DNA of 64,000 bases from Muscardinus avellanarius (taxonomy: Eukaryota > Chordata > Mammalia > Rodentia > Gliridae), in NCBI GenBank assembly GCA_963383645.1, contig OY726567.1:65196234-65260233 (forward strand). Reading direction: 5' to 3'. Position numbers and translations under genes: made by a program. The notes beneath the pieces were generated by a model, which made no database searches, was not told where the DNA came from, and was given only the letters and a program-made list of their open reading frames with translations. Below are positions 1 through 64,000 of the stretch, in pieces. The number at the start of each line of letters is the position of its first letter. Position 1 is the stretch's first letter.

Positions 1-2466
<2,466 letters not shown>

Positions 2467-2689
2467 GGCGTTTCTTCTGTGGTCTCTGTATGCGGATGGA
2501 GCCGGCCACAGTGCTCACCTGGAAGGACAGACACAGGGGTGTGGCCACTTGGAGGCTGGGTCCTCCGAGTCATGCGGCTGTTATGTCAGCAGCCCCACAG
2601 GAAGGGAAACTGCTCCTTAGGAGCCTCATTCCCCAGGGCAGCATCTGGGATGGGCTCAGCCTCTCTGCAGGCCCTTCAGATGCCCTGTG

Positions 2690-2860
2690 GCTCCCAACCT
2701 CATCCTCTATCCCTGTGTCTGTCTTCAATGTCGGCCAGAACATAGCAGCAAATAAATCTCATGCTTCCTAAGCGGCTCCTTCCAGCTGAGGGAGAACGAG
2801 GGCTTGTCCTTCCTCTCAGAGCCTCCCCATGGGCCCTTCCCTCCTCCAGCCCACCCATAA
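2690..2860 (-). promoter_or_regulatory. Conserved 5' flank of gene A (candidate promoter/exon 1)
   Basis: About 230 bp upstream of the signal exon lies a segment also found upstream of gene B (27,530-27,690) and gene C (45,570-45,700). On the gene strand it contains GGAA cores (GAGAGGAAGG and TTAGGAAGC) of the Ets/PU.1 type. Human LILR genes are known to be myeloid-expressed, which fits PU.1-type sites, but promoter activity here is inferred only from conservation and position. No TATA box was seen. Confidence 0.35.
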
Positions 2861-2982
2861 AGCCTTCCAGAGGGCGGGTTTGGGGAGGGTCTTGAAAAAA
2901 GATCAGAGGCTTGGTTCTAGGACACTGCCCCCTGAGATTCCAGCTCGGCCAAGGCCCCTTCCTAGAGACCATCTGAGCCCTG

Positions 2983-3195
2983 GTGGCTGTGGTCAGTTTT
3001 GACTGTGCCTGGTCTCAGAGCTTGGCCTGGGCAGCTCAGCCTGGGCCCAGAGATCAGGAACTCAGCTTCCCAGGGGCTCCCACTTGCAGCCCAGGTTCTG
3101 AACCACTAGGTCCTCAGGAGAGAATTTTCACCAGGACCCTCTCCTGCTGTCCCTCCAGCAGTTACCACCATAGGAGGTGGTGAATTTGGGGTCAT
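2983..3195. repeat. Low-copy LRC block, copy 1
   Basis: This segment (CCTGGTCTCAGAGCTTGGCC start) recurs at about 4,098-4,400 and 38,190-38,510. The copies share the same order of short motifs, including TCCAGCAGTTRYCATCA-like sequence. No reading frame is conserved between copies, so it is probably a duplicated non-coding flank. Confidence 0.45.
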
Positions 3196-3665
3196 GTGAA
3201 TTGTGGACACAGAGGTCAGAGGTCAGGGAAGACCCAAATGTCTCCTGGATCTCTGCCTGTCCACTCAAGGGCACCTGCCTCCCTGCACAGGACTTCACTG
3301 TGTCCAGCCCATCACTGAGGAGTCTCCCTGGTCCCCTCTCCAGGGTCTGAGCTGCTTGTGATGGGCTGATGGTCTCAGATGTTCCTGAGAACCACAGACC
3401 AGGAGTAGGAAATGTGAAGCATTGAAGAGACTTGAGCCTTTGCCCTGGCTCCAGGTCCTCCTGTCCTGTTCTCCTGACATGGCTTCATGCAGATGTTGCA
3501 GGAGCCTGTCCCTGCTGGGGCAGCTCCCTCTGTCTCTTCAGTGGATACTCAACATCTCTGTGTTGTGAGCTCAGAACTTGTGTCTGAGTCACATTGGAGC
3601 AATGTTTAGCAGAAAACCAAGAGCTCAGAGTCAGTGAGAACAATGGTCTCTGCATCTGGAAACAC
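3196..3665 (-). pseudogene. Relic of an LILRA-type 3' region (stem exon and intron, no membrane exon)
   Basis: The block matches 21,755-22,240, the intron and stem region just upstream of gene B's membrane exon. It includes the stem-like stretch encoding [16 protein letters not shown] residues, here degraded on the minus strand around 3,350-3,390. Where the membrane exon should follow (below 3,196) the sequence switches to unrelated low-copy DNA. It is therefore a leftover of another receptor copy that once lay between gene A and the left flank of gene B. Confidence 0.5.
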
Positions 3666-4097
3666 GCCGGCGCTGTGTGATACTATCAGGGTTTGGGTAA
3701 AGTCTCCATGGCCACAGTTTTCATGACTAAGAGGTGAGGACATTCCAGAGGGACCTGCTTGTCGCCTGCATGCCATGCATGAAGTTCTCTTGCTACAAGT
3801 GTCAAACATTGTCATCACCCCTGAACCTCTCCCCTGAGTCCAAGCTCCACAGACAAGGAGACCCTGCATGTCTGCTGGAAGCATCAGTCTAGAGCTTCCA
3901 GAATCTTCTGCCACCATGGGAAAGTGCCATGTGCCTGCTGTTCTGCAGGCACACGCCAGCCACACATGGCTTCTGAGCAGTGCAGCTGCTCACGTAGATG
4001 CGGCGCTGAATATTAGCCTTTGACTAAAGTTTATCCCCAAACAGAGTCCTGGAGGGACAACTCCAGCAAATGACCTGACTCTTGTGGACCTGCTTTC
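3666..4097. other. No gene recognised
   Basis: Unique-looking sequence of mixed composition. A 119-codon open frame on the minus strand has no recognisable domain or splice context. I see no feature to support. Confidence 0.4.
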
Positions 4098-4440
4098 CCA
4101 TGACTGCGCCTGGTCTCAGAGCTTGGCCTGGGCCAGCAAGTGTGAACTCAGCTTCCTGCAGGATCCTACCTGCAGTCTGAGCTCTGCACCACCACGTCTT
4201 CAGGATGATTGATCCTACCAGGACCCTTGCCTGCTGTCTCTCCAGCAGTTGTCATCAGGCAGGGGAGTGGTGAGTTAGGAGCACACTGCTTCTTCTTCAG
4301 GACAGGGCGCAGGAGCCCAGCACAGGTGCAGTGTGAGTGCGACGTGGGGGCTACAGCCCCAATTCACACCTGCACTGTCCGCTGCACCCTCAGCACATGG
4401 CCTGGTGATGTGCTCCTCACCCAGCACCTGGGACTGTGGG
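4098..4440. repeat. Low-copy LRC block, copy 2
   Basis: Second copy of the block at 2,983-3,195, longer at its right end (ends near CACCTGGGACTGTGGGG). The right part resembles 38,300-38,520 and 56,560-56,690, both with GGGGAAACTGTCAGA-like or equivalent ends. Confidence 0.4.
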
Positions 4441-4449
4441 GAAATGGTC

Positions 4450-4626
4450 AGAAGAGATTACTTAGGAGGCTGAGACAGGATTATAGACAGGTTCACAGCC
4501 AGCCTCAGCGACTTGCTGAGGCCCTCTCCAACTTAGTGAGACCCTGTTTCAAAATAGAAGAATAAACTAGGTCTGGAGTAGGGGTGTGGCTTAGAGGTAG
4601 AATACCTCTGGCTTCCATTTTCAATA
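4450..4626 (+). mobile_element. Dimeric B1/ID-type SINE
   Basis: Contains the 7SL-like body (GGAGGCTGAGACAGGATT), the linker GAGACCCTGTTTCAAAATA and the ID-like tail (GTGTGGCTTAGAGGTAGAAT). The 5' end is truncated and the tail runs into the GA microsatellite. Confidence 0.8.
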
Positions 4627-4628
4627 GT

Positions 4629-4687
<59 letters not shown>
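4627..4687. repeat. (GA)n microsatellite
   Basis: Nearly pure GA repeat of about 60 bp directly after a SINE tail. Confidence 0.97.
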
Positions 4688-4692
<5 letters not shown>

Positions 4693-4955
4693 CTTTGCCC
4701 GCTATCCCTCTGATAGAGGACTGATATCTAGAATACACAAAGTATTTAAAACACTCAACATTAAAAAAATAAGCAATCAAGAATTAGGCAGTGAAACTAA
4801 ATAAACACTTCATAAAGGAAAAGATACAGATGGCTAATAAAAGCCCCTCCCCCCAAAAAAGTTCAATTATCACTAGCCGTCAGGGAGTTGCAAATGAAAA
4901 CTACATTGAAATTCCTTCTAACCCCAATCAGAATGGCAATCATTAAGAAGGCAGC
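4688..4955 (+). mobile_element. L1 fragment (ORF2 3' part)
   Basis: The sequence follows the well-known mammalian L1 ORF2 C-terminal region: 'ctgatatctagaatacaca', then a run of A-rich codons, and near the right end 'aatcagaatggcaatcatta'. It is split from a short remainder at 5,160-5,180 by the SINE at 4,961. Stops and indels make it inactive. Confidence 0.75.
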
Positions 4956-4960
4956 CTGGT

Positions 4961-5138
4961 GCCAGGCGTGGTGGCGCACGCTTGTTATCCCCGCGCTTGG
5001 GAGGCAGAGACAGGGAGGATCGCAGGTTCGAAGCCAGTCGTGCTGACTTAAAAAGACCCTGTTTCCAAATAAAAAAGTATAAAAATAGGTCTGGGAGTAT
5101 AGCCCGGAGGTAGAAGGGTTTCCAGTACCACCACCACC

Positions 5139-5165
<27 letters not shown>
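4961..5165 (+). mobile_element. B1/ID-type SINE with A-tail, inserted in L1
   Basis: Starts GCCAGGCGTGGTGGCGCACG and ends in a 25-bp A run. The flanks AAGGCAGCCTGG (about 4,948 and 5,164) form a target-site duplication, showing insertion into the L1 fragment. Confidence 0.9.
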
Positions 5166-5169
<4 letters not shown>

Positions 5170-5690
5170 GCCTGGCTGTGGACAGTACAGTGAGGTCACC
5201 AGGTAAAGGGGTGAGAGGAGAGACAGACCTGGAGAGATGAAATGGGGAGACAAGGCTTCAAGAGGCACTGGGGGGGTGGTGGAGAGAAGGCTTGAGAATT
5301 TTCTAGAAGGTTCTATGTGGTGCAGGATGAGATCTGATCTGTGCACCTTCTGATGTCCACCCCAGAGAGCTGACCCCAGGTCTTCTCTTTAGTCCTGGCT
5401 GCAGCTCAGGGACTTCCTGAGAAGGTCAGGGAGACTTGAGCCTCTTTAGTGAGACTTTGCAACAGTTTCTCTTGCTGGGTAACAAAGTACCCCGATTGAG
5501 CCTCTTAGAAACACCATCTCCATTTCATGGGTAAGAAATTTGGCAGCAGCCTGGCTGGTGTTTTTCCTGGTTCAGTATCTCTCCTGAGTTTGCAGTAGAA
5601 GGGTTGATAGGGCTCCAGTCATGTACAGGCCTGACCTGGACTGGAGAATTCGCATCTGTGGCCGCCGGCAGGAGGCCTCTCCAGGGCAGC
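5170..5690. other. No gene recognised
   Basis: Mixed-composition sequence. A 'ttgctgggtaacaaagtac' segment at about 5,473 resembles the start of an interspersed repeat also suggested at 17,925, but too little is conserved to classify it. Confidence 0.35.
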
Positions 5691-5980
5691 AGGCTCTGCC
5701 CAGAGGGAGTGTCCGGGGAGGAATGGACATTAGCTACACTGTCCTGTGTGTCCTCACCTTGGCCCGGGCACGCCATGCTTTCTTCTACATTCCAATCGTC
5801 ACACGGATCATCCCTGGCTCCAGGTGGGAGGGAACCACAGAAGTACAGGGAGACAAGGTCCTGGGAGGGGCTGCCACAGTCCTGCGACCCCAGCCTCCCT
5901 GACCCTCCTGGCCTCTCTCCTTCACACCCCTGATGTAGGGGGTCCCAAGGAGCCGACCTACGCTCAACTGGACCACTGAG
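5690..5980 (+). pseudogene. Lone LAIR/KIR-type ITIM exon and flank
   Basis: A pyrimidine tract and AG acceptor (around 5,937) precede a short frame encoding GPKEPTYAQLDH and a stop (5,978-5,980). The TYAQLDH string is typical of the membrane-proximal ITIM of LAIR1 and inhibitory KIR tails, which recruit SHP phosphatases. Here the -2 residue is proline instead of V/I, and the tail ends right after the motif, losing the second ITIM seen in those families. No Ig or membrane exon in the same orientation lies within several kilobases upstream. The open frame before it (from 5,725) is not recognised. It is best read as a residual 3' end of a LAIR/KIR-like gene. Confidence 0.45.
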
Positions 5981-6111
5981 CCCTCACACAGAGGTCCTAA
6001 CCTGTGTCTCCACGATGCATGAAACTCACTGTGGGGTTCAGCACATACACATCCATTGCCAGACATTGACCCCAAGCAAACCCAGCTCCTGTTCCTGGGG
6101 ACACAGCAAGT

Positions 6112-6312
6112 TTTTTTTTTTTTTGGTGGTACTGGGGTTCCTGGAAGCCATTCTACTTCCGGGCTACACTACCCAGACCTATTTTTACATTTTTTATTTG
6201 GAAACAGGGTCTCCTAAGTCAGCTCGCGCGGCTGGCTTCGAACCTGCGCAATCCTCCTGTCTCTGCCTCCCAAGCACGGGGTTTACAAGCGTGCGCCACC
6301 ACGCCCGGCGAC
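6112..6312 (-). mobile_element. B1/ID-type SINE
   Basis: Antisense full dimer: T-run, GGTGGTACTGGGGTTCCTGG, ending CCACCACGCCCGGC. The flanks GACACAGCAAG on both sides form the target-site duplication. Confidence 0.93.
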
Positions 6313-6319
6313 ACAGCAA

Positions 6320-7135
6320 GTTTTGAATTGATAAGCCTCAAGGGACACTGGGATGGCCTCCCCTTGAGATCGCTGAGGATGACAGCTGGGCCTGGAGGGC
6401 TCCCATTGGTATCTAGGAGATCTGTTAACCAACCAGATCCCTTCAGGGTCCACCAGCTCCCTAGAAAGACTGTAGCAGCTGCTTCCACAGACCCAGCCAC
6501 AGTTCCCTGACTGTTCTCAGAGACCCAGTCAGTGCCCTGACTGCTTCCAGAGACTCAGCCACAATCCTCTGACAGTTTCCAAACACCCAACCAGGATTTC
6601 ACAGACTATGCTGTCCGGGTGCCTCAAGATCTCTCCTGGGAATCCTTCCTGACCCAGAGCCTTTGATGATCTGCTCAGTGGACACCAAAGGGCTTTCTAG
6701 ATTCCACTGCTGACCCCAAGACCAGGCTGTGCTCCTGAAGCTGACTGCTGAGACCTATCCCAGGTCAGGCTTTACTTGGTGCATCAACAGCCCTGCTATG
6801 CCACCCATGGGGGTCCTGGGGACACAGGCTGCTGCGCCCAGACCTGCTCAGAGCTGAGTGGGGGTGATGGAGTCCTAAAGGGTTGCCGGTGTGCCCTGTT
6901 GACTTTAAAAATGTGTCCAGTTGACCAAGACTGCACACACTGGAGGCGTATACCTGAACACTTGATAAGCGAATTCACTGTATGGTGACTGCAGGAGTCA
7001 GTTCAGTCCACCAGCACTGAAGTGATTACCTCTGGATCTGCAGTTGAGCCAGTGTTTCCTGATGGAGTGTGTGGGTCAATGGAGGAGCGAGGGACCTGGG
7101 GAGGTGCCACCGGGTGAAGGACGAGCTGCTCACCC
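6320..7135. other. No gene recognised
   Basis: Contains degenerate short repeats of the form 'ccctgactg-tcccagagac-cagtca' between 6,500 and 6,600. No conserved coding frame is visible. Confidence 0.35.
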
Positions 7136-7139
7136 ACCC

Positions 7140-7235
7140 ATGGACACACACACACAGACACACACAAACACAGGTGCATGCACTTGCACGTATGCACATT
7201 GACACACTTGCACATGCACACACACTCACTCCCCA
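7140..7235. repeat. Imperfect CA-rich microsatellite
   Basis: Interrupted (CA)n with GCACAT/TTGCAC variants. Confidence 0.85.
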
Positions 7236-7490
7236 GCAAGCTCCGTGTCCCCTGTGGAATCGGACCTTTCACTCTCGACCCCACTTCCTGCAACAGACCT
7301 TCTCTTCCCTCAGATCAAAACAGAAATTATTCTTCCCTCCACCAAGGGGCAAGAGCATCTGGTGTGATTAGTTTGTGTGCCTGTCTCCAAAAAACACAGC
7401 ATCTAGCCTCAGGAGTGTCAGTTGCAAAGGAGAACTGCAAATGTAACCGCAGCTCAAGACATGGCACTGTATCTGTTAAAAACATGAATT

Positions 7491-7702
7491 TATTATTTTT
7501 TTTGTGGGTCTGGGGATGGAACCCAGAGGCATTTGACATCCGCGCTACACCCCCAGCCCTTTTTTTATTCTTTATTTTGAAACAGGGTCTCGCTGAGTTG
7601 CTTAGGGCCTCACTAAGTAGCTGAGGCTGTCCGCGAACCATGATCCTCCGGTCTCAGCCTCCCAAATGCTGGGATTACAAGCGTGCGCCACCACGCCCGG
7701 CT
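7491..7702 (-). mobile_element. B1/ID-type SINE
   Basis: Antisense copy of the second SINE subtype, with GGGATGGAACCCAGAGGCATTT in the tail half and CGTGCGCCACCACGCCCGGC at the head. Confidence 0.9.
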
Positions 7703-7816
7703 TGAAATTGTTATTTGTTAATTTTAAAAGACTTTTTCAATTCCCACCCCCCACCCAACAAGCAAACAAGCCTTCGTGCCTGTTGCAGAGTGCGTTTTAA
7801 AAATATTGTTGCACAG

Positions 7817-7995
7817 CAGGGCATGGTGACATACACGTGTAATCCTGGTTCTTGGGAGGGTGAGACAGGAGGATCACACGTTTGAGGACAGCCTCAGCAA
7901 CTAAGTGAGTTGTTTCAAACAAAAAGGGCTGGAAATGTGGCTTAGTGATAGAGCGCCTGTGGGTTCAATTCCTAGTAACACACAGGGTAAAAACA
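7817..7995 (+). mobile_element. B1/ID-type SINE
   Basis: Sense copy beginning GCAGGGCATGGTGACATACA, with an ID-like tail (GTGGCTTAGTGATAGAGC), flanked by an A-rich tract. Confidence 0.85.
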
Positions 7996-8007
7996 AAAAC
8001 AAAACGC

Positions 8008-8038
8008 GTGTGTGCGTGTGTGTGTGTGTGTGTATGTA
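8008..8038. repeat. (TG)n microsatellite
   Basis: TG/CG repeat of about 30 bp next to the SINE tail. Confidence 0.9.
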
Positions 8039-8049
8039 TGACAATAAAT

Positions 8050-9450
8050 ACAGTATTTTAACATTCAACAAATGCTCAGCCACGTCTCATCCCAGGCAAT
8101 GCTATCCTGCTTCAAGGACATCAACTCCCCCTCTTGTGCCAGACGGTACAGGAGCTGCGCATGCGCAGGAAAGGCCCACCGCTCTGAGGGCGCAGGTTGC
8201 CGGCGGGGCCACCTCTGACCCTCTGTCTAATTCAGGGGTGGGTACCGCCCACAGGGAGTTTCATTTGTGCTTTAATTCTCTGCTCGTCCTCAAGTTGGCT
8301 TTCTCCAGGGATCCTCTCCAGCCTTCCCCCTTTATCTTTGTTCTCTTCTGTGACGGCAAGACTTCACTTTCTATTTTTCAGGGTCCACCTGCTCTCGTCC
8401 TCTGTGTCTCTCTGGTTCTTTTTCAAGTTTAGTCCAGTGTGTTTTCTCCTGGAATCATGTTGGCACGGAGGTGGACAGGTGGCTGAAGGGTCTCAGCACA
8501 GAGAAGACACAGAGCATGGCGGACAGAGCATTTATGATCTCCTGCCCCTTCTTCAGCGCAGGTGTGGACCGGGCCCGCTGCGCCCCAGTGTGTGATCATG
8601 GTCAGCCAGGCCTCAGAGAGCAGGACGGAAATTAAGCACCAGCACCTCATTATCTTTCCTGTGGCGCGGTGGAAGGAGGCGGCCGAGTAGAGGACAGAAA
8701 GGCAGGTGCAGGGTAGCCTTCCTTGCCCAGCTTAGGTCTGGCCCTCTTGCCTGGAGGACTCCCCTGGAGCCCGGCACAGCGCCACCTGCAGGCGCGGAGG
8801 GGCCTGAGGAGGGAAGGTCCACTTTGCTCGTGGACCCGCCTTCCAGGTCCCACAGGTGCTGAGGACAGAAGTCATGGGGCGGCAGCGGGACGTCCAAGAG
8901 GCATCCCACCAGGACAGGTGGGGCAGGAGCAGGTGGCGACTGACATCCAGAACCCTGGGACTAAGCGGACGCTCAGTCAATAGGAAGTGTCCCCAGGTCT
9001 GAGGGAGCAGAGAGGAGGGACCTGGAGCCTCACGCCCAGGCAGGAGGCCTCCACTCCTGGTGAGCAAGCGAGACCCCAGTCAGCTCAGAGCCCAGGATCA
9101 GCGTGGATGAGAGCCACACAGCCCCAACAGCACCTGGGCTCACCTGCTCCCCCAGAGACAGCGGCCTGGGGAGGGGGAGAGGGAGACCAGAGATGGACTA
9201 GACCTCAAGGGGGGTCTTACAGAGCCAGAGGGGTTGTGTTTTTAACTCCAGGAAACGTGTGTTCCAAGTGATGGGAGGGGAGCTTATGGGAAATCAGACC
9301 AATAATAGACAAAATAAAGACGTTTTATTTCTTAGGCTTTATGATCTGCTAACACACTACACACACCTGCACACTTTTACACTCATAAGCAAATGCATAT
9401 GCACATACACAAACACACACAATGGTACCTCTACTTTTATGCAATACTAC
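8050..9450. other. No gene recognised (GC-rich part 8,560-9,230)
   Basis: GC- and CpG-richer than its neighbours. Several overlapping open frames exist on both strands but none resembles a known protein, and no splice-flanked Ig, membrane or ITIM exon was found. Confidence 0.35.
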
Positions 9451-9453
9451 TTT

Positions 9454-9454
<1 letters not shown>

Positions 9455-9500
<46 letters not shown>
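9455..9500. repeat. (TG)n microsatellite
   Basis: About 20 TG units followed by GAGAGAG and a G run. Confidence 0.97.
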
Positions 9501-9504
<4 letters not shown>

Positions 9505-9507
<3 letters not shown>

Positions 9508-9828
9508 GGGGGGGGGAATGAATAGGGATAGAATCATCCAGGGGCATTTTATCTCTGAGCTATACCCCCAACCCTATTTTTATTCTTTTATTTTGGACAA
9601 GATCTCACTAAGTTGCAGAGGGCCTCACTAAGTAGCTAGGATTACAGGAGTGTACACCCACACCCAGCCCACCGTGTTTTTTTTATTTATGGCACTTGGT
9701 GTGGAACCCAGGGGCATTCTACCTCTGAGCTACACTCCCAGCCCTATTTTATTTTGTTTCTATTATTTTGGTACTAGGGATTGAACCCAGAGGAATATTA
9801 CCTCCAAGCTACACCCCAAGCCCAATTT

Positions 9829-9893
<65 letters not shown>

Positions 9894-10395
9894 TTTTTTT
9901 TTTTTTTTGCGGGTTTGGGGATGGAACCCAGAGGCATTTGACCTCCGAGCTACACCCCCTGCCCAATTTTTTATACTTTATTTTTGAAACAGGGTCTCAC
10001 TGAGTTGCAGAAGGCCTCACTAAGTAGCTGAGGCTGTCCGCGAACCGCGATCCTCCGGTCTCAGCCTCCCAAATGCTGGGATTACAAGCGTGCGCCACCA
10101 CGCCTGGCTCCAATTTTATTTCTTATCTGGAAAGAGAGTCACACCAGATTGCTGAGAGCCTTGCTAAATTGCCAAGGCTGGCTTTGAACCTGCAATCCAT
10201 CTGTCTCAGTCTCCCAAGTACTGGGATTACAAGCATGCACCACCATGCCCATCTCCTATTTTACTTTTTGAAACAGAGTTTAGCCAAGAGGCTCTGGGTC
10301 CTGCTAAGTTGCTGAAACTGACCTTGAACCTGTGATCCTCCTGTCTGGACTTCCAAAGTACTGTGATTACAGATGCATAGCGCGAAGTCTAGTTT
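9505..10395 (-). mobile_element. Cluster of antisense SINEs with (TTTC)n
   Basis: At least four partial or complete antisense copies lie in a row (9,515-9,668; 9,677-9,828; 9,905-10,110; 10,112-10,390). They are separated by poly-T and by a pure (TTTC)n tract at 9,829-9,891. The microsatellite probably grew from a SINE A-tail (AAAG on the opposite strand). Confidence 0.85.
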
Positions 10396-10439
10396 CTCCC
10401 TGTTTTAAATTTCTAAAGAATGAAATGTCCCTTGTTGGC

Positions 10440-10655
10440 TTTTTTTTTTTTTAAGTACTGGGGATGAAACCAAGGAGCATTCTACCTCTGAACTACACCC
10501 CCAGACCTATATTTTTATTCTTCATTTTGAAACAGGGTCTCACTAAGTGGCAGAGGGCCCCACTAAGAGGCTGAGGCTATCCGGGAACCGCAATTCTCCT
10601 GTCTCAGCCTCCCAAACGCTGAGATTACAAGTGTACGCCACCATGCCCAGTGCCT
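10440..10655 (-). mobile_element. B1/ID-type SINE
   Basis: Antisense dimer beginning with a T-run and ending CGCCACCATGCCCAG. Confidence 0.88.
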
Positions 10656-10769
10656 TGTGTGGCTTTTAAATAGTGTTCAGCAAAATAAAGCAGAGTCCAA
10701 TCAATGAAAAGTGCTGAACAAAATGCCAGAGAAATATTATTACTCCCAACTTTTTCATGCATATATATA

Positions 10770-10985
10770 ATTTTGAGGTGTACTGGGATTGAACCCAGGG
10801 GCATTCTACCTTGGGGTTATACCTCCAACCCCTTTCATGTATTTATTTATTTTTTATTTTGAAACATGTCCTCTCTTAATTGTTGAAGGTCTTACAGAGT
10901 TGCTTAAGCTGGCCTCAAATACGCAATTCTCCTGTCTCAGCCTCTCAAGTACTAGGATCACAGGAGTGAGTGCCCACACCCAGCT
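10770..10985 (-). mobile_element. Diverged B1/ID-type SINE
   Basis: Antisense copy with TACTGGGATTGAACCCAGG and CAGCCTCTCAAGTACTAGG. It is more diverged than most neighbours. Confidence 0.8.
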
Positions 10986-10989
10986 GCAC

Positions 10990-11478
10990 AATAGCTTCTT
11001 ATTGCATTTGTATCTGCAGACTCAGGAGCCTTCAGTGCAGAATGGGGATATTGGAGCGCATCAGAGGGGCCATGTCCCCCCCCGACACACCCTAGTCCCA
11101 TTCCTCATCTAGTGTTCCTTAAAGATGAGGTATGGGGTGGGGCTGAGGTGTCAGAGTCACAGCCCAAGTCTTGGGGTGCAGGGAATAGGCAGGAGTATGG
11201 GCTCCACAGTTGACCCGGGGGACACCTGCCCTGAAGAACAGTGTGGAAAACAGGAGTGAGTGTCCTCTCTCTCTGTGTACCAAATACTCCTGTGCTTATA
11301 CTGTGCAGTCATGACTATATCAACTCATCAGGAGAATGTATGGCTCTCCCTCTGCACAAGGGCAGTCTACGGGCTTGTGTGAAAATGTGTTAGCTGAGAA
11401 CCATGAGCCTGTTAGGACCAGCATCCAAGTCTGTGAGCTTCTAGTCTCTGTTCTACCTGTTGTCTTATCTTTTCATCA
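10990..11478. other. No gene recognised
   Basis: Unique-looking sequence between repeats with no supported coding exon. Confidence 0.35.
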
Positions 11479-11479
11479 G

Positions 11480-11575
11480 ATGCCCATCCATCCATCCATC
11501 CATCCATCCATTCTTTATCATTTATCACTCCTTCACCCATCTTTTATCCATCCATCTATCAAACTATCAGTTATC
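11480..11575. repeat. (ATCC)n / (ATCT)n microsatellite
   Basis: Imperfect ATCC tetranucleotide array. It is the left outlier of the large array at 13,200-14,170, separated from it by a SINE and an LTR-like element. Confidence 0.9.
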
Positions 11576-11590
11576 TATTTGTTTTTAAGG

Positions 11591-11795
11591 GTTTTTTTTT
11601 GTGGTGGTGGTACTGGGGTTCCTGGAAACACTTCTACCTCCGGGCTACACTCCCAGACCTATTTTTATACTTTTTTTTATTTGGAAACAGGGCCTCTTAA
11701 GCCAGCCCACAAGGCTGGCTTTGAACCTGTGCGATCCTCCTGTCTCCACCTCCCAAGCGCGGGGATTACAAGCGTGAGCCACCATGCCTGGCTAT
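11591..11795 (-). mobile_element. B1/ID-type SINE inserted in ATCC array
   Basis: Antisense full dimer. TATCAGTTATCTAT occurs on both sides (about 11,565 and 11,794), a target-site duplication within the tetranucleotide repeat. Confidence 0.92.
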
Positions 11796-11839
11796 CAGTT
11801 ATCTATTTATCTACCCACCATTCATTTACCTATTTGTTA

Positions 11840-13195
11840 CCGACTAGCTCAGTTCTGTGGGGGGGCAAGTCCACTAGTGGTCAGGGGCCTCAGAAAGATG
11901 GGACAAAAGGCAGGCGAAGTCCTGCAGATCCTTATCTGCAGCGGTCCTTTCCCCTCTATGAATTCTTTAAGTTTTTAGTCACGACGCTTTGGAAAAAGGA
12001 CCTGAGGTGGACAAAGGCTTCTTGAGCCAATGACACTTTATTATGAAAAACCCAAGAAATTTATACACTTCACCAGTAAAGTTAAGAGAAAGGGGGGCGG
12101 GGGTCCTTCAGCTGGCTGTTGGCCTTTGAAGAATTAACTTCTGTTTCTCTCCAAGGTCTTGCAGATAAGCAGTTGCAGGTGGTAGCCTCCCAGAATAGAC
12201 AGGAATAGTCAAGGCTTGGGAACTTCTCAGGGGAATCTTCTTTTAACCCTTCCTGGAACTTTCCATCTTTTGGGCTCAGTTCACATAACAAGTGTGGGGA
12301 GATTTGGTAATTCAGTGTTGGCATCTTATCTTCCGAATCTGAAAGCTCAAGCATACTCACAACACAGTTTGGCAGACAAAATACCACAAACAACACCACA
12401 AGGTTCTTAGTTCTAATTGTCAGATGTATTTTCTTAACTGCTGAGCATTCTTCTTTAGACAAGCCTATTAAAAGTCTACTTATCTTTAATAATTCACTTC
12501 CCTGTCACAAACTCTCTGCAACCTGCTTTTAACCTTCTAATTTCTTTCTTTTCCAGTTGGGACTTTCTTATGATAAGCTCTTTTTCATGCAAAAATGCTT
12601 TTCTTACTCTTACGGTATTTCTTTTCCTTCATACATATATATTTAGAATGTCTGTCCTTTATTTTGTCATATTTATTTCTAACTATGTGGCCATTTTTTC
12701 TGTCTCCTGGAGTGCTCACACTGAGATAAAAGTTAACAGTCTTTTTCTTTGGGTCTATTATATTTGGGCAGCTAAGTTGTTTCTTTAAGGTCACACACAA
12801 AGTTTTTCTCTGTCTCTGGGCAGGATTTCAAGGGTAAACAAAGTTACCTTAAACTGAGCTACTTTATCGAAGTTAACGGTGAAGGTCGGAGGCCATTTGT
12901 GGTTGCTGCAGCTGGGGTGCTTATCACAGTACCCGAATTCTGGCCAGTTTCTCATTATTGTTGAGCAGAGCCAAGGACGCTTGGACAGATTATTAGAGTG
13001 TTCATCTTCACTGACTCAGTTTTATAAATCACATCACTGGAGCAATTCATATAGAAAGTTAAAAGGAATAATAGTGAAGGGTATCTATAAGTTGGGGGGC
13101 TTTGGCCAGAGACGATACCTGCCTCTCGGGGCTTTCTTTTCGCCAATTAACTATGTGGAGTGGGGTCTCAACACATAGATGCCAAGGCAGCAGGA
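11840..13195 (-). mobile_element. Candidate solo LTR-like element
   Basis: On the minus strand there is a TATAAATT box (about 12,058-12,065), then an AATAAA polyadenylation signal (about 12,036-12,041) about 20 bp downstream, and GC-richer R/U5-like sequence. This is the order expected of a retroviral or retrotransposon LTR. It sits inside ATCC-type repeat DNA, which makes insertion plausible. Exact ends, a target-site duplication and internal viral genes were not identified, so it may be a solo LTR or another AT-rich repeat. Confidence 0.42.
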
Positions 13196-13199
13196 TGTC

Positions 13200-14170
13200 T
13201 TGGCACCTATTCATCCTTCATCAATCCATTTATCATTTGTTCATCAATCATCTATCTATCTTTCTATCATTTATCTATACATCCATCAAGCATCCACCTA
13301 TCCAACCTTTATCCATTCACTCTGCCATCCATTCATCAATCATCCATCTATCCTCTACCCACCCATTCATACTCCATCCATCATCCATCCATCCATCCAT
13401 CCATCCATCCATCCATCCATCACTGTATACTTACACATCCACCAACAATGCACTGCTCTACCTTTTCTCCATCCATCCATTCACCCATTTGACCATCCTT
13501 CATCTATCCATCCACCTATTAATTATTCATGTATCCATCCATCATCCATCCACCCATGTATCCTTTATCAATCCATTCATCCACCCTTCCTGTATCATTC
13601 ATTTGTCCATATGTCCATTGATCCAACCACCCATCTATCCATTGTCAATCGATTTCCCCATCCATCCATCCTTTCATCTATCATACATCCATTTCTTTTT
13701 TATATGTCAATCATTTATCTATCATTATATCCATATCTCCATCCATTCCATGGATCCATCCATTCTTCATCCATCTACCCATTCATCATCCATCCATCCA
13801 CCCATCCATTCATCTGTCATACATCAATTTCTTTTTATCTGTCAATCATTTATCTATCATTGTATCTATCTCTCCATCCATCTTCCATTGACCCATCCAT
13901 TCTTCATCCATCTACTCACTCATCATCCACCCATCCACCCATCAATCCATCTATCTATCCATCATCATATATTTATGCATCTATCAACTACCTATGGATT
14001 CATTCTTTATTCATCCATTCATTCTATATACCTATCCTTTATTCATCTATCGAGCTATCAAACATCCATGTATCCATCCTTCATCAATCCATTCATCCAT
14101 CCTTCCTTCCATCATCCATCCATTTCTCCATTCACTCATCATCCATCCATTTATCATTTATGTCAATAGC
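13200..14170. repeat. Large imperfect (ATCC)n / (ATCT)n array
   Basis: About 950 bp built from CATC/CATT/TATC tetranucleotides, pure only at 13,376-13,420. A higher-order similarity links 13,670-13,800 and 13,800-13,930 (same 'atttctttttatatgtcaatcatttatctatcat'-type block), showing local duplication inside the array. Because the period is four and the units lack stops, several plus-strand frames stay open for more than 300 codons. I regard these as spurious. Confidence 0.95.
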
Positions 14171-14199
14171 TTATCTATTATTGTATCATCTATTATCTG

Positions 14200-15690
14200 T
14201 GTAAAATATCTGTGTAAAAGCATCTCTCTATTATACATCTATCTGTGTCACATTAACAATACATGGTTTATCTGGACATGGTTCAGCCTATTGATGAGTC
14301 ACCGCACTAGAAACACCACCCAGAAACCAAGGCTTTCTGAGCTCATTCTGGAGATGCTAGAATGGGGCGTGGAGCCCAGCACCTCCCCCTTGTGAGCTCA
14401 CCCTGCACGGTCCTGGCTGCAGGGCCTGTCCTCACAACCTGGTCAAGCACAGAGCTGGCTGGAGATGCTGGGCTATGCCCCCCCCACCCACTCTCCTGGG
14501 CCTCAGTGAGTTTGAGAATGAAGGTGAGTCAGAAGGACAGTGAGAAGGAAGACGGGGATGGTTCCAGGTCCTGTCTAGTCCAGGAGTCTGAACATGGGAA
14601 GGAGAGTCAGCCCTGCAGACACCTGCCTGCTGGGTGTCCCTGGGCCTGATCTGACCACAGAGGAGCCTGAGGCCTCTAGAGTGTCCTGGAAACTGACCAT
14701 TGGGCAGGTCTAGTGGGACAGGTTGGGAAGTCACCTGGGACTTCGTCTGGACCCTGCTAGAGTGGAAGGAAACTATGTTATCCAGAGGCAAAGTCAATTA
14801 GGGCCCTTGGCTAAATCTCTCTCTGCAAACTGACCCTTGACCCCCAGTGTCAGGGAGCCGGGCCTGGCATTTCTCTCCCTAGGCTCCTCTTGCAGTTCTT
14901 CTCCTTGGCCAGAGGATCCACATGCTGGAAGGCGAGTCACGTCTACAGGGTCCTAATCCCCTACCCCACATGCACTCTGGCCAGGAGCGGTGTTGATTCC
15001 GGGAGGGACCCGACGTCACCTTACTCCACCTGAATACCACTCATCAGTATTTCTCTGAAAGCCCTGAATACCTGTGAGCTGTCAATAGTTACTTTCTAAA
15101 CACTTTCAATTCATCTGTCCAAAAGTGGACCCAGGCTTCGCAGCCACACAGACCCAGCCCTTCCTCACCCGCCCACACTTCCTTAACACAGTGAAGGTCA
15201 TTGGTCCTGGACAGATGACAGAGAGTCACCCTTGATTTCCTCTGTGTCCACCCACGTTTACTCAACCACAGAAGCCAGCTAACTTCCCTGGTAAATGTTC
15301 TCACATCTCTTGCAAAGCACCCTCTTCCCCAGCATGAAGCCCACCAGAGACCCTGTGGCACCTGCAGAGGTCAGCAGAGATGCGGACTCCCTCTTGCTTT
15401 CCCATAAGCTTAGTTCTTGGCCACTAACATTAAATTCACCCCCTCGATGCAAGAGGGCTGCTAGTGCTCTAGCTATCATGTCTGCTTGCAGGCTGGGAGG
15501 AAGCAAGGCAGGAAGCAGGAAAGGGCCCTGCGGGTCCACTCACCACTCCCTAAGCATCCTTCCAGGAACCTCACCAGCAAGCTCCATCTCATCGGCACAG
15601 ACAGGGTCACAAGGCAACACAGAACTGATCCCAGGGCTGCCCAGTATCACTTCTGTTCCATGAGGTCCCAGCTAGAGAGAGCTCTGGTTG
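14200..15690. other. No gene recognised upstream of the LAIR-like exon
   Basis: Mixed sequence with short open frames on both strands. It could include lost 5' exons of the LAIR-like pseudogene (signal peptide exons would be expected upstream on the plus strand), but no LAIR-type signal exon was recognised. Confidence 0.35.
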
Positions 15691-15699
15691 AAAGGGGAA

Positions 15700-15868
15700 G
15701 GGGACCTGGGTGTGGTGGTGCACGCCTCTAATCCCAGTACTAGGGAGGCAGAGACAGGAGCATCACAGGTTTGAGGCCAGCTTTAGCAACTAGCAAGACT
15801 CTGCTTCAAATAAAATAGGGCAGGGTGTATAGCTCAGAGGCAGAATGCCCCACGTTCAGCCTAAAGAA
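15700..15868 (+). mobile_element. B1/ID-type SINE
   Basis: Sense copy: CCTGGGTGTGGTGGTGCACG head and TATAGCTCAGAGGCAGAATG tail, with no long A-tail. Confidence 0.85.
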
Positions 15869-15994
15869 GAAGGGAGTGAAGGGCCCATGTGATAGGGCCC
15901 AGGGAGTTACTGCATTATTTTCCGCCTCTCCTTCATGGGTACGGAGGGGCTATATCCTCACAGTGGACACTGAAACCCCTGTTCTTTTCCCCAG

Positions 15995-16277
15995 GGGCTC
16001 TGGAAAGACCCTCCATCTGGGCTGAGCCCAGCTCTGTGATCCCCCCAGGGAGGCCTGTGACCATCGTGTGCCAGGCACTGCTGGACCAGCCAGCTGCTGG
16101 GTTTGAGATATTGTGCCTACTGAAGGAGGGAAGTCACGACTATAGAGAGAACTCTTTGTCTTCTGAGACATAGGCCAGATTCTGCATCCCCGCTTTGAGT
16201 GAAGAGACTGCTGTGTGTTATCACTGCATTTATTAAAGTCTGAGTCGTCTGTGCACAGGGAAGGTTTGGAGCTGGTG
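15995..16277 (+). pseudogene. LAIR1-like Ig exon (collagen-receptor family), broken
   Basis: LAIR1 is an inhibitory collagen receptor of leukocytes with a single Ig domain. A good acceptor (ttttccccag) opens a phase-1 exon encoding [16 protein letters not shown], then VTIVCQA and, about 50 codons later, CYHCIY, then LELVV before a GTGAGC donor. This order matches the LAIR1 Ig exon (PRPSISAEPGTVIP, CIYYK...). Two lesions inactivate it: an in-frame TAG at 16,171-16,173 after SSET, and a frameshift/TAA at 16,234-16,236 just after CIY. No membrane or ITIM exon follows on this strand within 2 kb. It is a LAIR-family relic on the strand opposite to most LILR-like genes here. Confidence 0.68.
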
Positions 16278-16279
16278 GT

Positions 16280-17900
16280 GAGCAGTGAGGAGGTCACCCA
16301 GGCCCCACCTGGCCTCAGGTCTGCCCTCAGGTTGGTCCCAGGTCCCTGGACCCATCCCAGCTGCTGTCCTTTGTCTCCATCACCCCACCCCCACCCTCCC
16401 ACTGACCCAAGCCCTCTCTCCTCTCCCTTTGCACCAAGGTCTCCATGGCCTCCACATTCCTGGTCCCTGGAGCCCTAGTCTACCTGGACATCTTGGGTAG
16501 CTTTGGCCAGCTGTAGCATGTTGTGGGCACAGACCTGGCCCTGCTGCTGCATGGGGAGGGGTGCCCAGGATGCTGGGGGCAGACCCTCTTCAAGAACCAG
16601 TGTCTCTTCACTCAGGAGGGGTCTGCACCTATCCTTTCCACTGGGTCAGAACCTGTGTTGGCTCCAGGAGTATGCTGCCCAGTGTGGTCCCTCCCACTGG
16701 ACAGGTGGCCACATCCAGGAATATCCCCTGGCCAGGGCTAGATGGCATGCTGGGGGAAGCTCTGGGATGTGACGGTCCACACCCTGCCTGTTCTCAGCCC
16801 CCGGGAACCTTGCTGGAGTCAGGGTCCAGGACAAGGCTCCCTCCACCCCAGGGGGACATAGGGGCCATCCATTCTTTCTTTTCCTTCCTTTAAGTCAAGT
16901 TGTTCTCTTCTTTCTGTTGTGGTTCGGATGTCCCATGGGAAAGATGCAGTGTCCAGGGGTGGAAGAGTGCACCCCAGGTGAGGCCAGCCTCCAGAACCCT
17001 GCCCTGTGGCCAGCTGCGGAGGCTCCTCCCACCCATACCTGTCCTTGATCAGGCACCTGCTGGCGTATGCAGAATGGGGACAGAGGGCACCATCATTGAA
17101 AGCCCAGGTCTCCCTGCCCCTTCCTGGAGTCTGGAAAAGTCATTCATAATTCAGGGTACACAGAAGGGCCAAGGTGAGTGTAGGGTACTGCGGCAGGTGA
17201 GGGGCCATCTTAATCCTCACATCTTTCCCTTCTGGTTCCCATGCACATGGAAGCCTGTTTTGGTAGCGGCTCCATCAATGTATGTGTTGGAGGTGATGGC
17301 TTATGATCGTGTGTACTGAGGTCTCTGCAGGACCTGCAGATTCCAGAGCTCTGGCCATCACCATCATAGGAGGTCACCCCAGGGAGACACTGGGGTGGGG
17401 GACACACAGGGCACCCCACCCAGAAATAGGCTCCTGGACCACGGCCCCAGAGACCCCAGATATTGGGATGAGGAGGGTCACAGAGGGGAGGGCCAGCAGA
17501 ATCATCAGAGAGATAGGAACACAGGGGTCATCCAGTGTCATCTGAACCTGATGCCTTCTCAAGGTCTCAGTGCTACTGTTTGAAGCTGTGAGAGGAGGGG
17601 CAGGGGCACCCAAGAGCAACCAGTAGACAAAGAGGCCGGATGAGCTGGGCAGAGCAGAGATAGGCCCAGGGCCCCGAGATCCCAGCCTCACCCCAGAGCC
17701 AGGCCAGCCAGCTCCAGGCTGAGGGCTCACGAGGGACAGCGGCCAAGCTGGGGCCCTGGCCTCTGCCCTCCCTCACCCAGTTCTTGCAGGGCGGGGCAGA
17801 CACCACCAGGCCCTGAAATCTCCCTGCGCTCTTGTAAAATAGAAGGGCCATTTGTCCCCAATTCACTCCTGGGGCATCTGAGATCCAAGATGGAATGACT
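16280..17900. other. No gene confirmed downstream of the LAIR-like exon
   Basis: Several open frames exist. One on the minus strand (about 17,560-17,430) encodes a hydrophobic stretch (CVPISLMILLALPSVTLL) that could be a membrane segment, but I cannot assign it to a family and it lacks clear splice borders. The remainder shows nothing recognisable. Confidence 0.3.
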
Positions 17901-17904
17901 CTTA

Positions 17905-18320
17905 GACATTGTTTTATTCAGCCTTCCTGCTGCTGTGAGCAAACTACCTGACAAGAACAACTTAGAGGAGGAAAGATTTATTGGGACCCACGGTGGGACT
18001 ATCGGTTTCAAGGCGTCAATCCATAGGGCCGGCTCTGAATCTTAGAAAACAGAGGCGGGGGCAGTGTGCACGGAGGGAGGCTGCTTCAGTATTGGATGCC
18101 CGTCTTCAGGCCTGGCTCCACTCCTTCCTGGGTCTCTCCTCCCTTTTAGATTCCAGGACAGCATCCCATTTCCCTCAGCCTGAGCATCCCCTTCATCCTC
18201 CCTCTGTGTTCTCCAAGCCCCGACGGCTCCTCCCCGGCCATTTCCTCAACCTTCACTCCTGTTCATTCGGGGTCCTGCCTCTCTCACCTGAGCAGGTGAC
18301 CTCCAGGTAGTGACTTCCCT
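17905..18320. repeat. Probable old interspersed repeat
   Basis: The stretch 'ctgctgctgtgagcaaacta' followed by 'gaggaggaaagatttatt' and 'caatccatagggccggctc' resembles a repeat family common in rodent genomes, seen in diverged form at 53,650-53,710 and 57,080-57,130. Class not determined. Confidence 0.4.
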
Positions 18321-18634
18321 CCTCCTGACACCCAGCACTGGTAGCTGCCTGCTCATAATCAGGAACTTGTCCCCAGTGTCCTTTCTTCCCCAGAAACTGA
18401 CACCTATCACCAGCCTTCACCATACAGGCTTTGAATTATACCCCTCCTTTGATGAAATGACCCCTTTAATATTGTTTAATGACATTACCTCTTGCTATAT
18501 TTTTTTTCCACCAAAATTCTTGTTTGGCTAAAATAAAAATGGGTACATCTGCTTCCTTTTGGTTTCTGTATATATGCAGTGTATTTCATCATTTCATCAT
18601 GTTTTGCCTCCATAGGGCCTTAAAATGAGTCTCC

Positions 18635-18832
18635 CGCCAGGCGTGGTGGCACACACTTGTAATCCCTGCGCTTGGGGGGCTGAGACAGGTTAGAAGCCAG
18701 CCTCAGTTATCTAATGAGGCTCTCAGCAACTTAGTGAGACCCTGTTTCCAAATAAAGGATAAAATAGGTCTAGGAGTATAGCCTGGAGGTAGAAAAGCCC
18801 CTGGGTTCCACCCCCAGTACCACAAAGAAAAA

Positions 18833-18887
<55 letters not shown>

Positions 18888-18890
18888 GAA
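18635..18890 (+). mobile_element. B1/ID-type SINE with expanded (AAAG)n tail
   Basis: Head GCCAGGCGTGGTGGCACACA at 18,637 and tail GGTAGAAAAGCCCCTGGG. The A-tail has expanded to about 14 AAAG units (18,832-18,890). Confidence 0.92.
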
Positions 18891-19427
18891 ATAAAGAAAG
18901 AGCGAGCTGTGTGGGTGCAACGGATGAATTTTATTAACAAATAAGGGCCAGTTATTCAGTCCTCTGCAACCCATACTAGAATGTGAAATCAGAAGAAACA
19001 CCTCCCAACTCATTCCATCAGACAAGCATAATCTTAACACCAAAACCAGACAAAGACATTGTAAGTGAAACTACAGACCAGGGTCTCTCAGAAATACAGA
19101 TGCAACGTACTCAGCAAAATACAGTCCTGTCCACGTAATAACATCGCGGTTGCTGACAGCCCACAGGACTGTTCCCACAAGGCTACTCCACCTGTGACGT
19201 CAACGCCACCTTGCTTTGTGTAAGGACACTCCGAGATGTTTGCTCAATCATGTAATTGCCAATCGATATATTTCTCAGAACACTTTCTGAGAATGTGGTT
19301 AAGTGACCCATGATGGCATTAGCAAGGAGAATCTGATAATATATAGAAAGAATGACATGCTGTGACCAGCTGAGGTTCATCCCAGGTGTGCACAGCTGGC
19401 TCAGCATTTAAGAAACAATAACTGAGC

Positions 19428-19624
19428 CAGGCGTGGTGGCACACGCTTGTAATCCCTGCACTTGGGAGGCAGAGACAGGAGGATCGCGCAGGTTTGAAGC
19501 CAGTCACGCGCGCTGGCTTAGGAGACCCTGTTTCTAAATAAAAATGTAAAAATAGGTCTGGGAGTGTAGCCCAGAGGTAGAAGGGCTTCCAGGAACCCCA
19601 GTACCACCACCAAAAAAAAAAAAG
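19428..19624 (+). mobile_element. B1/ID-type SINE
   Basis: Sense dimer. The flanks AGAAACAATAACTG and AGAAGCAATAACTG (19,410 and 19,623) form an imperfect target-site duplication. Confidence 0.93.
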
Positions 19625-19777
19625 AAGCAATAACTGTTATCCATCATAGCACCAGGGTCGAAAACAAAACCACATGAAAAAAATCACATCAGTATATGTG
19701 AAGAACATTGGTCAATATCCCACATCCATTCTTTAAAAAAAAAACACTCCCTCTTATTAAGTACTAGAGAACTCCCT

Positions 19778-19970
19778 CAGCCATGTGTGGTGGTGCATGC
19801 TTGTAATCCTAGCACTTGGGAGACTGAGGCAGGTGGATAGCAGGCTCAAGACCAGCCTCAGCAACTTAGTGAGGCCCTGTCTCAAAATAAAACATAAAGA
19901 TGGCTGGTTGTGTGGCTCAGAGGTAGGATGCTGCTGAGTTTGATTCCCAGTACCAACAACAAAAACAAAT
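19778..19970 (+). mobile_element. B1/ID-type SINE
   Basis: Sense copy of an older subtype: GCCATGTGTGGTGGTGCATG head, GTGTGGCTCAGAGGTAGGAT tail. Confidence 0.88.
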
Positions 19971-19974
19971 GGCA

Positions 19975-20400
19975 CACCAAGTGATTTGTGCATATATTAA
20001 TGCATAACTTTGAATCTCAGTATGATGTATAATTACAATGTGCCTATAAAGTATAAAAAAGAGAGAAAACTCCCTCATCCCGATTAAGAATATATACAAA
20101 AAAAAGTTCAAGTAGAACAGCATATTTATTGTGAGATGACAGAACTTTCCCAGAATAACAAGGAAGGAGACGGGACACACCCTCTCCACTCCTATAGAGA
20201 ACTGTTCTAGCTAATGCAAAGACCACATAAAGCAAAGACGACATGTTCACATGGGAAGGAAGAAGTAGACCTGTTCTTGTTCCCAGATGACATGATTGTC
20301 ATGTAGAAAAATCGATATTTTCTACCTGGTTCTAATAAATGAACCTTCCTGGATCTAACAAATGATTATATAAAGATAGATTTAAAGTTAATACATGTTG
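19975..20400. other. AT-rich, no gene recognised
   Basis: Low-complexity AT-rich sequence with no exon-like structure. Confidence 0.4.
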
Positions 20401-20401
20401 G

Positions 20402-20620
20402 AGCCCGGTGTGGTGGCACACGCTTGTAATCCCATCATTCGGGAGGCTGAGACAGGAGGATCGAGGTTCACGGACAACCTCATCTACTTATTGAGGCCCT
20501 CTGCAACTTAGTGAGACCCTGTTTCAAAATAAAGAATAAAAAATAGGGCAGGGGGTGTAGCTCGGAGGTCAAATGCTCCTGGGTTCCATTCCCAGACCCC
20601 CCCACCCCCCCACACACAAA
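20402..20620 (+). mobile_element. B1/ID-type SINE
   Basis: Sense dimer ending in a C-rich/CA tail. 'aagttaatacatg' precedes (about 20,387) and follows (about 20,618) it, giving a target-site duplication. Confidence 0.92.
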
Positions 20621-20679
20621 GTTAATACATGCTGGATCTAATAAATGATTATAGCAAGGTGGATTTAAAGTTAACACAT

Positions 20680-21060
20680 GCTGGGCTCTGTGACACATGC
20701 CTATATTCCAAGTATTTGGGAAGCTGGGAAAGGAGGTTCATAGGTTTGAGGCCAGCCTCAGCAGCTTGGCAAGACTCTGTTTAAAAAAAAAAAAAAAGGG
20801 GCCTGGCATGGTGGCGCACGCTTGTAATCCCCGTGCTTGGGAGGCGGAGACAGGAGGATTGCACAGGTTCAAAGCCAGCTGCACTGGCTTAAGAGACCCT
20901 GTTTCTAAATAAAAATATAAAAATAGGTCTGGGAGTGTAGCCTGGAGGTAGAAGGGCTTCCAGGAACCCCAGTACCACACACAAAAAAATAAATAAAATA
21001 AATAGGGGTTGGGAGTAGCTCAAAGCTAGAATGCCCCAGTGTTCAATTCACCCTACCAAA
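20680..21060 (+). mobile_element. Two nested/adjacent SINE copies
   Basis: A B1 monomer-like head (20,683-20,797) with an A-run is followed by a complete dimer (20,798-20,985). A leftover ID-like tail (GGGAGTAGCTCAAAGCTAGA, about 21,010-21,060) belongs to the interrupted first element. Confidence 0.85.
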
Positions 21061-21061
21061 A

Positions 21062-21062
<1 letters not shown>

Positions 21063-21117
<55 letters not shown>

Positions 21118-21118
21118 A
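21063..21118. repeat. (CA)n-(CG)n alternating repeat
   Basis: About 19 CA units pass directly into about eight CG units. Strict purine-pyrimidine alternation over more than 50 bp is a sequence class with Z-DNA potential. Confidence 0.95.
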
Positions 21119-21331
21119 TCATTTGCTTTTATATTAGCCATCAGTGAAGAGTGGAATTTGAAATTAAAAAACCCAATTCCAGTTCTGTGTGTGGCTTCTG
21201 AGCTCTGTATAAGTGACTGGGGTGGCATAAATCAGGACTTTTTATGTTAAAAAGTGACTTTTTTATAGATACAGTTCCCATTTTCTCATAAGACTGCTTT
21301 TTCATACACCACGACATCGATTCTAAAACAT

Positions 21332-21337
21332 TTTATT
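21332..21337 (-). terminator. Polyadenylation signal of gene B
   Basis: AATAAA on the minus strand about 280 bp beyond the stop codon of the gene B membrane exon. No closer signal was seen. Confidence 0.6.
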
Positions 21338-21615
21338 GTAGGAGAAACTACACAAGAGTGTCCAATGAACACGGAAGGGTTTGAGGCTGCAGAGACAGGG
21401 CTGACTGAGGGAGAGTAGCACAGGACAGGGTTAGCAGCAAGCATGACAGGGGTGACTCAGTTCCAAGCCCAGCTGGTTCCCTGCACAGAACCAGAGCCCT
21501 GCTCCCTGGACATGCTCAGAACACAGTCCCCCATGCATGCTTGGGTTTTCTTCCAGGACCTTCTGCGTCATCAGATTCATCAAGGGTCTAATTGATGTCC
21601 TGTTCTCTCTCCTGT

Positions 21616-21752
21616 TCACCTCCTGGCCCCATCGCAGGTCCTTCTCTGACTGTGCAGATCCTGAAAGAGCAGCAACCCGAGGACCACCAGGACCAAGCCA
21701 GCCACGCCCATCCGGATGAGATTCTCCACGGTGTAATCCTGGGGCTGTGAGG
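21616..21752 (-). CDS. Membrane/tail exon of gene B with charged arginine
   Basis: Acceptor TTTGCAG precedes [15 protein letters not shown], then a hydrophobic run ([14 protein letters not shown]), a basic tail (HSQRRT...) and TGA. The arginine codon CGG (21,714-21,712) near the start of the membrane segment is the residue known in LILRA and PIR-A to bind FcR gamma. The tail has no ITIM. Confidence 0.85.
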
Positions 21753-24700
21753 CTGCAAATTGTGGACACAGAGGTCAGAGGTCAGGGCAGACCCAAATCC
21801 CCCAGGACCCCTGCATGTGCACCCAGGGCACCTGCCTCCCTGGACAGGACTTCACTGTGTCCAGTCCTTCACCGAGGAGTCTCCCTGGTCCCTCCCCAGG
21901 GTCTGAGCTGCTTGTGATGGGCTGATGGTCTCAGATGCTCCTGAGAACCACAGACCAGGAGTAGGAAGGGTGAAGCGTTGAAGAGACCGAACCTTTGCCC
22001 TGGCTCCAGGTCCTCCTGTCCTGTTCTCATGACATGGCTTCATGCAGATCCTGCAGGAGCCTGTCCCTGCTGGGGCAGCTCCCTCTGTCTCCTTGGTGGA
22101 TCCGCAGCCTCTCTATGCTCTGTGAGCTCAGAACTTGTGTCTGAGTCACGTTGGAGCCACGTTTAGCTGAGACCCAAGAGCTCAGGATCAGAGAGAACAA
22201 TGGTCTCTGAGTCCAGAAACTCATTTGTGCTGTGTGCTCCCTGCTCAGTCTTGGACAGAGGACCAGGCAAGCTAATTCCTAGAGATGAGATCCCCCTGAT
22301 TGAGCAGCTAAGGACTCAGGTCCAGAGCTGAGGGGTTAAACCTCAGGGCTCCTGGGGGTCAGGAGCACAAGGGGTGAATGTCTGCACTGCCCCTCCATTA
22401 ACCCACCCAGTTTTCCTTTAATTTATCATTCTATAGTCAGAAACAACTGCAGTGCAATATACACGTGTAGAAACACACACATAAATATGGATATATATAT
22501 ATTTTTTTGTGGTACTGCGGTTCCTGGAAGCCCTTCTAACCTCCGGGCTGCACTCCCATGGGCTACACTCCCAGACCTATTTTATGTTTTTGGAAACAGG
22601 GTCTCTTATGCCAGCTCAGCTGGCTTCAAACCCGTGCGATCCTCCTGTCTCCGCCTCCCAAGCGCGGGGATTACAAGTGTGCGCCACCACGGCCGGCAGT
22701 ATGGATATATTCTAAATGATAATATCAGTAGTGTATAAAATAGCATTTTTAGTTTTTAGAAGTGTAAACCTATGTTGAATGAACAATAAAAACATGCCAA
22801 TTCAACAGTGTTAAGAATGTGTTTGCCGGGCGTGGTGGCGCACGCTTATAATCCCTGCGCTTGGAGGTGGAGACAGGAGGATTGTCCAGGTTCGAAGCCA
22901 GCCATGCTGGCTTAAGAGGCCCTGTTTCCAAATGTAAAAAAAGTATAAAATAGGTCTGGGAGTGTAGCCTAGAGGTAGAAGGGTTTCCAGGAACCTCAGT
23001 ACCACCAAACAAAACAAAACAAAACAAAACAAGAATGTGTTTGAATTACAGTAGATAAAAATATATGTAGATACATAATATATATGATAAAAAATAAATA
23101 TTTATAGATTAATATTAAAAGATATAAACATAATTATATATGCAGATATTTGAAGCAAGAATATTTGGTGTACAATTTAGAAATGAACAGAAATTTTTAT
23201 ATTTTGTTAGATGTAAATATTATCAGCAAATGAGAAGTAATTAAAAAGCAATTAGGAGAATATCCCAAGTTAATATAAAATAAAACTAATGCACCCAAAC
23301 CAATTGTGGTCTTATATTTAATTGTTGTTTCAAAATATGATAACAAAATTGTACTTATCAATCATTAAAATAGTTAAATACATTTTTGCAGCACTGGAGA
23401 TGGAACCCAGGGACATTCTACCTCCGAAGTATACTCCTAGCCCTACTTTTTATTCTTTATTTTGAAATAGTCTCACTGAGTTGCAAAGAGCCTCACTAAA
23501 TAGCTGAGGCTGTCCTGTCTCCTCCTCCCAAATGCTGGGATTACAAGCGTGCACAACCACGCCTGGCTTTAAGTAATTTTAATATTACTCGTGGATGTAT
23601 TCAGTTTTATGAATATAACTTGAAAATATTTCTAAGCTTCATCCATAAACCTCAATGTTAAACACCTGGAATGAGACGACTTGATATCAAGATGTCATTC
23701 TCCATAATTAATGTATAATTTAGTCCATGTAAGACAGGAGTAGAATTACTTGCTTTTAAACCCTCAAACCAGCCGGGCGTGGTGCCGCACGCTTGTAATC
23801 CCCGAGCTTGGGAGGCGGAGACAGGAGGATCGCGCAGGTTCCAAGTTAGCTGCGCCGGCTTAAGAGACCCTGTTTCCAAATAAAAAGTATAAAATAGGTC
23901 TGGGAGTGTAGCCCAGAGGTAGAAGGGTTTCCAGGAACCCCAGTACCACCAAAAAAAAAAAAAAAAAACCCAAAAAACAAAAAACCCCCTCAAACCAAAT
24001 ATCTTATACTGTTTTCACTTTTAAAAGTTTTAGGGAGAGGAACCATGCATTAGTGTAACCCAAAAGTGCAGAGTAGGAACAGATTGAATTGCACCGAGAA
24101 GCAGAGCACTGGTCTCCTGCACCACTCCAGTGCACAGGTGCACAGCCCTCCTTAATCCAGGTGAGCACTGAGCACAGAGGCGGCCAGGTGATGGTACCCA
24201 GGCCTGGGATGCTTCACTCTAAGGGAGCCTGTGTTTTGATGCCCAGCCGCAGTCATGGCCTGAGCAGCCTCCTCCACAGGTGTGGGTGAGGGGCTGCACC
24301 CTCAGGGCACCTCAGAGGGAGAAGTCAGAACTGCCAGAGGGCGTCGGCTGTCCTCTCTGACTTGCCCGGCTGCTACCCTCCCCTGTGGGCTTCAGCATTG
24401 TCTCCGTTAAAGGTCAGGCCTGGACGTCATGTCCTGCGCCCAGCCCCTCTTCTTCCTCTCACAGGTCCTCTGGGTGCAGGCTGGGGTCACAGGGAGCTGC
24501 GTCTTATGGAGGCTCTCAGTAGAAAATCTCCATGACTGTGTCTGATCCTCAGAGGAGAGACTAAACCAAAAGGGCTTTATCCACTTTGGCTGTTTCCAAA
24601 ATACTGTGGCCTCCTCTTACCTGAGACCCCAGGGTTGATGGATAATGTCACACAATCCTGCCCAGCCCAGCTTTTCCATCCTGACAAATCAGTTGCTGAG

Positions 24701-27297
24701 AGAGGCAGGAGAGGAGTAGACGGGGCTGGAGAGGCGTCTAGGGTGTGCCCTGCCCAGAAGGTCAGAAATGAAGGGTCCTTGGGGGTCCCCTCTAGGCACC
24801 TCCGTCTCATTAAGAGGGGGCCCAGGACAGGAGGGCAGGCTTTCTAAAGAGGTCAGCCTCCCAAGGAGAGGCTGAGCCCACACTGACCCCTGCAGGTCTC
24901 CCAGGCCTGAGGTCCCAGCCTCCATGGGGAATTCTGCCTGGAACTGCTGAGCTGGGGACTCTGATCTCAGATGCAGGGGTGATGGGCTCCCACTCCTTGG
25001 ACAGAAGGAAGGTGTCCATTGAGCTCTGTGACTGGCCCCACAGGGTCACGTTCTCTCCTTGGAAAACATGGGGCCTCGTTACAGAGAAAGGGAGGTTTAG
25101 CCAGGGAACCATCCTAGAGAAAAGGAGAAGGAGTCAGCTGTGCCATTTGGTTCTCAGCTGAGACCCCCCCCCCAGGGCCTGTCTCTGAGGACCCTCCGTG
25201 TCTCTGTTTGTCTTGGTTTCCTCTGATTCTGCCCTCCCCTGTCTCTGTCTCTCTCCCTCTCTGAGATCCCATTCACCCTGGCTACCCTCTCCCGAGGCTC
25301 CTCTGGAAGGTCCTGTGCAGAGCTGGAGTCCTTGGCTGTACCTACCCGGATCCTCACCTGAGAACAGGATTTATTTTTTATTTTTTATTTTTGGTGGTAC
25401 TGGGGGTGGAACCCAGGGGCTCTTCTACCTCTGGGCTATACTCCCAGACCTATTTTATACTTTATTTGGAAACAGAGTCTTACTAAGTTGCAGAGAGCCA
25501 TGCTAAGTAGCTGAGGCTGGCTTCAAACCTGTGCAATCCTCCTGTATCAGCCTCCCAAGCTCTGGGATTATAAGAGTGCGCCACCACGCCCGGATGAGAA
25601 CAGGATTTTAGGGGCTCGCTGGGGGCTGACCACAGGTCATGTCCACCATAGCATCTGTATCAGCCGCCATGGGAGCGGCTCACAGGGCCCAGGGGAAATT
25701 GGTCCTCGAGAGCCCAGCCTGGGGCTGCCGGCCAGGGAACTGGGAGAGGTCACATCTCCTTCCTGGACTGAGTGAATCTGGCATAGCTGAAGTCAGAGCA
25801 ACACTGAAAGGTGAGGTTCTCTTTAGGGGTTAGGACAGGGCCCTGTGGGTTCAGGAGGGACTGCTTCCTAGACACTCCTGGAGTGAAGGAGAACTGGGCA
25901 GAGAGGGTTGGTTCCTGCTAAACACCTGCTTCCTCCCATCTGGCCCTGAAGGTCTTTCTGTCTCTCACATCTGGGTCTCAGACTAAGGAGCTCTGAGTTC
26001 CCTTCAGACATCCTCCCAACTGGAATCCCTTGGGACCATCCATCATCCATCCATCCATCCATCCATCCGTCCGTCCGTCCGTCCGTCCGTCCATCCATCC
26101 ATCCATCCACCCACCTATTCATTCACCATCTATCTACCCATTCCTTCCTCACCTGATACTTGGAGCTCCAGGGGGTCACTGCATACTGACCACACCTGAG
26201 GGGTTCTCCTGTAATATCCGTAGCATCTGAATGTCCACCTGTGGCCAGCGGACACAGGGCCCACAGGGAACAGGGCCTGCACCCGTCCATTAGGTTGTTG
26301 CTGAGAGTCCAGGGTCCAGGACAGCTTGTGTTCTCCATCCTGGATCAGAATGAACCTGTCATATCTCTGCTGTGAGCCACACTGGAGGGTCACAGTCCCT
26401 CCTGAGGCCACCACAGGGCCGGGCAGGGCTGAGAGGTTGGGGTTGCTGTAGACTCCTAGGAGAAGAGGAGGCAGCATGTTAAATGGGCTCACACCTCTCA
26501 CAGTATCCTCGTGGGACTGTGTGTGAGAGGGGGACACTCCTAAAAATAGACCCTCTCCCTGAAGACAGGACCTGTGGCCACGTCCCCCAATTTCCTCTCA
26601 CCTGTTACCACCAGCTCCAGGGGGTCACTGTACTCTGACCAGCCAGCAGGGCTGTGATACAGACACCAATATCGCCCCGCGTGGTGCTCTGTCACGGAAG
26701 GGATGAAGAACATGGTCTCGCTCCCAGGCTTCAGTGGGGGCTGCATGGCCCAGGATCCTGGGCTTCCCTCTTTTGACAGATGGTATATCTGGGCCTCCAG
26801 GGACCCCTTGTACCAAATGGTCAAGGGCCAACTCTTGGTGATCACAGAGCCTGGCTTAGCCCAGAGCGCGGGCTTGGGGAGGAACGCTGAAAGGAGATCC
26901 GAGGCTGGGTCCAGGATGCTCCCCACTCAGATCCCAGTTCTCTTCCCAGGACCCCAAACCTCCCAGCATCAACTCACATACGATGCTCTTCACCCCACTG
27001 CTCACGATGGCCCCTCGTCCCCAGTGGGGCACAGGGACCTGGGACACTGGGACACACTCACCTGCCTGCACTGGGGTCCTGGGGCCCAGACTCAGTCCTG
27101 GAAGAGAGTTCCCTGTGAGAGGTTTGCTCCAGGGCCTGGGCAGCTCCGGTCCTCCCTGAAGACTCTGAGACCTTGATGTCCTGCTAGACCAGGGCCTGCT
27201 GTGGGCTGGGGCCCCTCCCACACCCTCCCGGAACAGGCGTCCCCTCCCCTCCCCAGGTCTCACCGAGGCAGAGCAGGGCAGTGAAGATGGGGGTCAT
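21616..27297 (-). CDS. Activating LILRA/PIR-A-like receptor gene B
   Basis: Activating leukocyte Ig-like receptors carry a short tail and a membrane arginine that pairs with the ITAM adaptor FcR gamma. Exons: signal 27297-27264 ([12 protein letters not shown]); second signal exon 27097-27062; D1 26886-26602 (285 bp); D2 26455-26153 (303 bp); membrane/tail exon 21752-21616. D2 has both cysteines. D1 keeps the second cysteine (RYWCLY) but has tyrosine where the first should be (TIWYKG instead of TIWCEG). Two further Ig exons, D3 (25877-25358) and D4 (about 25,115-24,870), are broken, and the stem exon (about 21,940) lacks an in-frame donor. D2 ends in phase 1 and the membrane exon starts in the matching phase, so a two-Ig product like human LILRA5 would be in frame. 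That splice is inferred. Otherwise the gene is a recent pseudogene. Confidence 0.7.
22500..22700 (-). mobile_element. B1/ID-type SINE
   Basis: Antisense dimer with a small internal duplication of the 'gggctacactccca' block. TATGGATATAT flanks both ends as target-site duplication. Confidence 0.92.
22826..23030 (+). mobile_element. B1/ID-type SINE
   Basis: Sense dimer with an AAAAC-repeat tail. AAGAATGTGTTTG on both sides is the target-site duplication. Confidence 0.94.
23035..23380. other. AT-rich intron sequence of gene B, no gene
   Basis: About 75-80% A+T by eye, with short ATATAT tracts and no recognisable element. Confidence 0.5.
23385..23572 (-). mobile_element. B1/ID-type SINE
   Basis: Antisense copy lacking part of the middle, with GGAGATGGAACCCAGGGACA and CAACCACGCCTGGC ends. 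Confidence 0.87.
23771..23985 (+). mobile_element. B1/ID-type SINE
   Basis: Sense dimer with an A-rich tail. CCCTCAAACCA flanks both sides (about 23,760 and 23,987), a target-site duplication. Confidence 0.94.
24870..25115 (-). pseudogene. Degenerate D4 Ig exon of gene B
   Basis: Matches the D4 type (GENVTL...TFLLSKE...) and aligns with 52,386-52,687 and 61,547-61,847. The first disulphide cysteine is replaced (TLWGQSQ instead of TLLCQSQ), and the frame shifts after the [11 protein letters not shown] segment, so the second cysteine is never reached. Not usable as a coding exon. Confidence 0.6.
25358..25877 (-). pseudogene. D3 Ig exon of gene B, split by a SINE
   Basis: Starts GVSRKQSLL after a clear acceptor, and encodes [12 protein letters not shown] and, on the far side of an indel, [10 protein letters not shown]. 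It has a 2-bp length change causing a TGA at about 25,780 (after SRKEM). A 222-bp SINE is also inserted a few bases before the donor CTCAG/GTGAGG. Without the insertion and one target copy, the exon would be 284 bp. Confidence 0.75.
25373..25594 (-). mobile_element. SINE inserted in the D3 exon of gene B
   Basis: Antisense B1/ID dimer. TGAGAACAGGATTT at 25,359-25,372 and again at 25,595-25,608 is a perfect 14-bp target-site duplication. Confidence 0.95.
26037..26118. repeat. (ATCC)n with internal (GTCC)n block
   Basis: CATC units switch to about six CGTC units and back to CATC. It lies in the intron between D2 and D3 of gene B. Confidence 0.95.
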
Positions 27298-27529
27298 GGC
27301 GTCCCCTCCCAGTGCTCTGGGTGTGCAGAAGGAGGAGACCATGGTGCCCAGCAGGAGAGATAATGAAACGGAGTGTGGGCCCTTGGGGGCAAGGTCCTGC
27401 AAGACATGTGGTTGTCACATCATGCAGCCCCGCAGGAAGGGGAACTGATACCCAGGATCATGGCTCTCATTTCCCTTGGGCTGGAATGGGTGGGCACCAG
27501 TCTCTCAAGACAACTCAGACAGAAACTAG

Positions 27530-27690
27530 TCTCCTCTCACCCCATCCTCCATCTGCCTGGTCCCTCCCCACCAAGGGCCAGAACATAGTGTCAAATACAC
27601 CTGGTGCTTCCTGAGCTGCCCTTCCAGGTGAGGGAGATCAGGTCTGGCCCTTCCCCTCAGAGCCTCCCCATGGGTGGACCCTCGTAGGTG
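27530..27690 (-). promoter_or_regulatory. Conserved 5' flank of gene B (candidate promoter)
   Basis: Homologous to the flanks of genes A and C at the same distance from the signal exon. On the gene strand it shows GAGGGGAAGGG and CTCAGGAAGC Ets/PU.1-type cores and a CACCTGGAAGGGCAG segment shared with gene C. Function is inferred. Confidence 0.35.
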
Positions 27691-27809
27691 AGTGGTGCCT
27701 GAGACCCAAAGAGGCTCAGCCATGGTTCATTTTCAGACCAGGGTAAACATGGGTATGGGATGTGAGAGGCTCATGGCGTTGGACAATGTCTGTGCCCACT
27801 GAAGGTCCC

Positions 27810-28120
27810 TTAGGCTGGGTGTGGTGGTGCGTGCATCATGTACTCCCAGAGCTTGGGAGGCTGAGACAAGAGGGTTGCAGAATCATGGCCAGCCTCCACG
27901 ACTTAGTGAGACCCTCCTTCAAAATAATAATAATAATAAAAAGCAGGTACATACTTGTAAACTCAGAACTTGGGATGCTAAGGTAGGAGGAATACATGTT
28001 TGAGGCCAGTCTCAGCAATTTAGCCCTCCGCAACTTAGTGAGACCCTGTTTTACCATAAAAAATAAAATAGGCCTGGGAGTGTAGCTCAGTGCTAGAATG
28101 ACCCTGGATTCAGTTACCAG
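27810..28120 (+). mobile_element. Two tandem SINE copies
   Basis: First copy 27,812-27,940 (CTGGGTGTGGTGGTGCGTGC head, AAT-repeat tail), second copy 27,945-28,120 ending in the (CA)n tract. Confidence 0.87.
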
Positions 28121-28121
28121 T

Positions 28122-28166
<45 letters not shown>

Positions 28167-28167
28167 A
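28121..28167. repeat. (CA)n microsatellite
   Basis: About 22 CA units at a SINE tail. Confidence 0.97.
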
Positions 28168-28179
28168 CTTTCTGTTCTT

Positions 28180-28557
28180 AGCATTTAGAAATAGTCCAAA
28201 TGTTTGAAATCTACAGGGAAGTCCCCAGTGGAGAAGAATGGGCCTTAATGAACAGAGGCCCACGCTGAGGCCCCTGGAGTCCTGAGTCTTCCAGGGGACT
28301 CAGAGGAGAAGGAGGTTACTGCCCTGTGGGAGTGGATGTGGGGCAGGTGTCCTGCAAGTCACCCAGGAGGGGCAAAAAGCTGTGCTCCCCTCCCCTGTTT
28401 TGCAAGAAAAATTGGATGTATTTGCCCATATATTTATCTTTGTTTAAAACTTTTACTTTTTTGTGCTTTTATTGGTGAATTACAGTCTCTCATTATAATG
28501 TAAATCATGTTGACAATGACATACATGCACACAGCACTTGGTGCCCCTATATTTATC

Positions 28558-28560
<3 letters not shown>
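28180..28560. other. No gene recognised
   Basis: Unique-looking sequence, AT-rich at its right end. The segment around 28,470-28,540 ('ttacagtctctcattataat', 'acatacatgcacacag') may be an old repeat end. Confidence 0.3.
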
Positions 28561-28606
<46 letters not shown>

Positions 28607-28766
28607 GAGGATTGAACCCAGGGGCATTCTACATCCAAGCTATATCCCCATCATCATCATCATCATTATTATTATTATTAATTATTATTATTAATAATTT
28701 GCAGTACTGGAGATGGAACCCAGGAGCATTCTACCTCCAAGCTACATACCCAGCCCTATTTCTCCT

Positions 28767-28821
<55 letters not shown>

Positions 28822-29112
28822 ATTTTATTTTATTTTTGGTGGTACTGGAGTTCCTGGAAGCCCTTCTACCTCTGGGATACATTCCCAGACCTATTTTATA
28901 TTTTTTTATTTGGAAACAGGGTCTCCTAAGCCAGCGCGCGCGGCTGGCTTCGAACCTCTGCGATCCTCCTGTCTCCACCTCCCAAGCGCGGGGTTTACAA
29001 GCGTGTGCCACCACGCCTGGCTTATTCTTTATTTTGAAACAGGATCTCTCTGAGTTGCAAAGTTGCAAAGGACCTCACTAAGTAGCTGAGGCTGGCCGCG
29101 AACCACTATCTT

Positions 29113-29168
<56 letters not shown>

Positions 29169-29360
29169 ACTGGAGATTGAACTCAGGGGAATTCTATCTC
29201 TAAGCCTTACTCCAGCCCTTTTTATTTTTTGTTTTGAAAGAGGGTCTCACTAGGTTGCTAAGAGTCTCGCTAGATTCCTGAAGCCTCAGGAACCTGAGAT
29301 CCTTCTGTCTCAGCCTCCCAAGTACTGGGATTACAGGTGTCATCACCACACATGGTTTAG
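28561..29360 (-). mobile_element. Cluster of nested antisense SINEs with microsatellites
   Basis: (TG)n at 28,561-28,602; SINE tail 28,605-28,650; (ATC/ATT)n at 28,650-28,697; SINE tail 28,700-28,766; (TTTC)n at 28,767-28,822; full dimer 28,833-29,022; remainder 29,023-29,112; (TG)n at 29,113-29,166; further copy 29,168-29,357. Confidence 0.88.
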
Positions 29361-29649
29361 GAACAAACTGTATAGATTTATGTTGTTCAAAACCTTCTCC
29401 AAATTAGTAGAGGCCTTTATGATGATTATTTTCTTTCTTTTCCTTTCTCAAAAAATCCTTTTAGAGATGCAGTCTTAAGTCATTGATTTTCAAACATATT
29501 TGTATTTCAAAAGTTTTATTTGAGGCTTTCATGTAATCAAAAGGTCCTTCACTTCATGCACCGCATCAGATGTGATATGTCATTTTTAAATTACCATGCA
29601 TTTTCCCCTTTTTGATTTTAATCTTTAGTCTACTGGTTATTTAGAAAAT
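29360..29649. other. AT-rich, no gene recognised
   Basis: Sequence resembling old L1 or other repeat DNA ('tttgtatttcaaaagtttta'). No firm assignment. Confidence 0.3.
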
Positions 29650-29665
29650 AAAATAGTAGCCGGGC

Positions 29666-30830
29666 CATCGGAGCCTGCCGTGAGGCAAGGCCAGTGCTGG
29701 GGCCTCCGAGGCCAGGATAAGAGCCAGCAGAGGGGTTAGGCCGGTGCAGGGGCCAATGGCTGGCATTAGAGCTTTCCGTGAGGCAAGGCCGCTACTGAGG
29801 TCTCTGAGGCTGGGATCGGAGCCTGCCGAGGGGTTAGGCCAGTGCTGGGGCCTGCGAGGCCGGCATCGGAGCCTGCCATGAGGCAAGGCCGATGCTGGGG
29901 CCTCTGAGGCCAGGATAAGAGCCTGCTGAGGGGTTAGGCTGATGCCAGGGCCAGCGGCTGGCATCGGAGCCTTCCGTGAGGCAAGGCTGCTACTGAGGCC
30001 TCCGAGGCCAGGAACAGAGCCTGTCGAGGGGTGAGGCCGGTGCTGGGGCCTGCGATGCCGGCATCAGAGCCTGCTGTGAGGCCAGGATAAGAGCCAGCCG
30101 AGGGGTTAGGCCGGTGCCGGGGCCAATGGCCGGCATCGGAGCCTGCCGTGAGGCAAGGCTGCTACTGGGGCCTCCAAGGCTGGGATCGGAGCCTGCCAAG
30201 GGGTTAGGCTGATGCTGGGGCCAGCGGCCAGAATCGGAGCCTGCTGTGAGGCAAGGCTGGTGCTGGGGCCTCCGAGGCCGGGATAAGAGCCTACCAAGGG
30301 GTTAGGCTGGTGCCGAGGCCAATGGCCGGCATTGGAGCCTGCCGTGAGGCAAGGCCGCTACTGAGGCCTCCAAGGCTGGATCGGAGCCTGCCGAGGGGTT
30401 AGACCGGGGTTGGGGACAGCGAGGCCATCATCGGAGCCTGTTGTGAGGCAAGGCGGGTGCTGGGGCCTCTGAGGCCAGGTTCGGAGCCTGCCGAGGTGTT
30501 AGGCTGGTGCCGGGGCCAACGGCCAGCATTGGAGCCTGACAGGAGGCAAGGCCACTACTGGGGCCTCTGAGGCTGGGATCGGAGCCTGCCGAGAGGTTAG
30601 GCCGGTGCCGGGGCCAATGGCCTGCATCGGAGCCTTCTGTGAGGAAAGGTTGCTACTGGGGCGCCGAGGCCAGGATCGGAGCCAGCTGAGGGGTTAGGCT
30701 GGTGTTGGGGCCAGCGAGAACAGAATCAGGGCCTCCCATGAGGTAAGGCCACTGCTTGAGCCAGTGAGGTCTGGATCAGTCCACCGGGTAGCCAGGCCAC
30801 TACTGGGGCCGTCAAGAATGGGATCGACAC
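29666..30830. repeat. GC-rich VNTR of 48-50-bp half-units
   Basis: Alternating half-units: type a GGAGCCTGCCGTGAGGCAAG..., type b GGAGCCTGCCGAGGGGTTAG..., each ending in GGGGCC..GGCC..ATC. Together they form a higher-order repeat of about 98 bp, with roughly ten copies. The final copies (after 30,720) are degenerate. Related degenerate units occur at 41,390-41,700. Confidence 0.9.
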
Positions 30831-31236
30831 TTGCAACACGGCATGCACAGAGAAATATCGCAGAAAATAAAAATCAGATGCTTCCCCTAATCAGCAATAA
30901 CTAGGAGGAAAGGGGCAAGAGGAAGAGGTAGAGCTATAGAAATGGCCCTATAGTGAAGCAATTAAGGTGACCAATCAGAGGGTGTGGAATAGGGGAGGAT
31001 GGAGCCTCTTTAAAACGCAGGAGGTACATAAACAAATGTATCAAAGTTAACCACCAAATAAGCATGGGATCGAGGGAGGGGGAGAGAATGGGATGGGGGC
31101 TGGATGAGGGCTAATTGAATGATGTGTGCTTCTATATCCTCTCAAGTCTTGTACTCCAATGTGATATATGACTACAATGCACCAATTAAAAAAATAAATT
31201 AGAAAAAAACACAAAAAACAAAAAACAAAACAAAAA
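29666..31236 (+). mobile_element. Composite retroposon: GC-rich VNTR + L1 3'-UTR-like end + A-rich tail
   Basis: Three parts in order: a GC-rich tandem repeat (29,666 to about 30,830); a 360-bp segment (about 30,860-31,195) homologous to the L1 3' end at 42,170-42,490; and an A-rich tail (31,190-31,236). AAAATAGTAGCCGGGC occurs at 29,650-29,665 and 31,237-31,252, a 16-bp target-site duplication that splits a SINE right after its GCCGGGC start. An L1-endonuclease-like site (T/AAAA) precedes the left copy. The unit therefore moved as one RNA-copied element. It has no L1 ORF1 or ORF2. It is either an internally deleted L1 or an SVA-like non-autonomous element using L1 machinery. Confidence 0.72.
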
Positions 31237-31335
31237 AAAATAGTAGCCGGGCGTGGCAGCACATGCTGTAATCCCAGTACTTAGGAGGCTGAGACAGGAG
31301 GATCCGGGTTCTGGGCCAGCTTCCACTGCTTAGTG
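31237..31335 (+). mobile_element. SINE split by the composite retroposon
   Basis: B1-like head continues from GCCGGGC at 31,246. The duplicate 5' end lies at 29,659-29,665. The element is a truncated head without an ID tail. Confidence 0.85.
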
Positions 31336-31344
31336 AGGCCCACC

Positions 31345-34641
<3,297 letters not shown>

Positions 34642-34879
34642 GCCGCCTGCCCCACAGGATAGGCAAAGCCTGGAAGTGGCCAGTGAGAACTGCCGCCGCC
34701 TTCAGGGTCCCCCAGCTGTGCACCCAGCACCCGGGATGGCCCCTCCTTGGCCTGGCTCTGCTTTCCCCAGAGCAGGGCTCAGGAGGGTCCAGGCCCATGG
34801 AACCATCTTAGCCCAAAACTGAGGTCAACAAGGTTGCAAGTCTCTTCCTGCCCAGCCTGAATACTTCTCTGCCCATAAA

Positions 34880-34943
34880 ATGAAATAAGGCTGAGGGTGT
34901 AGCTCAAAGGTGGAATGTACCCTAATTTTATCCTCAGGACCAC

Positions 34944-35007
<64 letters not shown>

Positions 35008-35012
35008 AAAGA
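34880..35012 (+). mobile_element. SINE tail with (AAAG)n expansion
   Basis: ID-like tail (GTGTAGCTCAAAGGTGGAAT) without the B1 head, followed by about 16 AAAG units (34,945-35,010). Confidence 0.85.
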
Positions 35013-35039
35013 ACTTCATGGTGCAGATAGACCACTTCT

Positions 35040-35700
35040 CTGAACTCTGAAGACTGGACTCTAGCTAGATATTCAGTGTCTGATTTCCAACACATCTTGG
35101 TGGGAGTCTGTGGTGTCACATGACCTCCCCATCTGCTTGTCTTCTTTCTTAGTTGATTTGTCTCAGGTATTTTCTTACAGTAACACAGTGCTGACCCACA
35201 CAGTAGCTGATCTAAATGGCTCTTCTCCCTGCCCCCAGGTCCCCATATCCCATTTTCCCAGTTTGTTCTGTAGAGGTGAGGAACGACTGGTCCCAGTTGC
35301 TCAGAGTCAGCTGTTGCAGCGGATCCACACACACCCGCGCTGTGTGGCTGAGGCTGAGGCTCTGCTTCTCTGTGCCCTGGAGCTGGGGGTCCCTGGAGGA
35401 ATATGCTGTGCTGCCTGACACAGGGGTTCCATGCTCTGCTCCACCTTGGGGTCTTTTTCCTTCTGTGCATTTTTCAGTGATCACAGGACTCCTAGTGATA
35501 ATGGTGACCCTTGAGCACAGTCCAGGGATGCAGGCATGTAAGCTGCCCTCTGAAGGCCTCCTTTGAGGATGTAGGATCTGGCCAGGGCTAAAAGTGAGCC
35601 CTGTTGTGGACTTGAGGAGAAGGACTGCAGGGCTTCTCTGAAGCTCAGAGTGCAGCCATTTCCCCAAGATCCCTGGGAGCCACAAATGTCCCCTGGGTCC
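35040..35700 (-). repeat. Class 2 receptor 5'-flank block, copy 1
   Basis: Shares sequence with 48,570-49,110 and with the two parts around the FKBP8 insertion (58,196-58,261 and 58,747-58,880). In all three places it lies about 0.5-1.1 kb upstream of an MASTLPV-type signal exon, in the same relative orientation. It is therefore the ancestral 5' flank of class 2 genes. No coding content assigned. Confidence 0.6.
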
Positions 35701-35789
35701 TGCATGAAAGAAGAGCCATCAAGACCTCAAGGAGGCTTGAGGGATCAGAGCGCAGGGAGCTTCCAGCAGTGCCCTGGGCCAGACCCCCT

Positions 35790-36300
35790 CCCTGCTGTGC
35801 GGAGCTCTGCTCCTGGGGACCAGCCTGGACCACGGAGGCGCTTGCTGATGTCCAAGAGCTGTTGTGCTCGTGAGCTCTCCATCCCACACAACAGTCAAAT
35901 GGATCCACTTGGAGGAGGAACACTAAATCTGGCTCAGAGCTTCGGAGGTTGTAGTGAGAAGGCTGGGCCCTGGTGCTCTGGGGGAATTCAGGCAGCTCAA
36001 CATGGCAGGGGCAGGAGGAGAAGCCAAGTTCTCAACTCATCATTGACAGGAAACAATGACAGAGGTCAGCCAGGGTCCATATCCCTTCAAGGCATGCCGC
36101 GGTGACCTCCTTCCTTCCTCTAGGCCTTTCCTCCTAAGGACCCACCACCTCCCCCAGGGCCACAGCTGGTGACCAAGCCCTTGGCATGTGGCTGGGTTCA
36201 TCGTGTCCATCTTGGCCTCAGCAAAACCCCCAGGTCTGTCTAAGGCAGTGAACACGCTCCCTTGTTCCTCTTCACAGCTCCAGTCCATAGGCTTGATACC
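35790..36300. repeat. LRC duplicated block, copy 1
   Basis: Homologous to 53,560-53,960, and its left part to 57,130-57,260 in opposite orientation. It includes a 'ccaagagctg..gtgctcgtgagctctcc' junction shared by the copies. Confidence 0.55.
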
Positions 36301-36599
36301 GCCCTGCTTCCCTCAAACACAAGTGACCAGCACAAGCTCAGAGGAAAGGGCCAGGAGATGAAGGCCCCGCATGCTGCGAGTGGCTCACATCTGGGCCCTC
36401 CCTAAGCCCCACAGCAAAGCCCAGGGCGTTCATTTGTTGAAAGCTTGTGTTGAGACATTTTGTTCTGGCACCTGCCATATCTAATCTCTACACTCTCCCC
36501 AAGTCACTAAACCTTATCAGTCCCTTTCTTTATCTTCCAATCTGTGCAAAAAGTTCCACAAGTGCTAACAATTGTACAAATCAAAGAGCCAATATGATA

Positions 36600-37140
36600 A
36601 CAGCAGAGGGCTGAGTGTGGACAGCAAGCCCTGCATCCCAGAGCGAAGCTGTGCCCGGCCTCTCCTCCCCCTCAAGGGCACTTCCTCAGGACAGAGGTGG
36701 AGGCGGCAAAGCTTGGGTCAGGCCTAGTGCAGGTGCCAAGACCAGATCCTGCTCGGAAGCATCTTGCTGCTCCTGCCCACGGATGACTGGGAGTGGGGAG
36801 GAGGAGGATTACTGGAGAGAGGAAGGGAGAGGGATGGGGCAGACCCTGCATGGAGCAGGTCCTCTGCACCAGGCCCCCTTCTGACAGAGAGTCTTTCTTC
36901 TTTGTGAGCACACCTTATCCTCTGCTGGAGAGGGGGGCGTCTTTGTCTTCACATTCTAGTCCAGGAAATTGATGCTTCTTGAGTTTAGTGAATAGAATGT
37001 CCTGAACCTCACAGGGATCCTCAGAGTATGAACCCAACATTTTATCTTTTAAAGACAATGTCTGGTTTCTCACCAGGCTTGGTGTTGGCTTCATGGGGAC
37101 CTGGACTCTGGGGACAGCCTGATGTATATATGTGCTGTTC
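36600..37140. repeat. LRC segmental duplication, left part
   Basis: Matches 54,500-55,090 in order and orientation (for example 'gatcctrctcggaagcatctt'). It is separated from its continuation (37,840-38,350) by an LTR-like insertion that the 54-55-kb copy lacks. Confidence 0.6.
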
Positions 37141-37149
37141 TAGAGGTTG

Positions 37150-37835
37150 CAGTGAAATGTGTTTGGTGTGTGAGGGGAGAAGTAATTCCCCCACCACAAC
37201 CACACAAACATAAAAACAGAAAAACCGTGGATTCTTGTCCTAAGCTAAGAATAAATATGCATAGCTTGGACAGTTGCTGAAGATTTAAAGAAGTTTATTA
37301 AAAAGATAGAAATATAGGATATAGTTACAGCCCAGTGCCCGAGAGAGAGGGGCACGGGGAGGGGGGCAATTCGAATGAAAATACCACTGAACTCCAGTTT
37401 ACTAAGTGTTTTATCCTGACCAAGTCCACGGTCCTTTGATCTGTAGATATGCTAGCCTGGTATCTCTAGCCCTGTCTCTGTTGTCTCCAGCCAGTTTTGG
37501 GGCGGGAGGAGGGAGCAGTCCTGTCTCCAAATACAGGCCTCTACTTTTTGTTTCCCTCCCAAGATGTGTGAAATTGTTTCTCTGGGATCTAGGATTTTTC
37601 AGATTTCCCTTAGGCCATTTGTTTCTCTTTTAGAAATGTAAAGAAGCCTTTATCCTGGCTCCAGCTTTCTTCTTTCTCTTTTAGAAATGTAAATTACAAG
37701 TCCCTCCTTTCTGCTAGCCCTGGCTTTTTTTTAGTATAAAAGATATATTTTTAAAATTGGAAATCTTTCCCAATACTGATATATTAATACATTTTAAAAC
37801 CTCTTTCCGATACTAGTACACTAGATTTTTTTTTT
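37150..37835 (-). mobile_element. LTR-like element, copy 1
   Basis: Shares its first about 170 bp closely with 39,105-39,270 (GGGGAGAAGTAATYCCCCC start, then 'gaagatttaaa'), and its end is loosely similar (TTTCCCAATACT...). On the minus strand it has AATAAACTTC, a polyadenylation signal, followed by U5-like sequence. It interrupts a duplicated LRC block that is continuous at 55 kb. LTR class unknown. Confidence 0.55.
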
Positions 37836-37839
37836 TTTT

Positions 37840-38520
37840 TAGCTGTGACCAGGATCTCCAGGACATCCCAGTGTGGTGAGCATGGGAAGAGATTGTGGAT
37901 CTGAGAGTGAGTTGTGGTCACAGGGCTAGGGGTGAAGGTATTAGTGAAATATCCACTCAGAAGTTCAGGTGGAGGGTTCTAAGCCTTTTGCATAGTTTGA
38001 ATGCAAAGATTAAAATGGGATTGGCTGTATAGAGACTTGTCCCACCTAGGGGAGCCAGGGGCTTAGCCAGGATGGTGGGAAGGGCTTTTGGAGACATGAA
38101 CCCATTATGTGTCACCAGATCACCTGGCCAGAAAGAGTCCTGAAGGGACAACTCCAGCAGAGGTGACCTGACCCCTGTGGACCCATCCTCCCAAGATGTG
38201 CCTGGTCTTGGAACCTGGCCTGGGCAGCTCAGCCTGGACCTAACAATCATGAACTCAGATTCCTGAGGGTTCCCACCTGCAGCCCGGGCAGGCCTTCCCA
38301 CCATGACCCTCACCTGCTATACCTCTAGCAGTTACCATCACAGAGGGAGGGGTGAATTTGAGGGACATTGCTTTTTTTGTAAGACAGCATACAGATCCCA
38401 GTACAGTTGCAGTGTGAACAGGATGTGGTTCATACCTACACAGCGCTCTGCGTCCTCAGCCCACAGCCCAGTGGCCAGCTGCTCTGCACCCTAAGATGGG
38501 GGGCTGGTGGGGGAAACTGT
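37840..38520. repeat. LRC segmental duplication, right part
   Basis: 37,850-38,100 matches 55,110-55,360. 38,190-38,510 is the third copy of the low-copy block seen at 2,983 and 4,098. No coding exon found. Confidence 0.5.
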
Positions 38521-38782
38521 CAGAGAAAATCAGATGTCACACAGTCCAACCAAAACTAGCTCAGCCCCACCCCTGACCCCCTGAACACCACTGGCTGTGC
38601 TCTGAACCACCCCTTTGCTGATTCCAGAATTCCTGCCGAATCTATAGAGCATCACCAGGAGTGAGGCATCTCAGCACACCACATTGGGTTTAGTGGTTTC
38701 AGAGTGGGTTCTGATTTTGTCAGTCTACTCTGTTACTTAAACCAGATTCTTTGTGCAGCTGAAGATGTAGAGAGTCGATTGA

Positions 38783-39075
38783 AGGAGGGGCCAAGATGGC
38801 GGTGGCCATGATCCCATGTAGCAACAATAGTGGGCAGCAGCCAAATAGGACATATATTCTTCTGAGAAACCCTGGACATCAGATTTTGGCTTACTATCTG
38901 ATTGGGACAACATATACATTTATAGCCATGACTTCCTACCTAAAATATAAGAGAGAAGAGACGGACCAAGATGGCAGAGACAGCAGTGGTGGCAGCGGCC
39001 AGTATTTGGAAGAGGTAGATAAATCTAATCCAATCCGCCTCTGACTGTTGGAGAAAACTTCCCCCAAAAAGACTT
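38783..39075 (+). mobile_element. L1 5'-UTR start and first monomer
   Basis: Begins at a CCAAGATGGCGG box, the YY1-type start seen in many L1 promoters. The first about 170 bp recur at 40,405-40,590. A second CCAAGATGGC box starts a monomer at 38,967, cut off at about 39,075 by the LTR-like element. Confidence 0.72.
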
Positions 39076-39099
39076 CTCCTGCTCTATGTTGCGGGGGGT

Positions 39100-39740
39100 G
39101 AAAAGTGCGTGGTGTGTGTGGGGAGAAGTAATCCCCCCCCCCCCACCACACAAACAGACAAACAGAAAAATCGTGGATTCTTGTTCTAAGCTAAGAATAA
39201 GTATTCATCGCTTGGACCATTGCTGAAGATTTAAAGGAGTTTGTTAGAAAGATAGAAATACAGAAAATAGAAATACAGCCCCATGCCAAGATGGCATGAG
39301 GGGATGACTCGAATGAGTACACCAAAGGAATTACACGTGGACTTGGCCTTTTATATCCATGACCTCCATCTTGTTTGCGTGACTCTGACGTAGTGAACGT
39401 CCCTGTAAGGTACCTCCCCTAGCAAGGTGTGGTGAGGTGTCTCCTTTCATGAAGGGCAAGGTCAAACCCTGCCCCATCCTCCCTAGATCATCATGTAGAT
39501 CTGTCTTTAGAAAGAGGAAGCCCTAGCTCTCCTCTATTGACTTGTTGATTACTTTGGCTAGATTGATTTACATTGGAATAGCTGTCTGTTTTTAGGCTGA
39601 AACCAAGTCCTTTCTTTATCCATGTCTGCCTCCATTTTGACACAACTATTTTGAAATATACCAATTATTTTCTTTTGAAATATATTAATAATCAGAGCTT
39701 TCCCAAATCTTCCTAGGCCATTCCCCATACTGGCACACTC
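39100..39740 (-). mobile_element. LTR-like element, copy 2, inside an L1 monomer
   Basis: Same family as 37,150-37,835, same orientation. Its left flank (CTCCTGCTCTATG) and right flank (CTCTACATGCTCAGG) correspond to adjacent parts of the L1 monomer (CTCCTGCCCCACATGCTC), so it inserted into the monomer array. Confidence 0.55.
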
Positions 39741-39741
39741 T

Positions 39742-40180
39742 ACATGCTCAGGAATTCTGGACAACATACTATGTAAGAAAAGCGCTCGGGAGGAGGGCCA
39801 AGATGGTGGTGGCAGTGGCCAGTATTGGGGAGAGGCAGGTAGATTCATTCTAATCTACTCTGAACTTTTGAGGAAATCTCCCCAAAAGTAGACTGCACCT
39901 GCCCCACATGCTCAGGAACTCTGGACAACATACTATGTAAGAAAAATGTTCGGGGCACGTCAGATGGAGCCTGCATAGTCAGGTCGGCCGGCGCCGCGTG
40001 TTCCGAGAGCCAAGGGTGCTCCTGGCTGCCGAGCTCCTCTGTGCAGTACCAGAGCTAGGTGAGCTTGGAGCAGTAGAACCTGCTCTCCGTGGTGAAGCTG
40101 TGGGTCTCCACCCTTGGAAGGGAGATAAAACACATTGCTACTAGATAATTGGGCCCCCAACGCCTGCAAAAGACACGTAC
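39742..40180 (+). mobile_element. L1 5'-UTR monomers and downstream 5'-UTR
   Basis: Monomer starts (ACATGCTCAGGAA) at 39,742 and 39,906 give a 164-bp period. The GC-rich sequence at 39,960-40,150 matches 41,085-41,310 and is probably the non-repeated part of the 5' UTR. Confidence 0.7.
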
Positions 40181-40187
40181 TGTTTTC

Positions 40188-40378
40188 TTCCTTTTTTTTT
40201 TGGTGGTACCTGGAAACCCTTCCACCTCTGAGATACACTCCCAGACACCTATTTTTAAAAATATTTTTTATTTGGAAACAGGTCTCTTAAGCCAGCATGG
40301 CTGGCTTCGAACCTGTGCGATTCTCTTGTCTCTGCCTCCCAAGCACAAGTGTGTGCCACCACACTTGGCTTACTGTTT
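40188..40378 (-). mobile_element. B1/ID-type SINE in the L1 5' UTR
   Basis: Antisense dimer between two TACTGTTTTCTT copies (about 40,178 and 40,371), the target-site duplication. Confidence 0.93.
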
Positions 40379-40394
40379 TCTTTTATTAAAATAT

Positions 40395-41335
40395 ATTGAA
40401 GAGGGAGGAAGATGGCGACGGCTGTAGTTACAGCTACAGTGGCGACCACGGCCACAGCGGTGATGGTTAGCAGCGGCTGGATAGGATATGTATCCCCCTG
40501 AGAAGCCCTGGACAACAGATTTTGATTGAATAACTGATTGAGACAACACACAGAAACATTTCCAGTCATGACTTCCTATCTGAAATATAGGAGAGAGAGT
40601 GGAAAATGGCGGAATTAGAGGCACGACGGCAGCACGGTGCCCGTCACTGCAAGAAAAGTGATTTTTGGAGGGATATCCCAGAAGAGATCAGAAAGCAGAC
40701 TGCTCCTGCCACACATGCACAGGAATACTTAACAACAACATACTCTAGGGGAGACCAAGAAGATAGTAGCAGCAGCCAGTATTCAGGAGAGGCAGACAGA
40801 TCCAACCAAAGCCACCTTGAGTTTTTGAAGAAATCGCTCCCAAAGTAGACTGTTCCTGCCCCACATGCTCAGGAACTCTGAACAACATACTATGTAAAAA
40901 AAAGTTTTGTGGAGACAGACCAAGGTGACCGGTAGTGGTGGCGGCCAGTATTCGGGAGAAGCAGCTGGATCCAATCCAATCCACCTTGAATTTTTGAAAA
41001 CATCTCCCCAAAAGTAGACTGCTCTTGCCACACATGTGCAGGGATTCTGGACAACATACTATGTAAGAAAAATGTCCGGGGCAAGTTGGAGGGAGCCCCG
41101 ACCATATTGTTGGGCCGATTCACTACACCGGGTCTCCTGGGAGACCTCAGCTCATGGCCACTGTGATCCTCTGTGCTGCGCTGGGGGTCAGGGCGTGCTT
41201 GGAGCAGCATATCCCGCTCTTCATGGTGAGGCTGTGAGGCTGTGAGCCTCTGCTTTCAGTGGGGAGATAAAATTCATTGCTGCTAGGGAATTGGGCTCTC
41301 AGTTTCTGCAAATGACACGTGCTGTTCTCTCCTAC
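40395..41335 (+). mobile_element. Second L1 5' UTR with tandem monomers
   Basis: Starts GGAGGAAGATGGCGACGGC. Monomer starts lie at 40,712, 40,863 and 41,032 (periods 151 and 169 bp), each with 'aacaacatactatg' and a following 'ggccagtattc' box. The non-repeated part is 41,085-41,335. Confidence 0.75.

Positions 41336-41380
<45 letters not shown>
41336..41380. repeat. (GT)n microsatellite
   Basis: About 20 GT units at the end of the L1 5' UTR. Confidence 0.97.
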
Positions 41381-41389
41381 GGAAAAATG

Positions 41390-41720
41390 GGAACCTCTGT
41401 AAACATTATGCCCACAGTGACAGTAACCAGAGCCTGCCGGGCAGCGAGGCCGGGTCTGGAGCCAGCAGCTGGGCCTGGAACCTGCTGCATGGTGAGGCCA
41501 GTTCTGGAGCCAATGAGGCCGGGCCCAGAGCCTGCCGCGGGGCAAGGCTGGGTCTGGAGCCAGTGAGACTGAGCCTGGAGTCTATTGCGCAGCAGGCCTG
41601 GAACTGGGGCCTGCCTCACAGCAAAGGGCCAGTGGGTTTCTTCAACTGTGTGGCCAGGAAGCTCTAGAAGCTGCCGCTGCCTCACCCAATCTCTCAGCAG
41701 ATTTCCAGATCCAAGTAACC
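41390..41720. repeat. Degenerate GC-rich units related to the VNTR
   Basis: Three or four imperfect units of the form GAGCCTGCCG..GGCAAGGC..GGTCTGGAGCCA, related to 29,666-30,830. Their place between the L1 5' UTR and L1 3' end suggests that the VNTR is part of this L1 family's 5' region. Confidence 0.65.
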
Positions 41721-41789
41721 TCTATTTTTTATTTTTAAAATTCATTGTGAGTGGATCATCCTGTCAAAGTTACTCACCTTCTGCCTTTC

Positions 41790-42495
41790 AGGTTTTCAAT
41801 AAGTGGGAATAAGTGTGGAGAAATAGAAGCTCTAATACATTGTCGGTGGGATTGCAAGTTGGTGCAACCACTTTGGAGAACAGTATAGAAGATCCTCAGA
41901 AGAAGGAAAATGAACTTACCATATGACCCAGCAATACCACCTCTGGGTATCTACCAAAAAGAATGAACACCAAAATACCAAACTATTGCATGAACAACCA
42001 TGTTCATAGCTGCACAGTTCACCATTGCCAAACTGTGGAACCAGCCAAGATGTCCTTCAATGATTAAGTGGATTTCAAAACTATGGGATATGTACACAAT
42101 GGAATTTTGCCCGGCCATAAGGGAACACAAAATTATGGTATTTACAGTGAAATGTCACAAAAAAGGAATTCAGATGCTTTTTTAAATGTGTAAAATATTA
42201 GGAAGAAATGGGTAACAGGAGGAACTCTAGATGAAGGGACCCTATAGAGGAGCAATGAAGGTGACATATCTGAGGGGATAAGAGGGAGGATAAGAGAAAC
42301 TCTTTAAAGCACATAATGTACTTAAACATATCAAAGTCAATCAGGAAGCCAAGCATGGGTAGAAGGGAGGGGGGAAGGGGTTAGAGATTGGGTAGGGGCT
42401 GATTGGGTGATGTGTGCATGTATATCTCCACAAGATTTTTATCCCATTGAGATATATGACTACAATGCACCAACAAAAATTTATTAAAAAAAAAG
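41790..42495 (+). mobile_element. L1 3' end (end of ORF2 plus 3' UTR)
   Basis: 41,800-42,160 follows the conserved L1 ORF2 end ('ccatatgacccagcaatacc', 'ccattgccaaactgtgga', 'tacacaatggaattttg'). 42,170-42,480 is the 3' UTR shared with the composite retroposon, ending in TTTATTAAAAAAAAAG. Everything between the 5' UTR and the ORF2 end is missing. Confidence 0.82.
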
Positions 42496-42639
42496 AAGTA
42501 GAGGGTCAATGATATTCATTATGGAATGTGGTAATTACAAATAGCAGGATATGTTCATGAAGTACAAGAGAGAGTGAAGAAGTTACAGGTGCTTAGGGGT
42601 AAGAAAAGAAGGGGACCAGTCTCAGAAAGTCAGGAACAA

Positions 42640-42645
42640 TTTAAT
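42640..42645 (-). terminator. Possible polyadenylation signal of gene C
   Basis: ATTAAA on the minus strand about 190 bp past the gene C stop. It is the commonest variant signal. No AATAAA was seen nearby on this strand. Confidence 0.35.
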
Positions 42646-42835
42646 AAAAGCTTTTTTTTTTTTTTTTTTTTTTTTTACCTAGACCACCACAGACGGATCC
42701 ACATATCTAAACCCTGTCACCCCTCCACATTGCCACCAGACACTTCCCCCATAATCCTCTGGGTTTTCTTTCAGGAACTTCAGGATCATAAGATTCAGCT
42801 CAAGACTCTCAGCAGTGTCCTGTTCTCACGCCTGT

Positions 42836-42972
42836 TCACCTTTTGGCACCATCGTGGGTCCTTCTCTGGCTGTACAGAGCCTGAAACAGGAGAATCCCGA
42901 GGACCACCAGGACCACGCCAGCCATGCCCATCTGGATGAGATTCTCCACGGTGTAATCCCGGGGCTGTGGGG
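42836..42972 (-). CDS. Membrane/tail exon of gene C with Arg-to-Gln change
   Basis: Same length and layout as 21,616-21,752: [11 protein letters not shown], hydrophobic [11 protein letters not shown], tail [12 protein letters not shown], stop. CAG (42,934-42,932) replaces the CGG of gene B, a single transition at a CpG. Without the charge, pairing with FcR gamma is not expected. Confidence 0.85.
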
Positions 42973-45356
42973 CTGTGAATTTTGGAAACAGAAGTCATAG
43001 GTCAGGGCAGACCCAAATGTCTCCAGGGTCCCTGCATGTGCACCCAGGGAACCTGCCTCCCTGGACAGGACTTCACTCTGTGTCCAGCCCATCACTGAGA
43101 AGTCTTAGTTTCCTCTCTCGGGTCTGAGCTGTTTGTGATGGGCTGTGTGAGGCAAAGGAGGGGTTTCCTCAGCTAAGACCTGAAGCTCCAAGGGGTCACT
43201 GGGGTCTAACCACACCTGGGATTTGTTCGCATAATAGCCGTAGCATCTGAATATCTGCCCAAGTAACACTTGGGGCCATGAGGTTCACAGAGACCAGCGC
43301 CTGGACCTGCCCGTTGGGATGTGGCTGTGAGTCCTGGGACCAGGAGAGCTTGTGTTCTCCTCCCTCAATCAGAATGAACCTCTGAAAGCCCAGCCAGGAG
43401 CCACACTGCAGGGTCACATTCCCTCCTGAGACCACCACAGAGCTGGGCAGGGCTGAGAGCCAGGGTTTGCCATAGGCTCCTAGAAGAGGAGGAGGCAGCA
43501 GTTAAATGGCTCACACCTCCCACATCACCCCCAGGGCTGGCAGTGAGAGAGGACACCCTGAGAGCAGACCCCTCCCTGAGGACAGAGCCTGGGGCTGGGG
43601 TCCCCAAGTGTCCTCTTACCTGTCACCACCAGCTCCAGGGGGTCACTGGGCTCTGACCACCCAGCAGGGCTGTGATAGTAACAGTGATATCTCCCTGCCT
43701 GGTGCTCTGTCACGGAGGTGATGGAGAAGTTGGCCTTGTTCCCAGGCTTCAGGGGGGTCAGTGATTCCCGGGGTGATAGGCTTCCCTCTTCAGACAGATG
43801 GTACATCTGGGCCTCCAGGGCCCCCTCACACCACATGGTCACTGTGCTCCACAGGGTGATTACAGAGCCAGGCTCAGCCCAGAGCCGGGGCTTGGGGAGG
43901 GTCCCTGCAAGGAAGTAGCAGGGGAGGTGGGTCAGCTCTGAACAGGGGCACCGTGAAGGTCACACGTGGGGATGACACAGAAGCAGGTCCCTGAGGAGCA
44001 GAAGGGCTGCAGGAGCCACGTGAAGACCCGTCTCTGTTCTGGACCCTCCGGCTTTCCATTCACCGTCTCCCTCATTTTGACATCTGGTCTCAGGGCCTCC
44101 TGCTCTTGGCCCCAGTGGGCTCAGGAGTCCTGGTTCCCCTCACCCAATGGGACACTCAAGCCCCCCCCCCCCGATCATGTGTCAGGTCCTACATCACTCA
44201 GGGAAATTTTGGTGCCTCCTCACCTGGAACCAAGACCTCCAGGGGGTCACTGGATTCTGACCACACTTGCGGAAAGTTCCTGAAATAGCCATAACATCTG
44301 AACGTCCAACTGTGCCTGGGTATCATGGGGCTTATAGGAAATAAGGCCCGGGTCCCACTGCTGGGATCTTGCTGTGAATCCAGGGTCCAGTAGAGCTTGC
44401 GTTCTCCTTCCTCAGTCAGAATGAGCCTGTCAAATCTCAGTTCGGAGCCACACTGCAGGGTCACATTCCCTCCTGAGGCCACCACAGGGCTGGGCAGGGC
44501 TGAGAGCCTGGGTTTGTCATAGGTTCCTAGGAGAGGAGGAGGCAGTGAGTTAAATGGGCTCATACTTCACAAGTTATTCTTCAGGGCTGGCTGTGAGAGG
44601 GGACACCCTGAAAGCAGACCTCCTCCTTGAGGGCCGAGCCTGGGGTTGGGGTCCCCAAGTGTCCTCTCACCTGTTACCACCAGCTCCAGGGGGTCACTGG
44701 GCTCTGACTTGCCAGCAGGGTTATGATAGTAACAGTGATATCGCCCTGCATGGTGCTCTGTCATGTATAGGATGGAGAACTTGGTCCTGTTCCTGGCATC
44801 CAGTGGGGTCTGTCTGTCCCAGGGCTCAGTCTTTCCTTCTCTATACAGGAGGTACTCCAGGGCATCCAGGGTCCCCTCACACCAGATGGTCACTTGCTGC
44901 CCACAGCTGATCACAGAACTTGGCTCAGCCCAGAGCCTGGGCTTGGGGAGGGTCCCTGCAAGGAGATCAGAGGCTGGGTCCCAGCACCTTTCCCCTCAGA
45001 CTCCAGCTCTCAGCCCAGGACCCTCCGTGTCTCCCCAGCATCAGCCCATCACCGCACTGCCCACAGTAGCCCCTTGTTTCCAGTGAGGAGCATTAATCTG
45101 GGACACTGGGACACACTCACCTGCCTGCACTGGGGTCCTGGGGCCCAGACTTAGCCCTGGAAGGGAGTTCCCTGTGAGAGGTTTGTCCTGGGGTCTGAGC
45201 AGCTCCTGTTCTCACCTGAGCCATGGAGCCTGGGGTGTCCTGCTGGACCAGGGCCTGGCTGTGGGGTGGGACCCCTCCAGAACAGGCTGTCCCCTCACTT
45301 CCACTTCTTCCCCAGGTCTCACTGAGGCAGAGCAGGGCCGTGATGGTGGTGGTCAT
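42836..45356 (-). CDS. LILRA/PIR-A-like receptor gene C (charge-lost, possibly non-functional)
   Basis: Exons: signal 45356-45323 ([11 protein letters not shown]; last base A instead of G changes the junction codon to R); second signal exon 45156-45121; D1 44955-44671 (285 bp); D2 44526-44224 (303 bp); D3 43904-43620 (285 bp); D4 43479-43173; membrane/tail 42972-42836. D1-D3 are open, with both cysteines and [14 protein letters not shown] ends (D1 has KSEPSDP). D4 is 307 bp instead of 303, which shifts the frame after NLMAPS, and its donor reads CT instead of GT. The stem exon is partly deleted. D3 ends in phase 1, so D3 joined directly to the membrane exon would be in frame, giving a three-Ig form. 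The membrane arginine is glutamine. It is either an altered receptor or a young pseudogene. Compact intron lengths resemble gene A. Confidence 0.66.
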
Positions 45357-45569
45357 GGCGCCCCGCCCAGTGGTGCCCACCAGGAAGGATATACACACGG
45401 AGTGTGGCCACTTTTGAGGCTGGGTCCTCCTCGTCACGCAGCGTCACATCGGCATCCTCACAGAAAGGGGAACTGCTCTCCAGTTCCTTCTCCTTTCCCC
45501 AGGGTGGCAGCTGGGATGGGCTCCAACCTCTCTGCAGACCCTTCAGGTTAAAGGTGTTTCACCTGAAAC

Positions 45570-45700
45570 CCCATCCTTTATCTGTTTGTCTTTGCTCACT
45601 TAGGGCCAGGACTTTATGGCAAATAGACTTGGCACTTCCATTGCCCTTCCAGGTGAGAGAGATCAGGGCCGGCCCTTTCTCTCAGGGTCTTCCAATGGGT
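45570..45700 (-). promoter_or_regulatory. Conserved 5' flank of gene C (candidate promoter)
   Basis: Third copy of the flank seen for genes A and B. It keeps the CACCTGGAAGGGCAATGGAAGTG segment with GGAA cores on the gene strand. Confidence 0.33.
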
Positions 45701-46304
45701 TCCTTCCCCACTCCAGACCATCCATCTGCAGAGCACTGTGGGGTCCCCACCATGGCCAGTTATCAGCCCCGCCCTAAAGATGCTGCCAGGAAGATGCAGG
45801 TTCCTGCTGCAGGTGAGCATAGAGCAGCAGAGATGCTGAGCACTGATGTGCAGCTTACCTGGATCTCCCTCCTGGGGAGCAGAGAGACAGGTGCAGGGAG
45901 GCAGGATGGAAACTCGCTGCTTCTCCTGGCTCTGTGAGTGTGTGTGTCCTCTGCTGTGTGTGCTTCCTTTTTCTCTTCTCAGCAAGGATCCTGCCCTGCT
46001 CCCTGAGAACAGACTTCTGAGCCCTTAGGCCTTCACCCTGGCCCTGTTTCCTTGGGCAGGGCTCTCCTGATGGGGTGGGGCTGCCTTCTACTTGTTGCCA
46101 GCTCCTCACCCACAGCCCATGCTGTCTTCAGCATCAACATCTAGTCTCTGAGCCTCGGCTTCCTCATTTGGAGGCATAAGTCAGTGGTAGCTGAGCCATA
46201 GGGAGGCTCAGCCTCGGTTAATTTCCCAAACCCAGTAAATATGGTTTTGGAATGTGAGAGGCTCATGGTGTTGGACAAGGTGTGTGCCCACTGACGGTCC
46301 CTTC

Positions 46305-46615
46305 GGCCCAGCATGATGTTCCCTGCCTGTAATCCCAGCACTTGGGTGGCTGGACAGGAGATCACACGCCTGTGCCCACCCTCAGCATCTTAGTGAAGCA
46401 TTCCTTCTAAATAAAAAAATAAACTGGGCGTGGTGGTGCTTACCTATATCCCAGTCCTTGGGAGGTTGAGTCAGGTGAATCCAGGTCAGCGTCAGTAACT
46501 TAGTAAGACCAAAATCTTCCTAAGACCCGGTTTCAAAATAAAAAATCAAAGGGCCTGAGGGTGTGGCTTGGTGGTAGAATGGCCCTGGGTTAAATCCCGC
46601 ATATGAAAGACATAA
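46305..46615 (+). mobile_element. Two adjacent SINE copies
   Basis: Head-only copy 46,310-46,420, then a dimer 46,425-46,610 (GGGCGTGGTGGTGCTTACCT head, GTGTGGCTTGGTGGTAGAAT tail). Confidence 0.85.
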
Positions 46616-46842
46616 AAAGATTCAAGCAGGCAGCAGGTTGAGTTAGAAATAGGGCCCTGAGTGACCATTCGGTCCTGCCTGGGATCACCTTGCAGGCACC
46701 CTCCCCAAGCCCAAGGGATGGGTCAGGGCCCCTCACCTGATTTCCCTCAGTCATGTCCCACCTGGGATGCTCTGGGAGCTCAGCTCATGGCAGCCTGTCT
46801 GGGGCTCTGAACAGTGTTAGTGTAAAGATCTGACTTCCTCAC

Positions 46843-47905
46843 CTAAGTCCTGGAGCTCCAGCAGTCTCTGAGTAACGACCACACCTGGGGGCTATTCTAG
46901 TAGTAGCTGTAGCATCTGAACGTCCACCTGTGTCTGGAGGTCTCGGGGCCCATGGGGAACAGGGCTGGACCCATCCATTGGGTTTTCTCTGAGTCCTGGG
47001 CCCAGGAGAGCTGTGTTCTTCTCCCTTGATCAGAATGAACCTGTCATGTCTCTGCCTTGAGCCACACTAGAAGGTCAAATTCCCCTTGAGGCCACCACAG
47101 GGCTGGGCAGCGCTGAAAGGCTGGGTGAACACAGGCTCCAAGGACAGGAGGAGTCAGTTGTTAAATGGGCTCACCCCCCACATCAGCCCCAGGGCTGGCT
47201 GTGAGAGGGGGCACCTGAGGACAGACCCCCATCCTGAGGGTGGGGCTGGGACCCCTGAGTGTCCTTCTACCTGCCTCCACTAGCTCCAGGGGTCACTGCG
47301 CTCTGACCAGCCAGCAGGGCTGTAATAGTGACAGCGATATTGCCCTGCAGCGCTCTGTCATGGATGATGGAGAAGTCGGCTTTGTTCCTGGGCTCCAGTG
47401 CTGTCTCTTTGCATAATGCTGTTGGACTTTCTTCTTTGTTCAGACAGAATTTCTTGTTTCCTATTATCCCCGGACACCACATGGTCCCTGGCCTCCCCAA
47501 GGTGATCAAAGAGCCTGGCTCAGACCAGTGGGTGTGCTTGAAGAGGGTGCCTGCGAGGAGATCCCAGGCAGGATCCCATGACCTTCCCCCCTTACAGCCC
47601 AGCTCAGCCCTTGGCCCCTCCCTGTAGACCACCCTGAGCCCAGGCCAGTGTTCTCTGTCCTGAGACCTCAGGGGCTGGGCTGGGGCAGGATCCTAGGGGA
47701 AGAGTCAGCTATAGCTCCTGGGGACTCTGTCCCAGACTCAGCCCTGGAAGAGAGCCAGTGTGAGGGGTTTGCATCTGGTGCAGGGACTGATGGTTTTTTA
47801 TCTACTTGAGTTACCTGATTCCTCAGATCCTTCCCACCCAGCCTTTCTCCCCTTCTGCTCCCCACACTGACCAAGGCAGAGGCGGACAGGGAGCGTAGAC
47901 GCCAT
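46843..47905 (-). pseudogene. LILR-like pseudogene D (signal, D1, D2 only)
   Basis: Signal exon 47905-47872 (MASTLPVRLCLG); second signal exon 47743-47709 (35 bp, ending in an in-frame-destroying TATAG with donor CT); D1 47550-47271 (280 instead of 285 bp, frameshift after KADFSI); D2 about 47,139-46,843 (acceptor AG changed to TG, several frameshifts, but donor and RCYSYY core visible). No membrane or tail exon follows; gene C's 5' flank comes next. A class 2 remnant truncated at its 3' side. Confidence 0.68.
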
Positions 47906-48334
47906 GCCGTCTACTCTGAGTGCTGCAGCTTCAAGTTAGAAGACTGCAGGCCCCATAGGACAGACAGAGTCTGGAAGTGGCCGGTGACAGCTGCTGTTGC
48001 CTTCTGGGTTCCAGAGCTGTGCAGTTAAAGATGGGGATGACTCCTCCCTGGCCTGGCTCTGCTTTCCCCAGAGAGGAGCTGAGGAGGCTCCTGGCCCCAT
48101 GGAGACATCTCAGCCCAGCGGTGAGGTCCTCTGGGTTGCAAGCCTCTTCCTGTCTGGCTGAACACCACTCCACCAGGCAGGATCCTGGCTCCAGCCTGAG
48201 TGGCCAGACCACAACCCATGATACTTATCTTCTCTAGGCATCCAACATGGCAATTTGATGTCATTACAAATTTGATGTCAGTTCAAATAAGAGAAGATAC
48301 AGGGCTGCTTGATTCTAGACTTAGGAATACATCA

Positions 48335-48545
48335 CGGGCAAGGTGAGGTGGTACACACAGGTAATCCTAGTACTTGAGAGGCTGAGACAGGAGGATTTCA
48401 ATTTTGGGGCAAAGCTCAGCAACTTTGCAAAAAAAAAAAAAACGCTATGTCTTGGGGTATAATTTGAAGGTATAATGTCCCTGGGTTTAATGACCAGTTC
48501 CACTAAATAATAACAACAACAACAATAATAATAATAATAATAAAA
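48335..48545 (+). mobile_element. Diverged SINE with (AAT)n tail
   Basis: GGGCAAGGTGAGGTGGTACA head, A-run in the middle, tail ending in AAC/AAT repeats (48,513-48,545). Confidence 0.82.
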
Positions 48546-48569
48546 TAGAGAGAATGGTCCAGAGAGAAC

Positions 48570-49110
48570 ACTTCACTTTACTCTGAGGTCTAGACCTCTT
48601 TCAGATCTTCAGTGGCTGATTTCCTAGGGCAGCAGGTCACAGCGGGAGCCTGTGGGAGCACAGAACCTCCCTTGTCAATCTCTGCCCCTATGACGTTGAT
48701 CATCTCAGGTATTTTCTTACCGTAGCACAGCGCTGACCCACACAGTAGCTGCTCTAAATGGGCTCTTCTCCCTGTCCCCAGGTCCCCGCTCCCCTATTTC
48801 CGGGGTTGGTTCTGGAGATGTGAAGGACAGCTGGTCGCAGCTGCTCAGAGTACGTTGCTGCTGCGGGTCACACTCACCAGCGCTGTGTGGCTGAGTCTGA
48901 GGCTGAGCGTCTCTGTGGCCTGGAGTCTGGGGGTCCCTGGAGGAAAATGCCGCACTGCCTGACCCAGAGGTCCATGCTCTGCTCCATGTAGGAATCTTTT
49001 TCTCTCTGTGCATCCTTCCCTCAGCACGCTGAATTCCTAGTGATAATGGTAGGCCCCGAGCACAGTCCAGGGACGTGGGCTTTCAAGCTGCCCCCATAGC
49101 CCATCCCTGA
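48570..49110 (-). repeat. Class 2 receptor 5'-flank block, copy 2
   Basis: Matches 35,040-35,540 (for example 'gacccacacagtagctg' and 'ctgtgtggctgag'). It lies upstream of the signal exon of pseudogene D in the same orientation. Confidence 0.6.
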
Positions 49111-49194
49111 GGGTTTAAGGTTGGTTCAGGGCTGACAGTCTTCCCAGCCTGTCTCCTATTGTGGATCCTTGGAGGTGGGCTACGGGGCAGTTCC

Positions 49195-49450
49195 AAGCCA
49201 GCCTTAGCTACTTAGTGAGGCTCTCAACAACTTAGTGAGACCCTGTTTCCAAATAAAATATAAATAGGTATGGGAGTATAGCATAGAAGTAGAAAAGCCC
49301 CTGGGTTCCACCCTCAGTACCACACACACACAAAATTTTATTTTGAAACAGGGTCTCACTAAGTTGCAGAGGGCCTAACTAAGTAGCTGAGGCTGGCTTG
49401 GAACTTGTGATCCTCCTGTCTCACCTCCCCAAGTACTGGGGTTATACTAA
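49195..49450. mobile_element. Two SINE fragments in opposite orientation
   Basis: Sense tail half 49,195-49,325 (ends CAGTACCACACACACA), then an antisense fragment 49,335-49,450 (TTTATTTTGAAACAGGGTCT). Confidence 0.82.
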
Positions 49451-49617
49451 TTCTTAGTTTCTTGGACTGCACGAATCAGGTGACCTCCAGAATGTCCCAG
49501 TCTTTCCTGGTCGCCCAGGTCAGGAACCGGCAGACTGGGTCATTAGCTGAGTGTCCTGAGGAGGCTCTTGTCCCTCCTGGGGTCTCCATCCTTGCAGCGT
49601 GGGGTCAGAGCCTGTCC

Positions 49618-53640
<4,023 letters not shown>

Positions 53641-54039
53641 CACGAGCTTTCTATCACTGTGAAAAGTACCTAAGATAAATTCACTTGAAGGAGGAAAAGT
53701 TTTTGGCCCAGAGTTTCAGGAGCTGCAGTGTATGGTAATTTGGTCCACTTTCTTCTGGGCCCATGTTGAGGCAGCCCGCCCTGGCCACCCAGGTGGAGAA
53801 GCCAAGTACTCACCTCACAGCCCACGGGAAGAGAAAGAGAGGTGAGCCAGTGTCCTGGGTTCTTTCAAGGCTTGCCACGGGGACCTCCCTTCCTTCCACT
53901 AGGCCTTGCCTCCTATGTTCCACCACCTTCCCCCAGGGCCACAGACTGATGGCCAAGCCCTTGGCACATGCAGGGGTCCTGGTGTTTATCTTGGTCTCCA
54001 GCAAAACCCCCAGTTTCACGCAGTTTGACTTGCTGCACC

Positions 54040-54268
54040 CATTCTTTTTTGTTTGTTTGTTTGTTTTGTTTTTAGTTCTGAGGATGGGACCCAGCAGCAT
54101 TCTACCTTCGAGCCACACCCCCAGCCCTCTTTTTATTCATTATTTTGAAACAGGGTCTCACTGAGTTGCAAAGGGCCTAAGTGGCTGAGGCTGTCTGTGA
54201 ACCTGGATCCTCCTGTCTCAGCCTCCCAAATGCTGGGATTATAAGCATGCACCAAAATGCTTGGCTTG
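54040..54268 (-). mobile_element. B1/ID-type SINE
   Basis: Antisense copy with a TTTG-repeat tail (54,050-54,072), ending ATGCACCAAAATGCTTGGC. Confidence 0.88.
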
Positions 54269-54479
54269 CTGCCCTATATTTGAGGGCATGAGCCTGGGTC
54301 ATGAGCAAGCGCCAGTGCCACTATTCATTGACCGCCCATGTTGAGCCAGTGCGTCTTGGTACATCACCTCATGTCCCAGTTTCTAGGACTCTTCCCGAGT
54401 CCCTAAACCCAACCAATCCCTCTTGCCATTTTCTAACATGTGCAAAAGATTCCAGAAGTGATAAAGTGCAAATGCAAAT

Positions 54480-55520
54480 GAAAGAGCCGGTAGAGGGCAG
54501 CTGAGATCTAAGCCCAGGTCTGTCCCAGATTCCAGTGTGTCTCACCTGCTGCCCAGACACAAGAGGGCTTGTTTTGAGTGAACAGGAAACCCTGGTCCCC
54601 AGAGCTGAGCACACTCCCCAGCCCCGCCTTACCCCCAGGTGCACTTTCTGAGGACAGAGGGGGAGGTGACCTCTCTAGATTTTGGTTCAGTCTAGTGCAG
54701 GTGCCAGGACTGGATCCTACTCGGAAGCATCTTGTCGCTCCTGCCCAAGGATAATGGGGAGTGGGGAGGTGGGGGATCCAGGAGAGAGGAAGAGGGGATA
54801 GGAGCAGAACCTGTACTGAGCAGGTCCTCTGCACCAGGCCCCTTCTGGCTGGGAGGACTCTGGCCTCCATGAGCGCAACTCATCCTCAGGGTAGGGTGTG
54901 GGCCTCTTTGGCCCCACTTTCTAGTCCAGGAAATTGATCTTTGTGAGTTTAGTGATCAGAACTTTCAGAGTGTCTAGTGGAGCCCCGGGAGTCTGACCCC
55001 AACATTTCCTCTTCTAAGGATAATGTCTGGCCCAGACCAGGTTTCCTGCCGACTCCACAGGGACCTGGACTCTGGGGTGGGTCCCATGGACAGGGGCTGG
55101 ACTTCTGTCCACTGTGACCATGTCCTCAGGGAGTCACAGCATGCTGAGCATGGGAAGAGGTGCTGGGTCTGGGATACACGGCAACCGCAGGTCCCATGAA
55201 CTGTGGTCTCAGGAATAGGTGTGATGGTGCTGTAGAAGCATCCCTCTGGCGCTCAGGTGGAGGGCCCAAGTCTTTTGAATAGTTTGAATAGGATGAACAT
55301 AAATGGGATAGGTGGTTCAGAGCCATGACCCTCCTTGGGGAGCGAGGGCCACAGCCAGACTGGCCGGGAAAGCTGGTGGTGACCACCTGGGAGAGAAGGG
55401 GTATCACCCTTAGTGGGGAGACGTGCATCTGCTGCCCCATCCCAGTGGCTTTTCCTCCTATACTCTTCCACGGTTTGTCCCCCAAACAGGGGTTCCCTGA
55501 TGCTGAGGACTAACTGTTGT
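54480..55520. repeat. LRC segmental duplication (pair of 36.6-38.1 kb)
   Basis: Continuous version of the block split by an LTR at 37,150. Open frames on both strands are not conserved between the two copies, so it is read as non-coding. Confidence 0.58.
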
Positions 55521-55559
55521 GGGGTCAGGATCAAACCTACCCCAGCCCAGGTTGACAGG

Positions 55560-56085
55560 TCTTCCTAGAACCATTTTATTTAGAGTGCTGATAAAAATTA
55601 AACTTGTTTCTGTTCATATTTATCTATATTCTGGTGCCTTGCTTGGTGTGGAAAAAGGGAACCACTATGCCACATATGGGGCTGGAGGTGAGGCAGAGAG
55701 GACACGATCTGGGAAGGAAAGGACTGTAGTTTAAGTCTAAGAATTCTTTGTGGTACTGGGGTTCCTGGAAGCCCCTCTACCTCCGGGCTACACTCCCAGA
55801 CCTATTTTTCATATTTTTTATTTGGAAACAGGGTCTCTTAAGCCAGCGCAAGCGGCTGGCTTCCAACCTGCGCGATCCTCCTGTCTCTGCCTCCCAAGCG
55901 CGGGGATTACAAGCATGCGCCACCACGCCTGGTAAATCTAAGAATTCTTTGAACACCCTCCCCTTCACTCTAATGGCCGGTCCCCCACCCCAAGCCCAAA
56001 TTCTTCAAAGGTCCAGTAAATCCCTGAGCAGGATAATTTCAGGGAATTGGTGCCTATATGTCTTGTTAGTTAACAGATTGTATGT
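55560..56085 (+). repeat. Inverted repeat arm 1
   Basis: Matches the reverse complement of 56,840-57,095 (shared 'ttgcttggtgtggaaaa', 'gacacgatctgggaagg' and 'cactctaatggccggt'-like segments). Arm 1 is interrupted by a SINE at 55,748. Confidence 0.65.
55748..55934 (-). mobile_element. B1/ID-type SINE in inverted arm 1
   Basis: Antisense dimer without a long T-run. TCTAAGAATTCTTTG flanks both sides (55,736 and 55,937) as target-site duplication. Confidence 0.94.
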
Positions 56086-56089
56086 TTAG

Positions 56090-56840
56090 GCTTATTTCAG
56101 AAGACACAATTCAAAGTCCAAGTGCCGTCCATCAACCAACAAACCTTAGCCTGACGATCCTGAGAAGAGCCAGAGCCCCGCGTTCTGCTCTGCACCCCAC
56201 AGTCGAAGCAGTGGAGCTCGCCACCCCTCACGCGCTCAGCACCAGCCCGCCCCATCTGATCACCATTCTAAAACATTTTCTACAGAAGAGCCATGCTCCC
56301 CAGAGGATCTCTTCACCTCTGCAGTCTCTCCATCTCTCTGGAGATGGCCCCGTTCTCACTGTCTGTATCTCTATTCTTTGAAATTTAGAACCCATCCGCA
56401 CAATGACATTTATCAGGAGTACCATATGGGTGGGAGACTAGGGTCAAACTGACCAGCTTCAAGCAATGTAAGACAAAGTATGAGATTCGTTTTGAACAAT
56501 TCTGCACAAGAATGTGCTGCAGACTCTGCGAGGTCCCTGCTGCAAGACAGTCCCTCAGGTCCTGCATGCGGACAGCCCTTGAGCTCTGTGCAGTGGTCAG
56601 GCTTGAATCTGGGGGCGCACAGCCTGGTGACCTGCTCCTCACCCCGGCACTCGGGGCCGGTGGGGGAAACTGTCAGAGGAGACTGTGCTGCACTGCCCAA
56701 CCCCTGACCAGCCCTTGTCCACACTGCGAACTTAATGTCTCTGTGTGCTGAGGAGGCAGAGCACCGTGCAGGGTGTGAACTGTGGCAATGGCCACCACAT
56801 CCTGCTCGTACCGCCACTGCGCTGGGCTCCTACAGAAGAA
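56090..56840. other. Spacer of the inverted repeat, no gene confirmed
   Basis: Holds a part resembling the low-copy LRC block (56,560-56,690) and a stretch (56,440-56,520) loosely similar to 57,810-57,900 of the LTR-like element. No supported coding exon. Confidence 0.35.
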
Positions 56841-57095
56841 GCAACGGGCCTTTGAAGAATTCAGGCTTGGGGTGGGGTACCGGCCATAAGAGTGAAGGAG
56901 AGCGTGTTCATGGAGTTTTTAGATTTAAAGCTATCGTCCTCTTTCCTTCCCAGATCGTGTCCTCTCTGCCTCACTCCCATCCCCATCTGTGGCACACTGG
57001 TCCCCTTTTCCACACTAAGCAAGGCACCGCAATATAAATAAATATGAACACAAACAAGTCCTGTTTTTATCAACACTCTAAATAAGTTTTCCTTC
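56840..57095 (-). repeat. Inverted repeat arm 2
   Basis: Reverse-complement partner of 55,560-56,010, without the SINE. Confidence 0.65.
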
Positions 57096-57714
57096 TTCAA
57101 GTGGATTTATCTCCAGTACTTTTTCACAGTGATAGAAAGCTCGTGAACATAACTCCAAGTGAAACGTCCAGCTCTTGGAGGTCAGGAAGCCGCCCCGAGG
57201 TCCAGGCTCATCCCAAGAGCAGAGCTCCACACAGCAGGCAGGAGGGTCTGGCCCGGGCGCCACCGAGCTCCTTGCTCTGATTTGGGAAGTGTGGTGACTT
57301 TTCCTTCATTCAGGGACAAGGGAACGCTTGCAACTCCCGGGGATCTCAGGGGAAATGCGGTTCTCTGCGCTGTGGGGAAGCCCTGCAGCCCTTCTCCTCA
57401 GATCCATAACAGGAGTGTGAAAGGCAGAACGTTAGCCTTGACCAGACTCTACACCCACAGTCGAGGGCTTCAGCGGCAGCTGGAACCCCTGCATCCGTGG
57501 ACTGGACTCGAGGGTGTACCATCATCAACCAGGAGTTCAGCACTTTCCCTCAGTTCAGTCCAAGCTGAGGGGAAGTGCAACAGCATCTCATGCAGATCTT
57601 GAGAAAGCTCAATCAGGGGACCCGCAAAGGCGTAGGTCCCCCCATGAAATATGTCTAGCATTTCCTTCTTCAAAAAATTATTTTAGGATTATTTGGATCC
57701 ATATAATTGGAATT

Positions 57715-58885
<1,171 letters not shown>

Positions 58886-59069
58886 CAGCTGGTGTGTCGG
58901 TCAGCATTGTGGTATTGTAAGAAAGTACCTGAAAAACCAACTTTGAAAGAGGAGGGGCTGACAAGGGGATGTTTGCTGCCCTGGGAAGTCGGCCACTGAG
59001 TATTCACCTGAGGTCCATACCTCAGTGCAGGGATCAGTCTCCCTGGACCGTGAGATAAATTTTTTGTGT

Positions 59070-59460
59070 AAGGGGTGGGAATGAACCCAGGGACAGTCTA
59101 CCTTGGAAAAATACACCCAGTCCTATTATTTATTTATTTATTTTATTTAGGTGGTACTGGGGTTCTTGGAAACCCTTCTACCTCTGGGCTATACTCCCAG
59201 ACCTATTTTATATTTTTATTTGGAAACAGGGTCTCTTAAGCCAGCAAGGCTGGCTTCGAACCTACGCGATTCTCCTGTCTCCACCTCCCAAGCGTGGGGA
59301 TTATAAGCGTGTGCCACCACGCCCGGCTCCATTCCTATATATATATTTTTAATTGTCTCCCTAATTTGCTGAGGGTTTTCCTAAGTTGCTGATGCTGGCC
59401 TTAAACCTGTGATACTGCTGTCTTAGTCTCCGAAGTACTGAGGTGCCACCACACCTAACC
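59070..59460 (-). mobile_element. Nested antisense SINEs
   Basis: Outer diverged copy (59,070-59,135 and 59,340-59,460) interrupted by a complete antisense dimer (59,150-59,325). ATT-rich sequence lies at the junctions. Confidence 0.85.
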
Positions 59461-59897
59461 TGTGATGTATTTCTGTGTTTGCAACCAAAGTGCCCATTGA
59501 CTTCTCAGATTTAAACCCATATAAGAATGGCATTAAATTCCCATCCTGATACCCTGAGAACACAAGTGTCAAGGGGTCAAGTCCAGCCCTTAGACTGGAG
59601 CCTGGCTCTTGCCCTTTCCCAGTGGAATTCAGGGGAGGCTAGAAGGGTGTTAGGACCTGGGGGACCCAGAACATCTCAGTTCTGAGCTGAGCTGTCTCCA
59701 TGGGCCTGGCCCTCTGAACCCCGCCCTGGGCAAAGCCAAAGCAGAGCCGGGCCAGGGAGGGGCCGTCCCTATCTGCTGGGTGCACAGCTGTGGGATCCCG
59801 AAGGTGGCAGCAGCTCTCACCAGCCTCTTCCTGGCTCTGTCTGTTGTGGGGCCCTGTGATCTCCTCTCTTGAAGTTGCAGCCCTTGGACCAGGCAGC

Positions 59898-63863
<3,966 letters not shown>

Positions 63864-64000
63864 AGCCCAGCCCAGTGACACCACCCCATCATCCAGTGAG
63901 CCAGTGAGGACAGGCTCTGACCCCATGCTGCAAGGATGGAGACCCCAGCAGACACAGGAGCTGCCTCAGGACACTCGGCTAATGACCCAGCCAGCCGGGT

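Follow-up and report, generated by a model that had tools for sequence, protein, structure and literature searches.

The question raised by positions 29666–31236 of the window (a 64,000-nucleotide stretch of Muscardinus avellanarius DNA, on contig C10) is whether a G-rich tandem array (VNTR) joined to L1-type sequence is one damaged L1 or a member of a gene-less retroposon family moved by L1 enzymes. The VNTR of this element, here copy 1, occupied 29666–30829 (+) and was built of two types of half-unit, A (49–50 bp) and B (48–50 bp). Clear half-units numbered 21; the array also held a 24-bp remnant, at 30066, and continued in more diverged units as far as ~30810. Types A and B alternated through the array, the sole B-B step lying across the 24-bp remnant, and this alternation gives the ~98-bp period that a preliminary description had claimed as a higher-order unit. 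The first base of the insert lay 4 bp upstream of a unit start. The sense strand of the VNTR was G-rich (G 0.40–0.41) in copy 1 and in four copies from the genome, with 3.1–3.4 runs of at least three G per 100 bp versus 0.05–0.15 on the other strand.

When copy 1 was aligned with 20 copies from the genome, the family-defining junction between VNTR and 3′ UTR, CTTGCAACACGGCATGCACAG, fell at 30830–30850 (+). An L1-type 3′ UTR followed (30840 to ~31190, +; 70% identical to 42137–42494, a segment that comes after ORF2 codons) and then an A-rich tail (31191–31236, +; read from the sequence). The element was flanked by an identical 16-bp target-site duplication (TSD), AAAATAGTAGCCGGGC, at 29650–29665 and 31237–31252 (both +), the final 7 bases of the 3′ copy being the start of a SINE. 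When the flanks of copy 1 were joined, the SINE start was restored, and this SINE was present at many places in the window. No ORF1 or ORF2 match was found within 29666–31236 by tblastn with the proteins of a single dormouse L1 (E up to 1e-4); ORF2 matches elsewhere in the 64-kb window lay at 41622–42143 and 4691–4971. Rfam returned no family in the window at gathering thresholds, and Pfam nothing over the cut-off, either for two forward reading frames taken from copy 1 or for the ORF2 remnant of copy 2 (described below). The preliminary description was accordingly right on the L1 3′-UTR-like segment with its A-rich tail, on the 16-bp TSD cutting a SINE at its seventh base and on the absence of an L1 ORF.

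The genome assembly (2.497 Gb, 104 contigs) was searched with a 501-bp query spanning the junction. From 6,242 first-look candidates 40 places were scored, and all 40 matched over nearly the full length; one was the window itself and 39 were 93–95% identical. A 29-mer pattern of the junction, TTGCAACRYGGCATGCACAGAGAAATATC, which has two two-fold degenerate positions and covers the junction without VNTR units, occurred at 1,769 exact places in the genome and, with up to 3 mismatches, at 11,882; the reversed control gave 0 in both cases, and the pattern misses copies that are truncated or have diverged further. Of the junction places, 100 were listed; all lay on chromosome 1, mostly far apart. 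Exact patterns had no match in external viral and genomic contig collections, and ORF2-peptide scans of both collections likewise returned none.

Twenty copies were fetched by similarity to the junction query, and these kept the junction because they had been chosen by a query spanning it; the pattern counts and a test of VNTR ends are independent evidence. A 24-base pattern of the VNTR end was located at 1,681 exact places, 100 of them listed. Three of the first 23 carried the exact junction 29-mer, and the other 20 were fetched blind to the sequence downstream. All 20 led into the family 3′ UTR, one of them (L059) with just 117 positions matched. Divergence of the 3′ UTR from the majority averaged 4.3% (range 2.3–6.3%) in these 20 copies and 2.0% in copy 1 with the 20 similarity-picked copies (96.6–99.1% identical to the majority), the latter mean being biased low because those copies were picked by similarity. 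Judging from the pattern counts, the dormouse genome contains thousands of gene-less copies of this combination of VNTR and L1 parts, and copy 1 is one member. The preliminary description had named as support many copies with the same VNTR-to-3′-end junction, and these the counts, the empty reversed control and the blind VNTR ends supply. It had also named two findings that would speak against a family, a junction unique to this locus and a private deletion; both are excluded by the shared junction.

Individual copies differed as separate insertions were predicted to differ, with their own TSDs and variable VNTR lengths. Among the 20 similarity-picked copies the VNTR measured 309–2,050 bp. None of the 20 had an ORF1 or ORF2 match inside the element (tblastn, E up to 1e-4); the matches found sat in the flanks. 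Convincing TSDs, called without a chance control, were present in 12 of the 20, all different, and 8 copies had none. Eleven TSDs were 13–20 bp long (seven exact, four with one or two mismatches). The twelfth, around the copy at L011 (5355–7211, oriented), was a direct duplication of ~204 bp at 97% identity, far above the usual TSD length. Nine of the eleven shorter TSDs had pyrimidine/AAA at their start (by eye, a shift of one or two bases allowed), and a start of this type is the target consensus of the L1 endonuclease. Two repeats were discounted as TSDs: a 22-bp flanking repeat at L018, which lay 115 bp beyond the 3′ UTR in an apparent SINE, and a 15-bp repeat with 2 mismatches at L026.

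A family 5′ region was found upstream of the VNTR in six of the 20 copies (L012, L018, L022, L024, L027 and L028). In these six, ~520 bp of degenerate L1-5′UTR-like monomers, an A-rich stretch, a linker and GC-rich sequence lay 5′ of the VNTR; the GC-rich units were 104–135 bp long in L012, L022, L024 and L028. The degenerate monomers of L024 were 58–69% identical, over aligned pieces, to monomers of the sister family described below. GC-rich sequence and linker were also present 5′ of the VNTR in L025 (5346–5900, oriented), where the linker met the VNTR directly, the L1-5′UTR-like relic was absent and the copy had its own 14-bp TSD. L019 was rejected as a carrier of the family 5′ region, its upstream monomers being of another sort. 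Since no family 5′ region stands upstream of them, the other twelve copies start in or near the VNTR, like 5′-truncated insertions. With the L024 5′ region as query, 40 of 40 scored places matched (5,582 candidates; one self, 39 at 88–91%), the matches starting at 1–215 of 1,018 bases and reaching the end. A comparison of the GC-rich 5′ monomers with the window, with three copies of the sister family and with four L1 loci yielded one 54-bp match, in L044. Measured against the longer genome copies, which extend further 5′, copy 1 is 5′-truncated within its VNTR.

A second element (copy 2, 38780–42492) stood in the same window between an 18-bp repeat at 38762–38779 and its partner at 42493–42510 (both +; 15 of 18 bp match). 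The TSD score was 12, and the highest among 283 random 100-bp windows was 10. Its 5′ region (38780–41426, +) consisted of L1-5′UTR-like monomers of ~150–170 bp with CCAAGATGGC-type starts, which we take to resemble L1 5′ ends, and held a SINE-like insertion near 40193–40390. A short VNTR of about four 48/50-bp units followed (41427–41614, +) and was homologous to the VNTR of copy 1: the match scored 79.7 bits, 500 dinucleotide shuffles reaching at most 36.8 and 224 GC-rich control stretches at most 29.7 (both strands). Downstream lay an ORF2 remnant with three stops (41811–42143, +) that aligned to human ORF2p residues 1133–1243 of 1,275 (PDB 8sxt, E 2e-37); a weaker alignment of the remnant to a dormouse ORF2 began at 41622. 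The element ended in an L1 3′ UTR and A tail (42137–42492, +), 70% identical to the 3′ UTR of copy 1; the match of the copy 1 3′ UTR to 42137–42470 scored 176 bits, and none of 500 shuffles exceeded 31.1.

With the VNTR, spacer and ORF2 piece of copy 2 as query, all 40 places scored out of 4,746 first-look candidates matched (one self, 39 at 86–91%). The three copies fetched (L049–L051) all had the same plan, with monomers, a short VNTR, ORF2 from ~residue 1138 and a 3′ UTR, and no ORF1 match was found in them. This sister family, itself ORF-less, keeps ~110 codons from near the ORF2 end between VNTR and 3′ UTR. Four of its copies, picked by similarity, differed pairwise by 6.5–8.1%. L049 had a 13-bp flanking repeat, and no convincing TSD was seen in the flanks of L050 and L051. 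Because copy 2 and the three fetched copies share one plan, the window carries members of two related ORF-less families.

Possible partners were looked for among L1s that bear ORFs. Young autonomous L1s with open ORF1 were abundant: 150 of 150 scored places exceeded the cut-off, out of 38,950 first-look candidates. Most of the 150 ORF1 matches shared one HMM score, and the open frames were mostly of 329 codons. One young copy that was examined had an open ORF2 frame of 1,279 codons. Apart from short weak matches, the 5′ and 3′ UTRs of the young L1 were unrelated to the family, and among the L1 loci examined none with ORFs had the family's 5′ region or VNTR. Older L1 copies had ORF2 followed by related 3′ UTRs (L016 55% and L026 66% identical to the family). 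Sequence upstream of ORF1 was examined at 13 distinct loci (~1 kb at nine, ~3 kb at four); L041, L042 and L043, three of the four long L1 loci, coincide with L031, L039 and L032 and were counted once. No VNTR was found in this 1 to 3 kb at 12 of the 13 loci; the exception, L029, was ambiguous. A VNTR that merely formed the 5′ UTR of L1s with ORFs would be expected to lead into ORF1 at some of its ends, and 0 of the 20 blind picks did so. A rare ORF-bearing form of the VNTR L1 may exist.

At L029 the VNTR was followed by 281 bp of family 3′ UTR, joined to a 5′-truncated young L1 (99.3% identical to L043 over 4,826 bp). The array (C1:6.711–6.723 Mb) was at least 11.5 kb long, its ~98-bp units numbering 116 or more; with the adjoining pieces L045–L048 the locus spans C1:6,703,800–6,723,000. 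No further 3′-UTR match was found in the sequence examined and no TSD was found. Two origins fit the structure, template switching that made a chimera and insertion accompanied by loss of target sequence. Fusions of the suspected kind are known in principle from L1 chimeras with other RNAs (excerpt of PMC13174262). The locus was rejected as proof of trans-mobilisation, since both readings fit and no TSD was found in sequence that stops short of the 5′ end.

Elements resembling HAL1 were seen at L023, L024, L028, L033 and L035, each with ORF1, an inverted ORF2 fragment (~residues 860–1085) and a ~145-bp L1 3′ end. L044 is perhaps also HAL1-like, with ORF1 and the same 3′ end. This 3′ end was 75% identical to the family 3′ UTR in L024 and L044. 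In L023, L024 and L028 the HAL1-like element lay upstream, with ~0.6 to 2.7 kb between its end and the family copy.

Copy 1 is very probably a 5′-truncated member of a high-copy, gene-less retroposon family that derives from L1 and was moved by L1 enzymes. The marks of insertion were seen directly: the architecture, the multi-copy junction, TSDs, A-rich tails, the absence of ORF matches and starts inside the VNTR. At the level of sequence, the TSDs, the A-rich tails and the A-rich starts of the targets are consistent with L1 machinery. Because the junction is shared and TSDs are present, movement without ORFs is likely; transcription, the source of the enzymes and the order of origin are what we infer from here on. 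A fuller element would comprise GC-rich 5′ monomers (104–135 bp), a linker with an A-rich stretch, ~520 bp of L1-5′UTR-like monomers, the VNTR of G-rich 50/48-bp units, an L1-type 3′ UTR and an A-rich tail. The GC-rich monomers would be promoter-like by position. The family would have arisen from an L1 through loss of ORF1 and ORF2, the sister family being a related form that still keeps the piece of ORF2. Its RNA would start in the 5′ monomers, include the VNTR and end in the L1 3′ UTR and poly(A) tail. By target-primed reverse transcription, and probably in trans, L1 ORF2p would copy this RNA where an A-rich target had been nicked; incomplete reverse transcription would leave 5′ ends within the VNTR, and array length could shift through slippage or recombination.

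In the longer copies the VNTR stands between L1-5′UTR-like monomers and L1 3′ sequence, as it would in an ordinary L1 with a VNTR in its 5′ UTR that had privately lost its ORFs at this locus. Such a private loss is extremely improbable given 11,882 near-exact junction places, blind VNTR ends that all lead into the 3′ UTR and 12 of 13 ORF1 loci without an upstream VNTR, the thirteenth (L029) being VNTR and 3′ UTR fused to a truncated L1. That the copies multiplied as a satellite or through segmental duplication is hardly more credible: the one array of at least 116 units at C1:6.711–6.723 Mb is of the kind that such a process would produce, but the copies have differing flanks, A-rich tails and, in 12 of 20, differing TSDs, and the listed junction places on chromosome 1 are mostly scattered. 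A true composite, in which splicing, recombination or template switching joined a VNTR, 5′ monomers and a 3′ UTR that had arisen separately, is unlikely on balance and is to be taken seriously. The single 54-bp match of the GC-rich 5′ monomers, the A-rich stretch between these monomers and the relics, and the linker that abuts the VNTR directly in L025 all point towards it; against it, the sister family has its parts in L1 order, with 5′UTR-like monomers, VNTR, ORF2 piece and 3′ UTR. Splicing in particular is not favoured as the origin of the junction, since homology between copies 1 and 2 extends ~11 bases upstream of the candidate acceptor ACAG (8 of 11 bases match, counted by eye).

Under the preferred reading of an L1-derived family moved by L1 enzymes, the helper could have been the family's own ORF-bearing lineage with the same 3′ UTR, perhaps decayed, rather than the young L1. 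By the uniformity of its ORF1 scores and its open frames, one L1 lineage in the genome is recently active. The unrelated 3′ UTR of this young L1, and the existence of older L1s with ORF2 and related 3′ UTRs (L016, L026), argue for a lineage of the family's own; the older 3′ UTRs, at 55–66%, are nevertheless far from family members that are nearly identical to their majority, and no close ORF-bearing partner was found among the L1 loci examined. We regard an own-lineage helper as possible and somewhat doubtful. It is also rather improbable that Dfam or Repbase already has an entry for the family as a repeat of rodents or glirids. So abundant a family should, by inference, appear in a de novo repeat library, but it was absent among the literature matches listed, which came from open-licence PMC papers; no glirid or dormouse L1 or VNTR retroposon was found there by name.

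SVA carries an A tail and TSDs. Like SVA, LAVA, PVA and FVA, the dormouse family is non-autonomous with a variable-length GC-rich VNTR core (309–2,050 bp in the 20 copies, at least 11.5 kb at L029), and it has the A tail and TSDs of SVA. Its units, 50/48 bp and G-rich, can be set, by description only, beside the 39/40-bp ancestral units of SVA2 (excerpt of PMC4432496) and the G-rich 49-bp K units of hominines, G-rich 49-bp units being reported to dominate human SVA (excerpt of PMC7353768). The four hominoid families have a common 5′ CT/Alu-like region, and VNTR composites are described as hominoid-specific in the excerpted parts of PMC4432496 and PMC7353768. Unlike SVA, the dormouse family has, by eye on the sequence, neither a CT-hexamer/Alu-like 5′ end nor SINE-R; in their place stand GC-rich 104–135-bp monomers, L1-5′UTR-like relics and an L1 3′ UTR. 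Because no CT/Alu-like region was seen by eye and its parts are mostly those of L1, the family is placed outside the SVA group; the likeness is one of design, and kinship is unclaimed since the identifiable parts are L1-like and no Alu or SINE-R part was seen. The SVA/LAVA logic proposed in the preliminary description stands for the shared design of VNTR, L1-derived end and A-tail, with the qualification that copy 1 is 5′-truncated and fuller elements have extra 5′ modules.

HAL1 keeps ORF1 and is an L1 derivative thought to need L1 machinery. The dormouse family resembles it in being an L1 derivative with the same presumed dependence, and differs in having a VNTR and no ORF1 match in 20 of 20 copies; the half-L1 is mentioned in the excerpt of PMC4161310. 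SpIREs, intra-5′UTR or 5′UTR/ORF1 spliced L1 insertions reported to be generally dead ends (excerpt of PMC5860796), are likewise L1-derived with internal sequence missing, whereas in the dormouse family both ORF1 and ORF2 are gone and the junction is common to thousands of copies. GC-rich tandem units on the 5′ side are shared with the L1 5′ UTRs of mouse, rat and perissodactyls (excerpt of PMC5872511); unlike those ORF-bearing L1s, the dormouse VNTR leads to a 3′ UTR at 20 of 20 sampled ends. The family is not an autonomous L1 with ORF1 and ORF2, an internal match being found in 0 of 20 fetched copies, and it has the traits of an L1-derived non-autonomous element, with TSDs in 12 of 20 and a sister family that links an ORF2 piece to a related 3′ UTR.

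A tentative reading, to which we would give a little less than an even chance, is that a rodent independently evolved an SVA-like VNTR retroposon: L1 remnants and a G-rich array of ~50-bp units would have become a successful L1 parasite, with the VNTR, near to human SVA in unit length and G-richness, as the convergent part that turns an RNA without ORFs into a good L1 substrate, and two related families would have spread in one genome. If so, the VNTR core grew past 11 kb in at least one place. The VNTR is reported to be a major determinant of SVA mobilisation (excerpt of PMC7353768), and a rodent family with a hominoid-type core at ~12,000 near-exact junction places is an apparently independent replicate, which allows one to ask whether G-rich ~50-bp repeats as such draw L1 proteins. 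The family also bears on how ORF-less L1 derivatives succeed where SpIREs are reported, in the excerpted part of PMC5860796, to be generally dead ends.

Other features of the window lay apart from both elements. Frames at 10–648 (−) and 26130–26597 (−) resemble exons of immunoglobulin-type leukocyte receptors and are presumably LILR-like. At 58075–58875 (+) stands a 266-codon open frame that we take to resemble FKBP8, perhaps a processed copy.
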